A stretch of DNA of 60,127 bases, taken from the NCBI GenBank assembly GCA_016213785.1, contig JACQZQ010000028.1, positions 1 to 60,127 of the forward strand, given 5' to 3'. Each line of letters opens with the position of its first letter. Position 1 is the first letter of the stretch. The position numbers and the translations under genes were made by a program. Of the stretch, positions 1 to 60,127 are shown piece after piece. Below the pieces are notes generated by a model, which ran no database searches, was not told the DNA's origin, and was given only the letters and a program-made list of their open reading frames with translations. Origin of the DNA: Acidobacteriota bacterium (lineage in GTDB: Bacteria > Acidobacteriota > Blastocatellia > Chloracidobacteriales > JADJPF01).

Positions 1-344
1 AAATTTATTATATTTTTGTAGGTCATTTTTTCTCCTCAACCTACTTTCTCATTTTTTCCTCTTTTTCTCAACCTTTTTCTTTATTATTATTATTTCTCCC
101 GTATTATATTGTAAGTATTTATTTTTGCAAGAGGTCTAATGTTTTTCTACAAAAAGAAATATATCTTCCTCATAAACAGAAAGTTTTTCTAAAACATTTA
201 TACTCATAAAAATTATAATTGCATAGTTTGATTGGACGTTGGGCAACTAGTAAGATGTCTCTAGCAGGGCAAAAGAATAGAAAATAAAGGGGTTATTTTA
301 CAGGTTATTTCTAAGTGCTATCACATCTATAGCTAAACGATTAA
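1..344. other. Non-coding left margin
   Basis: T-rich, low-complexity sequence with no convincing reading frame, RNA gene or strong terminator. It lies downstream of the minus-strand REC-kinase gene that stops at 345. I see nothing here that I can name. Confidence 0.5.
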
Positions 345-1787
345 TTATAAAAACTTATTTAATTCTTCTGCAAGCTCTAAAGCGCTTGGTCTAAATTCTG
401 GTTTTTTGCTTAAAGTACGTAAAACAATATCATCAATAGGTTGAGGAATATTGGGGTTAAATACCCTCAAAGATACTGGTATAGCATTTAAGTGTATATC
501 AACCCAAGAAAAAAAGTCCTCTCCCAATGGTTCAAAAGGCAATCTACCAGTTAACATCGTGTAAATTACTATACCTAAACTATAAATATCTGTTTTAGTA
601 TCATAAGGTAAGCTTAATAGGCGTTCTGGGGAGATATAAGCAGGAGTACCAACTAGATTACCTGTAAGCGTTGTTTGTTGTAGCTCTGCCATTGGCTCAT
701 TACTAGTTATTTTAGCAATCCCAAAATCTAAGACCTTAACTATCTCTTTTTCTTCTTCTTGGTGAAGAAAGATATTTTCTGGCTTTATATCTCTATGAAG
801 TATACCTATACTATGCATCTTGTCTAAAACTTGGCAAATAGGTAAAACAATTTCAATAGAACGTGGTAGAGACAGCATAACCTGTTTATCTATCTCATCT
901 TTAAGAGTATGCCCTTTAAGTAATTCCATTACTATATAAGGTAAGCAGTTTTCTGCAACTCCAAAATCTAGAACAGATGCAACATTTGGATGGTTAAGAC
1001 GAATAGCTGAAAGCCCTTCTAATTCTAAACGACGTATTACCTCAGGAGATACATTGTTGGAGTTTGGGCGAAATATTTTTATAGCTACTAAGCTATTTTC
1101 CTTTAGTTCTAAAGCTCTATAGACTACTGCATTTCCACCTTTGCCAATTTGCCCTATTAATTGATATTTTCCATCTAAGTTATGCCCACCTAAAGTCTCT
1201 GAAAAAGCAGAAAAAAGTAAATTAGCCTTTTTATAAAGCTGTATTAGTTCAATATTTCTTTTTGCTAAATCTTCATTACTTTTTGCTAAATCTCTATTAA
1301 CTGTTTCTAGTAGTTGGGTTTTCTTTTCTAGCTGAGTAGCTTTATTTTCAAGCTCTTTTTGTAGATGAGCAATTTTAAGTTGTGACTCAATACGTGCTAG
1401 AACTTCTTCAAATTGAAAAGGCTTAGTAATATAGTCTATACCACCTACATTAAAAGCTTTTACCTTATCAAAAACTTCATCTGAAGCACTAATAAATATT
1501 ATTGGAATATGTCGAGTAGCGGGATCTGCTTTAAGTTCCTCACAAACTTGATAGCCATTTAGAAAAGGCATATTTATATCTAATAAAATTAAATCTGGTG
1601 CTGAAAGGCGTATTGCTCTTGTAACTAAAGAACCTCTAGTAGTCACCCTTACCTTATATTGCTTTTCATTAAGCAAGTTTAATAGTAATTCTAAGCTAGC
1701 AGGATTATCATCAACAACTAAGATATCTCCTCCAACTGTTTTTGCAATATTATTTTCTAATTGCTTCTTTGTGGCTTCTTTTTCCAT
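345..1787 (-). CDS. Response-regulator receiver fused to serine/threonine protein kinase
   Basis: Cytoplasmic signalling fusion. A CheY-like receiver occupies roughly residues 20-140, with the acidic pocket VDD, the phospho-acceptor Asp in LLDINMP and the conserved Lys in TKPF. A coiled-coil linker of about 60 residues (KELENKATQLEKKTQLLE) follows, then a complete Hanks-type kinase from about residue 205 to the end. The kinase shows the Gly-rich loop IGKGGNAVVY, the VAIK lysine, the catalytic loop HRDIKPEN, DFG and the activation segment GTPAYISPE. No membrane segment is visible, unlike most bacterial Ser/Thr kinases. The ATG at 1787 is preferred; an in-frame GTG at 1796 is possible. It lies about 80 bp downstream of the hybrid histidine kinase on the same strand, so a phosphoryl group from that kinase could control this Ser/Thr kinase. 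That link is inference; the domain calls are secure. Confidence 0.9.
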   Translation of the reverse strand: MEKEATKKQLENNIAKTVGGDILVVDDNPASLELLLNLLNEKQYKVRVTTRGSLVTRAIRLSAPDLILLDINMPFLNGYQVCEELKADPATRHIPIIFISASDEVFDKVKAFNVGGIDYITKPFQFEEVLARIESQLKIAHLQKELENKATQLEKKTQLLETVNRDLAKSNEDLAKRNIELIQLYKKANLLFSAFSETLGGHNLDGKYQLIGQIGKGGNAVVYRALELKENSLVAIKIFRPNSNNVSPEVIRRLELEGLSAIRLNHPNVASVLDFGVAENCLPYIVMELLKGHTLKDEIDKQVMLSLPRSIEIVLPICQVLDKMHSIGILHRDIKPENIFLHQEEEKEIVKVLDFGIAKITSNEPMAELQQTTLTGNLVGTPAYISPERLLSLPYDTKTDIYSLGIVIYTMLTGRLPFEPLGEDFFSWVDIHLNAIPVSLRVFNPNIPQPIDDIVLRTLSKKPEFRPSALELAEELNKFL

Positions 1788-1869
1788 AAATATCACATCT
1801 TTATCAACTAATTACATAAATTCTCTGTTATAAACATTCAGACTTTTATCTTAAGTTTATCAGAATTAT

Positions 1870-4800
1870 TTAATTTACTGTATATTTAGAATTAATTTGT
1901 TGTGCTAAGTCAAGTACTTCTAGTAATTCTGGTAATAAGTAGCCTTTTATCATACTTCTTAGCTGTTCGCCCAATAGCTGATTTTCTTTCATAATGAGAT
2001 CAACTACTTTATTAGCCTTAGTTATATCTCCCATACCAATAGCAATGCTTAGCTCTTCTATTAAATTCTCAGCTAATTTTGCTATTTGTTCTGGAGAAAT
2101 CGCTTCTAAACGAACATCGCTATAAGAAGTATTAATAGCTTCTTCTGAGCCTTCTTGATAGATATATTTTACTTTAAGATAAGAAGCTATTTTTTCTAAA
2201 AGCAATGTTTCAGAAAAGGGTTTAGGTAAAAACGCATCACAACCAGCAGAGATAATATTGCTACGTTCTTTTTCATAAACACTAGCTGAGAGTCCAATAA
2301 TAGTTACATGTTTTGGCTCTAAATCTTTAGCTAAATTTTCTTTTTCACGAATTAGCCTCGTAGCCTCAATCCCGTCCATTACGGGCATACGCATATCCAT
2401 AAAAATTAAATCTGGATACCAGTTTTCCCATACTTCTACGGCTTCTTTACCATTTTTTGCTTCATTTACTGAAAAGCCCACTAAGTTAAGTAGTTCCAAA
2501 AGAAAAGCTCTATTTTCCCATCTATCATCAACTATTAAAATTCTATATTCTTCTTGGCCTTCTTCTAGCCTTAAGATCTTTCTTTCATTAATGCTAATAA
2601 CCTTTTGACTACTTAAAGGTAAGTCTATTTGACAAGTAAAACAGCTTCCTTTACCTAGCTGGCTACTAACAGTAATATTACCTCCCATAAGTTGAGCAAA
2701 ATTTTGAGAAATTGCCAGCCCCAACCCTGTTCCCTGTTTAAGTTTACGCCCACTTTCAGTCTGGGTTAAAGGAGTAAACAATTTATCTAGCTCATCTTTT
2801 CCTATACCATAACCTGTGTCTTGGACTTCAAAAATGGCTTGTCCTGCTCGCCAATTAACATTAAAAATAATTGAGCCTTCACTAGTAAATTTAACTGCAT
2901 TACCTAAAAGATTTACTAAAATCTGACGTGTTTTTCCATAATCACCTAAAACAAATTTTGGTAAAGCTGAAGTAATTTTGCTAGTAAATTTTATACCTTT
3001 CCCCTCAGCTTGAAAACGAAACATCTCGTCTAATTGGTCTATAAGCTGCGACAAAGAAAAGGCTTCTTGGTTTAGAGTAACTTTATTAGCTTCTATTTTT
3101 GCAATTGAAAGAACGTCATTTATTAACCCAAGCAAGGTTTCAGCACAATTTGAAATAAGATTTACTTTCTCTCTTTGTTCTTTTGAAAGTTTTATATCCC
3201 TTGCAAGTAGCTGTGAAAAACCAATTACCGCATTAAGAGGAGTTCTTAATTCGTGGCTCATATTTGCTAGAAATACGCTTTTAGCTTGATTAGCAATTTC
3301 TGCTGCCTCGGCTCTATAATGGGCTTTTTCTAATTTAGCTTGTTCTTGAATTTTATAAATTCTTGAACGATAAAAAGCTAAACTAATAGAAACAAACCCA
3401 GCAATATAAAGCAAATAAGCCCACCATGTCCTCCAAGGTGGTGAAAGCACACGAATTCTTATTGATGCTCCTTTTTCATTCCATATTCCATCGTTATTTG
3501 AACCCTTAACTCTAAATATATAATCTCCAGCAGGCAAACTAGTATAGCCTGTATAGCGCCGCTCTTTAGGTTCGCTCCATTTATTTTCTAATCCTTCTAA
3601 TTTATAAGAATATTGATTTTTTTCTGGGTGGGTAAAATTAAGAGCTACAAAATCAAAAGAAATAAAATTTTCTAAATAAGATAATTCTATAAAAGCATTC
3701 TCTTCATTATAAAGGCTTTCAATAGCTGCTTTTCTTGATTCTGGAGTTTCTTTATCATAGACCTTAAAAGAGCTAATAACGATAGGTGGAACATAAGTAT
3801 TTTCTTTTATTTGTTCAGGATAAAAACGATTAAGCCCATTAATACCAGCAAAAAACATTTCTCCACTTTTGCCTTGAAAATAAGCGCCTGAATTAAATTC
3901 ATTACTTTGCAAACCATCTGCTAAAGTATAGTTGCGAAAAGTCTCACTGCGAGGGTCAAACTTTGCTATCCCAAAATTTGTACTTAACCATAAATAGCCC
4001 TCTTTATCTCTTAAAATCGCATATACAACGCTATTTGGTAGACCTTCTTTTTCTGTTAACACTCGTATATTTTGAGTCTTTAGGTCATATCGATATAAAC
4101 CCTTTCCATAAGTACCAATCCAAAATATTCCTTGACTATCTTTACATACAGTATTTATTTGCTTTTCATCAAACTCCTTTCTATTTTTAAGCATTGAGTT
4201 TATTAAAATCGCTTCTTCATTAGTTATTTTATATAATCTGCTATTACAAGGTATCCATTGTTGAACATAAACTGTAAGCAGTTGCTCTTCTTCTTGGGGT
4301 AATTTAGCAGAAGAAAAGCTTTCTGTTTTTGCATCATAAATAAAAAAGTTTTTATCAAAACATACCCAAATATTTCCTTTAATATCTTTGTAAGTAAGAT
4401 AAACTTCATCATAATGGCTATTTTTCTTTAATCCATTCTTACTATTAACATCATATTTAACAAGCCCTTGCCCATCTCTATATTCATAAGATAGTAATTT
4501 CTTTAGATTAGTATTATAAAGATGAATTCCATTATCTCTTGTAGTAAACCATATTTGTCCATCGTCATACTCACGTATATCAAAAATAGCAAGACGATCC
4601 ATCACTTTTTGTATTTCATCAGTCTCATTTAATTTACTAGTAATTGTTTTAGTAATTGGGTCAAGTTTATTAAATTTACCATCTGCACCCATTACCCAAA
4701 TTTCACCTCTACTATCTTCAAGAACACGATGAAGATAATTGCTACTAGAGCGATTTTTAGGTGTTGGTTTCTCTATATGATAAGTAAAAAACCTACGACT

Positions 4801-5817
4801 ATTTGGACTATACCGACTAATTCCTAAAGATGTACCTATCCAGATTGTTCCAGTTCTATCAATGTGCATTCCATAAATAAAATCTTGACTAACGCTATTT
4901 GGGTTATGAGGGTTATGAGGGTGAAGAGTAAATTTCTCTTTTTCAGGTTCAAAAATATTTATTCCCTCAAGACTACTAATCCAAATGTTACCTTGCTCAT
5001 CTTCAACAATTCCTGTAATTGGAGGGTTAATTCCTCTAACTCCTTTAATATCGTATTGGCGAGTAAATTTCTCTGTTTTGCTATCAAATAAAAATAAACC
5101 TTTTGTTGTTGTACCAACCCAATGACGACCTTTGCTATCTTGATACATTATTGAGAAGTCTAAATTATTAAACTTTTTATCTACAAAATAAGAAATAAAG
5201 CTATCTTTTTCTTTAACATACTTAATTATTTTGTTTTTTCCTGCAAACCAAACTGTGTCTAATCTATCAAGATAAATAGTTGTAATATATTCAATACAAA
5301 GACTCTTTGAACTATCATTATCACAACTATAAAAAGTAAAGTTATCTTTTTCTATACTATATTTAGCTAGCCTTTTACCTGTAGCAATCCACACATTTTT
5401 TTCTCTATCTTCTACCATAGAATTACTAAGATAATTAGTATCTTCTATTATATTATAATGAGTAAATTTGCCTGTGCGGGGGTCATACTTATCTATAGTT
5501 TTTTCAAGTACTGGAAATATCCAAAGCATTCCTGTAGAGTCTTCTAAAACACTTTTTATTATATTACTAGATAAAGAATTAGGGTTTTGGCTTTCATGCC
5601 TAAAAACAACAAAGTTGTAGCCATCATAGCGATTAAGCCCATCATTTGTGGCAAACCACATAAAACCCTTACTGTCTTGGTAGAGAAAATTTACTGAACT
5701 TTGTGAAAGCCCATCTTCTAAAGAAATTTGCTCAAAGCTTAAATCGCTCACCTCTCTTTGAGCAAACCCTTTGATATAAAAAGTTAGTATCAAAATTAAT
5801 AATAATAGTTTGTACAT
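1870..5817 (-). CDS. Hybrid sensor histidine kinase with periplasmic two-component-regulator propellers
   Basis: One-piece sensor of about 1315 residues. Order: signal sequence or anchor ([13 protein letters not shown]), about 650 residues of two-component-regulator propeller repeats (for example [13 protein letters not shown] and [13 protein letters not shown]), a Y_Y_Y domain, one membrane helix near residue 810, HisKA with H-box SHELRTPLN, and HATPase_c with the N-box [10 protein letters not shown] and GTGLGLAI. A receiver domain with Asp in [11 protein letters not shown] follows, then a helical tail. It resembles the hybrid two-component systems of Bacteroidetes but has no AraC-type DNA-binding domain, so its output must go to another protein. 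The next gene on the strand is a receiver-kinase fusion, a plausible partner. The start at 5817 is chosen because the longer frame needs a TTG at 5844. The ligand is unknown; propellers of this type often sense carbohydrates. Confidence 0.9.
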
Positions 5818-5895
5818 AATATAAATTTTCTTAATTTTGCCCAAAATATTAACAAAAAAACCGAACCTGCCCTATAGCATAAATACTGAAGAATT

Positions 5896-5937
5896 AACTC
5901 AAAACTGGAGGAATAAAACTCAAAACTGGAGGAATAA
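5896..5937. repeat. Perfect 21-bp tandem duplication
   Basis: Two identical head-to-tail copies (5896-5916 and 5917-5937), each containing AAAACTGGAGGAATAA. The core GGAGGAAT resembles a ribosome binding site but no start codon or frame follows. The repeat sits upstream of the minus-strand hybrid kinase, so it may be a duplicated regulator site or a replication-slippage product. Confidence 0.8.
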
Positions 5938-6152
5938 TTTTATAAATACTGCTTAAGTTTCATCTTATCAAATAAATATATAGGATTTAGTATTAATTAT
6001 GTAGTAGTTAGCTGACTAGTCATATTACAAATAAATTTTTATTTTATCTAAATACTTTTAAGTTTGTTTTTTATTAATTTTTTAGATCTATTTATTGTAT
6101 TTATTTGGTTTACTGTATTTCCCTTTATATAAGGGTCTTCTCATAATTCTTA

Positions 6153-6180
6153 GGGCTAGTATATAAGCTAGCCCTTTTTT
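6153..6180 (+). terminator. Hairpin with T run, plus-strand orientation
   Basis: The 7-bp stem GGGCTAG/CTAGCCC with an 8-base loop is followed by TTTTTT on the plus strand. It lies just past the stop codon of the minus-strand TPR gene. The T run faces the wrong way for that gene, so this would terminate a plus-strand transcript starting within 5845-6150. It may also act weakly in both directions. Confidence 0.45.
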
Positions 6181-6205
6181 ATTTTGCGTTTCTAATGTAA
6201 ACAAA

Positions 6206-7732
6206 CTAATAATATTTCACTAGTGATAAAACTTCTTTTATAGCATCAATCGAACCTTGGTCTTTTCCTGAAGAAAGCTCTAAAGCTGTAACAAATTCAT
6301 CTATTGCTTCATTCCACTTACCTGCACTTACATAAGTCTGACCTGCACAATAGCGCAGAGTTTGATTATTTTTTAATTCATCATCTAATTCTTCATACTT
6401 TTCAAGTACTACTAAAAGCTGTGCTACTAATGCTTTTGGATCTCTTTGTCTTCGTAAATTACTAATATCTTCTGATCGACTAAGTTCATTGCCTATTAAA
6501 AAGCTTCTCTTTCCTTGTAGAGTAGATATTACATTATGCAATGTTTGTAAACTAGGCTCTTTATATTGATCTATAGCTTTACGGTAATGTGCATAGGCTT
6601 CTTTTGCTCTTCCGCTCATACTTAAGGCAATTGCAAGGTTTTCATGACCTAGTGCATAATTATTATTACGTATTTCTAATGCTTTATTAAAAGCACTTAC
6701 TGCTTTTGGTAATTCATCTTGAAAAGCCAAAATTGACCTTAGCATATAAGCATTACCTAAATCTAAATATGCTTCAGCAAAATTTGGTTTTTGTTTAATA
6801 GCTGTTGAAAAACCTGATATTGCCTCTGTGTAATTGTGCTCATTTGCATAAACCCTAGCTAAATTATAATGGGCTAATGGGTATTGTCCTTTGCGTTGTT
6901 CTATTGCAGTAACAAAGCTTTCTTTGGCTGCCTTCATGTTTTTGCCAAGTTCCTCAACTGTTTCTGTAGAAAGAACTTCATAAATTAAACCTAAATTGTT
7001 ATAAGCCTGTGGGTAGTTTTTACGTATACCTATTGCTATTTGGTAATGATTAAGGGCTTTCTTAAAATCGCCTTTGTGTGAGTAGGCTACGGCCAGATTA
7101 TAATTAGCTGAAGCTAAATCTTCTTTATCTTTGATCTTATCTAGTATTTTTTCATAGTGCTCTATTGATCTATCAATATTACCAACTCTATAAATAGCAA
7201 CCCCTAAATTTACTTGTCCTTCAGAAGAATTAGGTGTTGATTCCACCACTTTAGTCAATTCTTTTAGGGCATCATCATAGTCACCCTTTTCAAGTAAAGC
7301 ATTCCCCAAACCAAGCTGAGCATTAGTGGCTTTAGGATTACTAGATATTATATTACGGTAAATCTCTATTGCTTTGTCTATTTGCTCATTTTCTAAAAAT
7401 TTATCAGCTTTTGCTATTAATTCTTCTGCTCCAGGTGTAGCCTTTACAGTTCTACGACGTATAACTTCTAAAGAAGCCTCTCCTACTTGCTGCGAACCAA
7501 GCCTTCTAGAAGGAGCATTAAGAGATGTTGGCATATAACGCACACTTGGTTGATAAGTAGGTTCTGATCCTAAACGTCTGCTAGGTTCTTCTTGGATAAT
7601 TCTTGATAATTTAAGAGTGGTTGGTTCTATGTTTTGTGCTTGGATAGTTGTTGAAAAAATTAGGTTTAAGCAAAAAATTCCAGTTAATAATAAAGAATAA
7701 ATTTTAATTTTTGCTAAATTCTTGTATTGCAT
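6206..7732 (-). CDS. Secreted tetratricopeptide-repeat protein
   Basis: 508 residues. The N-terminal signal peptide (LLLTGIFCLNLIF, likely cut after TIQAQ) sends it out of the cytoplasm. A low-complexity segment with two copies of PSRRLGS (about residues 50 and 75) is followed by TPR repeats from about residue 100 to 480, recognisable by the G-Y/F-A-P spacing, as in AIEIYRNIISSNPKA and ALNHYQIAIGIRKNYPQAY. TPR proteins are protein-interaction scaffolds; nothing here shows a catalytic activity. The start has AAGG at a good distance upstream. It stands alone between two intergenic regions. Partner and function are unknown. Confidence 0.85.
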   Translation of the reverse strand: MQYKNLAKIKIYSLLLTGIFCLNLIFSTTIQAQNIEPTTLKLSRIIQEEPSRRLGSEPTYQPSVRYMPTSLNAPSRRLGSQQVGEASLEVIRRRTVKATPGAEELIAKADKFLENEQIDKAIEIYRNIISSNPKATNAQLGLGNALLEKGDYDDALKELTKVVESTPNSSEGQVNLGVAIYRVGNIDRSIEHYEKILDKIKDKEDLASANYNLAVAYSHKGDFKKALNHYQIAIGIRKNYPQAYNNLGLIYEVLSTETVEELGKNMKAAKESFVTAIEQRKGQYPLAHYNLARVYANEHNYTEAISGFSTAIKQKPNFAEAYLDLGNAYMLRSILAFQDELPKAVSAFNKALEIRNNNYALGHENLAIALSMSGRAKEAYAHYRKAIDQYKEPSLQTLHNVISTLQGKRSFLIGNELSRSEDISNLRRQRDPKALVAQLLVVLEKYEELDDELKNNQTLRYCAGQTYVSAGKWNEAIDEFVTALELSSGKDQGSIDAIKEVLSLVKYY

Positions 7733-7902
7733 AAAACAACCTTAAAACAAAGAGACCAAATTAGTAATGGGATTAATAAGTCAAATAATTAAGTGCAATT
7801 ATATTAGAACTATGTTTATTGAGAAGAGTAAAAACCCTTATATTTAACTTATATTCTCTAATTAAAACCTAAACTAACGGTTCTTTTGGGTGTAATTACA
7901 AA

Positions 7903-8910
7903 TTAACAGATTCGTCTAAGTGCCATTAAAGTAAGATCGTCTGCAAGATTATTGCCCGATTGAAAATGGTTAAGGTCTTTAATAATAAAATTAATTAACG
8001 TATCTAAAGAATCTAAACAATGTTCAAAAAGTAAATTAGTGAGCCTATCTTTACCATACTCATCACCAAAGCGGTTCTCAGCTTCAGTTAATCCATCAGT
8101 AAAAAGAAGCAATGTATCATTAGGTAACAAATTAAATTTTGTAGATGAAAATACTTCATTACAAAACATACCAACAGGCAGCCCTGTAGCTTGTATATCA
8201 ATTAATTTATTTTCTTGAATTAAAAGTGGTGGTAGGTGTCCAGCATTACATATTTCTACTTCACTATCTTTAGAAACTTTTCCACAAACCAGTGTAGCAA
8301 AATGCATTGGCATAGTGCTTTCACAAAATATACTGCTAACTCTTTCTACAATTTGCACTAATGGAAGATCTAAAGAGATAAAAGAACGAAACATAGCATG
8401 TAACTGAGTCATTAGCATTGAAGCAGCAACCCCTTTTCCTGATACATCCCCTAAAACAAAATAAAACTCTCCATTATTTCCACTATTTCCATTATTTCCA
8501 TTATTAATATTTATTAGATCACAATAATCACCGCTTACTAAACCTAAAGGTTGATACTTATAAGAAACATTCCATCCTGTTAAATTAATGTTTTCTTTAG
8601 GGAGTAGGCTTTTTTGAATAAGAGAAGCCATCTCTAAATCTCTTTGAAGTTCCTGCTGTTGTGAGACCGTTAAATCTCCTAAACAAAACTTAGTAAGAGG
8701 GTTAGCCATTAATCTATCTGGCTCTATTTCACTTCTACAAACTTCACAAAGCCCAAAATCACCATTTTTAATTCGCTCTAAAGCTGTATCTACTTCTTGA
8801 AGGAGGCGTTTTAGTTCTTTATTATCTCCTAAATCAACTAAAGCATGCTCAAGTTTAGTTCGGCGCTCAAATAACTGAGTTTGGATAATTGAGTCTATTA
8901 CTGTGATCAT
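7903..8910 (-). CDS. DksA/TraR-type zinc finger fused to a SpoIIE/RsbU-type PP2C phosphatase
   Basis: Residues 1-80 look like the helical arm and zinc finger of the DksA/TraR family: CEVC at residues 55-58, then the PxRLxANP region and Cys76. The usual fourth cysteine is replaced by Asp79, so metal binding may be CCCD or lost. From about residue 88 the protein is a SpoIIE-type phosphatase, with SGDYCDL (metal-binding Asp), GDVSGKGVAASMLM, NAGHLPPLL and FTDGLTEAEN. Such phosphatases usually act on anti-sigma-factor antagonists. A run of Asn/Gly near residue 140 is a microsatellite-like expansion. AGGAAAAA precedes the ATG, and a near-consensus minus-strand promoter lies at 8944-8972. How the zinc finger relates to the phosphatase is unknown. 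Confidence 0.88.
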   Translation of the reverse strand: MITVIDSIIQTQLFERRTKLEHALVDLGDNKELKRLLQEVDTALERIKNGDFGLCEVCRSEIEPDRLMANPLTKFCLGDLTVSQQQELQRDLEMASLIQKSLLPKENINLTGWNVSYKYQPLGLVSGDYCDLININNGNNGNSGNNGEFYFVLGDVSGKGVAASMLMTQLHAMFRSFISLDLPLVQIVERVSSIFCESTMPMHFATLVCGKVSKDSEVEICNAGHLPPLLIQENKLIDIQATGLPVGMFCNEVFSSTKFNLLPNDTLLLFTDGLTEAENRFGDEYGKDRLTNLLFEHCLDSLDTLINFIIKDLNHFQSGNNLADDLTLMALRRIC

Positions 8911-8943
8911 TTTTTCCTACTTTAAAGTTATTATTAGCAGTGA

Positions 8944-8972
8944 AATATAAGCAAATTCATTGATATTGTCAA
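8944..8972 (-). promoter_or_regulatory. Sigma70-type promoter for the zinc-finger phosphatase gene
   Basis: Read on the minus strand: TTGACA (8967-8972), 17-base spacer, TATATT (8944-8949). Transcription would start near 8937, about 27 bases before the ATG at 8910. The -35 is a perfect match and the -10 matches at five of six positions. Confidence 0.7.
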
Positions 8973-9108
8973 CCCTGTTATTAAATTTTTCTCCCAAAGT
9001 TTATTTAACGAACAAAAATAAAATATCATCGTTAAAACAAATCTCATTAATTATTGGTAGCTAAGTATAGCTATTAGGTATAAATAAACTTAACAATATA
9101 AAGATCTT

Positions 9109-10566
9109 ATGACCAAATTTGAAAACACAATATCTAAAACTTTTTTGCTAAAAACTATTTTAACAATTTTAATAAGTGGTACTCTTTATTTCTTTTCTAC
9201 GGGATTAACAGGTATTGGTATATTAGTATGGTTTGCTCCTATTGCCGTTTTATTAATGGCTTTTAATTCTCCAGCCTCATTAGTTGCAATTATTGCTTTT
9301 ATCTCTTATTTTATAGGGGGGTTAAACCTCTTTTCCTACCTTGCTAACCAAATGCCCACCCCAATAGTAATACTTGTTTTAGCTCTTCCTGCTTTAGTAT
9401 TTTCATTGAATATTTTAATTACAAGATATGTTTTCCTAAAATTTAGACATTGGTTAACAATCTTTATTTTTCCTGCTGCTTGGGCTTCTTTTGAATATCT
9501 TGTTTCTTTATTATCTGTGCATGGGACGTATGGTAATTTAGCTTATACGCAAACAGATTTTTTACCATTAATGCAACTTGCTTCTATAACAGGACTTTGG
9601 GGCATTAGCTTTGTTTTGACGCTAGTTCCTTCTGCTTTTGCAATAGCTTGGCAACTACGTGAAAACCGCAAACAAGCTGCTTTAGCCATTTTAACTACTT
9701 TTATTTTGTTTACATCAGTAATCACTTGGGGGCTTTTTCGTTTATCACAAAAACAAGAACCACTCACTCTTAAAGTTGGTCTAGCTGTAACAGATGAAAC
9801 TATAAAGTATTTTCGTACTGATAAAGCAAATGAAGCAATCCCTGTTGTAGAAGACTATGCTAAGCGCATAGACAAATTAGCAAGCCAAGGAGCAAAAATA
9901 ATTCTATTACCAGAAAAATTTGTTGGTGTTGCCCCAGATTATGTACAAGAAGTTTATAAAATCTTTGCACAAACAGCACAAAGAAATAACGTAACAGTCA
10001 TAGCAGGATTTAATTATACTGGAAAAGATAATCCAAGAAATATGGCTGCGGTATTTTTACCATCAGGAGACATAAAAGAATATGATAAAAGACATCTTTT
10101 ACCAGCCTTTGAATCCCACTATCAACCAAGTAAAAAAACTTTATTATTAGATTTGGAAAAAAGTTTAGCTGGAATAGCAATATGTAAAGATATGGATTTT
10201 TCTGCACCATCATCAGATTATGGAAAAGCAAAAGTAGGTGTAATGTTTATACCAGCTTGGGATTTTGTAAAAGATGAAAAATTACATTCAAGAATGGCTG
10301 TAGTTAGAGCAATAGAAAATGGCTTTGCCGAAGTACGTTCAGCCCAAGAAGGCTTATTAACAATTAGTGATAATAGAGGAAGAATAATTGCGGAAGATAG
10401 TAGTTCTAAAGCAAAGGAAATTTTGTTGGTTGGCGAGGTTCCTATAACAGCAACTCGTACTCTTTATAATATTTTGGGGGATTGGTTTGCTTTCCTTAGT
10501 TTATTTTTACTACTCTCAGCATTAGGCTCAGCTATAGTTAAATCAAAAATTGAGACTAAAGCTTAA
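9109..10566 (+). CDS. lnt: Apolipoprotein N-acyltransferase-like membrane enzyme
   Basis: 485 residues, close to the Lnt family length. The N-terminal half holds about six membrane helices and the Lnt-like stretch YGNLAYTQTDF...LPLMQLASITGLWG. The nitrilase-type domain (about residues 220-440) keeps a Glu-Lys-Cys triad: Glu in LLPEKF, Lys in YDKRHLLP and Cys in IAICKDMDF. A last membrane helix closes the protein. Lnt adds the third acyl chain to lipoproteins at the periplasmic face of the inner membrane. The Cys context (CKD rather than CYE) is divergent, so it could be an Lnt paralogue with another acyl acceptor. It is divergent from the phosphatase gene and followed by a shared hairpin at 10607-10638. 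Confidence 0.78.
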   Translation: MTKFENTISKTFLLKTILTILISGTLYFFSTGLTGIGILVWFAPIAVLLMAFNSPASLVAIIAFISYFIGGLNLFSYLANQMPTPIVILVLALPALVFSLNILITRYVFLKFRHWLTIFIFPAAWASFEYLVSLLSVHGTYGNLAYTQTDFLPLMQLASITGLWGISFVLTLVPSAFAIAWQLRENRKQAALAILTTFILFTSVITWGLFRLSQKQEPLTLKVGLAVTDETIKYFRTDKANEAIPVVEDYAKRIDKLASQGAKIILLPEKFVGVAPDYVQEVYKIFAQTAQRNNVTVIAGFNYTGKDNPRNMAAVFLPSGDIKEYDKRHLLPAFESHYQPSKKTLLLDLEKSLAGIAICKDMDFSAPSSDYGKAKVGVMFIPAWDFVKDEKLHSRMAVVRAIENGFAEVRSAQEGLLTISDNRGRIIAEDSSSKAKEILLVGEVPITATRTLYNILGDWFAFLSLFLLLSALGSAIVKSKIETKA

Positions 10567-10606
10567 AAACATAAAATCACATCAGATTATTTACTTAGGT
10601 TGTAGC

Positions 10607-10638
10607 AATAGAGGGCTTTTAGAAAAAAGCCCTCTATT
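10607..10638. terminator. Convergent-gene hairpin
   Basis: A perfect 14-bp inverted repeat (10607-10620 and 10625-10638, loop AGAA) lies between the convergent lnt-like and zincin genes. The stem core is GAGGGCTTTT. It can serve both strands as a bidirectional terminator. Confidence 0.7.
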
Positions 10639-10652
10639 AGAGTCTACTTAAT

Positions 10653-12800
10653 CTATTTTTCTGCCTTTGTTGCAGATAAGTTAATATCAGCTAAAGCCTT
10701 TTTAGTAGCATGAAGTAAGGCTTCTGGCCCAACAGGTAAGCCTGTTCCCTTCTTCATCCACATATCAGGGGTAACTGTACCAACTACAGCCATTCTTTCA
10801 AATTCAGAACCAATATTGCCAGCTTTTTCCATCTGTTCTTCTATTTGAAAAGCAATTAAATGCCCTATTGGATAATCAGGCAAATACATAAACCCATCAA
10901 TCATATGTGAATAAATACCTAATAATACAACATCTTGTTGCTTAAAGACTGGTGCATAATACTTATTCCAAACATCTTTAGCAATTTTAACTGTAGCATC
11001 TTTTAACTGTGCAGGTGTAGCATTTGGGTTGTCATACATCCAATGCCAAACAGTCATATCAACTAAAGCAACCCCAGCAATTTCATAAGTTGCCCAAAAA
11101 TCATTTAGAGTTTTTAAGGCTTGGCTTTGACTATCAGGTTTAGCTAAACCTAAAAGCTCTAAATCATGGCCTTGAAAAACAAAGGCTAAAGCTTCGGTAA
11201 ACGCTGTATTTGGAACACCTTGCAACATATAATGATCAATATTATTAAGTGAGAAAGTCTGCTCAACATTATGTCCCATTTCATGAACTGCAATATTAAA
11301 TCCCTTATAATTCATTCCTGTCTTTTCAATTCTAGTTCGTAAATGAGCTTTTTCTGAACGCATTGCTGCACCCATTGCATGACCTGAACCGCGAGCAGCA
11401 TCTACAACAATATTATTAGCCAAATATTCAGCACGTTCTTTTGTAAAACCAAGTTTCATAAGTAGGTTTGGCATATCTTTTTTATAAGCTTCTGCATTTG
11501 GATAGCGCTTAGACACAATTTCGTCTAGTTGTGTTTCAGTATAAGCACCACGTGGTCTAAAACCGTTATACCAAATATCAAAAGGCTCCAGCGGTCTACC
11601 AAGTCTATTTGATATTAACTTAGCTGTTTCTGCAACTAGCGGAGAAGAAACCACTTGTTCTAACATTGCCTTTACTCTAGCTTCTGGTAGCTCTCGGTTT
11701 TCATCAAAACGTCTTGCAATTAAAGTTGGGGCTGTGGGTGAATAAGGATCAACTTTCCTAGCGGCTTGAAATGTTGATAAAAGCTGTGCATAACGTGTAT
11801 TAGGCTCTGGTGAGTTATTATATTCTGCTACTTTTTTAGCTTTACCATCATTTTCTTTTAACGAAGTAGCTTTAACTTCGTTACTATAAGGATTCCAATC
11901 TGCCCCTGGATTATCAATTACTACAGCAGGAATTGTTTGATTAACAATATGTTCCATTACTCTTTGAATCGTTCGCTGTTTAGCTAAAGAATTTGCACTA
12001 CTATCACTATAATTAGCCTTGATTTCGTCCCTCAAATTCCAATGTGAAAGCAAACGAAGTTTAGCAGGAAAGATTCTTTCACCATTGTCATTAACTAAGT
12101 GATGCATCCAAATATTATATTCAGAAATATAACGCTCACTTTCAGAAGAAGCTTTAGCTATATCTAAATTTACTGATGAAGGAATACGTTTAGAAAACCT
12201 TTGTGCAAGTCGCGCTTCTGCCCATTCACGTCTTGACCATTTCTCTCCATCTCTAAGCCGTTGTTCTAGAGTAGTTAAAGGAAAATTAAGTAATACAGTA
12301 AAAGCTAATTTGTTCTTAAAGAAATCATCTATAACATGTGCTGATGGGTCATAACCTGCAAACATATCATCAAAAGGCATAATTGAGCCTACATCTAAGT
12401 CAGATTGATTACGAAACTCTCTATTAATTTCGTGCATATGTCCGTCAAGTTGTTCTAAATTATTCTCAAATCTTTTAAATAACTGGTCTAGAGTTTCTTT
12501 ATCTCCAGCAAAATTTTCTTTAACAAACTCTTCAAAAACCTCTTTATCTCCATCCTCATCACGCCAAAAACTTGCCACTTGGCTTATACCACGATTTAAG
12601 CGTGTACTTTGCGCCTCACCATATTTAGCAACTAGTTCTTTTTCTAGTTTAGAACTTACTTCTTTTATCCAAGGAAATTGTCTTTCTATTTCTTTAGGAG
12701 AATTCATAGTATTATCCGCTCTTGATATAGTAGTAGATATAGGTAGAGAAAGTGTTGAAGCCAGTAATAAAGCTAGCCCAACTGCTTTTAAGTTTTTCAT
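10653..12800 (-). CDS. Exported HExxH zinc metallopeptidase (M3/M2-like gluzincin)
   Basis: The start at 12800 is chosen because GGAGGC sits five bases upstream; the longer frame needs a TTG. The signal peptide ALLLASTLSLPIS is near the N-terminus. The catalytic zinc site is HEMGH in the C-terminal third, with a probable third ligand Glu in FTEALAF about 25 residues later, the gluzincin pattern. The tail contains HLIAFQIEEQM, like the substrate-binding end of large oligopeptidases (M3, M2, M32 families). At about 715 residues it is the right size for such an oligopeptidase, but the export signal and divergent body leave the family open. Probable role: degradation of peptides outside the inner membrane. 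It stands alone, convergent with the lnt-like gene. Confidence 0.75.
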   Translation of the reverse strand: MKNLKAVGLALLLASTLSLPISTTISRADNTMNSPKEIERQFPWIKEVSSKLEKELVAKYGEAQSTRLNRGISQVASFWRDEDGDKEVFEEFVKENFAGDKETLDQLFKRFENNLEQLDGHMHEINREFRNQSDLDVGSIMPFDDMFAGYDPSAHVIDDFFKNKLAFTVLLNFPLTTLEQRLRDGEKWSRREWAEARLAQRFSKRIPSSVNLDIAKASSESERYISEYNIWMHHLVNDNGERIFPAKLRLLSHWNLRDEIKANYSDSSANSLAKQRTIQRVMEHIVNQTIPAVVIDNPGADWNPYSNEVKATSLKENDGKAKKVAEYNNSPEPNTRYAQLLSTFQAARKVDPYSPTAPTLIARRFDENRELPEARVKAMLEQVVSSPLVAETAKLISNRLGRPLEPFDIWYNGFRPRGAYTETQLDEIVSKRYPNAEAYKKDMPNLLMKLGFTKERAEYLANNIVVDAARGSGHAMGAAMRSEKAHLRTRIEKTGMNYKGFNIAVHEMGHNVEQTFSLNNIDHYMLQGVPNTAFTEALAFVFQGHDLELLGLAKPDSQSQALKTLNDFWATYEIAGVALVDMTVWHWMYDNPNATPAQLKDATVKIAKDVWNKYYAPVFKQQDVVLLGIYSHMIDGFMYLPDYPIGHLIAFQIEEQMEKAGNIGSEFERMAVVGTVTPDMWMKKGTGLPVGPEALLHATKKALADINLSATKAEK

Positions 12801-12865
12801 CTTTGCCTCCAAAAAACCAATTAATAATAATTTTAGATATAAATTAAACAGAAAAATAAGTAGGT

Positions 12866-13267
12866 TTACCTGCTAACTATTAAATTAAAGCTATAAAAAA
12901 CAGGAACACTATATAAAACTGTGCCTAAAATAAACATAACAAAAAAGGCTATAGAGATAGCATTTTTTAAACCAAAAAAGGCTATCTGATAAATAGCTCT
13001 AAAAAACCAAAATAGAGCTATTGTTATAAGTAACACTTGGCCTAAATCTGTTGAAACTAACGCTTTTTGATAAAATATAGATAAAAATGCAAAGAAGAAA
13101 AATATAAAAGTTAGACATAAATTTAATACTTGCATAATTGCAGAATTAATTTCTGATAACTTAGCTAATTGTGTTTTCCACTTAAATATTTTCCAAAAAA
13201 ATAAATGAAAAATTGCAAATGCAAGATTATAAAAAGCTCCTGCTAAAACTAAATCTGAAACTTCCAT
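12866..13267 (-). CDS. Small four-helix membrane protein
   Basis: 133 residues made almost entirely of four hydrophobic helices (about residues 8-28, 45-68, 75-95, 102-128) joined by short charged loops. I recognise no family. The ATG begins one base after the stop codon of the WD40 kinase gene, so the two are very likely co-transcribed and translationally coupled. That suggests, without proving, that it works with the kinase, for instance as a membrane anchor or target. Confidence 0.7.
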   Translation of the reverse strand: MEVSDLVLAGAFYNLAFAIFHLFFWKIFKWKTQLAKLSEINSAIMQVLNLCLTFIFFFFAFLSIFYQKALVSTDLGQVLLITIALFWFFRAIYQIAFFGLKNAISIAFFVMFILGTVLYSVPVFYSFNLIVSR

Positions 13268-13268
13268 T

Positions 13269-15509
13269 TTACAGTTCCTCTAAACCTTCTACATTCCAAA
13301 GCTTAATAATTTGGTCATAGCCTGCTGAAGCTATTTGTTTTTCATCAGGAGAAAAAGCTACTGTTAAAATTGCACTTTCATGAGCCTCAACACTAGTAAC
13401 TGATACACCTGTAGCAGTATCCCAAAGTTTTATTATCCCATCCCAATCACCTGATACAAGGTAATCTCCTCTAGCAGAAAAAGCTATAGTCCTTATAGAA
13501 GCTTCGTGACCTTCTAAAAGCGCTAGCTCTGAGCGACTAGTAACATCCCAAAGTCTTATAGTTGAGTCCTTGCCGCCTGTAGCAACTATCCCATCAACAG
13601 AATTAGCTAGAGTATTTACGCAGTGGTTAGGACAAGAAATCGTTCCTACTAAAGATTTTTTATTTATATCCCAAATCTTTATAGTTTCATCTACACCACC
13701 AGAAATCACAAAGTTACCATCATGAGAAAATTCTAGGTCTTCTACTAGGCGTATATGCCCTTCAAAAACAGCCTGTCTTTCTTTAGAAGAAATATCCCAA
13801 AGCTCTATATTTGCATCATTAGCTAAAACTAGTAGTTTATTGTTAGGAGAAAAAGCTACTGAGCGAAGCGACCCTTGATATTTATCAAAACTAGCAATTT
13901 CCTTTTCACTTGCTATATCCCAAATTTTTACAGAACCATCAGAGCTAGTTGAGGCCAACATTTTTCCATTTGGTGAAACGGCTAAAGCATTAACTGCAAG
14001 CTCATGCCCATGTAAAGCACCTCTAACCCTTTTTTTCTTTAAGTCCCAAATCTTTATAGCTCCATCTGAACTACAAGAAATTAAATATTTACCATCAGGT
14101 GTGTAACTAACAGCTTTAACAACATGCTCATGCCCTTGTAGCGTAGCAATTTCCTGTAATTTAATTTCATTGCTGTAACTATTTGTAGTGTGTACTAGTA
14201 GTTCACTTGCTTCTAAATCTAAATCACTAATTCTACTTAACTCTGCTCTTTCGTCTTCTAATAAAGGAGAGGTATTTTCATCTAATATAATTGGGATCTG
14301 GGTTACTTGTTCTATAGTTATTGAAAGTGGGTTATCTTCTGAAAGAAACTCTGTTGTAGGTGCTCCTAAATCTATATTCTCCTTTGGCTCTTCAATAATA
14401 CGATTATCTAAAATACGATTATCTAAAATAGTCTCTGCCTTACGTGAAACTCTTAAAGACTCTTCATTAGGTAGGGCTTTTATATCCCTAGGAGTAATGC
14501 TTTTAGAGATTGGTCGCGGAGGAAGTGGGGGTAATGGGACTTTTGCAAGTTCAGGGCTTGGAAAGAGATTTTGTGGTTTAGCCCCTGCAACAGCCTTTTC
14601 AAGCTCCAAGTATAATTGCATAACAGTTTGTTGGCGAGTATGTCGGCTTTTAGTTAAAGCCTTCATTATTACTTCTTCTATTTCAGGTTTTATATCACGA
14701 CGTATTAAGCTTATACGTCTTGGGGGATCAATTGCATGTTGAATAATCACGGCAGAGGGTGTTGGAGCATCAAAAGGAACTTGGCCTGCAAGCATTTCAT
14801 AAAGCATTACACCTAAGCTATAAACATCAGAACGTGTATCTAATTCCTCTCCCTTACATTGTTCTGGTGACATATAATGAGGAGTTCCCATCACAAGCCC
14901 AGGCCCAGTTAAACTAAGAGCTTTACCAGACTTTTCCTTTAATTTTGCAATTCCAAAATCTACTACTTTAATTAACTCTTGCCCCATTTCTGAAGATTCT
15001 AAAATAATATTATCTGGTTTTAGATCTCTATGTATAACCTCTGCATTATGAGCAGCCTGGACAGCTTCACAAACAGGTTTTAATATATCTAAGCTTCGTT
15101 TAGGTGAAATAATCCCTAATTTTTCTATCTCATCTCTTAAAGAACGTCCATTAAGAAGTTCCATAGCTAGATAGGCGCGACCATTTTCTAAAACACCAAA
15201 ATCATAAATAGTAATTACACTTGGATGATTAAGACGTGCTGCTGCCCTAGCTTCACGGCGAAAACGCTCTAGAGTTTCATTGCTTGAAACATAATCTGGT
15301 AAAACTACTTTTAGAGCAACTACTCTATCTAGCTCTAAATGTGTAGCACGATAAACCGCCCCCATACCGCCTTGGCCGATTAAAGCATCAATTCTATATT
15401 TATCTACTAAACGTTGACCAGGAAAGGCTTCTATTAAAAAAATCCTATCTCTTACACAACGATCATCAACATCTTCATAACAAGCTTTACAAATAGGACA
15501 GTATTTCAT
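13269..15509 (-). CDS. Serine/threonine kinase with zinc ribbon and WD40 propeller
   Basis: 746 residues. The N-terminus has a treble-Cys mini-ribbon (CPICKACYEDVDDRC). The kinase domain follows at about residues 35-300, with IGQGGMGAVY, ALKVV, HRDLKPDN, DFGIAKL and GTPHYMSPEQ all present, so it should be active. A proline-rich, disordered linker (about 320-455) contains a 5-residue duplication ILDNR. Seven WD40 repeats (about 465-746) then close one propeller, each ending in IKIWD or IKLWD. No membrane helix is visible. Zinc-ribbon kinases of this layout are common in Acidobacteriota. The WD40 propeller probably recruits substrates. It is transcribed just ahead of the four-helix membrane protein, with a one-base gap. 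Confidence 0.9.
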   Translation of the reverse strand: MKYCPICKACYEDVDDRCVRDRIFLIEAFPGQRLVDKYRIDALIGQGGMGAVYRATHLELDRVVALKVVLPDYVSSNETLERFRREARAAARLNHPSVITIYDFGVLENGRAYLAMELLNGRSLRDEIEKLGIISPKRSLDILKPVCEAVQAAHNAEVIHRDLKPDNIILESSEMGQELIKVVDFGIAKLKEKSGKALSLTGPGLVMGTPHYMSPEQCKGEELDTRSDVYSLGVMLYEMLAGQVPFDAPTPSAVIIQHAIDPPRRISLIRRDIKPEIEEVIMKALTKSRHTRQQTVMQLYLELEKAVAGAKPQNLFPSPELAKVPLPPLPPRPISKSITPRDIKALPNEESLRVSRKAETILDNRILDNRIIEEPKENIDLGAPTTEFLSEDNPLSITIEQVTQIPIILDENTSPLLEDERAELSRISDLDLEASELLVHTTNSYSNEIKLQEIATLQGHEHVVKAVSYTPDGKYLISCSSDGAIKIWDLKKKRVRGALHGHELAVNALAVSPNGKMLASTSSDGSVKIWDIASEKEIASFDKYQGSLRSVAFSPNNKLLVLANDANIELWDISSKERQAVFEGHIRLVEDLEFSHDGNFVISGGVDETIKIWDINKKSLVGTISCPNHCVNTLANSVDGIVATGGKDSTIRLWDVTSRSELALLEGHEASIRTIAFSARGDYLVSGDWDGIIKLWDTATGVSVTSVEAHESAILTVAFSPDEKQIASAGYDQIIKLWNVEGLEEL

Positions 15510-15671
15510 TTCTTGAACACCAAAATTTTACTGGAAGTAATTAAGATTTGGCTTAGTTTATCATAGGTTACTTTGTTAGAATAACTTTTTTATTCACTTA
15601 CCATTACACGAAATCCCTCTATTAAGCGCTAAAATAAAATAAAAAATTAATAAATTTTTCTCTTTTTTGGA

Positions 15672-15701
15672 TTGACATAGTTAAATTCCCTATTGTATTT
15701 T
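15672..15701 (+). promoter_or_regulatory. Candidate sigma70-type promoter for the PilZ gene
   Basis: TTGACA at 15672-15677, an 18-base spacer and TATTTT at 15696-15701. The predicted start lies about 75 bases before the PilZ ATG. The -35 is perfect and the -10 is only four of six. Confidence 0.4.
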
Positions 15702-15780
15702 CTAGTTTTCCGCAAAATAGCCCCAATAAATAATCAAAAGCAAAATACGAGAAGACACTTAGTAGTAAAGTAGTAGGGTT

Positions 15781-16128
15781 ATGACAAAATCAGTTTCTAA
15801 ACAAGCGCGGTTACACTCTCGCATTAGAGTAAATATACTTGTGCAAGTTAGTACAATAGATGTTGCAGGAAAAAATATACTTGCGCCTGCCACTATTATT
15901 AATGTTAGTCGTGGAGGAGCAGCTATACAATTACCTATTGAAACTGCCTTTGATAGTCTAGTAAAAATTCATTGGCAAGATCAAAAAGGTACTCATGAAG
16001 CCGCAGCCCTACCCCGTTGGAAATACCCTTGTGGGGATAATTTATGGCGTGTTGGACTAGAAAGCACTGATGATAGAAACCTTTGGTCTAATCTAGTTTA
16101 TTTTGCTTGTAAATCGCGTGGTTGCTAA
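15781..16128 (+). CDS. Single-domain PilZ protein (probable c-di-GMP receptor)
   Basis: 115 residues, a whole PilZ domain and nothing else. The c-di-GMP-binding signatures are visible: RLHSR (RxxxR) at about residues 10-14 and NVSRGG (the D/NxSxxG motif) at about residue 41. PilZ proteins bind cyclic-di-GMP and pass the signal to a partner, often in motility, pili or exopolysaccharide control. It stands alone on its own transcript. An HD-GYP protein, which may degrade the same messenger, is encoded at 33055-35010, but no diguanylate cyclase is seen in the window. Confidence 0.85.
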   Translation: MTKSVSKQARLHSRIRVNILVQVSTIDVAGKNILAPATIINVSRGGAAIQLPIETAFDSLVKIHWQDQKGTHEAAALPRWKYPCGDNLWRVGLESTDDRNLWSNLVYFACKSRGC

Positions 16129-16415
16129 AAATCTTTGCTAAAAACTTAAGAGACATTTCTTATAGTAGTTTCTATAGCCGCCCTACTTATGTAAGTAAGA
16201 TTATATTTAACTTTAACTATTATCCTATAACACATTAAAACCCTTTCTATTTCCTCTAAAATAGTAAAAATTTTAGAACTTTAACTCAACTTAAAGGTTT
16301 AACTAACTACATTCTTAACTAAACCACTAACATGGCTTTTTCCCTTGAGAAGAAAAGTTATAGAATGGCCGCTTACCTTTTACTTAAAATTTTAATTATC
16401 TAGGAAATAGAGAGA

Positions 16416-19325
16416 ATGTCTCTCAATAAAGACTCAAAATTTATTTTAGCTATTTATATTCAAATTGTGCTATGCCTATTCTTAGCATTAGCTTATGGTT
16501 TTTTATCTCCATATTATTTACCAGCAGCAAAATCCATCGAACTCCAACAACCTAAAATCTCAGACAAATTAGTTTTAGTTTTAATGGATGGAATGAGAAA
16601 AGATTTTGCCTTTGATCCTAAGCTAATGCCTAATACCTACCGCTTATCTCAAGAAGGTGCTTCAGGCGTTTCTAAGACTAGTAGTTTTCCTTTAACTATT
16701 GCTGCAATGCGTGCTCTAGGCAGCGGAGTCCCTTATTCAGCTAGAGATATTCTCTATAATTATCAAAGAGTTAAAACCGTTACTAAAACTGATAAAGGTA
16801 AAGTTCGACTTACCAATAAACATGGACTAGATGAAAATGTTGATTCTATTTTTCAAGAAGCTTATAAAAAAGGTCGTAAGATAGTTCTTTCTGGTGATGA
16901 CATTTGGATAAACTGTTATGGTTCAACAATTAGTGAAGCTATCTTGGCTAAAGCAGATGCCGATACTCCTCATGGAACTACCGATGATAGCGACGTTCAC
17001 CAGGGAGCTTTAAGCTTTTTAGCAGAACCTGATTTTGATATCTTAATTATTCACTATCAAAGTCTAGATCGCACAGGTCATAATAATACACCTTTAAGCG
17101 GCAAATACCGCAAAAAAGCCTTAGAAGTTGATCGCTATATAGGCGAGTTAGAAGAAAAACTACCACCTAATACAACCCTATTTATTTTTTCTGATCATGG
17201 TCAAAGTGATGAAGGCTGGCATGGAAAATTAGATAATCCCCCTCCAATAGTTACCGAACCCCCCTTTATTTTCGCCAAGCATAAAATTGCTAAGGTACAA
17301 AACCTATTAGTTGAGCAAATGGACTTAGCACCAACTTTAGCTTTCCTACTTGGAATACCAATCCCTGCACAATCTGAAGGAATCACCATCGATAAAATAT
17401 TTGACCTATCTGAAAAAGAAAAAGCCGATCTCTTACTAGCAAATCTTAAAGCACGCACTAATTATATAAACCAGCTAGAAACAGCAGCCAAAATTAAACT
17501 TAAACTTCCTACTAGCCAAGCTCAGAATCTTTATCAAGAAGGAAATTTTTCTCAAACAATAAATGTTGCAAAAACACAACTAAAGCAAATAAATGATTTA
17601 GTAGAACTAAGCCTTAAGTTTAATATCAAGCCTTTTATTAAAGCCTATTTACTTTTTTCCCTATTAACATTTTTACTCTTAATTTTTACGTCAAGTATAG
17701 AAAATATACCTTGGCTAGGCTTAACTACTATTTTCTCAAGCATCTTGGGCTTTGGTCTAATAGCAAGCATTTTTCTTTTTCAAACAAGCGATCCATTAGA
17801 AATAGCTGGTAATTTTCTTAGTATTGTTTTCTTGGAGCTAATTTTATTAAGCCTATATTTAATCTATCAATTAGCTCTAAATAAAGACTCTTTTAGCTTT
17901 ACTTTCGCAGCTAAACATTTATTTACCCTACTTGCTTTAGCCATAGGGATGCTTTTTATTATCCTACCTAATACACTAGGTAGTTTATATATAGCTATAA
18001 CTCTAGCTATTATAGTATTTTTTGTTTATAACTATAAAAAATATTACTTATTTAGATTTTTACTTCCTCTTGCAATATTAATATTTTCTAGTCTTACTTG
18101 GCTCTTAAATCAACCCTTCTTTTTAGAAAGCAAATTACTAAAAACTACTAGTATTATATTAGTGGGGGTATTTGTTGCGATTTCTTTTAAGTCTTTTAAC
18201 AGCTTTTTTAGAGTTATTTCTATTGCTATTGGTATATTTTCTGCTTCTTTAAATTTATTTCATATAACTTCAAAAGTAGAAAGCGTTTACATCCTACTTT
18301 TTTTAAGCATATGTTTATTTATGATTAATTTAGCAGTTAAAGAAGAGAAGTTTGTTTGGCCCCTACTCTTAACCTTTCTTCTAGTTCAATTCCCTATCTA
18401 TTCTGCTTTACCTATAGTTAAAGTTTTTGGTTTATCTAATATTTTTATAGTAATAAGTTTTATAATAATAACTGGACTTTTTTATTATATTTATCATCAT
18501 TTTATTTTAAGCAATAACCTAACTATTTTAACAAGAAACGAGTTAATTTCTTTAACGCTCCCTCATTTAGCTTTAGTTTTAGCTTTTCTTGGTAGGGTTT
18601 TAACTCGTAATCCTATCCGCAACGAATTGGGTAAATTTTCTTTTCTTTTCCTAATAATTAGCCTTGTAAGCTATTTTATTTTCCCTCTTAGAAAAGAACA
18701 TAGATCTTACTTACTATATATTTGTATTTTAGCTTTATCTGTTACAACTTTTGAGCCATTACAAATACTCCTAGTAATTTCAGTGATCTTTTTTCAAATT
18801 TGGTTTACCAAAAAGTTTGCTAGCCAAATCTATAACCATTCTATATCATTAATAGTTATTTACTTAGCAATTAGTTTTATTACTTATTATAATGCCTATG
18901 GGAATCTTTCTTTAAGCTCATTTTTTGAAGAAGGGCGCTACCCAATATTAGGTGCACAAATAACAGATTATTCTTATTGGAATTTAACTATAATAATTTC
19001 TTTTTTAGTCTCAAAGTTAGTTATAGTAGAAAGCATAGGCTTACTAGTGCTTACAGAATCAGCTAAAGAGATTAATAGTTTTGCTCGTTTAATTGCAGGT
19101 ATTTTTTCCTTAGCAATAGCTCTTTTAGTTACAGTAGTTTATTTTTCTTACTCACCTGGCAACCAGCAGTTTCTATCTAACATCTCCTCAAGTCTGTTAT
19201 TCATTGGCATTAAGCTAGTAGTTTTTTTTCTTGCTTTACTACTAATTAACTTAACAAAAATCTCATTTAAAGAGTTAAACAGCGAGCAGGAAATAACTGC
19301 ACAAGGAGCAAACCTAGTGGCTTGA
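16416..19325 (+). CDS. Alkaline-phosphatase-superfamily membrane enzyme, GPI-ethanolamine-phosphate-transferase-like
   Basis: 969 residues. One N-terminal membrane helix (about 8-32) leads into a periplasmic alkaline-phosphatase-fold domain (about 50-340). It has the metal ligand Asp58 in LMDGMRKDF, the nucleophile candidate Thr94 in SFPLT, then IHYQSLDRTGH and FSDHGQSDEGWHG supplying the remaining Asp/His ligands. The rest (about 395-950) is a polytopic region of a dozen or more helices. This architecture and the MDGMRKD / LDRTGH signatures match eukaryotic PIG-N/PIG-O/PIG-G ethanolamine phosphate transferases far better than the five-helix bacterial EptA type. Likely reaction: transfer of a phospho-alcohol from a phospholipid to a lipid or glycan outside the inner membrane. 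The acceptor is unknown. It precedes surface and sugar-precursor genes on the same strand. Confidence 0.75.
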   Translation: MSLNKDSKFILAIYIQIVLCLFLALAYGFLSPYYLPAAKSIELQQPKISDKLVLVLMDGMRKDFAFDPKLMPNTYRLSQEGASGVSKTSSFPLTIAAMRALGSGVPYSARDILYNYQRVKTVTKTDKGKVRLTNKHGLDENVDSIFQEAYKKGRKIVLSGDDIWINCYGSTISEAILAKADADTPHGTTDDSDVHQGALSFLAEPDFDILIIHYQSLDRTGHNNTPLSGKYRKKALEVDRYIGELEEKLPPNTTLFIFSDHGQSDEGWHGKLDNPPPIVTEPPFIFAKHKIAKVQNLLVEQMDLAPTLAFLLGIPIPAQSEGITIDKIFDLSEKEKADLLLANLKARTNYINQLETAAKIKLKLPTSQAQNLYQEGNFSQTINVAKTQLKQINDLVELSLKFNIKPFIKAYLLFSLLTFLLLIFTSSIENIPWLGLTTIFSSILGFGLIASIFLFQTSDPLEIAGNFLSIVFLELILLSLYLIYQLALNKDSFSFTFAAKHLFTLLALAIGMLFIILPNTLGSLYIAITLAIIVFFVYNYKKYYLFRFLLPLAILIFSSLTWLLNQPFFLESKLLKTTSIILVGVFVAISFKSFNSFFRVISIAIGIFSASLNLFHITSKVESVYILLFLSICLFMINLAVKEEKFVWPLLLTFLLVQFPIYSALPIVKVFGLSNIFIVISFIIITGLFYYIYHHFILSNNLTILTRNELISLTLPHLALVLAFLGRVLTRNPIRNELGKFSFLFLIISLVSYFIFPLRKEHRSYLLYICILALSVTTFEPLQILLVISVIFFQIWFTKKFASQIYNHSISLIVIYLAISFITYYNAYGNLSLSSFFEEGRYPILGAQITDYSYWNLTIIISFLVSKLVIVESIGLLVLTESAKEINSFARLIAGIFSLAIALLVTVVYFSYSPGNQQFLSNISSSLLFIGIKLVVFFLALLLINLTKISFKELNSEQEITAQGANLVA

Positions 19326-19467
19326 AGATAGGCTTCTAAGTTTGTTAAACTAGTGATTTCTTATTTTAATATCTGGATATTCTCTACTTAAACATTCTCC
19401 TAAGCTAAACTAAAAGTTTCAAGGCTTTAGGATTTAAGATTGTAATATTAAGGAAGGTTATAAACGT

Positions 19468-21738
19468 ATGAGAGGACTGAAGTTTAGTCTTTTATTTTTC
19501 TTCTTGAGTTTATTTTTTATCCTACCTAGCGATGCAGCCGCCCAAATTCCTGGAATTAAGAATTTATTTCCCAAAAAAGTAGCTGTTGGCGATTCTGACC
19601 TTAGAGTCCGTGTTGTAGGAAAAAAGAAGTATAAAAAAACCTCTGTTATACTTGTTAATGGTGCACCTATCACCACACAATTTCAAAATGGCACATTACT
19701 TGGTATAGTAGATTCTGACTTACTTACCCAACCAACTTCTATTGCTATAGCAGTCAAAACCGGTAATGAAACCACATCCTCAGAAGTTCTTTCTGTTGTT
19801 GCCGCTAGTAATGTAACAATCACAGCCATTCGGCCTAGGATTGTTGTTGCTGGTGATATTGGAACAACTTTTGGCGTAGAAGTTCAAGGAGAAAACTTTA
19901 AAGGGCCAGCCGTTGTTAGAGTTGGTGGATTTAAGACAACTACCGATGTTCGCCGTAAAGGTGATTTATCCTTTGCTGTTGGCACAGTTGACCCTCTTGA
20001 AGTAGAAATGGTTGGATCTGTACCTGTTCAGATAGAAAATGGTGATGGTACACTTTCTAATACTTTTAATATAATTATTACTCCTCCAGGCCCTAATATT
20101 ACAGAGCTTGAGCCAAACGCTGTTGACATCAATACTAAAACTACAATCGTCAAAGTTAAAGGAAGTAACTTTACAACTGATAGTAAAGTCTTTGTTAATG
20201 GTCAGTTAGTTCCCTCTGTTCCTAAAAAAGGTAAAAAGACTATTGAGCTTGATGCTACTGTAGACGCTTCATTTTTTACCAAGATAGGACAATTACAAGT
20301 ACAAGTTATAAATCCTAATGTTGGTGATTCAGAGGTTTTACTTTTTGACGTTACTCCTATAGGCAAGACCCCTTTAATCTATTCTATTGACCCATCAAAT
20401 ATAGTTGCTGGCAATAAAGATGTTGAAGTGATTGTCTTAGGGGCTAATTTAGACAATGTTAAGACAGTTACACTAAGCGGGACTAAGGTTAAGACTTCCC
20501 AAATTGTAGAAATTAGCAAACGCGCATTAAAAGTAGTTGTAGACTCTAAAATGATTTCTACCCCAAAAACATTAAACCTAGTCATTACAACCAAAGGCGG
20601 CACAACTAGTTCCGTACCTCTAGTAATAGAGCCTTCTGCCTCAACCTCTACCCTATTAGGTAGCATCCCAGGCTTTTCTGATGGCTCAGGCAAAGATGCT
20701 TTGTTAGCCAATCCTAGCCAACTTGCCTTTGCCCCTAATGGAATGATTTTCATTGCAGATCAAGCCAACAACGCAATACGTAAATTTGACCCAACAACTA
20801 ACCAATTAACCACCATTGCTGGTGATCCTAATGGTATTCCTGGTTTTGTTGATACTTCTGAAATCAGTGATAAAAACCCAACAGTTCGTTTTAGTAACCC
20901 TATAGGCATAGTTATTGACCTTGATGGAACAATGTATGTCAGCGATTTTGGTAATGATTGTATCCGTCGTCTTCGTCCAACCCCACAAGGCGGTTTTGTT
21001 GTTGATACCTTAGCAGGAAAAAGCCGAATGGCTACTAATGAAGACGGTAAAAAAGAACGTGTAGGTCAAATGGGCTTTTTAGATGACGTAGCTGATCGTG
21101 CAGTATTCTCTGGCCCCTATGGTATCGCCTTAGATCAAGACCGTAATGTCTTAGTAACTGATTCCTTTAATAATGTAATTCGTAAAGTTGTTATGGTTAA
21201 TGGTGAACCCCAAAAGGTTGTTACAGTTATTGGTAATGGGTTTCCTGGTCTTTCTGATGGTAGCGGAACAAGCGTCCAATTTAATCGTCCTCTTGGCTTA
21301 GTAATGAGAAACAATTCCTTAATCGTTAGTGATTTTGGTAATAACTCACTTCGTCAAGTTGATATGAACTCAAATAGCGTGCAAGTTGTTGTAGGGCTTC
21401 GTCGCCGTATTCAATCTACTGCCCTAGGACAAACTGATATTAATAGCCCTACTTTCGGAGATGGAAATAAATTCTTTGCTGTTTTAAGTGGCCCAATTTC
21501 ATCAACATTTGATTCTTTAGGTAATATCTATGTACTTGACTTTAATGGTAATAGAGTTCGCCGTGTAAGCCCTGATGGGGTAGTTACAACAATTGTTGGT
21601 GGTACTAGAGGCTTTGAAGATGGTAGTTCAGCCAAAGTAGCATTTAGAGATCCTCGCTTTATGTTAATGGTAGATGATAAAACTATTATTATTGTTGATT
21701 CAGGGAATAATAGGGTTCGTAGGGTAGGCTTACCCTAA
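19468..21738 (+). CDS. Secreted IPT/TIG and NHL-repeat protein
   Basis: 756 residues with a signal peptide (LLFFFLSLFFILP, likely cut near DAAAQ). Residues about 30-395 form four immunoglobulin-like IPT/TIG domains, each opening like ITELEPNAVDINTKT or IYSIDPSNIVAGNKD. Residues about 400-756 form an NHL beta-propeller with recurrent blades such as LAFAPNGMIFIADQANNAIR and IYVLDFNGNRVRRVS. Both parts are binding scaffolds typical of cell-surface proteins, and no catalytic motif is visible. AAGGAAGG lies upstream of the ATG. The gene is followed by a 10-bp hairpin (21754-21780) and then by a UDP-sugar dehydrogenase, so a role at the envelope or in an extracellular matrix is plausible. Confidence 0.85.
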   Translation: MRGLKFSLLFFFLSLFFILPSDAAAQIPGIKNLFPKKVAVGDSDLRVRVVGKKKYKKTSVILVNGAPITTQFQNGTLLGIVDSDLLTQPTSIAIAVKTGNETTSSEVLSVVAASNVTITAIRPRIVVAGDIGTTFGVEVQGENFKGPAVVRVGGFKTTTDVRRKGDLSFAVGTVDPLEVEMVGSVPVQIENGDGTLSNTFNIIITPPGPNITELEPNAVDINTKTTIVKVKGSNFTTDSKVFVNGQLVPSVPKKGKKTIELDATVDASFFTKIGQLQVQVINPNVGDSEVLLFDVTPIGKTPLIYSIDPSNIVAGNKDVEVIVLGANLDNVKTVTLSGTKVKTSQIVEISKRALKVVVDSKMISTPKTLNLVITTKGGTTSSVPLVIEPSASTSTLLGSIPGFSDGSGKDALLANPSQLAFAPNGMIFIADQANNAIRKFDPTTNQLTTIAGDPNGIPGFVDTSEISDKNPTVRFSNPIGIVIDLDGTMYVSDFGNDCIRRLRPTPQGGFVVDTLAGKSRMATNEDGKKERVGQMGFLDDVADRAVFSGPYGIALDQDRNVLVTDSFNNVIRKVVMVNGEPQKVVTVIGNGFPGLSDGSGTSVQFNRPLGLVMRNNSLIVSDFGNNSLRQVDMNSNSVQVVVGLRRRIQSTALGQTDINSPTFGDGNKFFAVLSGPISSTFDSLGNIYVLDFNGNRVRRVSPDGVVTTIVGGTRGFEDGSSAKVAFRDPRFMLMVDDKTIIIVDSGNNRVRRVGLP

Positions 21739-21753
21739 ATATAAGAAATACAC

Positions 21754-21780
21754 TAGCCACTAGCCATAAACTAGTGGCTA
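21754..21780 (+). terminator. Hairpin after the NHL gene
   Basis: The 10-bp perfect stem TAGCCACTAG/CTAGTGGCTA has a 7-base loop and is followed by AATACTTT. It has no long T run, so termination may be partial and let transcription continue into the dehydrogenase gene 28 bases on. Confidence 0.5.
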
Positions 21781-21807
21781 AATACTTTAGGAGTGGAGCA
21801 TACTTAA

Positions 21808-23142
21808 ATGAGTTCTAGTACTCTAATAAATACTCAAACAGCCTTAATTAATAAAATAGAAACTCACCAAGCACGCATAGCAATCATTGGTCTAGGCTAT
21901 GTAGGCTTGCCCTTAGCTGTTGAATTCGGGCTTGTAGGTTTTTCTGTAATTGGTATAGACGTTAATCCCGAGAAAGTAGACCAACTTACCAAAGGCATAT
22001 CTTATATTAAAGATGTAGAGACTGAGAAAGTAACACAACTTGTTGAAAGTTTCCGCTTTAGTACCACAACTAACTTTGATGTATTAGCCGAAGCAGATAT
22101 AGTAATAATTTGTGTCCCTACACCCTTAAGTAAGACCAAAGAACCTGATATTTCTTATATACTATCCGCCGCAGAAGCAATAAAAAAACACTTGCATTCT
22201 GGACAGTTAGTTATGTTAGAAAGTACAACTTATCCTGGAACTACCGATGAAGTCTTACTTCCTATATTTGAAGAAACAGGTCTAAAAATCGACCAAGACT
22301 TTTTCCTAGCTTTCTCTCCTGAAAGAGTAGACCCTGGTAATCCTAAGTTTCATACAGGTAATATCCCTAAAGTTGTAGGTGGTGTTACCCCACTATCAAC
22401 CGAAGTTGCAGCCAAAACATATAATCAAATCATTAGTAATGTTCATAAAGTCTCATCAGCTAGAGTGGCTGAAACAACTAAGCTGTTAGAAAATACTTTT
22501 CGTAGTGTTAATATTGGGTTAGTAAATGAAATTGCTAAATTATGTCATGCTCTTGAAGTAAATGTTTGGGAAGTCGTAGAAGCCGCAGCAACAAAGCCTT
22601 TTGGCTTTATGCCTTTTTACCCTGGCCCAGGTATCGGTGGGCATTGTATCCCGCTTGACCCTCTTTATTTATCTTGGAAAGCCCGTATGCATGGATTTGA
22701 AGCCAGATTTATTGGTCTTGCTGAAGAAGTAAACTCTGGAATGCCAAACCATGTTATTGAAATCATTTCTGATGCTTTAAACAAACATCGCAAACCTCTT
22801 AATGGTTCTAAAATATTAGTACTAGGCGCTGCTTATAAACGTGATATTGATGATGTAAGAGAATCCCCCGCTCTAGAAATACTAAATAAACTTCATCAAA
22901 AAGGTTCTATCATTGCCTATAGTGATCCTTATATTCAATCCTTAACTCTTGAAGAAGGTGTTTCAATAGAAAGTGTCGAACTAGATCGTACTGTCCTAGC
23001 TTATTCTGATGCTGTTGTTATCATAACAGACCACAGCGATTTTAATTATCAGTTTATTGTAGACCATGCTCCTCTTGTTATCGACACCCGCAATGCTACA
23101 CGACATGTTAAAGAGCCATCAAATAAAGTAATTAAACTATAG
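21808..23142 (+). CDS. wbpA: UDP-N-acetyl-sugar 6-dehydrogenase (WbpA/WecC type)
   Basis: 444 residues. NAD-dependent nucleotide-sugar dehydrogenase that oxidises C6 of a UDP-N-acetylhexosamine to the uronic acid. The Rossmann motif GLGYVGLPLAVEFG is near the N-terminus, PTPLSK and ESTTYPGTT follow, and the catalytic cysteine lies in GPGIGGHCIPLDPLYL. The histidine before that Cys and the PLDPLYLSWKA context indicate the N-acetylhexosamine (WbpA/WecC/VipA) branch, not UDP-glucose dehydrogenase. The exact sugar cannot be told by reading. GGAGTGGAG precedes the ATG. The product should feed capsule, O-antigen or exopolysaccharide assembly together with the next gene. Confidence 0.88.
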   Translation: MSSSTLINTQTALINKIETHQARIAIIGLGYVGLPLAVEFGLVGFSVIGIDVNPEKVDQLTKGISYIKDVETEKVTQLVESFRFSTTTNFDVLAEADIVIICVPTPLSKTKEPDISYILSAAEAIKKHLHSGQLVMLESTTYPGTTDEVLLPIFEETGLKIDQDFFLAFSPERVDPGNPKFHTGNIPKVVGGVTPLSTEVAAKTYNQIISNVHKVSSARVAETTKLLENTFRSVNIGLVNEIAKLCHALEVNVWEVVEAAATKPFGFMPFYPGPGIGGHCIPLDPLYLSWKARMHGFEARFIGLAEEVNSGMPNHVIEIISDALNKHRKPLNGSKILVLGAAYKRDIDDVRESPALEILNKLHQKGSIIAYSDPYIQSLTLEEGVSIESVELDRTVLAYSDAVVIITDHSDFNYQFIVDHAPLVIDTRNATRHVKEPSNKVIKL

Positions 23143-23163
23143 CTCTAATGTTTCTCAGTTTTT

Positions 23164-23210
23164 ATAACCTAATAGGTTATTTAGTAACACCCAGCCTTAG
23201 AAGGCTGGGT
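23164..23210 (+). terminator. Double hairpin after wbpA-like gene
   Basis: Two hairpins in succession: ATAACC/GGTTAT (23164-23180) and the stronger 10-bp ACCCAGCCTT/AAGGCTGGGT (23189-23210). They are followed by TATTGTAATTTATT. Together they probably terminate the dehydrogenase transcript before the next gene. Confidence 0.65.
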
Positions 23211-23276
23211 TATTGTAATTTATTGGTAATCAAATAAATATCTAAGTTTTACAATTCACAATTTAGAGGAAGTTTT

Positions 23277-24575
23277 ATGAATATTGCAATCATTGGTACA
23301 GGGTATGTTGGTCTAGTAACAGGTGCTTGTTTTGCTGAATTTGGAGTTAATGTCACCTGTGTAGATAAAGATGAAACTAAAATAAATAAACTAATTGCTG
23401 GTGAACCGCCTATCTATGAACCAGGTTTAGATATTGTTATTAGTAAAGGTGTTAGAGAAGGACGTTTGACCTTTACAACTAACGTCCCTGAAGCAATAAA
23501 AAAAGCTTTAGTAGTATTTATTGCTGTAGGAACACCTTCTCGTGAAGATGGAGATGCAGATCTTTCCCAAGTAGCAACTGTAGCAGCAGAAATTGGTCAA
23601 AACCTTAACGGTTATAAAGTTATTGTAACTAAAAGTACTGTCCCAGCAGGCACAGGAGCATTAGTAAAACGTATTATTACAGAAAATGCCCCTGATGGAA
23701 GCACTTTCTCTATTGCTTCTAACCCTGAATTTTTACGCGAAGGTGCAGCAATAGAAGATTTTATGCACCCTGATAGAATTGTAATCGGCTGTTCAGATCC
23801 TCAAGCAATTGCAATCTTAAAAGACCTTTATAGCCCTCTTTATTTAATTGATATACCTTTTGTAGTTACTACTGTAGAAACAGCAGAGCTAATTAAGTAT
23901 GCTTCAAATGCTTTTTTAGCTACCAAAATTTCTTTTATTAATGAAATAGCAATGCTTTGCGATCGCCTAGGATGCGATGTTTATAACGTTGCTCGTGCAA
24001 TGGGTTTAGATAAACGTATTGGGCCAGACTTCTTACATCCTGGCCCAGGTTATGGCGGATCTTGTTTTCCTAAAGACACCAGAGCATTAGGCCATATAGC
24101 TAGCCGCTTAGACTGTGACTTTAAACTTATAAAAGCAACTATAGAAGTTAATGAACGGCAAAAAGATTTTATGGTAGATAAAATCAAAAGGATGCTAAAA
24201 GAACCTACAGGGAAAACTGTTGGAATATTAGGATTAGCCTTTAAACCCAATACTAATGATATGCGAGAATCTCCAACTATCCCAATCATTAATGCATTAG
24301 TTGAGGCAGGTGTAAAGGTACAAGTAAATGATCCTGTAGCGATGAAAGAAGCTGCTCACTTTTTATCAAATATTAAATATTGTAATGATGCTTTTGAAAC
24401 TGCTACCGGAGCAGATCTTTTAGTCTTCCTTACAGAATGGAATCAATACCGTAAACTAGATTTGGAAAAAATTAAACCTCTTATGAATAAACCAGCAATT
24501 GCTGACTTACGAAATATTTATGATCCTGAATATGTCCGTAAGCTTGGCTTTGAATATGTTGGAGTTGGTCGTTAA
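23277..24575 (+). CDS. ugd: UDP-glucose 6-dehydrogenase
   Basis: 432 residues. Converts UDP-glucose to UDP-glucuronate with two NAD+. The Rossmann motif GTGYVGLVTGACFAEFG opens the protein. KSTVPAGT and NPEFLREG are the classic UDP-glucose dehydrogenase signatures, and the catalytic cysteine is in GPGYGGSCFPKDTRAL, with the downstream FKPNTNDMRESP binding segment. AGAGGAAG lies upstream of the ATG. It is separated from the N-acetyl-sugar dehydrogenase by a double hairpin, so the two may be expressed independently although both supply uronic acids for surface polysaccharides. No glycosyltransferase cluster follows in the window. Confidence 0.93.
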   Translation: MNIAIIGTGYVGLVTGACFAEFGVNVTCVDKDETKINKLIAGEPPIYEPGLDIVISKGVREGRLTFTTNVPEAIKKALVVFIAVGTPSREDGDADLSQVATVAAEIGQNLNGYKVIVTKSTVPAGTGALVKRIITENAPDGSTFSIASNPEFLREGAAIEDFMHPDRIVIGCSDPQAIAILKDLYSPLYLIDIPFVVTTVETAELIKYASNAFLATKISFINEIAMLCDRLGCDVYNVARAMGLDKRIGPDFLHPGPGYGGSCFPKDTRALGHIASRLDCDFKLIKATIEVNERQKDFMVDKIKRMLKEPTGKTVGILGLAFKPNTNDMRESPTIPIINALVEAGVKVQVNDPVAMKEAAHFLSNIKYCNDAFETATGADLLVFLTEWNQYRKLDLEKIKPLMNKPAIADLRNIYDPEYVRKLGFEYVGVGR

Positions 24576-24586
24576 TTAATACTAAT

Positions 24587-24620
24587 TTGGAAGCACTAAT
24601 ATATACTTTAGTGCTTCCAA
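24587..24620 (+). terminator. Terminator hairpin after ugd
   Basis: A 13-bp perfect stem (24587-24599 and 24608-24620), core GGAAGCACTAA, with an 8-base loop, 11 bases after the ugd stop. Its right arm runs into the first copy of the 42-bp tandem array. Confidence 0.7.
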
Positions 24621-24782
24621 GTAACTTACTTTCTTTCCTTAATATCTTATAAATCTTTCCAAGCTACTTACTTTCTTTCCTTAATATCTTATAAGTCTTT
24701 CCGAGCTACTTACTTTTCTTTCCTAGCACCTTATAAGTCTTTCCAAGTAACTCACTTTTCTTTCCTAATGCCCTATAAGTTT
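24615..24782. repeat. Four-copy 42-bp tandem repeat
   Basis: Imperfect head-to-tail units start at 24615, 24657, 24699 and 24741, exactly 42 bp apart. Each begins TTCCAAG or TTCCGAG and contains CTTACTTT(T)CTTTCC and CTTATAA(G/A)T(C)TT. Copies 1-2 are nearly identical; copies 3-4 carry several substitutions. There are no unique spacers between units, so this is not a CRISPR. The pyrimidine-rich units do not form a strong hairpin by eye. Confidence 0.85.
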
Positions 24783-24885
24783 CTTAACTATATATATTTT
24801 TTTTACAAATACTATACATATTTTAATAATATGGTATATTGTATTTCTATATATTGAATTTTTGTTTGCAAATAGGAGATATTTA

Positions 24886-25320
24886 ATGGCTGACCAACAA
24901 CCTAATAAAAAAAATGATAAACTTATAACAACAAATCAATCTAGTTTAAGTAATACTATACTTCCTAAAAACTATCCTACAGATTGGCAAAGCCAAATTA
25001 AGCAAATTGTTGGAGGTATGCTAAAATATAATATCAAAATAGATGACGAACGAACACCAGAAATTTTACAAAGTAGACTAGATAATCTAGATGACTTAGA
25101 TAAACAAGTTTTAAGCCTAGAAAATCAATTAGCTGAGCTAAGAGAAAATAGACAAAAACAACGGATAGAACTTTGGGCATTAGGAACTAGCGTTCGTCGA
25201 GCCGTAGCAGGTATTTATGGAAATAATAGCTTAGCTTATGAATCATTAGGTGGAAAAAGAGCTAGTGAATATAAACGAAATGTTAAATCACCTGCAAAAG
25301 TCAAAACAGATAAAGCTTAA
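24886..25320 (+). CDS. Uncharacterised small soluble protein with coiled coil
   Basis: 144 residues. The ATG at 24886 is chosen because AGGAG (24874-24878) lies seven bases upstream. No signal peptide or membrane helix. A polar N-terminus is followed by a leucine-rich amphipathic helix (about residues 75-105, containing DKQVLSLENQLAELRENR) and a conserved-looking basic tail with RRAVAGIYGNNSLAYE. The tail pattern suggests a small conserved family, but I do not recognise it. A strong hairpin follows. Confidence 0.65.
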   Translation: MADQQPNKKNDKLITTNQSSLSNTILPKNYPTDWQSQIKQIVGGMLKYNIKIDDERTPEILQSRLDNLDDLDKQVLSLENQLAELRENRQKQRIELWALGTSVRRAVAGIYGNNSLAYESLGGKRASEYKRNVKSPAKVKTDKA

Positions 25321-25324
25321 ATAA

Positions 25325-25364
25325 ATTAAGGTTGTATCTTTTTTGTAAAAAATACAACCTTAAT
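25325..25364. terminator. Convergent terminator hairpin
   Basis: A 13-bp perfect stem (25325-25337 and 25352-25364), core AAGGTTGTAT. The loop region adds TTTTTT against AAAAAA. It sits between the convergent small-protein and Uma2 genes and fits both strands. Confidence 0.7.
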
Positions 25365-25411
25365 CTTACAATATTTATAATTTTTATATAAATATTTGAT
25401 TATAGTATATA

Positions 25412-26248
25412 CTATAAACTCTCTGGATCTATACCAAGTTCTTTTAACTTAGCTGCTAAGCGTTCTGCACGTACTAAAGCATCTTCTTTTGCTTGACGCT
25501 CCTGTTTTGCCTGTTCTAATGCTATTTCTTTTGCTTGGCGTTCTTGTTCTTTTGCTTGGCGTTCTTGTTCTTTTTCTTGACGTTCTCGTTCCTTCGCTTG
25601 GCGTTCTTGTTCTTTTTCTTGACGTTGTTGCTCGGCTAATTCATCACCAGTAAGAATAAGATTGCCTTTAGAATCAGTCCAGCGTAGCCATACATCATCT
25701 TTGTTTTCAAATTCACCTTGCCAAAGCGTAACACGTAAATTAGGTAAAAGGTCTTCTGTTTCATAAGAATATAATTGATATGCATTACCATTAAGCCTAT
25801 AAACAGTTAATACATTATCCATTATATGTTTCATAGGATCATAAATAATATAAATTAATACTCGCATCCAAGCATAACGACCTAATTTATTAGTATTTTC
25901 TTTTCCTTCTTTATTAGAAACTATTTCTATAACTAAATCAGGTGGTTTACCAAATTCCCATGTAAAGTATGAGCGATGTTCTTTCTTCCACCAATTATCT
26001 GCAATCTCAACATCTAAGCTTATAAACATATCTGGGACTACTGGGCTTTGCTTTATTGCATTAAATATACCAACATTTGCTGCTGCCAAAAATTTACAGT
26101 CTTCTCCAGGCCCAGTCCATCCGCTATATAATGAACTTGTTAGTAGTCTTTGATGTTTTTCTGAAGGTAAATTATCCACTGGCTCATCATCCTCCGTTAC
26201 TAAATGACTTACATCTAACTCTATTTCGTTTATTAACTCTTTAGACAT
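25412..26248 (-). CDS. Uma2-family (DUF820) nuclease-fold protein with charged coiled-coil tail
   Basis: 278 residues from the ATG at 26248, which has AGGAGT (26255-26260) at proper spacing; the ATG two codons upstream is too close to it. Residues about 40-185 show the PD-(D/E)xK-like Uma2 core: MFISLDVEI, then PPDLVIEIVS and a following Lys region. The last 80 residues are repeats of the EQERQAKE type, a long charged coiled coil built from repeated DNA units at about 25480-25640. Uma2 proteins are abundant in cyanobacteria and Acidobacteriota; a nuclease role is assumed from the fold but seldom shown. A single gene with no restriction partner. Confidence 0.8.
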   Translation of the reverse strand: MSKELINEIELDVSHLVTEDDEPVDNLPSEKHQRLLTSSLYSGWTGPGEDCKFLAAANVGIFNAIKQSPVVPDMFISLDVEIADNWWKKEHRSYFTWEFGKPPDLVIEIVSNKEGKENTNKLGRYAWMRVLIYIIYDPMKHIMDNVLTVYRLNGNAYQLYSYETEDLLPNLRVTLWQGEFENKDDVWLRWTDSKGNLILTGDELAEQQRQEKEQERQAKERERQEKEQERQAKEQERQAKEIALEQAKQERQAKEDALVRAERLAAKLKELGIDPESL

Positions 26249-26269
26249 TATCATACTCCTATTTTTAGA

Positions 26270-26294
26270 AGGGATAGGGTTTAAGCCTATCCCT
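26270..26294. terminator. Hairpin between VWA and Uma2 genes
   Basis: The 9-bp stem AGGGATAGG/CCTATCCCT with a 7-base loop lies beyond the stop of the VWA gene (26340, minus strand) and just upstream of the Uma2 gene. Probably the VWA terminator, although the T-rich side is on the plus strand. Confidence 0.5.
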
Positions 26295-26339
26295 ATTTAT
26301 TCTCTATTTTTGTCAACAACCATTTAATTTTGTTTCTAT

Positions 26340-29300
26340 TTATCGCCTAATACGAATAATCTCATAGTCTGTTTTTCGTTGATCAACGTTAAATTGCCCA
26401 TCACGCCTATTTATTTTCACTTTAATTGTATGTAATCCATCTGTAGCTGGCTCTGGGTAATAATAAAGAATATACTGACTACGAAGTTCTTTAGCAATTT
26501 CATCAAGTGGGGCTTTAATTTCTGGTCTACCTTCTTTTAATGTAGTCAAGAAATAACGTCCTCCTGTACTTTCACAAAGTTGGCGCATTTCTTTTTCACG
26601 TATACTAGTAGAACCATCTCTACCTTGCCCTCTAACTCCAATTACATAAACGTTTACTTGTGCTAAGCGGGCAGCATCAATAGCTTGTTTTAAGCTAGCT
26701 CGACTAGTTGTATCTTCACCATCTGTTAAGAGAATCATTATTCGGCGTTTGTTTTCACTAGCATTTAAGCGGCTTGCAATATCGCGAACTGTATCATAAA
26801 GGCTTGTTCCACTGTCAGTTGGTTCTACTTCCACAGCAGCATTAATAGCAACTGGGTTTTTATACTGTATTTGCTCAATTGCCTGACCAATAAGGTTTTT
26901 ATCTCCTGAGAAATTTTGTAAAACACTCTTCCTGTGACTGAAAGACACAACAGCAGTTTTATCACCCTCTCTCATAAAACGATCAACAAAGTCTTTAGCC
27001 GCTTGACGCTGTTTTTCTAAACTATATTGCTGACTACCACTAACATCAGCAAGTAAAGCTATACTAATAGCTGTATTTGGATTAACACCTTTAGTAACAG
27101 TTGTACTACTTACTTCATCTTTATCAAAATATTCAATGGCTTGAACTCGTCCATTATCTTCTATGATAACTTGGTCTTTTGTTAAGTCTGAGACATAAGA
27201 ATTATTATCACGTGTAACAATAATTGGAACACTAACTAGTTCTACATCTGTAATGTCGCGAATAACATCAGCCGCAATAGGATCTAAAGAAGGTCGGTCT
27301 TGAGGTCTACGAATTGGTGTAGGTGGATTATTACAGAATGGGAGCGATGAATTAGCCGTTGTACGAATTTTTACATCTACTCTACGGTTAATGGGTTCTG
27401 CTGTATTGTCAGGAGTATTAATAGGTAAATAATTTGGATCTTCTCCTCTACCAATTACTACATCGGCTAACTGTTCAATTAATTGTTGGCGAGTAATTTT
27501 AACTTCAGGTTCTTCTTGTAAATCTCGGATCTTATTTTTCTTAGGAGCTTTTTGATTAGTAGCTCTTTGTGTTTCAGATAAATAATTTGGAAATTCTCCA
27601 TTAAGTAAACGATTAGCTATTTGTAACCTTACTAAATAGCCACCATAGCTTGGGTCATTTAATTCCATTGTCTGAAGTCTATAAGCATAAAAAAGTCTCA
27701 TTACTTCTAATGCTCTTTGTTCAGAAAGCCATTTATTATATTCATTAGCATCAACTGTATCAGTATAGCCAATGAATTGAAACTGAGTATCTTTATAAAG
27801 AACTTGTAAAAGCATTGCAAGTTGTGCCATTAATGGACGTGGATCTTTTTGACTTTGAATTGTAATTAACTCGGAATCAATTTGTGAAAGTCTAGTTGGA
27901 TCTGTAGTGCCTCTTCTTTCTTGTCTTAATGCTGCTTCACGAGCAATTAATTCAAAACTATTAGCATCGTTTAGCGTTTGACTACGACCTAAAAGATATT
28001 CCCCTGTAGGGAATAAAATGTCTGCACGCAGTCTAATAACTTGATCTTGTCCTTGTGTAGTAATTTCACCAACTTGTTGAATTACTCTATTAAGTTCATC
28101 ACAAATTTGTTGTAGGTCTTTAACTAAACGTTGATTTTCTGTCTCTAGCTTACGAGCATAAGCTTCATATTGAGCAGCATAAGTATCAAGCTCTTTAATA
28201 TAATTATTTAAACGAACAATTTCGCCCTTTAACTTAGTTTTATCATCACCAAGTCTACTTACATCTATACGACCTCCACGAATTTCTGCACCAAGATCGT
28301 CAATTAAAGAACTTAATACATCTTTTTGGGTTTCTATTCTAGTAAGCTCTATACGAGTTGAAGCAACATTGGCATAAGCTTGAGCAGCAGCAGCAAATTG
28401 ACTAGCAATTCTAGCTTTTTCAATTACTGGTAAAATTTTTACTTCTTGATCTTCTTTATCTGTAAAGTTCCTGGATTGCTTTTGAGCTAAAAGAAAAGCT
28501 TTTTCTGCTTCTTCTAAAGAAAATTTTGCTCTTACTTCTTCATAAAGAGGAAGTCTTAAACGCTCTTTTAGCTCTAGTTCCATTTGTTGTTTAATTAATG
28601 TTGCCGCTTGGGGGCTAATGAGTTCAGCAGCTTCACTAATTATAGGATCATTATAGAGTTGGCGATTAGCTTCGGCATTATTTAAATCAATACGAGCCAT
28701 TGCTAAAGCCATTAAAGCTTGATTTAGGTTATTACGCATTTGCCTAATTCGTTTAGTAGGTTGTCCTTCAATCTCTTTTGGAACTTTAGAAAAGTCTCCT
28801 GTTTGATATCTTTCTAACATTGAATCAATGCTATCAGGAATAAATGTTGCGTTATAAGAAATTGAATCTCCAACAGAAAGCCCAGCATTATCAGTGTTAG
28901 CAGGTTGAGCACGGCTAACATAAACTATATTTTTACTAGGTTTTAACACACTAAAATGAGGCTCAGCAGTAACAATCATTCCAAATACTGCTTCTGTGGT
29001 AGTCCCATCAAGATATGCAAAATCTTCTCCAAATCCATCTTCAAAAAGAAGTTCACCAATCTTTTCTGTTATACCATGTGGAGTTACAGCCCAAAGTACA
29101 TAGGTATTAAAATAAGGGCCATAGGCTTTACTAGCTCTTTCTGGTAGCTCAAACTTTGTACATAAGTTACATACATCTATTTCAGTAAAACCTCCTTTAA
29201 CTTCTACTTTTACACTTCCTCGATTATCTCGATTTGAGCCACTAATAGCGTCTTTAACTTTTCCTTGTTCAGCATCATTAGGACGACGAAATTCTATCTT

Positions 29301-29489
29301 AGTAGCACCTTTGCGAGAACGATATTCTATTTGTATTCCCTGACTTTCAATTTTAACTACATTAGTTTCACTATTTTGTGGACTTTGAACTGTGCGGCGG
29401 TTCCTAGTTTGACTAAAAGTATCTGTAAATAATAAGACTATTACTAATACACTTAGCCATAGTTTGAAAAAATTTTTAGCTAAAAACAT
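26340..29489 (-). CDS. Exported OmpA-like / von Willebrand factor A fusion protein
   Basis: 1049 residues. The signal peptide (LSVLVIVLLFTD, cut near TFSQ) is followed by a beta-rich N-terminal domain with CNLC near residue 107, and a helical, partly coiled-coil middle (about 240-480). An OmpA-like domain follows (about 485-740, FIGYTDTVDANEYNKWLSEQR and NRRVDVKI), then a C-terminal VWA domain (about 805-1000). The VWA metal site is complete: DVSGS, Thr in SGTSLYD and Asp in LLTDGED. The VWA part resembles the VWFA-related proteins expanded in Acidobacteriota. The OmpA-like domain suggests peptidoglycan binding, so this may tether an adhesion module to the cell wall. GAGGGG lies upstream of the ATG. 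Confidence 0.82.
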   Translation of the reverse strand: MFLAKNFFKLWLSVLVIVLLFTDTFSQTRNRRTVQSPQNSETNVVKIESQGIQIEYRSRKGATKIEFRRPNDAEQGKVKDAISGSNRDNRGSVKVEVKGGFTEIDVCNLCTKFELPERASKAYGPYFNTYVLWAVTPHGITEKIGELLFEDGFGEDFAYLDGTTTEAVFGMIVTAEPHFSVLKPSKNIVYVSRAQPANTDNAGLSVGDSISYNATFIPDSIDSMLERYQTGDFSKVPKEIEGQPTKRIRQMRNNLNQALMALAMARIDLNNAEANRQLYNDPIISEAAELISPQAATLIKQQMELELKERLRLPLYEEVRAKFSLEEAEKAFLLAQKQSRNFTDKEDQEVKILPVIEKARIASQFAAAAQAYANVASTRIELTRIETQKDVLSSLIDDLGAEIRGGRIDVSRLGDDKTKLKGEIVRLNNYIKELDTYAAQYEAYARKLETENQRLVKDLQQICDELNRVIQQVGEITTQGQDQVIRLRADILFPTGEYLLGRSQTLNDANSFELIAREAALRQERRGTTDPTRLSQIDSELITIQSQKDPRPLMAQLAMLLQVLYKDTQFQFIGYTDTVDANEYNKWLSEQRALEVMRLFYAYRLQTMELNDPSYGGYLVRLQIANRLLNGEFPNYLSETQRATNQKAPKKNKIRDLQEEPEVKITRQQLIEQLADVVIGRGEDPNYLPINTPDNTAEPINRRVDVKIRTTANSSLPFCNNPPTPIRRPQDRPSLDPIAADVIRDITDVELVSVPIIVTRDNNSYVSDLTKDQVIIEDNGRVQAIEYFDKDEVSSTTVTKGVNPNTAISIALLADVSGSQQYSLEKQRQAAKDFVDRFMREGDKTAVVSFSHRKSVLQNFSGDKNLIGQAIEQIQYKNPVAINAAVEVEPTDSGTSLYDTVRDIASRLNASENKRRIMILLTDGEDTTSRASLKQAIDAARLAQVNVYVIGVRGQGRDGSTSIREKEMRQLCESTGGRYFLTTLKEGRPEIKAPLDEIAKELRSQYILYYYPEPATDGLHTIKVKINRRDGQFNVDQRKTDYEIIRIRR

Positions 29490-29607
29490 TGTTTCCCCTC
29501 ATTAAATATAGATTTAAGATTTATTAAAAACTATGATGAAGAGCGATTGCCCTAGTTTGCCAAGGTTAATTTAACTAGGTTATAAAGTTTAAACAAGCTA
29601 ATGTTGG

Positions 29608-29916
29608 TTATGGCACAATAATATCTAGTCTTGTATCACCATTAACTTCTATTTCCTTATACTTATTACCATTAATAAAAACAGATATTTTTTGTCCCAC
29701 TTTCTCACCAAAGTCTATTTTGTAATTACCTTTCTCATCAAGTTCAGCAGTTTTTGCATAATCCCAACTAGTATTAATAACAATTTTCTTTTTTTCCTCA
29801 GTCTTATTCTTTTCTTTTTCTTTATCCTTAAACTTAACTGAACCATAGAGTGAATCTGCCATTACAGAAATAGAAAAAAGCAAAACTAAGCATAAGCTAG
29901 CGAGACTTTTTAACAT
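29608..29916 (-). CDS. Small exported protein of unknown function
   Basis: 102 residues from the ATG at 29916, which has AAGGGG seven bases upstream; an ATG at 29943 has none. Signal peptide LASLCLVLLFSISVMA, then a highly charged Lys/Glu run (KDKEKEKNKTEEKKK) and a short beta-rich tail like the start of a carboxypeptidase-regulatory (CarboxypepD_reg-like) fold: LDEKGNYKIDFGEKVGQ. No catalytic motif. A single gene downstream of the RNA cyclic phosphodiesterase region. Confidence 0.65.
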   Translation of the reverse strand: MLKSLASLCLVLLFSISVMADSLYGSVKFKDKEKEKNKTEEKKKIVINTSWDYAKTAELDEKGNYKIDFGEKVGQKISVFINGNKYKEIEVNGDTRLDIIVP

Positions 29917-30009
29917 ATTAAACCCCTTAAGTAATTGATTCATTAATAGTTAAGATATTTGCGGCATAAGTTTAACATAGCAATCTGTTATTAAACATCA
30001 TTAAATTTA

Positions 30010-30576
30010 TTAATCTATTTCGGCTAATTTTATCGAAGCAAGCTTTGAATAAACAGCCCCACTAGGTTTTAAGTCACTACGCATAAGAATGATCTCTTTA
30101 ACCAAAAAACTTTCAGGAATAAATTCTATTTGGCTAAGCTTATTGCTTATATCTTGTCCATTACCATCTTTTACGCGACCTATAGTTAAATGAGGTGAAA
30201 AAGGATGATCCGAAGAACCAAAACCCGCTGTAATTAATTCTTGTTCAAGTTTATATTGCATAGGCATTAATGTAGATGTAGTGTCATTTATGCCTACCCA
30301 GAAAACCTTAGGATGGCGTAAATTTGGAAATGCCCCAAGCTTGTTAACATCTAAATTAAAAGTTTTTACACCTAAACATGCTGTTTCAATACAAGATTGA
30401 ATATTTTTTACACGGTCTTCTGCAATATCACCCAAAAACCTTAACGTAAGATGAAAATTATGAGCTTTTACCCAAGAAACTCTTGTTGTGCTTTGCTTTT
30501 GTAATTCTAAGCCTACTTTTTCTAAACGATTTTTTAAGCTAAAAGATAAATCTAAACAAATAAAGGCTCTTATCAT
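30010..30576 (-). CDS. thpR: RNA 2',3'-cyclic phosphodiesterase (LigT/ThpR)
   Basis: 188 residues, the family's usual length. It hydrolyses RNA 2',3'-cyclic phosphate ends to 2'-phosphomonoesters. Both 2H-phosphoesterase motifs are intact: HLTLRFLG at about residue 43 and HLTIGRVK at about residue 130. The start at 30576 is set by AGGAGG (30582-30587); a longer frame begins at a TTG inside that region. The gene is preceded by a 24-bp inverted repeat that overlaps the stop codon of the DinB gene and ends three bases before the Shine-Dalgarno sequence. Translation may therefore depend on that structure. Confidence 0.9.
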   Translation of the reverse strand: MIRAFICLDLSFSLKNRLEKVGLELQKQSTTRVSWVKAHNFHLTLRFLGDIAEDRVKNIQSCIETACLGVKTFNLDVNKLGAFPNLRHPKVFWVGINDTTSTLMPMQYKLEQELITAGFGSSDHPFSPHLTIGRVKDGNGQDISNKLSQIEFIPESFLVKEIILMRSDLKPSGAVYSKLASIKLAEID

Positions 30577-30581
30577 ATTCG

Positions 30582-30587
30582 CCTCCT
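30582..30587 (-). promoter_or_regulatory. Shine-Dalgarno sequence deciding the thpR start
   Basis: AGGAGG on the minus strand, five bases before the ATG at 30574-30576. It rules out the upstream TTG and lies directly against the long inverted repeat. Confidence 0.85.
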
Positions 30588-30589
30588 GC

Positions 30590-30645
30590 AATAAAGGTTG
30601 ACACTTAGGTCAGCCTTTATACTGACCTAAGTGTCAGCCTTTATT
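30590..30645. repeat. 24-bp inverted repeat between dinB-like gene and thpR
   Basis: Arms 30590-30613 and 30622-30645 are complementary over 24 positions with one T-G wobble; the loop is eight bases. The right arm contains the last four codons and the stop of the DinB gene. On the minus-strand transcript there is no T run after the stem. The loop repeats the motif CCTTTAT of the arm end. Confidence 0.9.
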
Positions 30646-31140
30646 AGCCAATGGTCTGCCTAGCCATACCCAAGCAATATAATCTACTAAAGGAGGCTCA
30701 ACACCAATTTCGCGTAACCGAGTATTTATTTGACCTCTATGATATTGGCTATGTAATGCCACTTGAAGCATAGTGTCAAGAAGAACTGTATTTTTAGGAA
30801 CTACACCAAGGCGCTTTTCTACCATAGTAGCCCAAGGAAGTAACAATGGTTGATATATTTGCTCATCGCTTAATGTATCTAGGTAGCTAAATAACTGATT
30901 ATAAAAATCGCGTCCCCAGAGCATTAGCGCTTTTGAGTTATCAAAGGTTGGGTAGGGTGTTTCTCTAGGCTCACCTCTCCAAGTACGAAGAAAAGCATAT
31001 TGAACCATATGCAAATGGTAGAAATAATCTCTAAGTTTAGAATCATTTTCTGCATCTGAGTTGGCAATCAAAGAAGCCCAAACAGTAGCATCGGCCCATT
31101 GCATATGCTGATATAAATCCTTAAGGTTATTTATGTTCAT
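30634..31140 (-). CDS. DinB-family protein
   Basis: 168 residues, the usual size of a DinB/YfiT four-helix bundle. The N-terminal HMQWADATVW and the C-terminal HSQYHRGQ supply the histidines of the expected metal site. DinB-like proteins include thiol transferases using bacillithiol and similar thiols; the substrate here is unknown. It lies 57 bases upstream of thpR on the same strand, with the long inverted repeat spanning the junction, and is probably co-transcribed with it. No LexA box was seen upstream, so there is no sign of DNA-damage control despite the family name. Confidence 0.82.
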   Translation of the reverse strand: MNINNLKDLYQHMQWADATVWASLIANSDAENDSKLRDYFYHLHMVQYAFLRTWRGEPRETPYPTFDNSKALMLWGRDFYNQLFSYLDTLSDEQIYQPLLLPWATMVEKRLGVVPKNTVLLDTMLQVALHSQYHRGQINTRLREIGVEPPLVDYIAWVWLGRPLANKG

Positions 31141-31316
31141 TATGAAAAAATCCTAGATAAAATATTTTTTGATAAGGAAATTATGTTTTAGTAAACAAGA
31201 CTTTTCCAGGCAGACTAGCGTTATTTTTTGAAAAGCCTTAAAATCGCTTTTAATAGAGATAGTTATCAAAACCTATCTAATCTTAAATTCAAACCCTTAA
31301 ATTTATAGGAAACTAA

Positions 31317-31844
31317 ATGCCAGAAAAATTTAGTCTAAAAAAGAAGCTTTCTCGCCTTTTAATGTTAGACTTGCTTAAAGGCTTGGCACTTACTTTTAAG
31401 TATAATTTTAAGGCATTAACTCAGACACGCCAGGGAGGAAATCCTAACAGCCCTATTTATACAGAGTGTTATCCAGAAGAACGCCCTAAAGTAGCAGAGC
31501 GTTTTCGTGGCGCACCTCGTCTTAATTTACATCCTGAAACAGGTGAAACCCTTTGTATTGCCTGTAATTTATGTGCTGCTGTTTGTCCAGAAAATTGTAT
31601 CTATGTTGGAGCAGTTAACCGACTTTATGCTGAAGATGGTAAGCAAAAGAAAAAGAAAGTCTTAACGACTTTTGTTTATGACACTTCAAGATGTATGTTT
31701 TGTGACCTTTGTGTAGAAGCTTGTCCTACAGATTGTTTAGAGTTAACACAGGAGTTTGAATTAGCAACTTATTCGCGTGCTGGTCTAGTTTGGGATCGCG
31801 AATTATTAGAAAAAGGACGCGATATTGTCCGTTATGGTAAATAA
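31317..31844 (+). CDS. nuoI: NuoI-type 2[4Fe-4S] ferredoxin subunit, copy 1
   Basis: 175 residues. Two clusters are bound by CIACNLCAAVCPENC and CMFCDLCVEACPTDC, the NuoI pattern, in the family's usual length with the N-terminal helix (KGLALTFKYNF) and the YPEERP segment. In complex I this subunit carries clusters N6a and N6b from the NuoG side towards quinone. AGGAAA precedes the ATG. No other nuo gene is next to it except a second NuoI-like gene 56 bases downstream. Confidence 0.88.
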   Translation: MPEKFSLKKKLSRLLMLDLLKGLALTFKYNFKALTQTRQGGNPNSPIYTECYPEERPKVAERFRGAPRLNLHPETGETLCIACNLCAAVCPENCIYVGAVNRLYAEDGKQKKKKVLTTFVYDTSRCMFCDLCVEACPTDCLELTQEFELATYSRAGLVWDRELLEKGRDIVRYGK

Positions 31845-31900
31845 TTACCTTGTTTAGAAGTCTATTAATTTTACCTAAATAAACTTTGAGAGAGAAAATT

Positions 31901-32422
31901 ATGTCAATACTAGGTGAAGTTGTTGAAAGTGTAAAAGCTATAGTAAAAGGGCTTAGAGTAACATTAAGTTATATTCCAAAAGAAAAACTTACTAATCAAT
32001 ATCCAGATGAACCTGTCCAGGTTTTTTCTGCTTATCGCGGAGAACATTACTTAAATGTAGACGAAAATGGAAAAGAGCGTTGTGTAGCGTGTTTTCTATG
32101 CTCTGCGGCTTGTCCAGCTAATGCCATTTATATAGAAGCTGATGAGGATTTAAGACCTTATAAAGAACGCTTTACAAAAGAAGAACGGTTTGCCAAAGTC
32201 TATAATATTGATTATGGTAAATGTATTCTTTGCGGTTTTTGTGTAGAAGCTTGCCCTAAAGACGCTATAAAACATGGTCATAATTTTGAAATGGCAGTAA
32301 CTAACTTTGCAGATTTAATCAAAGACAAAACTTATCTACTTAAAAATCGAGAACGCGAAAGTCAATTGCCTGTTATTATTATTGATGAAATAACACGGGA
32401 AAAATATGCTAAGGCTAAATAG
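31901..32422 (+). CDS. nuoI: NuoI-type 2[4Fe-4S] ferredoxin subunit, copy 2
   Basis: 173 residues from the ATG at 31901 (GAGAGA upstream; a TTG at 31886 is less likely). Cluster motifs are CVACFLCSAACPAN and CILCGFCVEACPKD. It is clearly diverged from copy 1 (different spacing between motifs, YIPKEKLTNQYPDEP at the N-terminus, longer acidic middle), so this is not a recent duplication. Both genes are probably one transcript ending at the hairpin 32509-32532. One may belong to complex I and the other to an alternative complex or assembly; which one cannot be told here. Confidence 0.85.
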   Translation: MSILGEVVESVKAIVKGLRVTLSYIPKEKLTNQYPDEPVQVFSAYRGEHYLNVDENGKERCVACFLCSAACPANAIYIEADEDLRPYKERFTKEERFAKVYNIDYGKCILCGFCVEACPKDAIKHGHNFEMAVTNFADLIKDKTYLLKNRERESQLPVIIIDEITREKYAKAK

Positions 32423-32508
32423 CAGATAAAAACGCTATTCAAAGATAAGTAGAAAACTCTAAAATTTTTATTCTTATCTACTTTGTCCTGCTAAGGATCT
32501 ATTTTATT

Positions 32509-32532
32509 AGACCAGTCATTTATGGCTGGTCT
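32509..32532 (+). terminator. Hairpin after the tandem nuoI pair
   Basis: Stem of about 11 pairs (AGACCAGTCAT against ATGGCTGGTCT, one wobble) followed by TAAAATT. It lies 87 bases after the stop of the second nuoI and before the alkyltransferase-like gene. Confidence 0.5.
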
Positions 32533-32559
32533 TAAAATTCCTCTAATTTTTTTAAATAA

Positions 32560-33012
32560 ATGGCTTTTGGAAAACCTATGTCGCTCAAAAGAAAAAAAAC
32601 TACTTCAGAGACTTCAGCAAACTTAACAATTAGAGAAGAAAACAAAAAATCTCAAAAACCTCAAAAATCTCAAAAATCTCAAAAACCCATTTCAGTATTT
32701 GAGCAGGTTTATGAGTTAGTTTTAGCTATCCCTAGTGGCAAAGTGATGACTTATAGGCAAATTTCTTTACTATTAGATGAAAGGCTCTCGGCAGCAGGTG
32801 TTGGTTGGGCTATGCGTGCTACGCCTAATGATGAACGCAAAATTCCTTGGCATCGGATTATAAATAGTCGTGGTGGGATCTCAACAAATAAGACGCTAAA
32901 TTTTGCACCTAATTTACAACAGCGTTTATTAGAAGCTGAAAATGTAGTGTTTAATGAGCAAGGGCTTATAGATTTAAATATTTATCAGTGGAAAAAAGAT
33001 AACACAAACTAA
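32560..33012 (+). CDS. Alkyltransferase-like (ATL) DNA-binding protein
   Basis: 150 residues. The O6-methylguanine-DNA-methyltransferase DNA-binding domain spans about residues 45-145: VYELVLAIPSGKVMTYRQIS, the GVGWAMRATPND helix and PWHRII. In the repair enzyme the motif is PCHR; here the acceptor cysteine is Trp97, the defining change of ATL proteins. ATLs bind alkylated guanine, bend the DNA and hand the lesion to nucleotide excision repair. The basic N-terminal extension contains a four-copy 9-bp DNA repeat (32652-32687) coding QKP/QKS. An ATG at 32578 is an alternative start, since neither has a strong ribosome site. Confidence 0.88.
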   Translation: MAFGKPMSLKRKKTTSETSANLTIREENKKSQKPQKSQKSQKPISVFEQVYELVLAIPSGKVMTYRQISLLLDERLSAAGVGWAMRATPNDERKIPWHRIINSRGGISTNKTLNFAPNLQQRLLEAENVVFNEQGLIDLNIYQWKKDNTN

Positions 33013-33054
33013 TTTGTCTTTTATTTTTTAATTAATTTTTTCCAAACTATAAGT

Positions 33055-35010
33055 TTACTTTAGTACAATTTCGTAAATTTTAGAGTCAAGAAATAAATTA
33101 AATAGCTCTGGATCAATTTGTCCCATTTTTACTTCACTCTCAATAATACTTAAAGCTTTGTCTATAGGAACAGCCTTTTTATAAGGGCGATCTGAAGCAG
33201 TTAGAGCATCAAAAATATCGGAAATGGTCATCATCCTAGATTGAATAGGGATTTCTTTACCAGAAACTCCATTAGGATAACCTCTACCATTAAGTTTTTC
33301 ATGGTGATAGCCTGCAATTCGAGGAATATTTTTCCACTCTTCTATCCAGGGTATTTGGGAAAGAAAAACAAAAGTATGATAGGCGTGTTGTTCAATTTCC
33401 CGGCGTTCCTCTTCATTAAGCGAGCCTTTTGGTATAGAAAGAGTACGGACTTCATTTTCACTAAGTAGAGGAATGGTGTTGCCATCAAAAGTCTGCAAGG
33501 TATGTTCAGCAACACCTATTAATCGCTCAAATGAGCCTTCAGCTAAAACTGTAGGCTCATTGCTTTTTGTTATCATTGACCACCATTCTTCGACCTGTTG
33601 AAGTTCTTTCACAAGAGATGTGTCTAATTCTGGTAAATTGCGTAAATATTCTTCTTGACCTTTACTAAGTAAATATTCTAATTTACGTTGAGAATGTTTT
33701 TGTTCAACACCACGACGATAACAATCAAAACGCCACTTAAGTAACTCAAATTGTAGAGGGTAAAGCTTTTTAGCTTTTATTAAGACTTCCTCTCTAACAC
33801 CAACTTTGCCAAAATCGTGTAAAAGAGAGGCATAGCGGATTTCTGTCAATTGATCTCTATTAAATTTAACTCTAGCAAAAGGTTGTTCATTTGATTTATC
33901 AACAAGTTCACCTAAAGCTACGGTAAGGTCAGCAACACGAAAAGAATGACCTGAAGTAGTGGGATCACGTTGTTCAATTGCCTTTACTGAAGCGCTTACA
34001 AAACCTTCAAATAAGTTTTTAATATTTTGATAAAGCATTGAATTTTCTAGCGCTACAGCCGCTTGAGAAGCAAGTGAAGTGGCTAGATCGACTAACTCTT
34101 GAGGATAGGGGTTAACAAAACGATTTGCAGCTTCAGGAGTATTAATCCTTACCTTAGTAGCAATTTTATGATTAATTAGTTGTAGGACTCCTATAACATA
34201 ATTCAAGGCATTAAACATAGGGACAACTAACATAGATTTAGTATGGTAGCCTGATTTTTCGTCAAATGAGCGGTTGAATAAGTAAGGGGCTTCTACAGGC
34301 ATTTGGTAAACATCTTCAATATTTAGTGGAATGCCTGATTCTGCAACAAAACCTGCCATAGAATTATAAGAAACAGGTATAACAAATTCTTGAAACTGAG
34401 TGCGAGATTCGATATCAAGGCTTTCATTAAGAGTATACTTAAATCTTAGCTGTTGACCACCTTTACCATCAGGCTCAACTAAATAAAGGCTTGCAGCATC
34501 AGATCGTGTTACCTCTCTGGCTTTACGAACAATCATATCTAAGAGTCTTTCTGTATTACGTTCAGCAGAGAGTGCCATTCCTACACGATTAAGCTCATAC
34601 ATTATCTGAGTTTGGCCTTCTAGACGCATTCGGGCATTTTCAACAACTTCTCTGGATTGTAAAAAAGTTGCTACATTCTCAACTTGTTTACGGATGATTA
34701 ATTTAGATGAGGTTTCTAACATTAAACAGTAAGCAAGGTTAAGTAGGTTTTCAGGTAAATTTTCAAAATCTTTTTCTTTTCCTATAAAGATTAAGCATCT
34801 TTGAGGATGAGGTTCGGTAAAAGGGAAATTTTCAGAAGTTTTATTAGCTTTAACAAGAACAATTCCGTGAACAGTAGAGAGTAAGATGTTTTTTTGTGCT
34901 AGACCAATTTTTATGTCACCTTTTAGAGGAATTACTTCATAATCTGTATTTAATGCTTCAATAATATTATCTAGTTCATGATTAGTAAAATAATATATGA
35001 CTTGTTTCAT
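33055..35010 (-). CDS. GAF and HD-GYP domain protein (probable c-di-GMP phosphodiesterase)
   Basis: 651 residues from the ATG at 35010, supported by GGAGG at 35015-35019. A divergent N-terminal domain (about 1-120) and a short coiled coil lead to a GAF domain (about 140-335), then an HD-GYP domain (about 345-650). Metal and signature residues are present: LLHDFGKVGV, HAYHTF, GYHHEKLNGRGYPNG and SDIFDALTASDRPY. A long insertion of about 110 residues lies between the HD and the later motifs. HD-GYP enzymes hydrolyse cyclic-di-GMP; the GAF domain probably senses a small ligand. The PilZ protein at 15781 could read the same messenger. Confidence 0.88.
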   Translation of the reverse strand: MKQVIYYFTNHELDNIIEALNTDYEVIPLKGDIKIGLAQKNILLSTVHGIVLVKANKTSENFPFTEPHPQRCLIFIGKEKDFENLPENLLNLAYCLMLETSSKLIIRKQVENVATFLQSREVVENARMRLEGQTQIMYELNRVGMALSAERNTERLLDMIVRKAREVTRSDAASLYLVEPDGKGGQQLRFKYTLNESLDIESRTQFQEFVIPVSYNSMAGFVAESGIPLNIEDVYQMPVEAPYLFNRSFDEKSGYHTKSMLVVPMFNALNYVIGVLQLINHKIATKVRINTPEAANRFVNPYPQELVDLATSLASQAAVALENSMLYQNIKNLFEGFVSASVKAIEQRDPTTSGHSFRVADLTVALGELVDKSNEQPFARVKFNRDQLTEIRYASLLHDFGKVGVREEVLIKAKKLYPLQFELLKWRFDCYRRGVEQKHSQRKLEYLLSKGQEEYLRNLPELDTSLVKELQQVEEWWSMITKSNEPTVLAEGSFERLIGVAEHTLQTFDGNTIPLLSENEVRTLSIPKGSLNEEERREIEQHAYHTFVFLSQIPWIEEWKNIPRIAGYHHEKLNGRGYPNGVSGKEIPIQSRMMTISDIFDALTASDRPYKKAVPIDKALSIIESEVKMGQIDPELFNLFLDSKIYEIVLK

Positions 35011-35128
35011 CAGTCCTCCAGGGGCCAACCTTCTTATCCTACTTACTATTTATAATTATTAATTAATGTGTAAGATAAAATATCAAAACCTAATACCAAT
35101 TTGAAAGCATAAAATAAATAAAAAACCT

Positions 35129-36277
35129 ATGAATGAAGAAATTAAAAAATTATTTCCAATTACAGAAAACTATCTTTACTTAAACCATGCAGCTATTACA
35201 CCGTACTCTACTTTAGTTAACAATGCTCTTAGCAGTATTTCTAGAGACATTACTTATAATGGATCTATAAATTGGCATAATTGGATGGCAAAAATAAGTG
35301 ATACTCGGATGTTAATAGCTAAACTAGTAGGAGCAAGGAAAGAAAATATTGCATTTATGCGTAATACATCGGATGCAATTTCTTCAATAGCAAATGGAAT
35401 TAGCTGGCAAGAAGGAGATAATGTTGTAAGTTGCGACATAGAGTTTCCAGCTAATATTTATCCTTGGATGAGATTAGAAAAACAAGGAGTAGAACTTCGT
35501 TTAGCACCAGCAACAAAAAGTAGAGGAATTGATATAGAAAAGGTTTTCCAGTTGGTTGACTTGCGCACTCGTGTTATTGCTTTAAGTTGGGTGCAATACT
35601 CTAGTGGGTTTCGAGTTGATTTAGAGGCTATTGGAAAGTTTTGCCAGGAAAAAAACATTCTATTTTGTGTTGATGCAATTCAAGGTTTAGGAGCAATGGA
35701 ACTTAATGTTGAGAAGGATCTAGTAGATACTTTATCAGCAGATACACATAAATTTTTAATGGGGCCAGAAGGTTTAGCAATAATGTACCTCTCTGATCGA
35801 GCATTAAAAGAAATTCAGCCTACTGTAGTGGGTTGGCTATCGGTAAAAAATAAATGGGAAGCTTTTGAAGAAAAACCTGATCTTAAATTAGATTATGCTG
35901 AAGGAGCACTTAGTTTTGAGTGTGGCACGCCTAATACTATTGGGATTTATGCTCTTAATGCGGCTTTAGAATTAATTCTTAGGGTTGGTCAAAAAGAAAT
36001 AGAACAACACTTGCTTGATTTATCGGAATATCTTTATCAAAAATTATCAGACCTGGGCTTTGAGGTATTAAAACCTACTAGTCGTAAAGAGATGTCGGCT
36101 ATTGTTTGTTGTAAGCATAAGGATTTTACTCCAGAGGTAATTTATAAAAAGCTTCAATCACAAAAAATTATTTGTGCCCCTCGTTGTGGATATTTAAGAA
36201 TCTCGCCTCATTTTTACATTACTTATAAAGATATTGACCTGTTAATATCTCAACTAGAAAAACTTCCTAGGAAATAA
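35129..36277 (+). CDS. Class V aminotransferase (cysteine-desulfurase/isopenicillin-epimerase-like)
   Basis: 382 residues, a PLP enzyme of fold type I. Recognisable are NHAAITPYS at the N-terminus, the PLP-ring stacking and Asp region DAIQGLGAMELN, and the Schiff-base lysine in DTHKFLMGPEGLA. The Cys-bearing loop typical of true SufS/IscS is not obvious, and the layout (NHAAITP, GWLSV, FECGTPNT) matches the isopenicillin-N-epimerase-like branch. Substrate unknown. Divergent from the HD-GYP gene; no partner genes. Confidence 0.85.
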   Translation: MNEEIKKLFPITENYLYLNHAAITPYSTLVNNALSSISRDITYNGSINWHNWMAKISDTRMLIAKLVGARKENIAFMRNTSDAISSIANGISWQEGDNVVSCDIEFPANIYPWMRLEKQGVELRLAPATKSRGIDIEKVFQLVDLRTRVIALSWVQYSSGFRVDLEAIGKFCQEKNILFCVDAIQGLGAMELNVEKDLVDTLSADTHKFLMGPEGLAIMYLSDRALKEIQPTVVGWLSVKNKWEAFEEKPDLKLDYAEGALSFECGTPNTIGIYALNAALELILRVGQKEIEQHLLDLSEYLYQKLSDLGFEVLKPTSRKEMSAIVCCKHKDFTPEVIYKKLQSQKIICAPRCGYLRISPHFYITYKDIDLLISQLEKLPRK

Positions 36278-36305
36278 TAAAGTTTAATTTTCTTTACCAA
36301 GTATA

Positions 36306-36334
36306 TTGACAAAAACAACAAGTCTAGATTAAAT
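36306..36334 (+). promoter_or_regulatory. Candidate sigma70-type promoter in a long intergenic region
   Basis: TTGACA at 36306-36311, 17-base spacer, TTAAAT at 36329-36334. It is about 450 bases from the next start codon, leaving room for a small RNA or a long leader. Confidence 0.35.
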
Positions 36335-36426
36335 ACTGACTACTAAAGAAATATTGCTGTAGTCTAAAACAATAGTCTAAAGTGATGTTTTTGAATTACT
36401 TCTATTAATTTTTTATTAATTTTTTA

Positions 36427-36457
36427 TTAATTTTCAAAAAATAAATTTGAAAATTAA
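36427..36457. repeat. 12-bp inverted repeat in a long intergenic region
   Basis: TTAATTTTCAAA and TTTGAAAATTAA separated by seven bases. AT-rich and without a following T run; it could be an operator or a weak RNA hairpin. Confidence 0.55.
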
Positions 36458-36786
36458 GGTTTAATAAATTAGAATCACACTTTAGTAATAAATCAGCTAG
36501 TAATGCATACTAGTATGCCATATGTGTTTTTATATTAATAATTAAAGTTTTGCTGATATAGCCTCCTAAGTTAGTTGGTAAAGATATAATTAAGAAGTTT
36601 CTTCTAAGAAATAGTAAATAAAAAGCCCCAAAAAAGTTAAGCTAGCTAAAGTTAACCAACAAATAAAAAAACAAGAAAGATGTTTTCTGATTTTTGTCTT
36701 AGTGTCTCAAAAATATAAAAATTAGCTTTTGTTATATTTCTTGCCTTGTATGTTTATATAAACCTTACGCGAAAGGATTTTTATTT

Positions 36787-38361
36787 ATGGAAGTCTTATT
36801 AAAATCCGTCTCATTAGAAACATCTAAGTGGTCAGAAATAATAATAGAAAATATATCTGATGGAATTATAGTTTTAGACGGTTCTTATATAATAAGACTT
36901 TTTAACAAGCAAGCAGAAAGAATTTTTGGGTATTTAGCATACGAAGTACTAGGAAAAACTCTTAATGTTATATTACCAAACCTTTTTCTAGAGGCATCTA
37001 GGAGCAATATAGCTAATTTCCCAATTGTTCCAGCTATTTTGTGGGGAAAGAGTGAAAGAAAAGAAATTTATGGGAAAAGAAAAGACGGACTAGAGCTTAT
37101 ATTAGAAGCATCTTTATCTAAATGCTATTCTGATGGAGAATCACTATCCATCATTAGTTTCCAAGATATAACAGAAAAAAAGCTATCTCAAAACAAATTG
37201 GGAAAGCCTAAGGCGAATATAGAAGAACAAATTGAAAATATAAATGAATATCTCGCAAAACTATCTTTGTCACTGCAACAAGAAACATTTGAACAAAATC
37301 TATTTGAAGCTATAAACAATAAACTTTTTACTGCTATAAAACATACCTCAGAGTCAATTGTAATTTTTGATAAGAAAGGGACTATAGATTATGTAAACCC
37401 TTCATTTGAAAGAATAACTGGTTATGAGAGTAAAGAAGTTTGTTGTCATAGAATAAAGGGGTTAATTGGGCCAAATTCTATAAAAGAGTATAAAAAAATT
37501 CTTGAAACACTCTTTAAAGATGAGAAGTGGCAAGGAACTTATTGGGCTAAGAAAAAAGATGGCTCTCTTTACGAAGAAGAAACTACTATTTTACCTGTTA
37601 AATCTAGTCAAGGTGAAACTATAAGTTATGTTGCTATAGGGAGAGATGTTACTGAAAAGAAAAGATTTGAATCTATAATAGACTCAGTAGATATGATGAA
37701 AAATGTAGGTTACATTTTTGCTGGAATTAGACATGAATTAGGTAATCCAATTAATTCAATTAAAACCTCTCTTAGTGTCCTAAAAAAAGGGCTTGATAGC
37801 TATTCCCAGGATTCAATTTTAGTTTATATAGAAAGAGCGCTTTCAGAGATTACTAGAGTAGAATACCTGCTTAAAGCTTTAAAAAGTTTTAGTATGTATG
37901 AAAACCTAAAACTAGAAAAAATAAACTTAGCTCCTATTATGGAGAAATTTTGTTCATTAGCTAAGGAAGATTCTGAGAAAAAAGGAATAAAACTGGGCTT
38001 ACATTGCAGTACTAAAGAAATATCCGCATTAATTGATCAAAGAGCTTTTCATCAAGTGATGCTAAATATTTTTTCTAATGCTGTAGATGCATTAGAAGGA
38101 CGTTCAAACCCAACAATTGACATTTTTCTTTATATTGATGATAAATTTGCTAAAGTTGAAGTTATAGATAATGGTGTAGGTATATCAGATTCCCAAAAAG
38201 AAAAACTATTTAAGCCTTTTAACACTTTCAAGCCTCAAGGAACTGGTTTAGGTTTAGTTATAACAAAAAAACTTATAACTAATATGCAAGGCACCTTAGA
38301 AATAGATAGTATTTATAATTCTGGAACAAGAGCAACAATTGTATTAGATAAGCTTGTATAA
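36787..38361 (+). CDS. PAS-PAS sensor histidine kinase (NtrB-like)
   Basis: 524 residues, cytoplasmic (no membrane helix). PAS 1 covers about 12-130 (DGIIVLDGSYIIRLFNKQA), a coiled-coil linker follows, and PAS 2 covers about 178-292 (YVNPSFERITGYES, then VAIGRDVTEKK). The kinase core has the phospho-acceptor His316 in RHELGNPINSIK, the N-box MLNIFSNAVDAL, and DNGVGIS plus GTGLGLVI for ATP binding. HELGNPIN resembles the NtrB-type H-box. It is followed by an NtrC-type regulator, its likely partner, after a 370-base gap that carries a sigma54 promoter. The signal is unknown; PAS domains suggest a cytoplasmic ligand or redox cue. Confidence 0.88.
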   Translation: MEVLLKSVSLETSKWSEIIIENISDGIIVLDGSYIIRLFNKQAERIFGYLAYEVLGKTLNVILPNLFLEASRSNIANFPIVPAILWGKSERKEIYGKRKDGLELILEASLSKCYSDGESLSIISFQDITEKKLSQNKLGKPKANIEEQIENINEYLAKLSLSLQQETFEQNLFEAINNKLFTAIKHTSESIVIFDKKGTIDYVNPSFERITGYESKEVCCHRIKGLIGPNSIKEYKKILETLFKDEKWQGTYWAKKKDGSLYEEETTILPVKSSQGETISYVAIGRDVTEKKRFESIIDSVDMMKNVGYIFAGIRHELGNPINSIKTSLSVLKKGLDSYSQDSILVYIERALSEITRVEYLLKALKSFSMYENLKLEKINLAPIMEKFCSLAKEDSEKKGIKLGLHCSTKEISALIDQRAFHQVMLNIFSNAVDALEGRSNPTIDIFLYIDDKFAKVEVIDNGVGISDSQKEKLFKPFNTFKPQGTGLGLVITKKLITNMQGTLEIDSIYNSGTRATIVLDKLV

Positions 38362-38731
38362 GTAAAAATTACAGGGGCTTCTCATTTTACTATGAAATTT
38401 TCCCCTTTCTCTATGGCTATTTTACAATCCTAACAACTCTTTACTCTCAAACTTTCTTATATCTACAAGTATTTTATATAGATTAAAAAAGCAAAAACTC
38501 AAGCCTAAATTAAGCAAAAATTGGCGTAAAGATTAAAGAAAATTATAGAAATACTCTACAGTTAAATCTATCTTGCTTATTTACCTAGTTTTATATCTTA
38601 ATACCATATTGGTAATCAAAATACTATAGATATTTTATGGCATATATATTGCTTCTATAGCAAGATAAATTTGATTACTTATCAAGCTTAAATAAGGTGT
38701 TTAGCTAACAGATTATTTTGGAGAAATTAGT
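38362..38731. other. Regulatory region upstream of the NtrC-type gene
   Basis: 370 bases with no gene. It contains a sigma54 promoter (38638-38653) and an upstream inverted repeat TACCA-TAT-TGGTA (about 38602-38614) about 25 bases before the promoter. The long space upstream suits enhancer sites of an NtrC-type activator. Confidence 0.55.
38638..38653 (+). promoter_or_regulatory. Sigma54 promoter upstream of the NtrC-type gene
   Basis: TGGCATATATATTGCT: the GG (-24) and GC (-12) elements are separated by exactly 10 bases, with the TGGCA and TTGCT contexts of the consensus. The predicted start is near 38664, about 68 bases before the TTG start codon. A sigma54-dependent activator with its own sigma54 promoter suggests autoregulation. 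Confidence 0.75.
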
Positions 38732-40087
38732 TTGAATAAAAGACTTGTACTTATTATTGATGATAATAAGCTTTTTGCTGAATCTACAAAAGATTTTCTT
38801 GTTAATGATTATCTAGACATTTATACAGCAAGTTCATTAGCAAATGCTCTTGAACTGTTATCTAAAAAGCACTTTGATGTTGTTTTACTAGATAATAGTC
38901 TCCCTGATGGAGATGGATTAAATTGTGTAAAAGATATTTTAGCCTTAAATGATCAAACAAAAATAATTTTAGTTACAGGTTATCCTAGTTTTGAGAACGC
39001 GGTTCAAGCACTTAAAAAAGGAGTTTATGATTATTTTTCTAAACCAATAGAAATTGACGAATTACAAGTTGCTATTAACCGTGCTATTAGAGTAAGTGAG
39101 TTAGAAAAAGTTGAACAAATACAAAATTATAAAAACCGTGTTGAGAGTGAAGATATTTTATTCATTGGTACAGGAGCGAAATTTGATGAAATTAGAAAAC
39201 TAGTTGAAAAGGCTTCAATGGTTAATGTCCCTGTTTTAATTACTGGCGAAACTGGAACAGGAAAAAGTTTATTGGCTAAATATATTCATTACAATAAAGA
39301 AAAAACACGCCCTTTTATTAGCGTAAATTGTGCAGCATTGCCAGAAAATTTAATTGAATCAGAGCTTTTTGGTGCAGAAAAAGGTTCATATACTGGCGCA
39401 ATTTCTACACGCAAAGGGCTTTTTGAGATTGCAGATGGTGGGACATTATTTTTAGATGAGATTGCAGAAATACCTATTCACTTACAATCTAAACTTTTAG
39501 GAGTATTGGATGATAAAAAAGTCCGTCGTTTAGGCGGTGAAATTTATAGAAGTGTTAATACTAGAACAATTGCAGCAACAAATGTTGATTTAGAGGATTT
39601 TGTTCTACAACGCCGTTTTCGTAATGATCTTTTTTATAGACTAAATGTTATTAGCATACACCTACCACCCTTGCGAGAACATAAACAAGATATTCCTACA
39701 TTTTGTAAATATTTTATTAATAAATTATCTCCTAATAAGAAATTTCAAATAGCTGACAATGAGTATAACAAGTTAATTTTATATGATTGGCCTGGCAACA
39801 TTCGTGAGTTAAAAAATATTATTGAACGCTCAATAATTTTGCAGGATAGTAATTTTCTACAGCCCTCTTTATTGCTAGGAAATGTCCTTAAAGAAAAGTC
39901 TAGTGCATCAGTCAAAGAGCAAAAAGACTTACCTTCTCTAGATTTAATCAACCAAAAACATATAGAAACAGTCCTTAACAACCATTCAGGTAATCTTACT
40001 CGTACGGCTAAAGTCCTAGGTATATCTCTTTCTACATTAAAACGAAAACTTAAAGAATTTGGTATTAAATATAGTGGGTCAAAATAA
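38732..40087 (+). CDS. Sigma54-dependent response regulator, NtrC family
   Basis: 451 residues. Receiver domain (about 1-120) with Asp54 in LLDNSLPDGDG and Lys104 in FSKP. AAA+ activator domain (about 142-370) with Walker A GETGTGKS (172-179), sigma54-contact loop GSYTGA at 218-223 (the consensus GAFTGA with Ser-Tyr in place of Ala-Phe) and Walker B GGTLFLDE. A C-terminal Fis-type helix-turn-helix (AKVLGISLSTLKRKL) closes it. Translation starts at a TTG with GGAG at 38720. It follows the PAS histidine kinase and should be its regulator. It can be expected to act on the sigma54 promoters at 38638 and 40215. Confidence 0.92.
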   Translation: MNKRLVLIIDDNKLFAESTKDFLVNDYLDIYTASSLANALELLSKKHFDVVLLDNSLPDGDGLNCVKDILALNDQTKIILVTGYPSFENAVQALKKGVYDYFSKPIEIDELQVAINRAIRVSELEKVEQIQNYKNRVESEDILFIGTGAKFDEIRKLVEKASMVNVPVLITGETGTGKSLLAKYIHYNKEKTRPFISVNCAALPENLIESELFGAEKGSYTGAISTRKGLFEIADGGTLFLDEIAEIPIHLQSKLLGVLDDKKVRRLGGEIYRSVNTRTIAATNVDLEDFVLQRRFRNDLFYRLNVISIHLPPLREHKQDIPTFCKYFINKLSPNKKFQIADNEYNKLILYDWPGNIRELKNIIERSIILQDSNFLQPSLLLGNVLKEKSSASVKEQKDLPSLDLINQKHIETVLNNHSGNLTRTAKVLGISLSTLKRKLKEFGIKYSGSK

Positions 40088-40214
40088 ATAGATAGTTCAG
40101 ACTTACCAGTTCATTTTGACTAGTTTTTCTTTTAGTAAATATATTTTTCTTTCTTTTTCTTATTAACAACTAATCAACAACGGGGTTTTATTTTATTTTT
40201 GTTCTTCTAAACTA

Positions 40215-40230
40215 TGGCATCAATCTTGCT
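40215..40230 (+). promoter_or_regulatory. Sigma54 promoter upstream of the REC-DUF4388 gene
   Basis: TGGCATCAATCTTGCT: GG and GC are again separated by exactly 10 bases, with TGGCAT and TTGCT contexts shared with the promoter at 38638. The predicted start is near 40241, about 117 bases before the ATG at 40358. Probable target of the adjacent NtrC-type regulator. Confidence 0.75.
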
Positions 40231-40357
40231 GCAATAGGCATAAAATTTTGTGTTGAGCTATAGAAGTAAGACCTGTTTTTAAGTTGGCTTTTAGAACAAC
40301 TAATTTTTAGTCATTATTTCATCCAAAAAATTATGTCATTAAATTGCTAAACTATTT

Positions 40358-41695
40358 ATGAAAACAATACTACTAGTTGATGATGAAAAATTATTCCTAA
40401 GCAGTTTATCTGAAGGGTTAACTAAACTTTTCCCACAAGTAAACATTGTTACTGCTCAGAATGGTCTAGAAGCAATAAAAATTTTAGATGCTCAAGATGT
40501 TATTTTAATAATTACAGACCTACAAATGCCTGTTATGTCAGGCTTTGAGTTACTTGAGTGTTTGATGAATGATTATCGAGAAATATCTATTATAGTTATG
40601 ACGGCTTATGGAAATATAGAAATAGAGGATAACCTTTCTAATTGTGGTTCTATTATATACTTAGAAAAACCTATTGATTTTCAAGCTTTAGCTGAACATA
40701 TCCAAGCTATAGTAGCACCAACAGCCAAAGGTCATATCAAAGGCATTGATTTGCCTAATATATTACAACTACTTTATTTAGAACATAAAACTTGTACTTT
40801 AACAGTTTATTCTAAATCTCGTGTAGGTTATTTATATTTTATAGATGGTGAGCTTATTGATGCAGAGTTTGATTTATTTAAAGCTGAAAATGCAGCTTAT
40901 GAAATCCTTAAATGGGTAAAACCTGAAATTGAAATTGAAAGCATTTCAAGCAAAACAATTAGAAATATAAAATTACCACTAGATCATATACTTTTGGAAG
41001 CAGCTAAAAAACAAGATGAGCATAGAAGAGATACTGGTAGTTTCCGTAGAAGTGCCTTAGACCTTCCAATAGCTAACTTAAATAGTTCTCTTCAAGACTT
41101 TAGAAAGTCTGAGCCTAAAAACACTGAGGGCAAAATAAATTTATTAAGTAATGATGATAACCCTCTTGAGCTTGATTTTAATTCTTCAACCTTTGATAAA
41201 AATAACATAAACGATATTAGTCTATTAGAAATAGACAAAAATCTTTCACTAGATAAAAATCTTTCAGAAAATACATTACAAAATTATACAGCTGCGATCA
41301 ATATTAGTTCAAATAATAGACAAACAATATCTTTAGAACAATTTGTTAATATATGGTCAAAAAATGCTGTTTTAATTGTTGAAAAATCTGCTCTTGCGTT
41401 TATTAAAAATATCTCAAAAAATAATACAATTATCTTACAAGGAACAAATGATCATATTGAAATTTTATCTGAACAAATAACTAAAGTTTTAGATATAGTA
41501 CTCTACCTTGTCGAGAACTCTTCTCAAGGCTCTTTTGAATATGTAAGTAACTTATTTGGACTTACTTTTGTTTGGAATTTAGATAGTAAATATATTGTTG
41601 TAATAATAGATATTTTTGTTGATAATGATAACAATTCTTTTATTTGGTTTCGCAGATATAAAAGTTTTCTAGAAAAAAATTTTTCATTAGGCTAA
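40358..41695 (+). CDS. Receiver-DUF4388 protein with unknown C-terminal domain
   Basis: 445 residues. The receiver (about 1-120) is intact: VDDEK, Asp54 in ITDLQMP, Thr82 in MTAYG and Lys104 in LEKP. A DUF4388 (PATAN-like) domain follows at about 128-215 (LPNILQLLYLEHKTCTL, YLYFIDGELIDAE). A polar linker (about 220-320) carries an 18-bp duplication coding DKNLSL/DKNLSE. The last 125 residues form an alpha/beta domain that may be a divergent roadblock-like fold, which I cannot confirm. DUF4388 regulators occur with roadblock and small-GTPase systems in deltaproteobacteria and Acidobacteriota. Downstream of a sigma54 promoter and upstream of a roadblock-like gene, it is probably the first gene of a small operon. 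Confidence 0.85.
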   Translation: MKTILLVDDEKLFLSSLSEGLTKLFPQVNIVTAQNGLEAIKILDAQDVILIITDLQMPVMSGFELLECLMNDYREISIIVMTAYGNIEIEDNLSNCGSIIYLEKPIDFQALAEHIQAIVAPTAKGHIKGIDLPNILQLLYLEHKTCTLTVYSKSRVGYLYFIDGELIDAEFDLFKAENAAYEILKWVKPEIEIESISSKTIRNIKLPLDHILLEAAKKQDEHRRDTGSFRRSALDLPIANLNSSLQDFRKSEPKNTEGKINLLSNDDNPLELDFNSSTFDKNNINDISLLEIDKNLSLDKNLSENTLQNYTAAINISSNNRQTISLEQFVNIWSKNAVLIVEKSALAFIKNISKNNTIILQGTNDHIEILSEQITKVLDIVLYLVENSSQGSFEYVSNLFGLTFVWNLDSKYIVVIIDIFVDNDNNSFIWFRRYKSFLEKNFSLG

Positions 41696-41788
41696 TTATT
41701 TTAGCTATTTGCTTATACAATTAAGTAAAATATTACCTTTACAAATGCTACCAAAAAGCATAAATTTTTATTCATTAGGAGAATAAAC

Positions 41789-42196
41789 ATGGGAAAAATA
41801 GACGATGCTTGCAGAACCGTAGTTCAAAATGTAGAAGGAGCTATTGCTTGCGGAGTAGTAGATCTAGATTCAGGTTTACTTTTAGGGATATTTAACTCAT
41901 CTCAATACACACAAACCCTCAATGAGATAGTTGCTGCTGCTTCAGTAGACTTATTTAGAGGAGCTAACCTTGGGCGTGTAGAACAATTAGTTCGTCAGCA
42001 TAGGGGTTTACCAGAAAATGGAGAAAGATATTTTCAAGAAATTCATATAACATCTGCTCATAACTATCATTTTGCTAAAGTACTTAAAAATGGTAGAGCG
42101 GTAGTTATGCTTGTTACTAAGAAAACTACTAATGTGGGTATGGGTTGGGCACAATTAAAACTTTCGATTCCTATCTTAGAACCATTACTACCTTAA
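41789..42196 (+). CDS. Roadblock/LC7-like small protein
   Basis: 135 residues, AGGAG at good spacing. The pattern of a short helix, then GVVDLDSGLLLGIF (beta strands with the DxxSG turn), a long helix, and AKVLKNGRAVVMLVTKK followed by a final helix fits the roadblock/LC7 (MglB-like) fold, which controls small GTPases or dimerises as a scaffold. Sequence similarity is weak, so this is a fold-level call. It follows the REC-DUF4388 gene by 93 bases and precedes the kinase-like gene. No MglA-type GTPase is seen in the window. Confidence 0.6.
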   Translation: MGKIDDACRTVVQNVEGAIACGVVDLDSGLLLGIFNSSQYTQTLNEIVAAASVDLFRGANLGRVEQLVRQHRGLPENGERYFQEIHITSAHNYHFAKVLKNGRAVVMLVTKKTTNVGMGWAQLKLSIPILEPLLP

Positions 42197-42199
42197 TCT

Positions 42200-42251
42200 A
42201 AGAATGTGGACTACAATTTTTTAGCTATATCTTTATGTAGTCCACATTCTT
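42200..42251 (+). terminator. 16-bp hairpin between roadblock-like and kinase-like genes
   Basis: Perfect 16-bp arms (42200-42215 and 42236-42251), core GAATGTGGACTACA, with a 20-base loop. There is no T run, and the next ATG is only 15 bases away with no clear Shine-Dalgarno. It could be a partial terminator or a structure that controls the next gene. Confidence 0.55.
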
Positions 42252-42266
42252 ATAGCATTTAATCTT

Positions 42267-43121
42267 ATGACACAAGTAATTAAACCAACATTTCCTTGTG
42301 CAGAACTTCCTGATTCTTTCTTTTGGCCTGTAAGTAACCGTAATTACATATCTTCTATCACACTAGAAACTCTAGAAAATTGTACAGAATTAACCGGCCA
42401 ACAAGGTTTAGCTGATGGGAGTGGTAAATCAGATGCTTTTATTTACAAAACAGGAAATTGGTGCTTAAAAACATCCCTAAGAAATCGCTTTAAGAGTATT
42501 GATGAAGGCCAAGAAGCTTTAGTTAAACTATCTAAAAAAAAATTTTGCCTTGATCACTTACTCCCTCCAAAAACAATTCTTGTACTTCAGCCAGAAAATG
42601 AGAAATATTTTTGGCTCTGGACAATTACTCCCTGGTATAAAACCCTACGGTCATTAATGATAGAAGCTGTTGAAACTAATAACGAACCCCTTCTTGCTGC
42701 CGCACTTCAAGCCTATGCTAGAGTATCTATAGACTCACTTGTTATTACTTCACAGAAAAATCTTTCACTAGATATTCATCCTAGTAATTTTGCTTTGCCA
42801 GATTATTCCCCTAGTAACAAAATAGAGCTTATTAATTACGAAAATGTTGTTTATTTAGATGATGATATGATAGAAACAACAGATTGTTTGATTATTGGCT
42901 ATGCTTTGCTAAAACGAATTGATGAGTATGAAAAATGGAGTAAAGCTCTTAGTATATATATCTTAACATTAGAAGATGCTATTTTGACCAAACTTACACA
43001 AAAAGACGTGAGAAAATTGCGTCTATTACAAGCTTTCCAAGATATTCCATTAAGAACAACTTTAGCTCAAAAGATCAGAGAAGATATTGTCTCAATAATA
43101 AAACAATGTCAAAACCTCTAG
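42267..43121 (+). CDS. Kinase-like-fold protein with degenerate active site
   Basis: 284 residues, soluble. I do not recognise the family, but the middle reads like an aminoglycoside-kinase/protein-kinase fold: a strand with Lys68 (WCLKTS), an aromatic hinge WLWTITPW, the catalytic-loop-like LDIHPSNF (Asp169 and Asn174 with the correct five-residue spacing) and IELINYEN where the DFG-type metal Asp would be. Asn190 stands in the DFG Asp position, which suggests a pseudokinase or altered chemistry. A run of three acidic residues, DDD, follows at 198-200. No good ribosome site precedes the ATG; a strong hairpin lies just upstream. It is followed 13 bases later by the phosphoesterase gene, so the two are almost certainly co-expressed. 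Confidence 0.55.
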   Translation: MTQVIKPTFPCAELPDSFFWPVSNRNYISSITLETLENCTELTGQQGLADGSGKSDAFIYKTGNWCLKTSLRNRFKSIDEGQEALVKLSKKKFCLDHLLPPKTILVLQPENEKYFWLWTITPWYKTLRSLMIEAVETNNEPLLAAALQAYARVSIDSLVITSQKNLSLDIHPSNFALPDYSPSNKIELINYENVVYLDDDMIETTDCLIIGYALLKRIDEYEKWSKALSIYILTLEDAILTKLTQKDVRKLRLLQAFQDIPLRTTLAQKIREDIVSIIKQCQNL

Positions 43122-43134
43122 AAATTCTACTTAT

Positions 43135-43884
43135 ATGTTACTAGCTGTTATTGCAGATCTTCATGCTAACTTACCAGCATTAGAAGCGGTTTTAGTTGAA
43201 ATAAAAGAACTAAGGCCTGATCTTATTTTGTGTCTTGGTGATATTGTTGGTTATAATGCAGAACCTGCAAATACAATAGATTTATTACGAGAAACTACCA
43301 AATATGTTGTAGCTGGTAATCATGATGTTGATACCATAAGCCAAAACTCTGTTGCAGGAACCAATAAAGATGCCCAATTAGTTTTAAGTTGGACTAAAGA
43401 AAATCTTTTAGAAAAGCATTTATCATATCTAGCTAATTTACCTAATAAAATAATTTATGAAAACGAGTTTGTAGGAGCACATGGCTGCTACTTAAATGAT
43501 ACACATATAAATGGTTATGTTACTAGTAGTATGTTAGAAGAAAACCTAAAATCTCTTCTTAATAGATCTAACTGGCCTACAATTGCTTTTTGTGGACACA
43601 CCCATATTGCTTTAGTTGGTTGGTTAGAAAATGACCTTTGTATAGAAAATAATGCTAAAGAACCTATTACTTGGCCTAAGCATGCTAGAGCCGTGATAAT
43701 AAACCCTGGTTCAGTAGGTCAACCCAGAGATGAAGATATTAGAGCGTCTTTTGCTTTGGTTGACTTAACCAAAAGAAAAATAACCATTAAGCGTGTTAGC
43801 TATGATATAGAAAGAACCATTTCAGCCATTAATCAAGCTAACCTACCTATTAAACTTGCAGATAGACTAAGAAAAGGTCGATAA
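43135..43884 (+). CDS. YfcE/MJ0936-family metallophosphoesterase
   Basis: 249 residues, a single calcineurin-like domain. The two-metal site is complete: ADLHANL, LGDIVGYNAEP, AGNHD, a His in VGAHG and GHTH, ending with NPGSVGQPRD. Such enzymes cleave phosphodiesters or phosphoesters; the natural substrate is usually unknown. The ATG lies 13 bases after the kinase-like gene. Together they could form an opposed modifying/demodifying pair, which is inference. No signal peptide, so it acts in the cytoplasm. Confidence 0.88.
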   Translation: MLLAVIADLHANLPALEAVLVEIKELRPDLILCLGDIVGYNAEPANTIDLLRETTKYVVAGNHDVDTISQNSVAGTNKDAQLVLSWTKENLLEKHLSYLANLPNKIIYENEFVGAHGCYLNDTHINGYVTSSMLEENLKSLLNRSNWPTIAFCGHTHIALVGWLENDLCIENNAKEPITWPKHARAVIINPGSVGQPRDEDIRASFALVDLTKRKITIKRVSYDIERTISAINQANLPIKLADRLRKGR

Positions 43885-44141
43885 TTTTTTGTCTTTTTAA
43901 CAAAATTTTTAGCAAATTATCGGCAAAACAATAATTTAACTAGGAAAGATTTTGAAACCTGCTTTTAGATCTCTTCGTAGAGGCTTGAGAACACAAACTT
44001 CAACACTCCATAATAACAAAATCTTTTAGTTTCACACATCTTAGCAAAAAATTGCTTGGCTTGAGTGATTAGGTTATTATGGTCAGCAACTAGTAAAATA
44101 TGTTTGCTAAACCCGTCGTAAGGAGGCGGTTAAAACTTATC

Positions 44142-45608
44142 ATGGCATTTACAAGAAAAAAGAAAATAGGCGTATTTTTATTAGTAGTAATAATTATAGG
44201 ATCAGCAGTTACAGCTAGCTTAGTTACTAAAGGAAATAATATTACAGAGGTTCAAATTTCTCCTGTAAAAAAACGTGAACTTTTAGAATCTAAAGTAACT
44301 GCTTCTGGTGAAATAAGACCTGTTAAATTTTATAATTTAACAGCAGAAGTTGCAGGCCGTGTCACTAACATATATGTAAAAGAAGGTGATACAGTAAAAG
44401 CTGGTCAAGAATTAATTAGAGTTGACCCTACATTCCAAGCTAATAATGCGGCTAGTCAAGAAGCTGTCTTGCGTTCTGAAGAACAAAATGCTCGCGCAGC
44501 AGAAATTGAATGGCGTGCAGCAGAAAATAATGTTAATAGTACCAAAAATTCTATCTTAGCAGCCAAAGCCGATCTTAGACGTGCCCAAGCTGATCTAACT
44601 TTAGCCGAAGCAGAATATCAACGAGCAGTTGATATGGTTGAAGCAGGAGTTTTTTCTAAAGCTCAGTTTGATAGTGCTAAAGCCCGTCGTGATGTAGCAT
44701 TAGCCACAATAGAGAGTCAACAAGCTCATATTAAACAATTAGAGGATAACTTAAAAAATACTGAAGCATCCGTTAAACGTTCTGAAGTTACTTATGAAGC
44801 AACCCGTGAACGTATTGGTTCTACTCGCGCACAACTCTTAAATGCTCAAGACCAATTATCTAAAACCATTAGAAAATCTCCTATTGATGGGGTTGTTTCT
44901 AGCCTACCACTTAAAGAAGGTGAATATGTTTTATCAAACTTTAGTAGCTCTTCTTTGGTAACTATTGCAGATATGGCAGATGTTAATGTTGAAGTAAAAG
45001 TTGATGAAACAGACATTGCAAATGTAAAACTTGGTCAAGCAGCTAAAGTAAAAGTTGATGCTCTTGGTGAAACAGAAATCGATGGAGAAGTAACAGAAAT
45101 TGGACATAGCGCTGTTACTCGTTCTGGACAATCAATTTCACAAAGTACAACATCTCAAGAAGCCAAAGATTTTAAGGTAGTTGTAAAATTAAAAGCGTCT
45201 TTAGAAACACTTAATAGATTGCGCCCTGGTATGTCTGCTACTGCAACAATTACTACTGACACTAGAAATAGCATTCTTGTTATCCCTTTACAAGCTTTAG
45301 TAGTTAAAGATTTAGAAGAAGAAAAGAAGGCTCAAGAAAAAGCAACTCCTACTGATGTACAAAAAGTTGATAAAGAACCTGCTAAAAAACGTGAAGAACA
45401 AGGTGTTTATATTGTAAAGGATGGTAAAGCTGAATTTGTAACAGTTAAAACAGGTATCACAGGCGATACAGATATAGAAGTTCTAGAAGGCCTAAAAGAG
45501 GCAGATCAAATTGTTACTGGCCCATTTCGCCAACTACGTAACTTAAAATCTGGTACTGCTGTAAAACAAGAAACAATTAAAGCCGATAAGGAGAAGGACG
45601 CGAAGTAA
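44142..45608 (+). CDS. MacA/HlyD-type periplasmic adaptor subunit
   Basis: 488 residues from the ATG at 44142; a longer frame from 44100 is possible, and GGAGG at 44122 fits neither start perfectly. A short basic N-terminus is followed by one membrane helix ([19 protein letters not shown]), the biotinyl-lipoyl halves ([18 protein letters not shown] and [15 protein letters not shown]) flanking a long coiled-coil hairpin (about 95-240), a beta-barrel domain and a membrane-proximal domain. A Lys-rich insertion lies near residue 405. The adaptor links an inner-membrane ABC exporter to an outer-membrane channel. The ATPase gene begins one base after the stop codon. No TolC-type gene is in the window. 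Confidence 0.88.
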
Positions 45609-45609
45609 T

Positions 45610-46362
45610 ATGTCAACAGCTATGGCAGTCGAACCCAAGATAGATATTGCACCACAATTTCAATATACTAGCCAACAAGAAACCTTAATTCGTACAGATA
45701 ACCTTTGGAAATCTTATCGGATGGGGGATGAAGAAATACACGCTCTAGCAGGAGTTAGTTTTGAAATCAAACGTAATGAGTATGTAGCCATTATTGGCCC
45801 ATCAGGTTCAGGTAAATCTACTCTAATGAACCTAATAGGTTGTTTAGATACACCAACTCAAGGCGAATACTGGCTTAATGGCAAACTAGTATCTAAAATG
45901 GATGATGATGAGCTTGCACATATTCGTAATAAAGAAATAGGGTTTGTTTTTCAAACTTTTAATCTACTTCCCCGTGCTAGTGCATTACATAATGTAGAAT
46001 TACCCTTAATTTATAGTGGTGTAAGTTCTACAGAACGTATTGCTCGTGCAAAAAAAGCTTTAGAGCAAGTAGACTTAGCTCATCGTATGAACCATAAACC
46101 TAATGAGCTTTCTGGTGGTCAGCGTCAAAGAGTAGCAATTGCTCGTGCTTTAGTTAATAACCCTTCTATTCTTTTAGCAGATGAACCTACAGGAAACTTA
46201 GATTCTACAACTAGTGTAGAAATTATGGCTTTATTTGCTCGTCTACATTCAGCAGGTAACACAATAATCTTAGTAACTCACGAACCTGATATTGCAACTC
46301 ATGCTCATAGAGTCCTATCAATTCGTGATGGACGTATCGCTAAAGACGAAAGACTTAAATAA
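45610..46362 (+). CDS. MacB/LolD-type ABC transporter ATPase
   Basis: 250 residues. Walker [11 protein letters not shown]-loop VFQTFNLLP, signature LSGGQRQR, Walker [13 protein letters not shown] and the switch His in VTHEPD are all intact. The [20 protein letters not shown] segment is typical of the MacB/LolD/FtsE-like group that drives mechanotransmission exporters. It starts one base after the adaptor gene, with GGAGAAGGA upstream, so it is translationally coupled. An intrinsic terminator follows before the permease gene. Confidence 0.93.
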
Positions 46363-46420
46363 TAGTAAGTTTATACATTTAATATTTATTTTGTTAGTCA
46401 ATTAATTAGTTAAGCAGCTA

Positions 46421-46448
46421 GGGCAGATTTATAAGTCTGCCCTTTTTA
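46421..46448 (+). terminator. Intrinsic terminator between ABC ATPase and permease
   Basis: The stem GGGCAGA/TCTGCCC (46421-46427 and 46436-46442) with an 8-base loop is followed by TTTTTATATTTTTT. A classic plus-strand terminator, but it lies inside what looks like one transporter operon. Confidence 0.75.
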
Positions 46449-46494
46449 TATTTTTTACATTTTCTTTTTAGAAAAAGTCCTTTATGCTGCAAAT

Positions 46495-47730
46495 ATGCGT
46501 AGAAGTAGAGTTTGGCTTGAAGCCTACCGAATAGCTTTAGAAAATCTACTAGCTAATAAATTAAGAACTACCTTAACACTATTAGGTATTATTGTTGGGG
46601 TTACAGCGGTAATAGCTGTAGTCACAGTAATAGAAGGGCTAAATAAAAAAGTCTCTCAAACCTTTATGTCACAAGGCTCTAATGTCTTTTCAGTCCGTCG
46701 TCTTCCTCAAGTAATACTTTCTCGTGATGAGTTTCTAAAATTTAACAAACGTAAAACTCTTACTAATGAAGATGCCTATTTTGTTAATGAAAACTGCAAA
46801 ACTTGTGCAAAAGTAGGTTGGGATAGTGGGAGCCTAAAAGTTATCAAATTTAAAAACCAAAAATCCGAAGGTGTTTTTATTCGCGGAGTTAGCCCTAAAG
46901 TAATTAACATCGAAGGCTTAAACTTCTCTATTGGCCGACCATTTACTGAACAAGAAATAAATACAAGTGCTTATGTTTGTGTTATTGGTTGGGATGTAGT
47001 TGATAACTTATTTCCTGGCCGTGACCCACTTAATAAAGAAATTCGTATTGATGACCTCCCTTTTAAGATAATTGGAGTCACTGAAAGATTAGGCACAATT
47101 TTTGGATTTTCACGGGATAATTACGTAATGATCCCTGTTAGCGCCTATCAAAAAATCTATGGTACTCGCTCAGGGGTAAATATACTTGTAGCAGCACAAG
47201 AAACAGAGTTAATGGATAAAACCCAAGAAGAAATACGACAGTTACTAAGAGCACGAAGACATAAAACCTACCGTGATGAAGATGATGGATTTGCTATTGA
47301 AACATCACAGATTTTCTTAGATTTATATTCTAATGCCACTAAAAATATTTACTTAGTTTCTTTTATTATTTCAGGAATTTCTTTAGTAGTAGGTGGCATT
47401 GTAGTTATGAATATTATGCTAGTTTCCGTAACAGAGCGTACTCGCGAAATAGGTGTTCGCAAAGCACTTGGGGCAAGAAAGTTTGATATACTTATTCAAT
47501 TTCTTATTGAAGCTGTCACAATATCCGTCTTAGGAGGTGTTTTAGGTATTATTATTGGTTATAGTGTTGCCTATCTTATTTCTTTTTATACAGGTTTTCC
47601 TCTTTTTATTAGAGCAAGTTCTGGCATTCTTGGAGTGGCAGTTTCTTCTGCTGTAGGAATAATTTTTGGAGTCTATCCAGCAAGCCGCGCAGCAAAATTA
47701 GATCCAATAGAAGCCTTACGTTCTGAGTAA
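46495..47730 (+). CDS. MacB-type ABC transporter permease
   Basis: 411 residues with the four-helix FtsX/MacB layout: helix 1 near residue 30 (LRTTLTLLGIIVGVTAVIAV), a periplasmic MacB_PCD domain (about 55-270), then three helices and the conserved TERTREIGVRKALGA motif and C-terminal PASRAAKLDPIEALR. The ATPase is encoded separately upstream rather than fused. With the adaptor it should form a tripartite exporter for a lipid, peptide or macrolide-like substrate. It probably has its own promoter because a terminator precedes it. No strong ribosome site. Confidence 0.9.
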   Translation: MRRSRVWLEAYRIALENLLANKLRTTLTLLGIIVGVTAVIAVVTVIEGLNKKVSQTFMSQGSNVFSVRRLPQVILSRDEFLKFNKRKTLTNEDAYFVNENCKTCAKVGWDSGSLKVIKFKNQKSEGVFIRGVSPKVINIEGLNFSIGRPFTEQEINTSAYVCVIGWDVVDNLFPGRDPLNKEIRIDDLPFKIIGVTERLGTIFGFSRDNYVMIPVSAYQKIYGTRSGVNILVAAQETELMDKTQEEIRQLLRARRHKTYRDEDDGFAIETSQIFLDLYSNATKNIYLVSFIISGISLVVGGIVVMNIMLVSVTERTREIGVRKALGARKFDILIQFLIEAVTISVLGGVLGIIIGYSVAYLISFYTGFPLFIRASSGILGVAVSSAVGIIFGVYPASRAAKLDPIEALRSE

Positions 47731-47835
47731 ATTCCTTTAAATACTTTGGCAACTAAAGCTATTTTAGTGCCGATAACTAAAGCATCTAATTTATTTAATC
47801 TTCTATTAAATCACATATATTTAGGAATAATATTT

Positions 47836-48441
47836 ATGAGCATAAATAACATTAAAAGCAATATTGGTGGTGTTAGTCAAGCCGATCTATTAAAACAACA
47901 AGAACTTACAGAATCTAGCCGCAAAGATGGTAATTTTGCTGGACTAAGTGTTAAACAAGTCCCTCCTCCAGATGAGTCCCCAATTGCAATGGTTCAATCT
48001 CGTCCACAAGGCATTAGTACCTATACTAAACCTATTACTAATATCGATTCTCTTAACAATCTTCAAAATGATATTGCTAAACAATTACAAAATGGCTCAA
48101 CTGCTTTAGCTAACGCTATTCAACAAATACAAGCTACAGCTAAAGGAGCAGAAAACCCTAATGCTTTTGCTGGTACAGCTTCAATAGAAGGTATTAGAAA
48201 GGGTGAAGGAGCCAATGGCACAGGGCTTGGAGAAGGTGTTAGCCCTGCACGTCGTTTAGAATCAACAAATGACCCTGTAAGATTAAAAGACTCTGGTGAA
48301 ACTGGTGCTGCACGTAAAGCAGCAAGCCCTACTGATCAAGTAGCCCAAATTATGGCTAAAGTAGTAGAACTCCAAAAACAACTCGTCAGTGAGTTATCTA
48401 ATAAACCTAACTTAATAAAAGCTTTAGAAAAAAACCAATAA
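47836..48441 (+). CDS. Uncharacterised polar protein
   Basis: 201 residues from the ATG at 47836, preceded by AGGAATAAT; a longer frame starting at a TTG lacks this. No signal peptide or membrane helix. Rich in Gln, Asn, Ala and Ser, largely disordered by appearance, with a likely C-terminal helix (AKVVELQKQLVSELSNK). I recognise no family. It sits between the ABC permease and purF. Confidence 0.6.
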   Translation: MSINNIKSNIGGVSQADLLKQQELTESSRKDGNFAGLSVKQVPPPDESPIAMVQSRPQGISTYTKPITNIDSLNNLQNDIAKQLQNGSTALANAIQQIQATAKGAENPNAFAGTASIEGIRKGEGANGTGLGEGVSPARRLESTNDPVRLKDSGETGAARKAASPTDQVAQIMAKVVELQKQLVSELSNKPNLIKALEKNQ

Positions 48442-48506
48442 ACTTTATATTATTCATATTATTTAATCTACTTTTGCCAATATAAAGGCAAACTTTGCTT
48501 GAACCT

Positions 48507-49955
48507 ATGACTAAAATCAAGCAAGATAATGCCATGTTAGACAAATTTCATGAAGAATGTGGTATTTTTGGAGTCTGGAATCACCCAGATGCCTCTCATT
48601 TAACCTACCTTGGACTTTATGCCCTTCAACACCGTGGACAAGAATCAGCAGGTATTGTAGCTTCTGATGGAGCAATATTACGTACTCAAAAAGGAATGGG
48701 ATATGTTAATGATGTTTTTAAAGAAACAGAAATGAAACATCTTCCAGGGCAAGCTAGTATTGGGCATGTCCGTTACTCTACAGCAGGCGAAGTTTCAATA
48801 CGTGAAGCCCAACCCCTACTTATTAATCACCATCGTGGTCAATTAGCTGTTTGTCATAATGGCAACTTGCCTTTCGCTAATGAATTAAGAGAAACACTAG
48901 AAAATGAAGGAGCTATTTTTTCTTCTACAAGTGATACAGAAGTTGTTTTACACGGCATTGCTCGCTCAAAAGCCAGTAGTCTTTATCAAGCAATAGTTGA
49001 TACTCTTTCGACTATTGAAGGTGCATACTCAATTCTATTTCTTAGTACAGATAGCTTAATTGCACTACGAGATCCAAGGGGTTTTCGACCTCTTTCCTTA
49101 GGCAAAATTGATAGTGCATATGTAGTTGCATCAGAGACTTGTGCTTTTGACTTAATTGGAGCAGAGCATATTCGAGATCTAGCACCAGGCGAAGTAGTTA
49201 TAATTAGCCAAGATAAGCTTGAGTCCTACTTTCCTTTCCCTAAGCAAAATCCAGCAATGTGTATTTTTGAACATGTCTATTTTTCAAGACCTGATAGCAT
49301 TGTTTTTGGGCGTAGCGTTAATAAAAGCCGTCATAAAATGGGTAGACAACTTGCCTTAGAGCACCCTGTAGAGGCTGATATAGTTGTGCCTATTCCTGAT
49401 TCAGGAACGGCTGCGGCAATAGGGTTTGCAGCACAAGCGAGTATTTCTTTTCGTTTTGGGTTGGTTCGTAATCACTATGTTGGCCGTACTTTTATTCAGC
49501 CTCAGCAATCTATTAGAAACTTTGGAGTAAAAATTAAACTTAACCCTGTTCGAGATTTAATTGAAGGTCGCCGTGTAGTGCTTATTGATGATTCTATTGT
49601 AAGAGGAACTACTAGTCAAAAAATTGTAACAATGATGCGCCAAGCGGGTGCAAAAGAAGTACATATGCGTATAAGTTGCCCTCCAACAATTGCTCCTTGT
49701 TATTATGGAGTGGATACTCCAAGTAGAGAAGAATTAATTGCAGCACATCAAAGTGTAGAAGAAATTTGTGAATTTATTGGAGCCGATAGCCTAGGTTATC
49801 TAAGTATTGAAGGGCTTTTGGTTGCTTGTGGTGAAGAAGTAGAAAAACCTGCTTTTTGCACTGCCTGTTATACAAATAAATACCCAACAGAAATTTCCTC
49901 TAAAGCCAAACAGCTTTGTTCCGTAAGTAAAAATGCATTAGCTGTAAGTAAATAA
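48507..49955 (+). CDS. purF: Amidophosphoribosyltransferase
   Basis: First committed step of purine synthesis: PRPP plus glutamine gives phosphoribosylamine. The catalytic N-terminal cysteine lies in ECGIFG after a short propeptide, followed by the class II glutamine amidotransferase pattern (LQHRGQESAG, RYSTAG, CHNGN, SSTSDTE). The PRPP-binding loop is VVLIDDSIVRGTT. Late cysteines in CTACYTNKYP, with CIFEH and RISCPP, match the Bacillus-type enzyme with a [4Fe-4S] cluster. The first ATG at 48507 gives a 17-residue propeptide and the ATG at 48534 an 8-residue one, and neither has a strong ribosome site. No other pur genes are adjacent. Confidence 0.95.
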   Translation: MTKIKQDNAMLDKFHEECGIFGVWNHPDASHLTYLGLYALQHRGQESAGIVASDGAILRTQKGMGYVNDVFKETEMKHLPGQASIGHVRYSTAGEVSIREAQPLLINHHRGQLAVCHNGNLPFANELRETLENEGAIFSSTSDTEVVLHGIARSKASSLYQAIVDTLSTIEGAYSILFLSTDSLIALRDPRGFRPLSLGKIDSAYVVASETCAFDLIGAEHIRDLAPGEVVIISQDKLESYFPFPKQNPAMCIFEHVYFSRPDSIVFGRSVNKSRHKMGRQLALEHPVEADIVVPIPDSGTAAAIGFAAQASISFRFGLVRNHYVGRTFIQPQQSIRNFGVKIKLNPVRDLIEGRRVVLIDDSIVRGTTSQKIVTMMRQAGAKEVHMRISCPPTIAPCYYGVDTPSREELIAAHQSVEEICEFIGADSLGYLSIEGLLVACGEEVEKPAFCTACYTNKYPTEISSKAKQLCSVSKNALAVSK

Positions 49956-49984
49956 CCTTAGCTTAATAAAAGTAGGATACCCTT

Positions 49985-51013
49985 ATGCAAATAAAGAGCT
50001 ATTCATCCCGCCGATTTATTTTTATTTTTCTATTGCTCTTAATTACTCAATTTTCAATATCTTGTAATGTAGCGCTTCCTACTACAGGTAAAAACACTAA
50101 AGATAAGACTACTACGGATAAAACTACTAAGGATAAAGATAAAAAAGATGATGATTCATCAAAAACTCTTGGCGATAAACAACTGCAAGTTCATATGTTA
50201 GATATAGGCCAAGGGGATAGTTTATTGATTATTACGCCAGAGAAAAAATCTATTTTAATTGATGCAGGACTTGTTAAAGCAGCTCCAAAGGTAATAGGAG
50301 CACTAGAAAAAAATGGGATTGAAACTATAGATTTAGTAGTAGCCTCTCATCCACATGCGGATCATATAGGTGGGCTACCTAAAGTATTAGATGCTGTTCC
50401 AGCTAAAAAATTTTTAGATAGTGGTCAAGAACATCCAACGGCTACTTATGAAAAGCTTTTAACAAAAGTTAAGGAAAAAATTGGTAAATTAACAGTCGCT
50501 CGTGCTGGACAAAAATTTGAGCTAGATTCAGGAATTAAAATAGAAGTTCTTGGACCGTCTGAGCCTTTACTTGAAAAGGTTAGCGGTAGTGTAGAAAATG
50601 CTAACTCTGTAATTCTAATGTTAAGTTACGGTGAATTTCGTATGCTTTTTACAGGAGATAGCGAGGATGAGACCGAAGAAAGGCTTTTAGAAAAAGGCTT
50701 TAATCTAAAAGCTCAAGTGCTTAAAGTTGCTCATCATGGTTCACAATATGCATCTAGCAAAGACTTTCTTAAAAAAGTTGATCCTGAAGTAGCTATTATT
50801 TCTTGTGGAGAAGATAATAATTATGGTCATCCTTCACCACCTACTCTAGAAAAATTTAAAAATGATAAGATAAAAGTCTATCGTACTGATTTACAAGGAG
50901 AAATAGTTGTTTTATCTGACGGAAAAAATTATCAAATAAAAACAGAACATAAAGCTACCAGTGATATTTGGGAAGGTAGAACTTCATCAAAATCAAAGAA
51001 AAACGATTCATAG
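49985..51013 (+). CDS. ComEC-like metallo-beta-lactamase-fold hydrolase, putative lipoprotein
   Basis: 342 residues. The N-terminal hydrophobic segment ends in SISC, a plausible though imperfect lipobox, then comes a Thr/Lys/Asp-rich linker made of short repeats (TTDKTTKDK). The hydrolase domain (about 70-320) shows DIGQGDSLLI, SHPHADHIGG, NANSVILML, FTGDSE and VAHHGSQYASS, the pattern of the C-terminal domain of ComEC and related competence nucleases, here as a stand-alone protein without the ComEC membrane channel. It may act on nucleic acid outside the cell. A terminator at 51042-51072 follows. Confidence 0.85.
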   Translation: MQIKSYSSRRFIFIFLLLLITQFSISCNVALPTTGKNTKDKTTTDKTTKDKDKKDDDSSKTLGDKQLQVHMLDIGQGDSLLIITPEKKSILIDAGLVKAAPKVIGALEKNGIETIDLVVASHPHADHIGGLPKVLDAVPAKKFLDSGQEHPTATYEKLLTKVKEKIGKLTVARAGQKFELDSGIKIEVLGPSEPLLEKVSGSVENANSVILMLSYGEFRMLFTGDSEDETEERLLEKGFNLKAQVLKVAHHGSQYASSKDFLKKVDPEVAIISCGEDNNYGHPSPPTLEKFKNDKIKVYRTDLQGEIVVLSDGKNYQIKTEHKATSDIWEGRTSSKSKKNDS

Positions 51014-51041
51014 AACAAAATATCTTTAATAATAACTAAAA

Positions 51042-51072
51042 CCCTGAGACAAGTCTCAGGGCTTTTTATTTT
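51042..51072. terminator. Intrinsic terminator, convergent
   Basis: The stem CCCTGAGAC/GTCTCAGGG with a tight loop is followed by CTTTTTATTTT on the plus strand. It lies between the ComEC-like gene and the minus-strand zincin. Confidence 0.8.
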
Positions 51073-52405
51073 AATTTTTAGCTATAACTTTGCTAGTATC
51101 AGCTTTTTTGCTATAACCTTTCCAAATAGAGTCTTTAAGTGATTTTAATTGGCTTTCTGTACCACCTTCAATTGATAGAACTTCTAAACCTCTACGTTCA
51201 ATAACTAAAAACTCTTCACCAGCGATATAAGTGATAATATTTTTTTCATTAGTAATTTGCTTTGTTTTAGAGTAGCGCTTATTAGTACGTTCTACATAAG
51301 CTTGGAAAAATTCTTCAGCATCTTTTTCTGTATCCCAAGTAGAGAATTGGACTAGGATATTATTATCATTATCAGCACGATCAAAAAACATATATTGATC
51401 GCCACCCCAGCCAGCTGAGGCCTTTTGAGCTACATCTTTATCTAAGAACTCAAGTAAGGATTGATAATAGCCATATTCTCCTTGAGTGTTAATATCACTC
51501 CTATGCCAACCTTCGCCTAATTGAGAAAGTAGTTCTGGCATCTTTATTTCTACAGGATGTTCTCGTTGGATTGCTTTTTCTGGGTGAAGGATTTGTTCAG
51601 TGCTCTCTATTAATTCTGAGTTATAGAGGTCAGCAATTTTTTTCCAAGAATTTTTTCCAACAACTTGCTGAACAAATGCGGCTCCATAAATATAAGGAAA
51701 CTCTAGTGTTTCACGAATTGCCCTAGGGGTTTTTGCTAGAATAGGGAAACGTTCATCATCACTATTATTAGCTAATTCTAGTAAAGAAGAAATCGGAACA
51801 GGCATTTTTGTAATATCTAAGCCTCTTTCCTTAAACAAATAATTAAACATCACTATTGTTGCTTCGCCTTCTATCAAAGCTTGAATAGCTAGTTCTTGAT
51901 CACCTTTTTCTTTTGGAAATTTATCAAAACGCTTTAAGTTAAAATTCTGATCCTGCACAGCGTGCATTAATTCATGTGCCATAACTGGCTTTTGTTCTTC
52001 AAGTTCTAACCAATCAACAAGATAAAATTCTCCTGTTCTAGGGTCGTAAAAACCTCCTATTTGTTCACATAAAAGCTTTATTGTTTCTTCACGTAAGTCA
52101 TATGTTTTAGGCACTAATCCTAGTCTAACAAGTAGTTTTTGTTGTGACTTTAATTCGGCTGGGGTTGTCTCTTCATCTAGATCACGAACAACTATTTCTT
52201 GTAGCTCTTTGCGAGACTTAAAGCCAGATTTGATAGGGTTTTTTGCAGGTAAACCACGTAATTCGCTGACTTCTTTTAGAATATTATCAGATGTCGTTAA
52301 TATATTTTTTCTATCAGGCGCTAAAGCAGGTTGTTGAGCAGACAAATTATTAGCTAAGAGAAGGATAATAAGAACAAATAGGAGAAAAAACCTTTTTTTT
52401 ATCAC
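51071..52405 (-). CDS. Exported HExxH metallopeptidase-like protein
   Basis: 444 residues starting at a GTG with GAGG upstream. Signal peptide FFLLFVLIILLLANNLSAQ. Zinc site HELMH near residue 155 with the third ligand probably Glu in IEGEA about 30 residues later (gluzincin spacing). The C-terminal third (RADNDNNILVQFSTWDTEKDAEEF) is an added beta-rich domain. I do not recognise the family. Likely a periplasmic or extracellular protease. Its promoter faces that of the HD gene across a shared -35 region at 52463-52523. Confidence 0.72.
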   Translation of the reverse strand: MIKKRFFLLFVLIILLLANNLSAQQPALAPDRKNILTTSDNILKEVSELRGLPAKNPIKSGFKSRKELQEIVVRDLDEETTPAELKSQQKLLVRLGLVPKTYDLREETIKLLCEQIGGFYDPRTGEFYLVDWLELEEQKPVMAHELMHAVQDQNFNLKRFDKFPKEKGDQELAIQALIEGEATIVMFNYLFKERGLDITKMPVPISSLLELANNSDDERFPILAKTPRAIRETLEFPYIYGAAFVQQVVGKNSWKKIADLYNSELIESTEQILHPEKAIQREHPVEIKMPELLSQLGEGWHRSDINTQGEYGYYQSLLEFLDKDVAQKASAGWGGDQYMFFDRADNDNNILVQFSTWDTEKDAEEFFQAYVERTNKRYSKTKQITNEKNIITYIAGEEFLVIERRGLEVLSIEGGTESQLKSLKDSIWKGYSKKADTSKVIAKN

Positions 52406-52462
52406 AAAAATACCTCGATATTAAAAGTTGGTTAGATTTAACTAGTTCAGTCAAACTCTTTT

Positions 52463-52491
52463 ATCATCCGCTCTAGAGTAGTTTCTGTCAA
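52463..52491 (-). promoter_or_regulatory. Sigma70-type promoter for the exported metallopeptidase gene
   Basis: On the minus strand: TTGACA (52486-52491), 17-base spacer, GATGAT (52463-52468). The predicted start near 52456 leaves about 50 bases to the GTG. The -35 is perfect and the -10 is four of six. Confidence 0.5.
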
Positions 52492-52494
52492 GTC

Positions 52495-52523
52495 TTGACT
52501 TAAGAAAACCAAGCAGTTACTTT
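52495..52523 (+). promoter_or_regulatory. Sigma70-type promoter for the HD phosphohydrolase gene
   Basis: TTGACT (52495-52500), 17-base spacer, TACTTT (52518-52523). It starts three bases from the -35 of the opposing promoter; together the two -35 boxes form the inverted repeat GTCAAG-T-CTTGAC (52487-52499). The predicted start is near 52530, 87 bases before the ATG. Confidence 0.5.
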
Positions 52524-52616
52524 AAGTTTATTTATTAGTATGTCTTAAGAATTACTTTGATCTTTTATCAAGATATTTTAAAAATTTTAAAGCCATCAAG
52601 AAAGAAAAGGAAAAAG

Positions 52617-53969
52617 ATGTTAAATAAAATTTTTCGGGATGCTGTGCATGGAGATATGATATTTTCTCCTGAGGAATTAGCATTAATTGATACTCCGCAA
52701 ATGCAGCGACTGAGAGGAATTAAACAGCTTGGAGCTTCTTCTTTAATATACCCTTGTGCTATCCATAGCCGTTTTGAGCATTCTTTAGGAACTTGTTGGT
52801 TAGCTAAAAAAATAATCCAAGCTATAAAAAATAATCTTTCTTATATTGGTCAAAAAAGCCCTATTGATTTGCATATGGAGCGTATTATTATAACTGGTGC
52901 ATTAATGCACGATATTACGCATATTCCCTATGGTCATACTTTTGAAGATGAGCGACGTATATTTGAACGTCATGATGAAAATAAAGCTAGGTTAAGTTAT
53001 TTTCTTGATAGTAAACCTATTCGTACTGCTTTAATAAATCAAGGAATCTATCATGAAGTTAGTTCACTTTTATCTGCACATAAAGAAGAACTTGCAGCCC
53101 CTTTTATTTATGAAATTGTAGCAGGAACAATATGTGCTGATTTACTAGATTACTTAAAGCGTGATGCTTTTTTTTGCGGGTTTTCACAATGTTATGATGA
53201 AAGGATTTTTCGCTATTTTTCAATAGTTAATGGACAATTTGTTATTGAACTTCAAAAAGATGGGTTATTTCGTCATGATGCATTATCGGAGCTAATAAAT
53301 TTATTAAGAATCCGTTTTACACTTACTGAAAGAGTTTACTATCACCATGCCAAGGCTGTTGCAGGAGCAATGATATCTAAAGCCTTAGAGTTAGCAATAG
53401 AAGACCAAAAAATCAAATTAGAAGATTTATTTGAGCTTCGTGATGATAGCTTTCTATATTTCTTACGTACTCGCTCACGTAATAAGGCCGTAAGTAAACT
53501 AGTAGAGGCTATTGAAAATCGTCAGCTTTATAAACGAGTCTATTTCCTTTCCCTACAACAAAAAGAGTCTTATGGCGGAATTACTTTAGAAGACCAAAAA
53601 GCTTTGGAAAAACAATTTTACTTTAATGAAAATGATTCTAGGACTAAAGCAGAACAAGAAATAGCAAAACAACTAGAAATACCTGAAGGTGGGGTAATAA
53701 TTTATTGCCCTTCAGCTAAAATGGCATTAAAAGAGGCTGCTGTGCCGATAAAAGTTGATGATCAAGCACCTCGTTCTTTAAGAGATTTTAATAATCCAGA
53801 AATTACAAACCTAACAGATAAGCACCGTCAATTGTGGCGTTTTTTTGTTTGTATTAGTCGTAGCTATGAAGATAAATATGAACGTGCAAGCCAATTATGT
53901 GAGGAGATTTTTGGGTTTCCAAATATGATTAAGCTACAAAGCCAGGGACAACTTAGTTTTGACTTTTAG
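52617..53969 (+). CDS. HD-domain phosphohydrolase, SAMHD1/dNTPase-like
   Basis: 450 residues from the ATG at 52617 with AAAGGAAAAAG upstream; the longer frame begins at a TTG. HD metal motif: HSRFEHSLGTCWLA (His), GALMHDITHIPYGHTFE (His-Asp) and ICADLLDYLKRDAFF (Asp). The arrangement matches the SAMHD1/YdhJ group of HD phosphohydrolases; substrates in the group are dNTPs or related nucleotides, so a role in nucleotide pools or phage defence is possible but not shown here. Single gene. Confidence 0.83.
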   Translation: MLNKIFRDAVHGDMIFSPEELALIDTPQMQRLRGIKQLGASSLIYPCAIHSRFEHSLGTCWLAKKIIQAIKNNLSYIGQKSPIDLHMERIIITGALMHDITHIPYGHTFEDERRIFERHDENKARLSYFLDSKPIRTALINQGIYHEVSSLLSAHKEELAAPFIYEIVAGTICADLLDYLKRDAFFCGFSQCYDERIFRYFSIVNGQFVIELQKDGLFRHDALSELINLLRIRFTLTERVYYHHAKAVAGAMISKALELAIEDQKIKLEDLFELRDDSFLYFLRTRSRNKAVSKLVEAIENRQLYKRVYFLSLQQKESYGGITLEDQKALEKQFYFNENDSRTKAEQEIAKQLEIPEGGVIIYCPSAKMALKEAAVPIKVDDQAPRSLRDFNNPEITNLTDKHRQLWRFFVCISRSYEDKYERASQLCEEIFGFPNMIKLQSQGQLSFDF

Positions 53970-54022
53970 GTGAAATCGAAAACGACTTTCAATTCTAACT
54001 GCTTATTTTTCATATATTTAGC

Positions 54023-54051
54023 TTGACATCAGCTATTTTTTCTTTTACTCT
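54023..54051 (+). promoter_or_regulatory. Sigma70-type promoter for the bacterioferritin gene
   Basis: TTGACA (54023-54028), 17-base spacer, TACTCT (54046-54051). The predicted start near 54058 lies about 57 bases before the ATG. No clear Fur-like palindrome was seen overlapping it. Confidence 0.6.
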
Positions 54052-54114
54052 TTTGCTTAGTCAAAACAACCCTTGGGCAAAAACCAAATAACAAAAAATT
54101 GAAAGAGGTGAAAA

Positions 54115-54594
54115 ATGTCAGGAAATACTTTTACTAATGAGCAAATCGTAGAACAACTTAATAAGATTTTAAGCCTTGAATATGCTGGTGTTGTACAGTA
54201 TATGCAACATAGTTTTTTAGTTAGCGGTCATCAAAGAATCGTTTACTCAGACTTTTTCCGTGAACAAAGCAACGGATCATTAAAGCATGCTAGTACAATA
54301 GGGGATAAAATTGTTGCATTAGGTGGTGTTCCAACTGTAGAACCTTCAACGATTCATCAAACCACAGATTTACAAGAAATGTTAGAACAAGACTTACAAT
54401 TAGAACGCGATGCCTTAAATGCTTATATGAAAGCCTGGGAAATGTCTGGCAGTAATCCAACCTTAAAATTTATGCTAGAGTCAATTATTCAAGATGAGCA
54501 AACCCATGTTGAAGATTTAGAGAAAATGACAAGTAAAAATAGTGTGGCTGTATCAGACGGTGAAAAGGAAATTAAACTACATCGTGCAAGCTAG
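54115..54594 (+). CDS. bfr: Bacterioferritin-like diiron protein
   Basis: 159 residues, the bacterioferritin length. The four-helix ferritin-like pattern is present with diiron ligands Glu in LEYAGVVQY, ExxxxxxH in REQSNGSLKHA, Glu in LERDALNAY and DEQTHVEDLE. Bacterioferritins store iron as a 24-mer with ferroxidase activity. The usual heme-ligating Met cannot be assigned with confidence, so it could be a related non-heme ferritin. GAGGTG lies upstream of the ATG. Confidence 0.83.
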   Translation: MSGNTFTNEQIVEQLNKILSLEYAGVVQYMQHSFLVSGHQRIVYSDFFREQSNGSLKHASTIGDKIVALGGVPTVEPSTIHQTTDLQEMLEQDLQLERDALNAYMKAWEMSGSNPTLKFMLESIIQDEQTHVEDLEKMTSKNSVAVSDGEKEIKLHRAS

Positions 54595-54627
54595 TTTAGA
54601 TAAAACTAAATAAATAGCTTATAAAGC

Positions 54628-54667
54628 AAAATACCAAGCTTTTCCCGCCAGAAAAGCTTGGTATTTT
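54628..54667. terminator. Bidirectional terminator hairpin
   Basis: A 17-bp perfect stem (54628-54644 and 54651-54667) with loop CCGCCA. The arm ends are A-rich and T-rich, so it suits both the ferritin gene and the convergent small gene. Confidence 0.85.
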
Positions 54668-54669
54668 AT

Positions 54670-54993
54670 TTATGCTGACTTCCTTTGAGAAAGAGGGAAG
54701 TTTCTTGGCCTAAACTTAGTGTTGTCAACACCTTTCGGCACTATAGAAATCTGTGTATCCTTGCAAGTTTTTTGTTTAAGTAAAGATTTTGCCCCACCTA
54801 ATAAAAACTGTAATTCTTCTACCTGATCACTATCAATATAAATAGTTTTTTGGGTATTCCAGCCTAAACCTTTGGCATAGGTAACAAGTCTTAATGCTAT
54901 TTTGGGAGTTTCGCTATTTTCTATAATTAGCTCTAACCTTTGGTTTTCTTCGTCTGAATCTAGAATTCCTATTAATTTATCTGTAGTTTTCAC
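54670..54993 (-). CDS. Small protein of unknown function
   Basis: 107 residues starting at a GTG with AGGTGG upstream. No signal peptide or membrane helix. An acidic N-terminus, then LRLVTYAKGLGWNTQKTIYI, a strand-rich segment, followed by an amphipathic helix (DQVEELQFLLGGAKSLL) and a basic tail ending SQRKSA. The core could be a small nucleic-acid-binding beta-sheet domain, but I do not recognise a family. Possible promoter at 55047-55076. It lies downstream of the rpoA terminator. Confidence 0.6.
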   Translation of the reverse strand: MKTTDKLIGILDSDEENQRLELIIENSETPKIALRLVTYAKGLGWNTQKTIYIDSDQVEELQFLLGGAKSLLKQKTCKDTQISIVPKGVDNTKFRPRNFPLSQRKSA

Positions 54994-55046
54994 AATTTAC
55001 CACCTACATTGCAAGGGAAAATGAAAATCTTTTTCAACTAAGCGAT

Positions 55047-55076
55047 ACTTTACAAGAAATGCAAAGATTTTGTCAA
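55047..55076 (-). promoter_or_regulatory. Candidate promoter for the 107-residue gene
   Basis: On the minus strand: TTGACA (55071-55076), 18-base spacer, TAAAGT (55047-55052). The predicted start near 55040 is about 47 bases before the GTG. Confidence 0.4.
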
Positions 55077-55120
55077 GATAAAGATAAAAAAATTTTGGTA
55101 ATTAGGAGTTTAGATATGTT

Positions 55121-55150
55121 AAAAAAGGGACACCCTAAAAATGTCCCTTT
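55121..55150 (-). terminator. rpoA terminator
   Basis: The stem AAAGGGACA/TGTCCCTTT with a 9-base loop is followed on the minus strand by TTTTTT. It is a classic intrinsic terminator starting just after the rpoA stop, showing that rpoA is not followed by rplQ here. Confidence 0.85.
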
Positions 55151-55158
55151 AAGAAAAA

Positions 55159-56118
55159 CTAAGTATCTTGACGTAAAGACATACCCATTGCGCTAAGAAT
55201 TTCTTTGATTTCATTAAGAGATTTACGGCCAAAATTACGTGTCATTAAAAGCTCACGTTCAGATTTTTGTAAGAGTTCTCTTAAAGTCTTTACATCAGCA
55301 TTACGTAAACAATTGTAAGCACGAACTGAAAGTTCTAGGTGTTCAATAGGCATATCTAAGTCTTCTTCTGGTTTAGAATCAGATGTATAATCTTCTTTAA
55401 TTTCAGCAGCAATTCTTTCCTCTTCACCAGTAAAGATTCTCATATGATCTTTTATTAGCTTAGCAGCTAAGCCTAAAGATAAATCTGGAGTAATGCTCCC
55501 ATTAGTCCAAATTTCAATTACTAATCTTTCATAGTCAGTATTATCGTCTATACGAATTGGTTCAACTTTGAAATTAACCTTTTCTATTGGAGTATGAGCA
55601 GAATCTACAGTAATAAACCCTATAGGTAGATCTGGATCATAATTACGATCTGCTGAGACATAGCGTCTGCCTCGTCTAACTCTCATTTCCATATCTAAAG
55701 TTCCGCCCTCAGAAACAGTAGCAATATAAATATCATCACGTAAAATCTCTATAGTACTATCAGCTTCTATATCACTAGAGTAAACAATTTTTGGGCCTAC
55801 AATGGAGAGCGTCATAGTGGTAGGGTCGCCTCCATACATTTTCAAAGGAATTCTCTTAAGGTTTAGTATGATATCTGTAGCATCCTCTACAACTCCAGAG
55901 ACAGGCGAGAACTCGTGCATTATTCCATCCATACGAACCGCAGTAATTGCAGCACCTTCAATAGAAGAAAGTAGTGCTCTACGTAAACTATTACCAATTA
56001 CAGTAGCAAAACCTTTTTCAAAAGGTTCTACAGTAAACTTACCATAGCGTTCAGTTAAAGTTGTTTCATCGCAAACAACTTGGTCAGGTCTTTGTAATCT
56101 ATTTGCTATAGGATCCAA
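55159..56118 (-). CDS. rpoA: DNA-directed RNA polymerase alpha subunit
   Basis: 319 residues, normal length. The N-terminal dimerisation domain shows [31 protein letters not shown], abbreviated here to its core [11 protein letters not shown], and the C-terminal domain shows [18 protein letters not shown] and [11 protein letters not shown], the DNA and activator contact surface. Starts at a TTG with AAAGGAGAA upstream. The usual partners (rpsM, rpsK, rpsD upstream and rplQ downstream) are absent: a strong terminator follows, and the upstream side faces a divergent aldo/keto reductase. Either the alpha operon has been broken up or this is a second copy. Confidence 0.95.
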
Positions 56119-56418
56119 GTTCTATATTCTCCTTTTAGTAGAAAATACTAATAGTATTGTTGAAAGCTGTATTAAAATATTGTTTATTTGGGTAGAGTAA
56201 GTTGAGTATAGCTCAGCATAAAACAATATTCGAAACCCGTAGCATAAAACAAGTAACAAAATCTGACAATCTTAACCAGCAGATTATAAAATCAAAAATT
56301 AAAACCTTTTAGCAAACTAATCGTCACACTTTCGTTGACTCTAAATGGCAATCAGCATTACCATAAGGGATTCATATAGATAAGCCTGCATGCACATTTA
56401 ATATCCAAGGAGTAGCAA
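56119..56418. other. Divergent intergenic region rpoA / aldo-keto reductase
   Basis: 300 bases without a gene. A 12-bp direct repeat AGCATAAAACAA occurs at 56215-56226 and 56241-56252 (26 bp apart), possibly an operator of the minus-strand rpoA promoter. I see no consensus promoter for either gene. Confidence 0.45.
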
Positions 56419-57519
56419 ATGGAAGTTCGAGCCACAGCAGAAGGAACAGCTGCTTATCGTGACCGCTTTAGTTTTAGCAAAGAACACTTCCATCAACAAC
56501 AAAATCTCTGGTTATCTTCTATTGGCTTAGGTACTTACCTTGGACAACCTAATGAAATTACTGATATAACTTACCAAATGGCTATTAATAAAGCTGTTGA
56601 GCTAGGATGTAATATTTTTGATACAGCAATTAATTATCGTAGCCAGCGTAGTGAAAGAGTTATTGGAAATACCTTACAGCAACTTTTTCAACAAGGTAAG
56701 CTTCAAAGAGAACAAGTAGTAATTGCAACTAAAGGTGGTTTTATTCCTTTTGATCCTAAATCAGCACCAGATCCTCATTCTTATCGTAAAAAAGAGTTTA
56801 TTGATACTGGTATTATTACAGATTCAGATATTATTGCAGATTGTCATTGTATGACACCTCATTATATAGAAAATCAGCTTAATAAGAGTTTGCAGAACCT
56901 TGGGCTAAAAACTATTGATATATATTATTTACATAATCCAGAGACTCAATTAGAAGAAATAAGCTTAGAGGAATTTTATAAACGAATTAGAGAGGTTTTT
57001 AGACTACTAGAGAAAAAAGTAGATGAGGGAAAAATATCATTTTATGGTACGGCTACTTGGTATGGATACCGTCGCCCATCAAATTCCAAAGATTTTCTTG
57101 ATTTAACAACTTTAGTTAAAATCGCTGAAGAAATAGCTGGTAAAAACCATCATTTTCGTTTTATTCAACTCCCCTACAATCTAGCAATGCCAGAAGCTTT
57201 TACTATTGCCAACCAAACGGTTGGAGGTCAAAAATTATGTGTTTTAGATGCAGCTAAGGAATATGGAATAACCATTATAGCTTCTGCTTCTATTTTGCAA
57301 TCACGTCTAGCTCATAACCTGCCTAAAGATGTACAAGCGCATTTTCCAGGACTTCAAACTGATGCGCAACGTTCCATCCAGTTTGTGCGCTCGACTCCAG
57401 GCGTTACTACAGCGCTTGTTGGAATGAGTCAAAAAGCACATTCAGAAGAAAACCTTCGTGTTGCTAATATTGCACCATTAAAACCTGATAGCTTTTTACA
57501 ACTTTTTGAAAAAACTTAA
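56419..57519 (+). CDS. Aldo/keto reductase
   Basis: 366 residues. NAD(P)H-dependent reductase with the catalytic tetrad visible: Asp in FDTAINY and Tyr in the same NYRSQRSE segment, Lys in IATKGG and His in YYLHNPE. A C-terminal cofactor-phosphate region (ALVGMSQKAHSEENLR) is also present. The insertion around residues 115-150 (PHSYRKKEF, CHCMTPHYIE) is longer than usual. Substrate unknown. AAGGAG lies before the ATG. Divergent from rpoA. Confidence 0.88.
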   Translation: MEVRATAEGTAAYRDRFSFSKEHFHQQQNLWLSSIGLGTYLGQPNEITDITYQMAINKAVELGCNIFDTAINYRSQRSERVIGNTLQQLFQQGKLQREQVVIATKGGFIPFDPKSAPDPHSYRKKEFIDTGIITDSDIIADCHCMTPHYIENQLNKSLQNLGLKTIDIYYLHNPETQLEEISLEEFYKRIREVFRLLEKKVDEGKISFYGTATWYGYRRPSNSKDFLDLTTLVKIAEEIAGKNHHFRFIQLPYNLAMPEAFTIANQTVGGQKLCVLDAAKEYGITIIASASILQSRLAHNLPKDVQAHFPGLQTDAQRSIQFVRSTPGVTTALVGMSQKAHSEENLRVANIAPLKPDSFLQLFEKT

Positions 57520-57585
57520 TTTTAATAAATATTTGTAAAACTATATAAACCAAACTTTTACAAATGTGTGATGAAAGGCTAATAA

Positions 57586-58749
57586 ATGTCACAAAAGAAA
57601 ATCCTTATCCTTACCTCAGACAGTGGCGGCGGCCATACTTCGGCAGCACGAGCCATTGAAGCTGGTTTAGGTATGTTCTCTGATCGTCTCTCTTACTTAG
57701 TTCATATATCTAGAATTATTGAAGATTCAAGCTTTGTTGCTCGTCAATCAATCCAGTTTTATAATTTTCTTCTTAGACATTATCAGTCTTATGTTAAGTA
57801 TTATCATTGGGCAATCCATAAATTTAACCCTGATAGATCATTTTATCCATTCTATCGTAAATACGTAGGGCAAGTAGTGGACAAAGTTTGTCCTAATGTA
57901 ATTGTGTCAGTACATCCAATGGTACAATATGCAATAGGCCGTATTTTAGAAGACTTAAAATTACAAGACCGTATTCCTTTAGTTACTGTAGTTACAGACC
58001 CTTGTGGAAATTCTTGGAAAGGGTGGGCAAATGAAAATGTAAAGCTTTACCTAGTAGCACACGAGCAAGCACGTCAAGAAATGCTTTCTTATGGGGTTAG
58101 CCCAGAAAAAATTCGTATTTGTGGAATGCCTATTCACCCTAAATTCCAAAAAGTCAACGAGTTAGTACCTACAGAAATGCGTCAAGAACTAGGTCTAGAC
58201 CCTAATAAATTTACTGTCTTTATTAATGCAGGTTGGGTAGGCGGAGGCAATATTCCTAAGGTATTTTCCCATTTAGCAAGTACTAACCTTAATATGCAAG
58301 CAATCTTTCTTGCTGGTAAAAATGATAAATTAAGAGAAGAAGCAGAAAAAATTGCTATGTTTGCACGTTTCCCTGTTAGGGTTGTAGGATATTCTGACAA
58401 GATGGAACGGTTAATGCGTGCAGCAGATGTTATGGTATCAAAAATTGGGGGACTAACTACTTTTGAGGCTTTAGCTTGCGGTCTACCAATAATTATGGAT
58501 CATATTACTGAACCAATGCCTCAAGAATTTAATACAGCAGATTTGATAGCTAGCCATAATGCTGGTTTAAGATTATGCCAAGTTGGTGATATTATTCCTA
58601 TCCTAAACAATTTAATTGAAAATAAAGAAGATTGTTTAGCAATGAGTGATGCAGCACAAAAACTTTCTATTCCTGATGCTACCCAAAAAGTAGTAAATGA
58701 GCTTTCTTCCTTATTACTACCTAAGCAACAAGTAATAGAAACTTTTTAG
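57586..58749 (+). CDS. Diacylglycerol glycosyltransferase (MGDG-synthase/UgtP-like, GT28)
   Basis: 387 residues. The N-terminal MGDG-synthase domain opens with TSDSGGGHTSAARAIE, and the C-terminal GT-B donor domain has NAGWVGGGN, VVGYSDKMERLMRAADVMVSK and GGLTTFEALACGLP, the UDP-sugar-binding signature shared with MurG. It likely transfers glucose or galactose to diacylglycerol at the cytoplasmic membrane face to make glycolipid. AAAGG lies before the ATG. The HU-like gene follows 30 bases downstream and is probably co-transcribed. Confidence 0.85.
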   Translation: MSQKKILILTSDSGGGHTSAARAIEAGLGMFSDRLSYLVHISRIIEDSSFVARQSIQFYNFLLRHYQSYVKYYHWAIHKFNPDRSFYPFYRKYVGQVVDKVCPNVIVSVHPMVQYAIGRILEDLKLQDRIPLVTVVTDPCGNSWKGWANENVKLYLVAHEQARQEMLSYGVSPEKIRICGMPIHPKFQKVNELVPTEMRQELGLDPNKFTVFINAGWVGGGNIPKVFSHLASTNLNMQAIFLAGKNDKLREEAEKIAMFARFPVRVVGYSDKMERLMRAADVMVSKIGGLTTFEALACGLPIIMDHITEPMPQEFNTADLIASHNAGLRLCQVGDIIPILNNLIENKEDCLAMSDAAQKLSIPDATQKVVNELSSLLLPKQQVIETF

Positions 58750-58779
58750 AAATTAAAAGACAGTTAAATATCTAAAGCT

Positions 58780-59040
58780 ATGAAAAAAAGTCCTTTAATA
58801 GAAAAAATAGCACGTTCAGCAAATATTGAAGAACAACAAGCTAAACGTGCTATAAATATTATTTTAAGCGGTATTGTTGAAGGTTTAAGACAAAACAAGT
58901 CTGTAGCTTTAGGTGACTTTGGTGTTTTTAAGCTACTCTCAAACGTTGATTCTAATGATCAAAAAAATATCAAAAACTCTCTTCGTTTTATTCCTAGTAC
59001 TAAACTCCGCCAAGCCATCAATAAGCCTGATAAATCCTAA
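58780..59040 (+). CDS. Divergent HU/IHF-type DNA-binding protein
   Basis: 86 residues, near the HU length of about 90. The N-terminal two-helix body and the saddle strand VALGDFGVFKL are recognisable, as is the C-terminal FIPSTKLRQAIN helix. The DNA-intercalating arm, normally RNPxTG, is shortened and replaced by SNVDSNDQKNIKNS, with no proline at the tip. It may bind DNA weakly, differently, or as a partner of another HU. The start has a weak ribosome site and lies 30 bases after the glycosyltransferase gene. Confidence 0.75.
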   Translation: MKKSPLIEKIARSANIEEQQAKRAINIILSGIVEGLRQNKSVALGDFGVFKLLSNVDSNDQKNIKNSLRFIPSTKLRQAINKPDKS

Positions 59041-59122
59041 TCTTAGGATTGCATTACTTAAAAGGCTATCCTATGATTAGAGCGTTAATATTCTTCTCTA
59101 AATGCAATGAGGTCAAAAAATT

Positions 59123-59893
59123 ATGTTAGCTAAAAAGACATTTCTCTTAACAATTATATTAACCAGCCTTTTCATAAATACAGCCTTTGCCCAATCAGGT
59201 AGAGTAAAACAACGTGATACAAATCAAAATAACTCTCTTTCACGCCCTAGTAATTCAAATAGTACTAATAATAATTCATCTATACTAGAAAAAACCCCTA
59301 AAACAGCATCAAATCTTATTCCCAAAAATACTTTATTAAATTTGCATTTAGATCAATCCCTTAGCTCTAAAACCTCTAAAAAAGGAGAAGAGTTTATTAT
59401 AAGGGTTTCTGAGCCGGTCATTGTTAACGATCAAATAGTCCTTACCTCTACAGCAAGCGTCAAATGCCATATAATTAGCGTCGAACCTGCTGCGCGTAAA
59501 GGCCGCAATGGTTCAATTACAATTGGATTTGACGAGTTAATTTTAGATGATGGAACAAAACTTAAACTACGTGCTACTTTATTTTCAGTAGTTAACCGTA
59601 TTGATCAAGTTGTAGAAGAAGATGGAGAGGGTAAAATTAAAGACCCTTCAAAAGGTAGAAATAAAGCAGGAACTATTGCCACTCAAGCTGGAGTAGGCGC
59701 TGGAGTAGGTACAATTGCTGGAGGTGCTGCTGGTGCTGGAATTGGCGCTGGAATTGGTGCAGGTTTGGGACTTGGAGGAGTATTACTTGCTAAAGGCCGC
59801 GATATTGAACTGCTAGCAGGCTCAAGACTGCAAATTAGACTAGATGCAGATGTTTTTATAAATCCAAATAACCCTACTACAACTGCTCAATAA
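59123..59893 (+). CDS. Exported protein with glycine-zipper segment
   Basis: 256 residues. Signal peptide FLLTIILTSLFINTAFAQ, a Ser/Asn-rich linker, then a beta-rich domain (about 65-165) that reads LIPKNTLLNLHLDQSLSSK and is repeated at the end as SRLQIRLDADVFI. Between them is a glycine zipper (about 195-225, VGAGVGTIAGGAAGAG), able to insert in or line a membrane. The repeated IPxxTxLxLxLDxxLSSK pattern occurs in many exported acidobacterial proteins of unknown role. GAGGTC lies before the ATG. Last gene before the GC-rich edge. Confidence 0.7.
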   Translation: MLAKKTFLLTIILTSLFINTAFAQSGRVKQRDTNQNNSLSRPSNSNSTNNNSSILEKTPKTASNLIPKNTLLNLHLDQSLSSKTSKKGEEFIIRVSEPVIVNDQIVLTSTASVKCHIISVEPAARKGRNGSITIGFDELILDDGTKLKLRATLFSVVNRIDQVVEEDGEGKIKDPSKGRNKAGTIATQAGVGAGVGTIAGGAAGAGIGAGIGAGLGLGGVLLAKGRDIELLAGSRLQIRLDADVFINPNNPTTTAQ

Positions 59894-59910
59894 TTTTTTA
59901 ACTCTAAATA

Positions 59911-59943
59911 ATAAAGGGATAGAGCAATGTCTCTATCCCTTAT
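59911..59943 (+). terminator. Terminator hairpin after the glycine-zipper gene
   Basis: The stem AGGGATAGAG/CTCTATCCCT (59915-59924 and 59931-59940) with a 6-base loop is extended by A/T pairs at its foot. It lies about 20 bases after the stop codon. Confidence 0.65.
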
Positions 59944-59986
59944 CAAACAAATAAGACAATTTATATCTCTATAAACAACATAAACT

Positions 59987-60127
59987 AGTGAATGCTCCGA
60001 CGACTAAACCTCGCTACGCTTCGGTTGTAGTCGCGGCTTCACTGTCCGCAACTAGTGCAAAGTGCCACAAGCTGAGAGAGTGACCGGCATCCTCGGTACG
60101 TAGCGGGAACTTCTGCCCACATACGCC
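59987..60127. other. GC-rich edge sequence with long hairpin, possible element end or structured RNA
   Basis: From about 59993 the composition jumps to about 58% GC by my count, against about one third elsewhere. A nested stem-loop is visible: AGTGAA (59987) with TTCACT (60038), CGACTA (60001) with TAGTCG (60028), AACC (60007) with GGTT (60023). No reading frame fits in the part seen. It could be the end of a group II intron, an insertion sequence or another transferred element continuing past 60127. I cannot identify it. Confidence 0.45.

Follow-up and report, generated by a model that had tools for sequence, protein, structure and literature searches.

An apparently active, unnamed kinase-like protein encoded between a predicted Roadblock protein and a metallophosphoesterase in an Acidobacteriota bacterium

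In the present study, a stretch of 60,127 nucleotides from an Acidobacteriota bacterium (contig JACQZQ010000028.1 of a 6.4-Mb genome assembly; hereafter, the window) was found to encode a protein of an unnamed kinase-like family between a predicted Roadblock protein and a metallophosphoesterase. Herein, we propose, with a confidence only just on the favourable side of even, that a catalytically competent kinase and an opposing phosphoesterase form a reversible modification pair tied to a Roadblock/GTPase module. The basis of this proposal is the predicted fold, the conservation of catalytic and metal-ligand residues, the gene order and the gene fusions, and from it we infer an activity, an opposed action, a target and an input. 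The kinase would attach a phosphoryl-type group, through phosphorylation or nucleotidylation, to a target, and the phosphoesterase would strip off the group so attached. The target would most likely belong to the neighbouring signalling module, as either the MglB-like Roadblock protein or its Ras-like GTPase partner, and the upstream two-component genes would feed a signal into the Roadblock/GTPase complex. The genes and the intergenic element concerned are as follows.

36787..38361, + strand: PAS sensor histidine kinase (Pfam), of uncertain module membership
38732..40087, + strand: sigma-54 response regulator (Pfam), of uncertain module membership
40358..41695, + strand: response regulator of 445 aa with receiver and DUF4388 domains (PF00072, PF14332)
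41789..42196, + strand: predicted Roadblock/LC7 (MglB-like) protein of 135 aa (AlphaFold2 model and Foldseek)
42199..42252, + strand: perfect inverted repeat of 17 bp, lying after the Roadblock stop and ahead of the kinase start (folding)
42267..43121, + strand: kinase-like protein of an unnamed family, 284 aa, an open ORF with an ATG start and with the catalytic residues retained
43135..43884, + strand: calcineurin-like metallophosphoesterase of 249 aa with the metal-ligand residues intact (PF12850)

The order on the + strand is histidine kinase, sigma-54 regulator, receiver-DUF4388 regulator, Roadblock protein, kinase and phosphoesterase. The kinase stop ends at 43121 and the phosphoesterase ATG lies at 43135, leaving the 13 bases that the original prediction had counted between the two genes. 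The inverted repeat folds with -24.4 kcal/mol (z -6.5) and is without a U tract; a genome-wide repeat was considered for this hairpin and rejected, its 16-base arm being found at one genomic place only (at most 1 mismatch). Strong hairpins of different sequence, for which no shuffle control was run, were also observed between the Roadblock and kinase genes of L021 and L022. Genes judged by eye to be efflux-like lie 3' of the phosphoesterase.

First, a bilobal protein-kinase-like (PKL) fold is predicted for the window kinase. The AlphaFold2 model, built from 8 sequences, reached a pLDDT of 87.8 and a pTM of 0.87, and VIA-align scored it at Z 8.7-10.2 against Bud32/PRPK, AAK1/BIKE and APH(3')-Ia kinases. 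The best chain was PRPK (7sza_A; Z 10.2, rmsd 4.3, 193 aligned), tied with BIKE and Bud32 within 1 Z, and a Z of 10.2 at rmsd 4.3 is modest, since, as the tool itself warns, 7-8 is typical of models that match nothing clearly. The best 50 Foldseek matches were protein-kinase domains, including the RNase L kinase-homology domain and the JAK2 JH2 pseudokinase, together with APH(3')-Ia; one match was obtained at E<=0.001, and the TM-scores by query length ranged from 0.23 to 0.39 in these best 50. The structure prediction suggested with the original prediction thus returned a kinase-like fold, matching protein-kinase domains and APH; HipA gave no Pfam match and was absent among the structural matches listed, which does not speak against a HipA relationship. 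In contrast to Bud32/PRPK, AAK1/BIKE and APH(3')-Ia, the window kinase has no HRD histidine and no detectable sequence relation to these proteins. No match to Pfam or NCBIfam, Hanks-type PF00069 included, was obtained for it at E<=1, and no kinase family was matched by 11 homologues at E<=10 in Pfam. A PDB sequence search with the family profile gave a best E of only 0.47. For APH (PF01636), no Pfam match was found, and hhalign with 27 APH domains gave a probability of 0.3 (P 0.19), a non-significant alignment in which D199 is in register with the IDxE aspartate. The hhalign comparison with 29 Pkinase domains from related genomes was likewise not significant (P 0.054); in it, D169 and N174 are in register with the HRD Asp and Asn, and K68 lies six residues off the VAIK lysine. 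When run on 282 genomes from G448's phylum, the family profile caught one Hanks-type kinase (L040, E 2.3e-4), with D169 and N174 matched to the HRD Asp and Asn of L040. In a PADLOC search for a defence role, the window kinase, phosphoesterase and Roadblock protein and the L025 GTPase-kinase gave no match, and the L025 ABC-PTP protein gave three that were weak and partial.

Second, the catalytic set is conserved in a clade of relatives. Homologues of the window kinase show 29-43% identity. In a search of 98 genomes, matches at E<=1e-20 were obtained in 5, the window's own included, and matches at E<=0.01 in 7, namely its own, the four strongly matching G004, G005, G014 and G026 (E no higher than 6.3e-25) and a further two, at E 0.002-0.005, which were not used; with strong matches in 5/98 genomes and motif columns among the most conserved, the family matches exceed chance. 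Genomes with a member, intact or degenerate, at E<=0.001 numbered 10/396 in the window's phylum (two doubtful), 6/282 in the phylum of G448 (one being the Hanks kinase), 34/289 in the class of G449 and 3/193 in the class of G451, in sets that overlap and of which the first three are samples of larger groups. The loci fall in Blastocatellia, Polyangia, Deltaproteobacteria, Myxococcales and Vicinamibacteria. Profile iteration over 61 stretches, window included, yielded 66 domain rows, or 65 without L120, a duplicate of L050. The weak matches in G037, G062, G164 and G251 and the Hanks-kinase match L040 were left out of the context table, as were at least four matches in the class of G449 (G912:C43:577772, G912:C43:579944, G926:C519 and G926:C323). 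The tree omits the columns of K68, D169, N174 and D199, and from it a clade of 18 rows was picked by hand, consisting of sub-clades of 14 rows (92/91) and 4 rows (98/90) within an open fork of 20 (90/87), unresolved with the degenerate L088 and L119, which were left out. The residues concerned are the following.

42468..42470, + strand: codon of Lys68, the VAIK-type lysine, present in 17/17 clade rows and 0/46 outside
42771..42788, + strand: catalytic loop D169-I-H-P-S-N174, with D169 and N174 both in 18/18 rows
42804..42839, + strand: insert of the window kinase, about residues 180-191, containing Asn190, an alignment gap in relatives
42861..42863, + strand: codon of Asp199, the DFG-type aspartate within VYLDDD, assigned by its presence in 18/18 rows and by spacing

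In the 18-row clade, no variation is seen in 10 of the 206 columns (G51, S52, K68, L127, L168, D169, P172, N174, Y196 and D199), with G51 and S52 in 16/16 rows, K68 in 17/17 and D169, N174 and D199 in 18/18, while the share of the commonest residue averages 0.54 over the clade columns. Invariant catalytic columns against such a mean are the pattern expected of an enzyme selected for ATP-dependent catalysis. Adding L088 and L119 changes the counts to 17/19 for K68, 18/20 for D169 and N174 and 19/20 for D199; among the rows outside the clade that have a letter, K68 is found in 0/46, D169 in 10/43, N174 in 2/42 and D199 in 14/38. In the window protein, K68 falls in a predicted strand (65-70) of the AlphaFold2 model, and D169 and N174 form the D-x4-N pattern, which the profile aligns to the loop of the Hanks kinase.

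The original prediction named K68, D169, N174 and N190 correctly, and its gap and its phosphoesterase also stood, but its placing of Asn190 at the DFG-type position did not. N190 belongs to the 10-12 window residues around 180-191 that have no counterpart in the alignments of 6 and 8 sequences; in the larger alignment, its column is a gap in the other 17 clade rows, and letters occur there in L048 and L108, both of them degenerate and not part of the clade. Conservation thus upholds D169 and N174 and fails N190, and the conserved acid is D199, at whose site three acids in a row (YxDDD) are usual in relatives. From Asn174 to Asp199, the distance is 13 residues in 11/17 and 15 in 6/17 of the other clade rows, and from Asp169 to Asp199 it is 18 or 20 in all 17, compared with 25 and 30, respectively, in the window protein. 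In PKA, the catalytic Asn and the catalytic Asp precede the DFG Asp by 13 and 18 residues. The misassignment of the DFG-type residue therefore arose from the insert in the window protein. A pseudokinase through loss of the DFG Asp is rejected, because K68, D169, N174 and D199 are all kept and conserved. Judged from its sequence, the window gene is real and kinase-like, the pseudokinase label is unsupported, and the protein, with its catalytic set retained, is apparently active rather than dead-looking. The kinase-type matches of the model, the invariant catalytic columns and the independence of the tree from the four key columns favour activity; against it stand the missing sequence match to kinase families, the modest structural scores, the presence of RNase L and the JAK2 JH2 pseudokinase among the structural matches, the absent HRD His and the displacement of K68 from the VAIK lysine.

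Third, the genes around the kinase point to a signalling module. The 135-aa protein has, in its AlphaFold2 model (pLDDT 82.5, pTM 0.75), the Roadblock/LC7 alpha-beta-beta-alpha-beta-beta-beta-alpha fold; its top Foldseek match is 6hjm, the MglB of M. xanthus (prob 1.00, E 3.6e-8), and further Roadblock proteins were matched as well. No Pfam match was found for it at E<=1, and nothing better than E 0.7 was obtained with the Roadblock profile in a PDB sequence search. Members of this family sometimes escape the Pfam model, according to passages of PMC4316618. A kinase row was counted as intact when all four catalytic residues were present, and neighbours were identified with purpose-built HMMs over the fetched stretches; in all of these counts, contig ends may conceal some neighbours. 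A Roadblock gene is near 15/17 intact rows compared with 11/48 others, and one of the two exceptions, L023, is cut by the contig start, which places its upstream neighbours beyond view. L027, truncated at a contig end, has an otherwise intact motif and was scored as not intact only because its Lys lies off the contig. A DUF4388-type gene is near 7/17 intact rows, and a gene for an ABC-ATPase/DSP-phosphatase fusion is near 11/17 intact rows compared with 10/48 others. A fusion of the kinase domain with an MglA-like GTPase is seen in 7/17 intact rows (L024, L025, L026, L045, L047, L085 and L087), the GTPase part of L025 giving an Arf-type Pfam match. A receiver domain is fused to a kinase-like domain in L005:1495-3063 (G026), within the 17-kb stretch L043, in which no Roadblock, GTPase or phosphoesterase match was obtained with the HMMs.

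The ABC-type ATPase-DSP/PTP phosphatase partner was located by HMM at L023:1946-2986, L024:6571-7626, L025:6610-7671, L026:6553-7581 and L027:1101-2180, and Pfam supports the fusion in L024 and L025 (PF22785/PF22784). Single open frames joining receiver, DUF4388 and Roadblock domains were also observed with the HMMs (L026:1138-2526, L045:10336-11544, L047, L085 and L087), with the receiver and DUF4388 parts recognized by Pfam for the L026 and L045 frames. Against the GTPase-module reading, the GTPase HMM gave no match at E<=1e-4 over the 60-kb window, and a search of the window's genome for ABC-PTP, run without a positive control, gave no match; on other contigs of this genome, an MglA-like gene lies beside a Roadblock-like ORF and another MglA-like gene is an orphan.

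These neighbours bear on a metabolic explanation, in which an APH/Bud32-type kinase would phosphorylate a metabolite, the phosphoesterase would hydrolyse that metabolite, one related to it, or Ap4A, and the Roadblock protein would be an operon regulator or a mere neighbour. The structural matches include APH(3')-Ia and Bud32/PRPK, the D-x-H-P-x-N loop of the window kinase presumably resembles APH-type loops, and the phosphoesterase resembles stand-alone YfcE-like enzymes (below the NCBIfam cut-off) and 3qfm, which we take to be an Ap4A hydrolase. However, the GTPase and receiver fusions and the Roadblock-rich loci suggest signalling rather than metabolism, and we consider this explanation unlikely. 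A second alternative, to which we assign a distinctly low probability, is a transferase of kinase fold whose reaction is other than phosphorylation, for example AMPylation, with the phosphoesterase as a de-AMPylase. SelO is an example of a kinase fold that AMPylates, and metallophosphoesterases are able to cleave phosphodiesters. The replacement of the HRD His by Leu, with Leu168 before the catalytic Asp in 18/18 clade rows, and the usual run of three acids would suit such chemistry, but the catalytic set is that of an ordinary kinase.

Fourth, the reversible pair proposed here depends on the phosphoesterase and on how regularly it accompanies the kinase. The neighbour was correctly described as an intact metallophosphoesterase: it matches PF12850 (Metallophos_2) with E 8.6e-20 and 71.7 bits against a cut-off of 27, its nearest solved chain is 3rqz_A (E 3.5e-32), and D8, H10, D36, N62, H63, H116, H155 and H157, which we take to be the family-typical metal-ligand positions, are present in 13/13 aligned phosphoesterases, window included. 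For 12/17 intact kinases, a phosphoesterase is encoded no more than 3 kb away on the same strand. It is the next gene in 9 (window, L023, L024, L025, L026, L044, L045, L046 and L047), and in L110 (G923), L112 (G818) and L118 (G866) kinase and phosphoesterase share a single open frame, with the phosphoesterase part confirmed by Pfam. At these last three loci, a gene joining a GTPase to a degenerate kinase domain comes directly after the shared frame. The intact kinases without a phosphoesterase are L022, L043, L085, L087 and L089; the genome of L022 holds a second copy, L044, that has one, and L043, the receiver-kinase fusion, has substitutions at two of the three DDD acids. At 44/48 other rows the phosphoesterase is absent, and the remaining 4 are L027 and three degenerate GTPase fusions beside kinase-phosphoesterase fusion genes. 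A Fisher test of intact kinase against phosphoesterase gave p 1.9e-6, a value that ignores kinship and is not taken at face value, because the tree, on which 3 kinase-trait changes are needed, gives only 1 (starred) to 3 independent pairs and leaves a sign test powerless. Since the intact rows nearly form a single clade, the association amounts to few independent events, almost one.

The opposed switch offered in the original prediction is therefore upheld in part: adjacency at 9 intact-kinase loci and a shared frame at 3 speak for it, and the 5/17 intact kinases without a phosphoesterase and the scarcity of independent replicates on the tree speak against it, so that the pairing as an opposed switch may be regarded as indirectly supported. 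The same two objections would suit a common operon in which kinase and phosphoesterase act on separate substrates and are neighbours for other reasons. However, the adjacency is kept across loci from Blastocatellia, Vicinamibacteria, Polyangia, Deltaproteobacteria and Myxococcales, and the two domains form single open frames in three genomes; we hold little credence in separate substrates.

Degenerate relatives of the kinase are common, with an MglA-like GTPase attached in 44/47. Many genomes encode such fusions (L048-L057, and L085-L123 for the most part), whose kinase part is without K68 and mostly without the Asp/Asn; these genomes are mostly in the class of G449 and in some cases in the window's phylum (G311, G438 and G439). 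L089:3332-5527 (G840) encodes, in one open frame, a GTPase with two tandem degenerate kinase-like domains and adjoins an intact kinase without a phosphoesterase. From their sequences, the degenerate fusions are probably GTPase-pseudokinase proteins. For the window protein itself, the nucleotide-sensing pseudokinase of the original prediction has only the slimmest chance, because, although N190 exists, K68 is lost in all 46 relatives outside the clade and pseudokinase domains occur among the structural matches, the protein keeps K68, D169, N174, D199 and the G-S loop residues, its N190 lies in an insert, and the degenerate copies are found elsewhere.

Beyond the reversible pair, a wider scheme might be outlined tentatively, and we would not yet give it an even chance: a bacterial G-protein kinase system in which a Roadblock-controlled Ras-like GTPase would switch a kinase-fold enzyme, often in the same polypeptide, one dedicated phosphoesterase and the ABC-ATPase/DSP phosphatase would erase the modification, the many kinase copies decayed to pseudokinases may act as GTPase effectors, and the window would carry a reduced form with the GTPase in trans. 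The presence of GTPase and kinase in one chain in L024, L025 and L026 presumably recalls LRRK2/ROCO; compared by description only, the domain order, the GTPase family and the kinase family differ. The MglA/MglB polarity module of Myxococcus xanthus is also similar, with an MglB-like predicted Roadblock fold in the window and MglA-like GTPase domains in relatives, but it differs in that the window has no GTPase match over its 60 kb, and to our knowledge no kinase-fold or phosphoesterase component belongs to the M. xanthus module. The DUF4388 domain is, we assume, the domain called PATAN. PATAN response regulators occur near mglA/mglB (PMC4316618, citing Makarova 2006, in the passages concerned), and similarly the receiver-DUF4388 gene of the window adjoins the Roadblock gene. 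The conservon (Cvn) of Actinomycetota, described in parts of PMC4316618 and PMC13343842 as comprising a histidine kinase, a Roadblock protein, CvnC and a GTPase, likewise places a histidine kinase gene and a Roadblock gene in a common cluster, whereas the window lacks a GTPase match and adds the kinase-fold protein, the metallophosphoesterase and the DUF4388 regulator. Thus, the relevant passages of PMC4316618 already cover conservons, modules that combine Roadblock and GTPase proteins, and mgl genes with PATAN-type regulators nearby; the survey there, as described in those passages, excluded GTPases over 240 aa, and the GTPase-kinase fusions would for this reason fall outside it. Among the matches listed from open-licence PMC papers, a scope that leaves most subscription papers and preprints outside, no description of the kinase-phosphoesterase-Roadblock combination was found. 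The finding amounts to a kinase family that has no name, looks active and forms part of Roadblock/GTPase modules.

Bacterial Ras-like GTPase/Roadblock modules control polarity and development, and we know of few output enzymes for them. If the proposal is true, a kinase fused to a GTPase, sometimes with a phosphoesterase, would supply these modules with a direct enzymatic output, and the question of what the GTPase switches would become testable using a few purified proteins. Moreover, intact kinases and pseudokinases form a natural series within the family.
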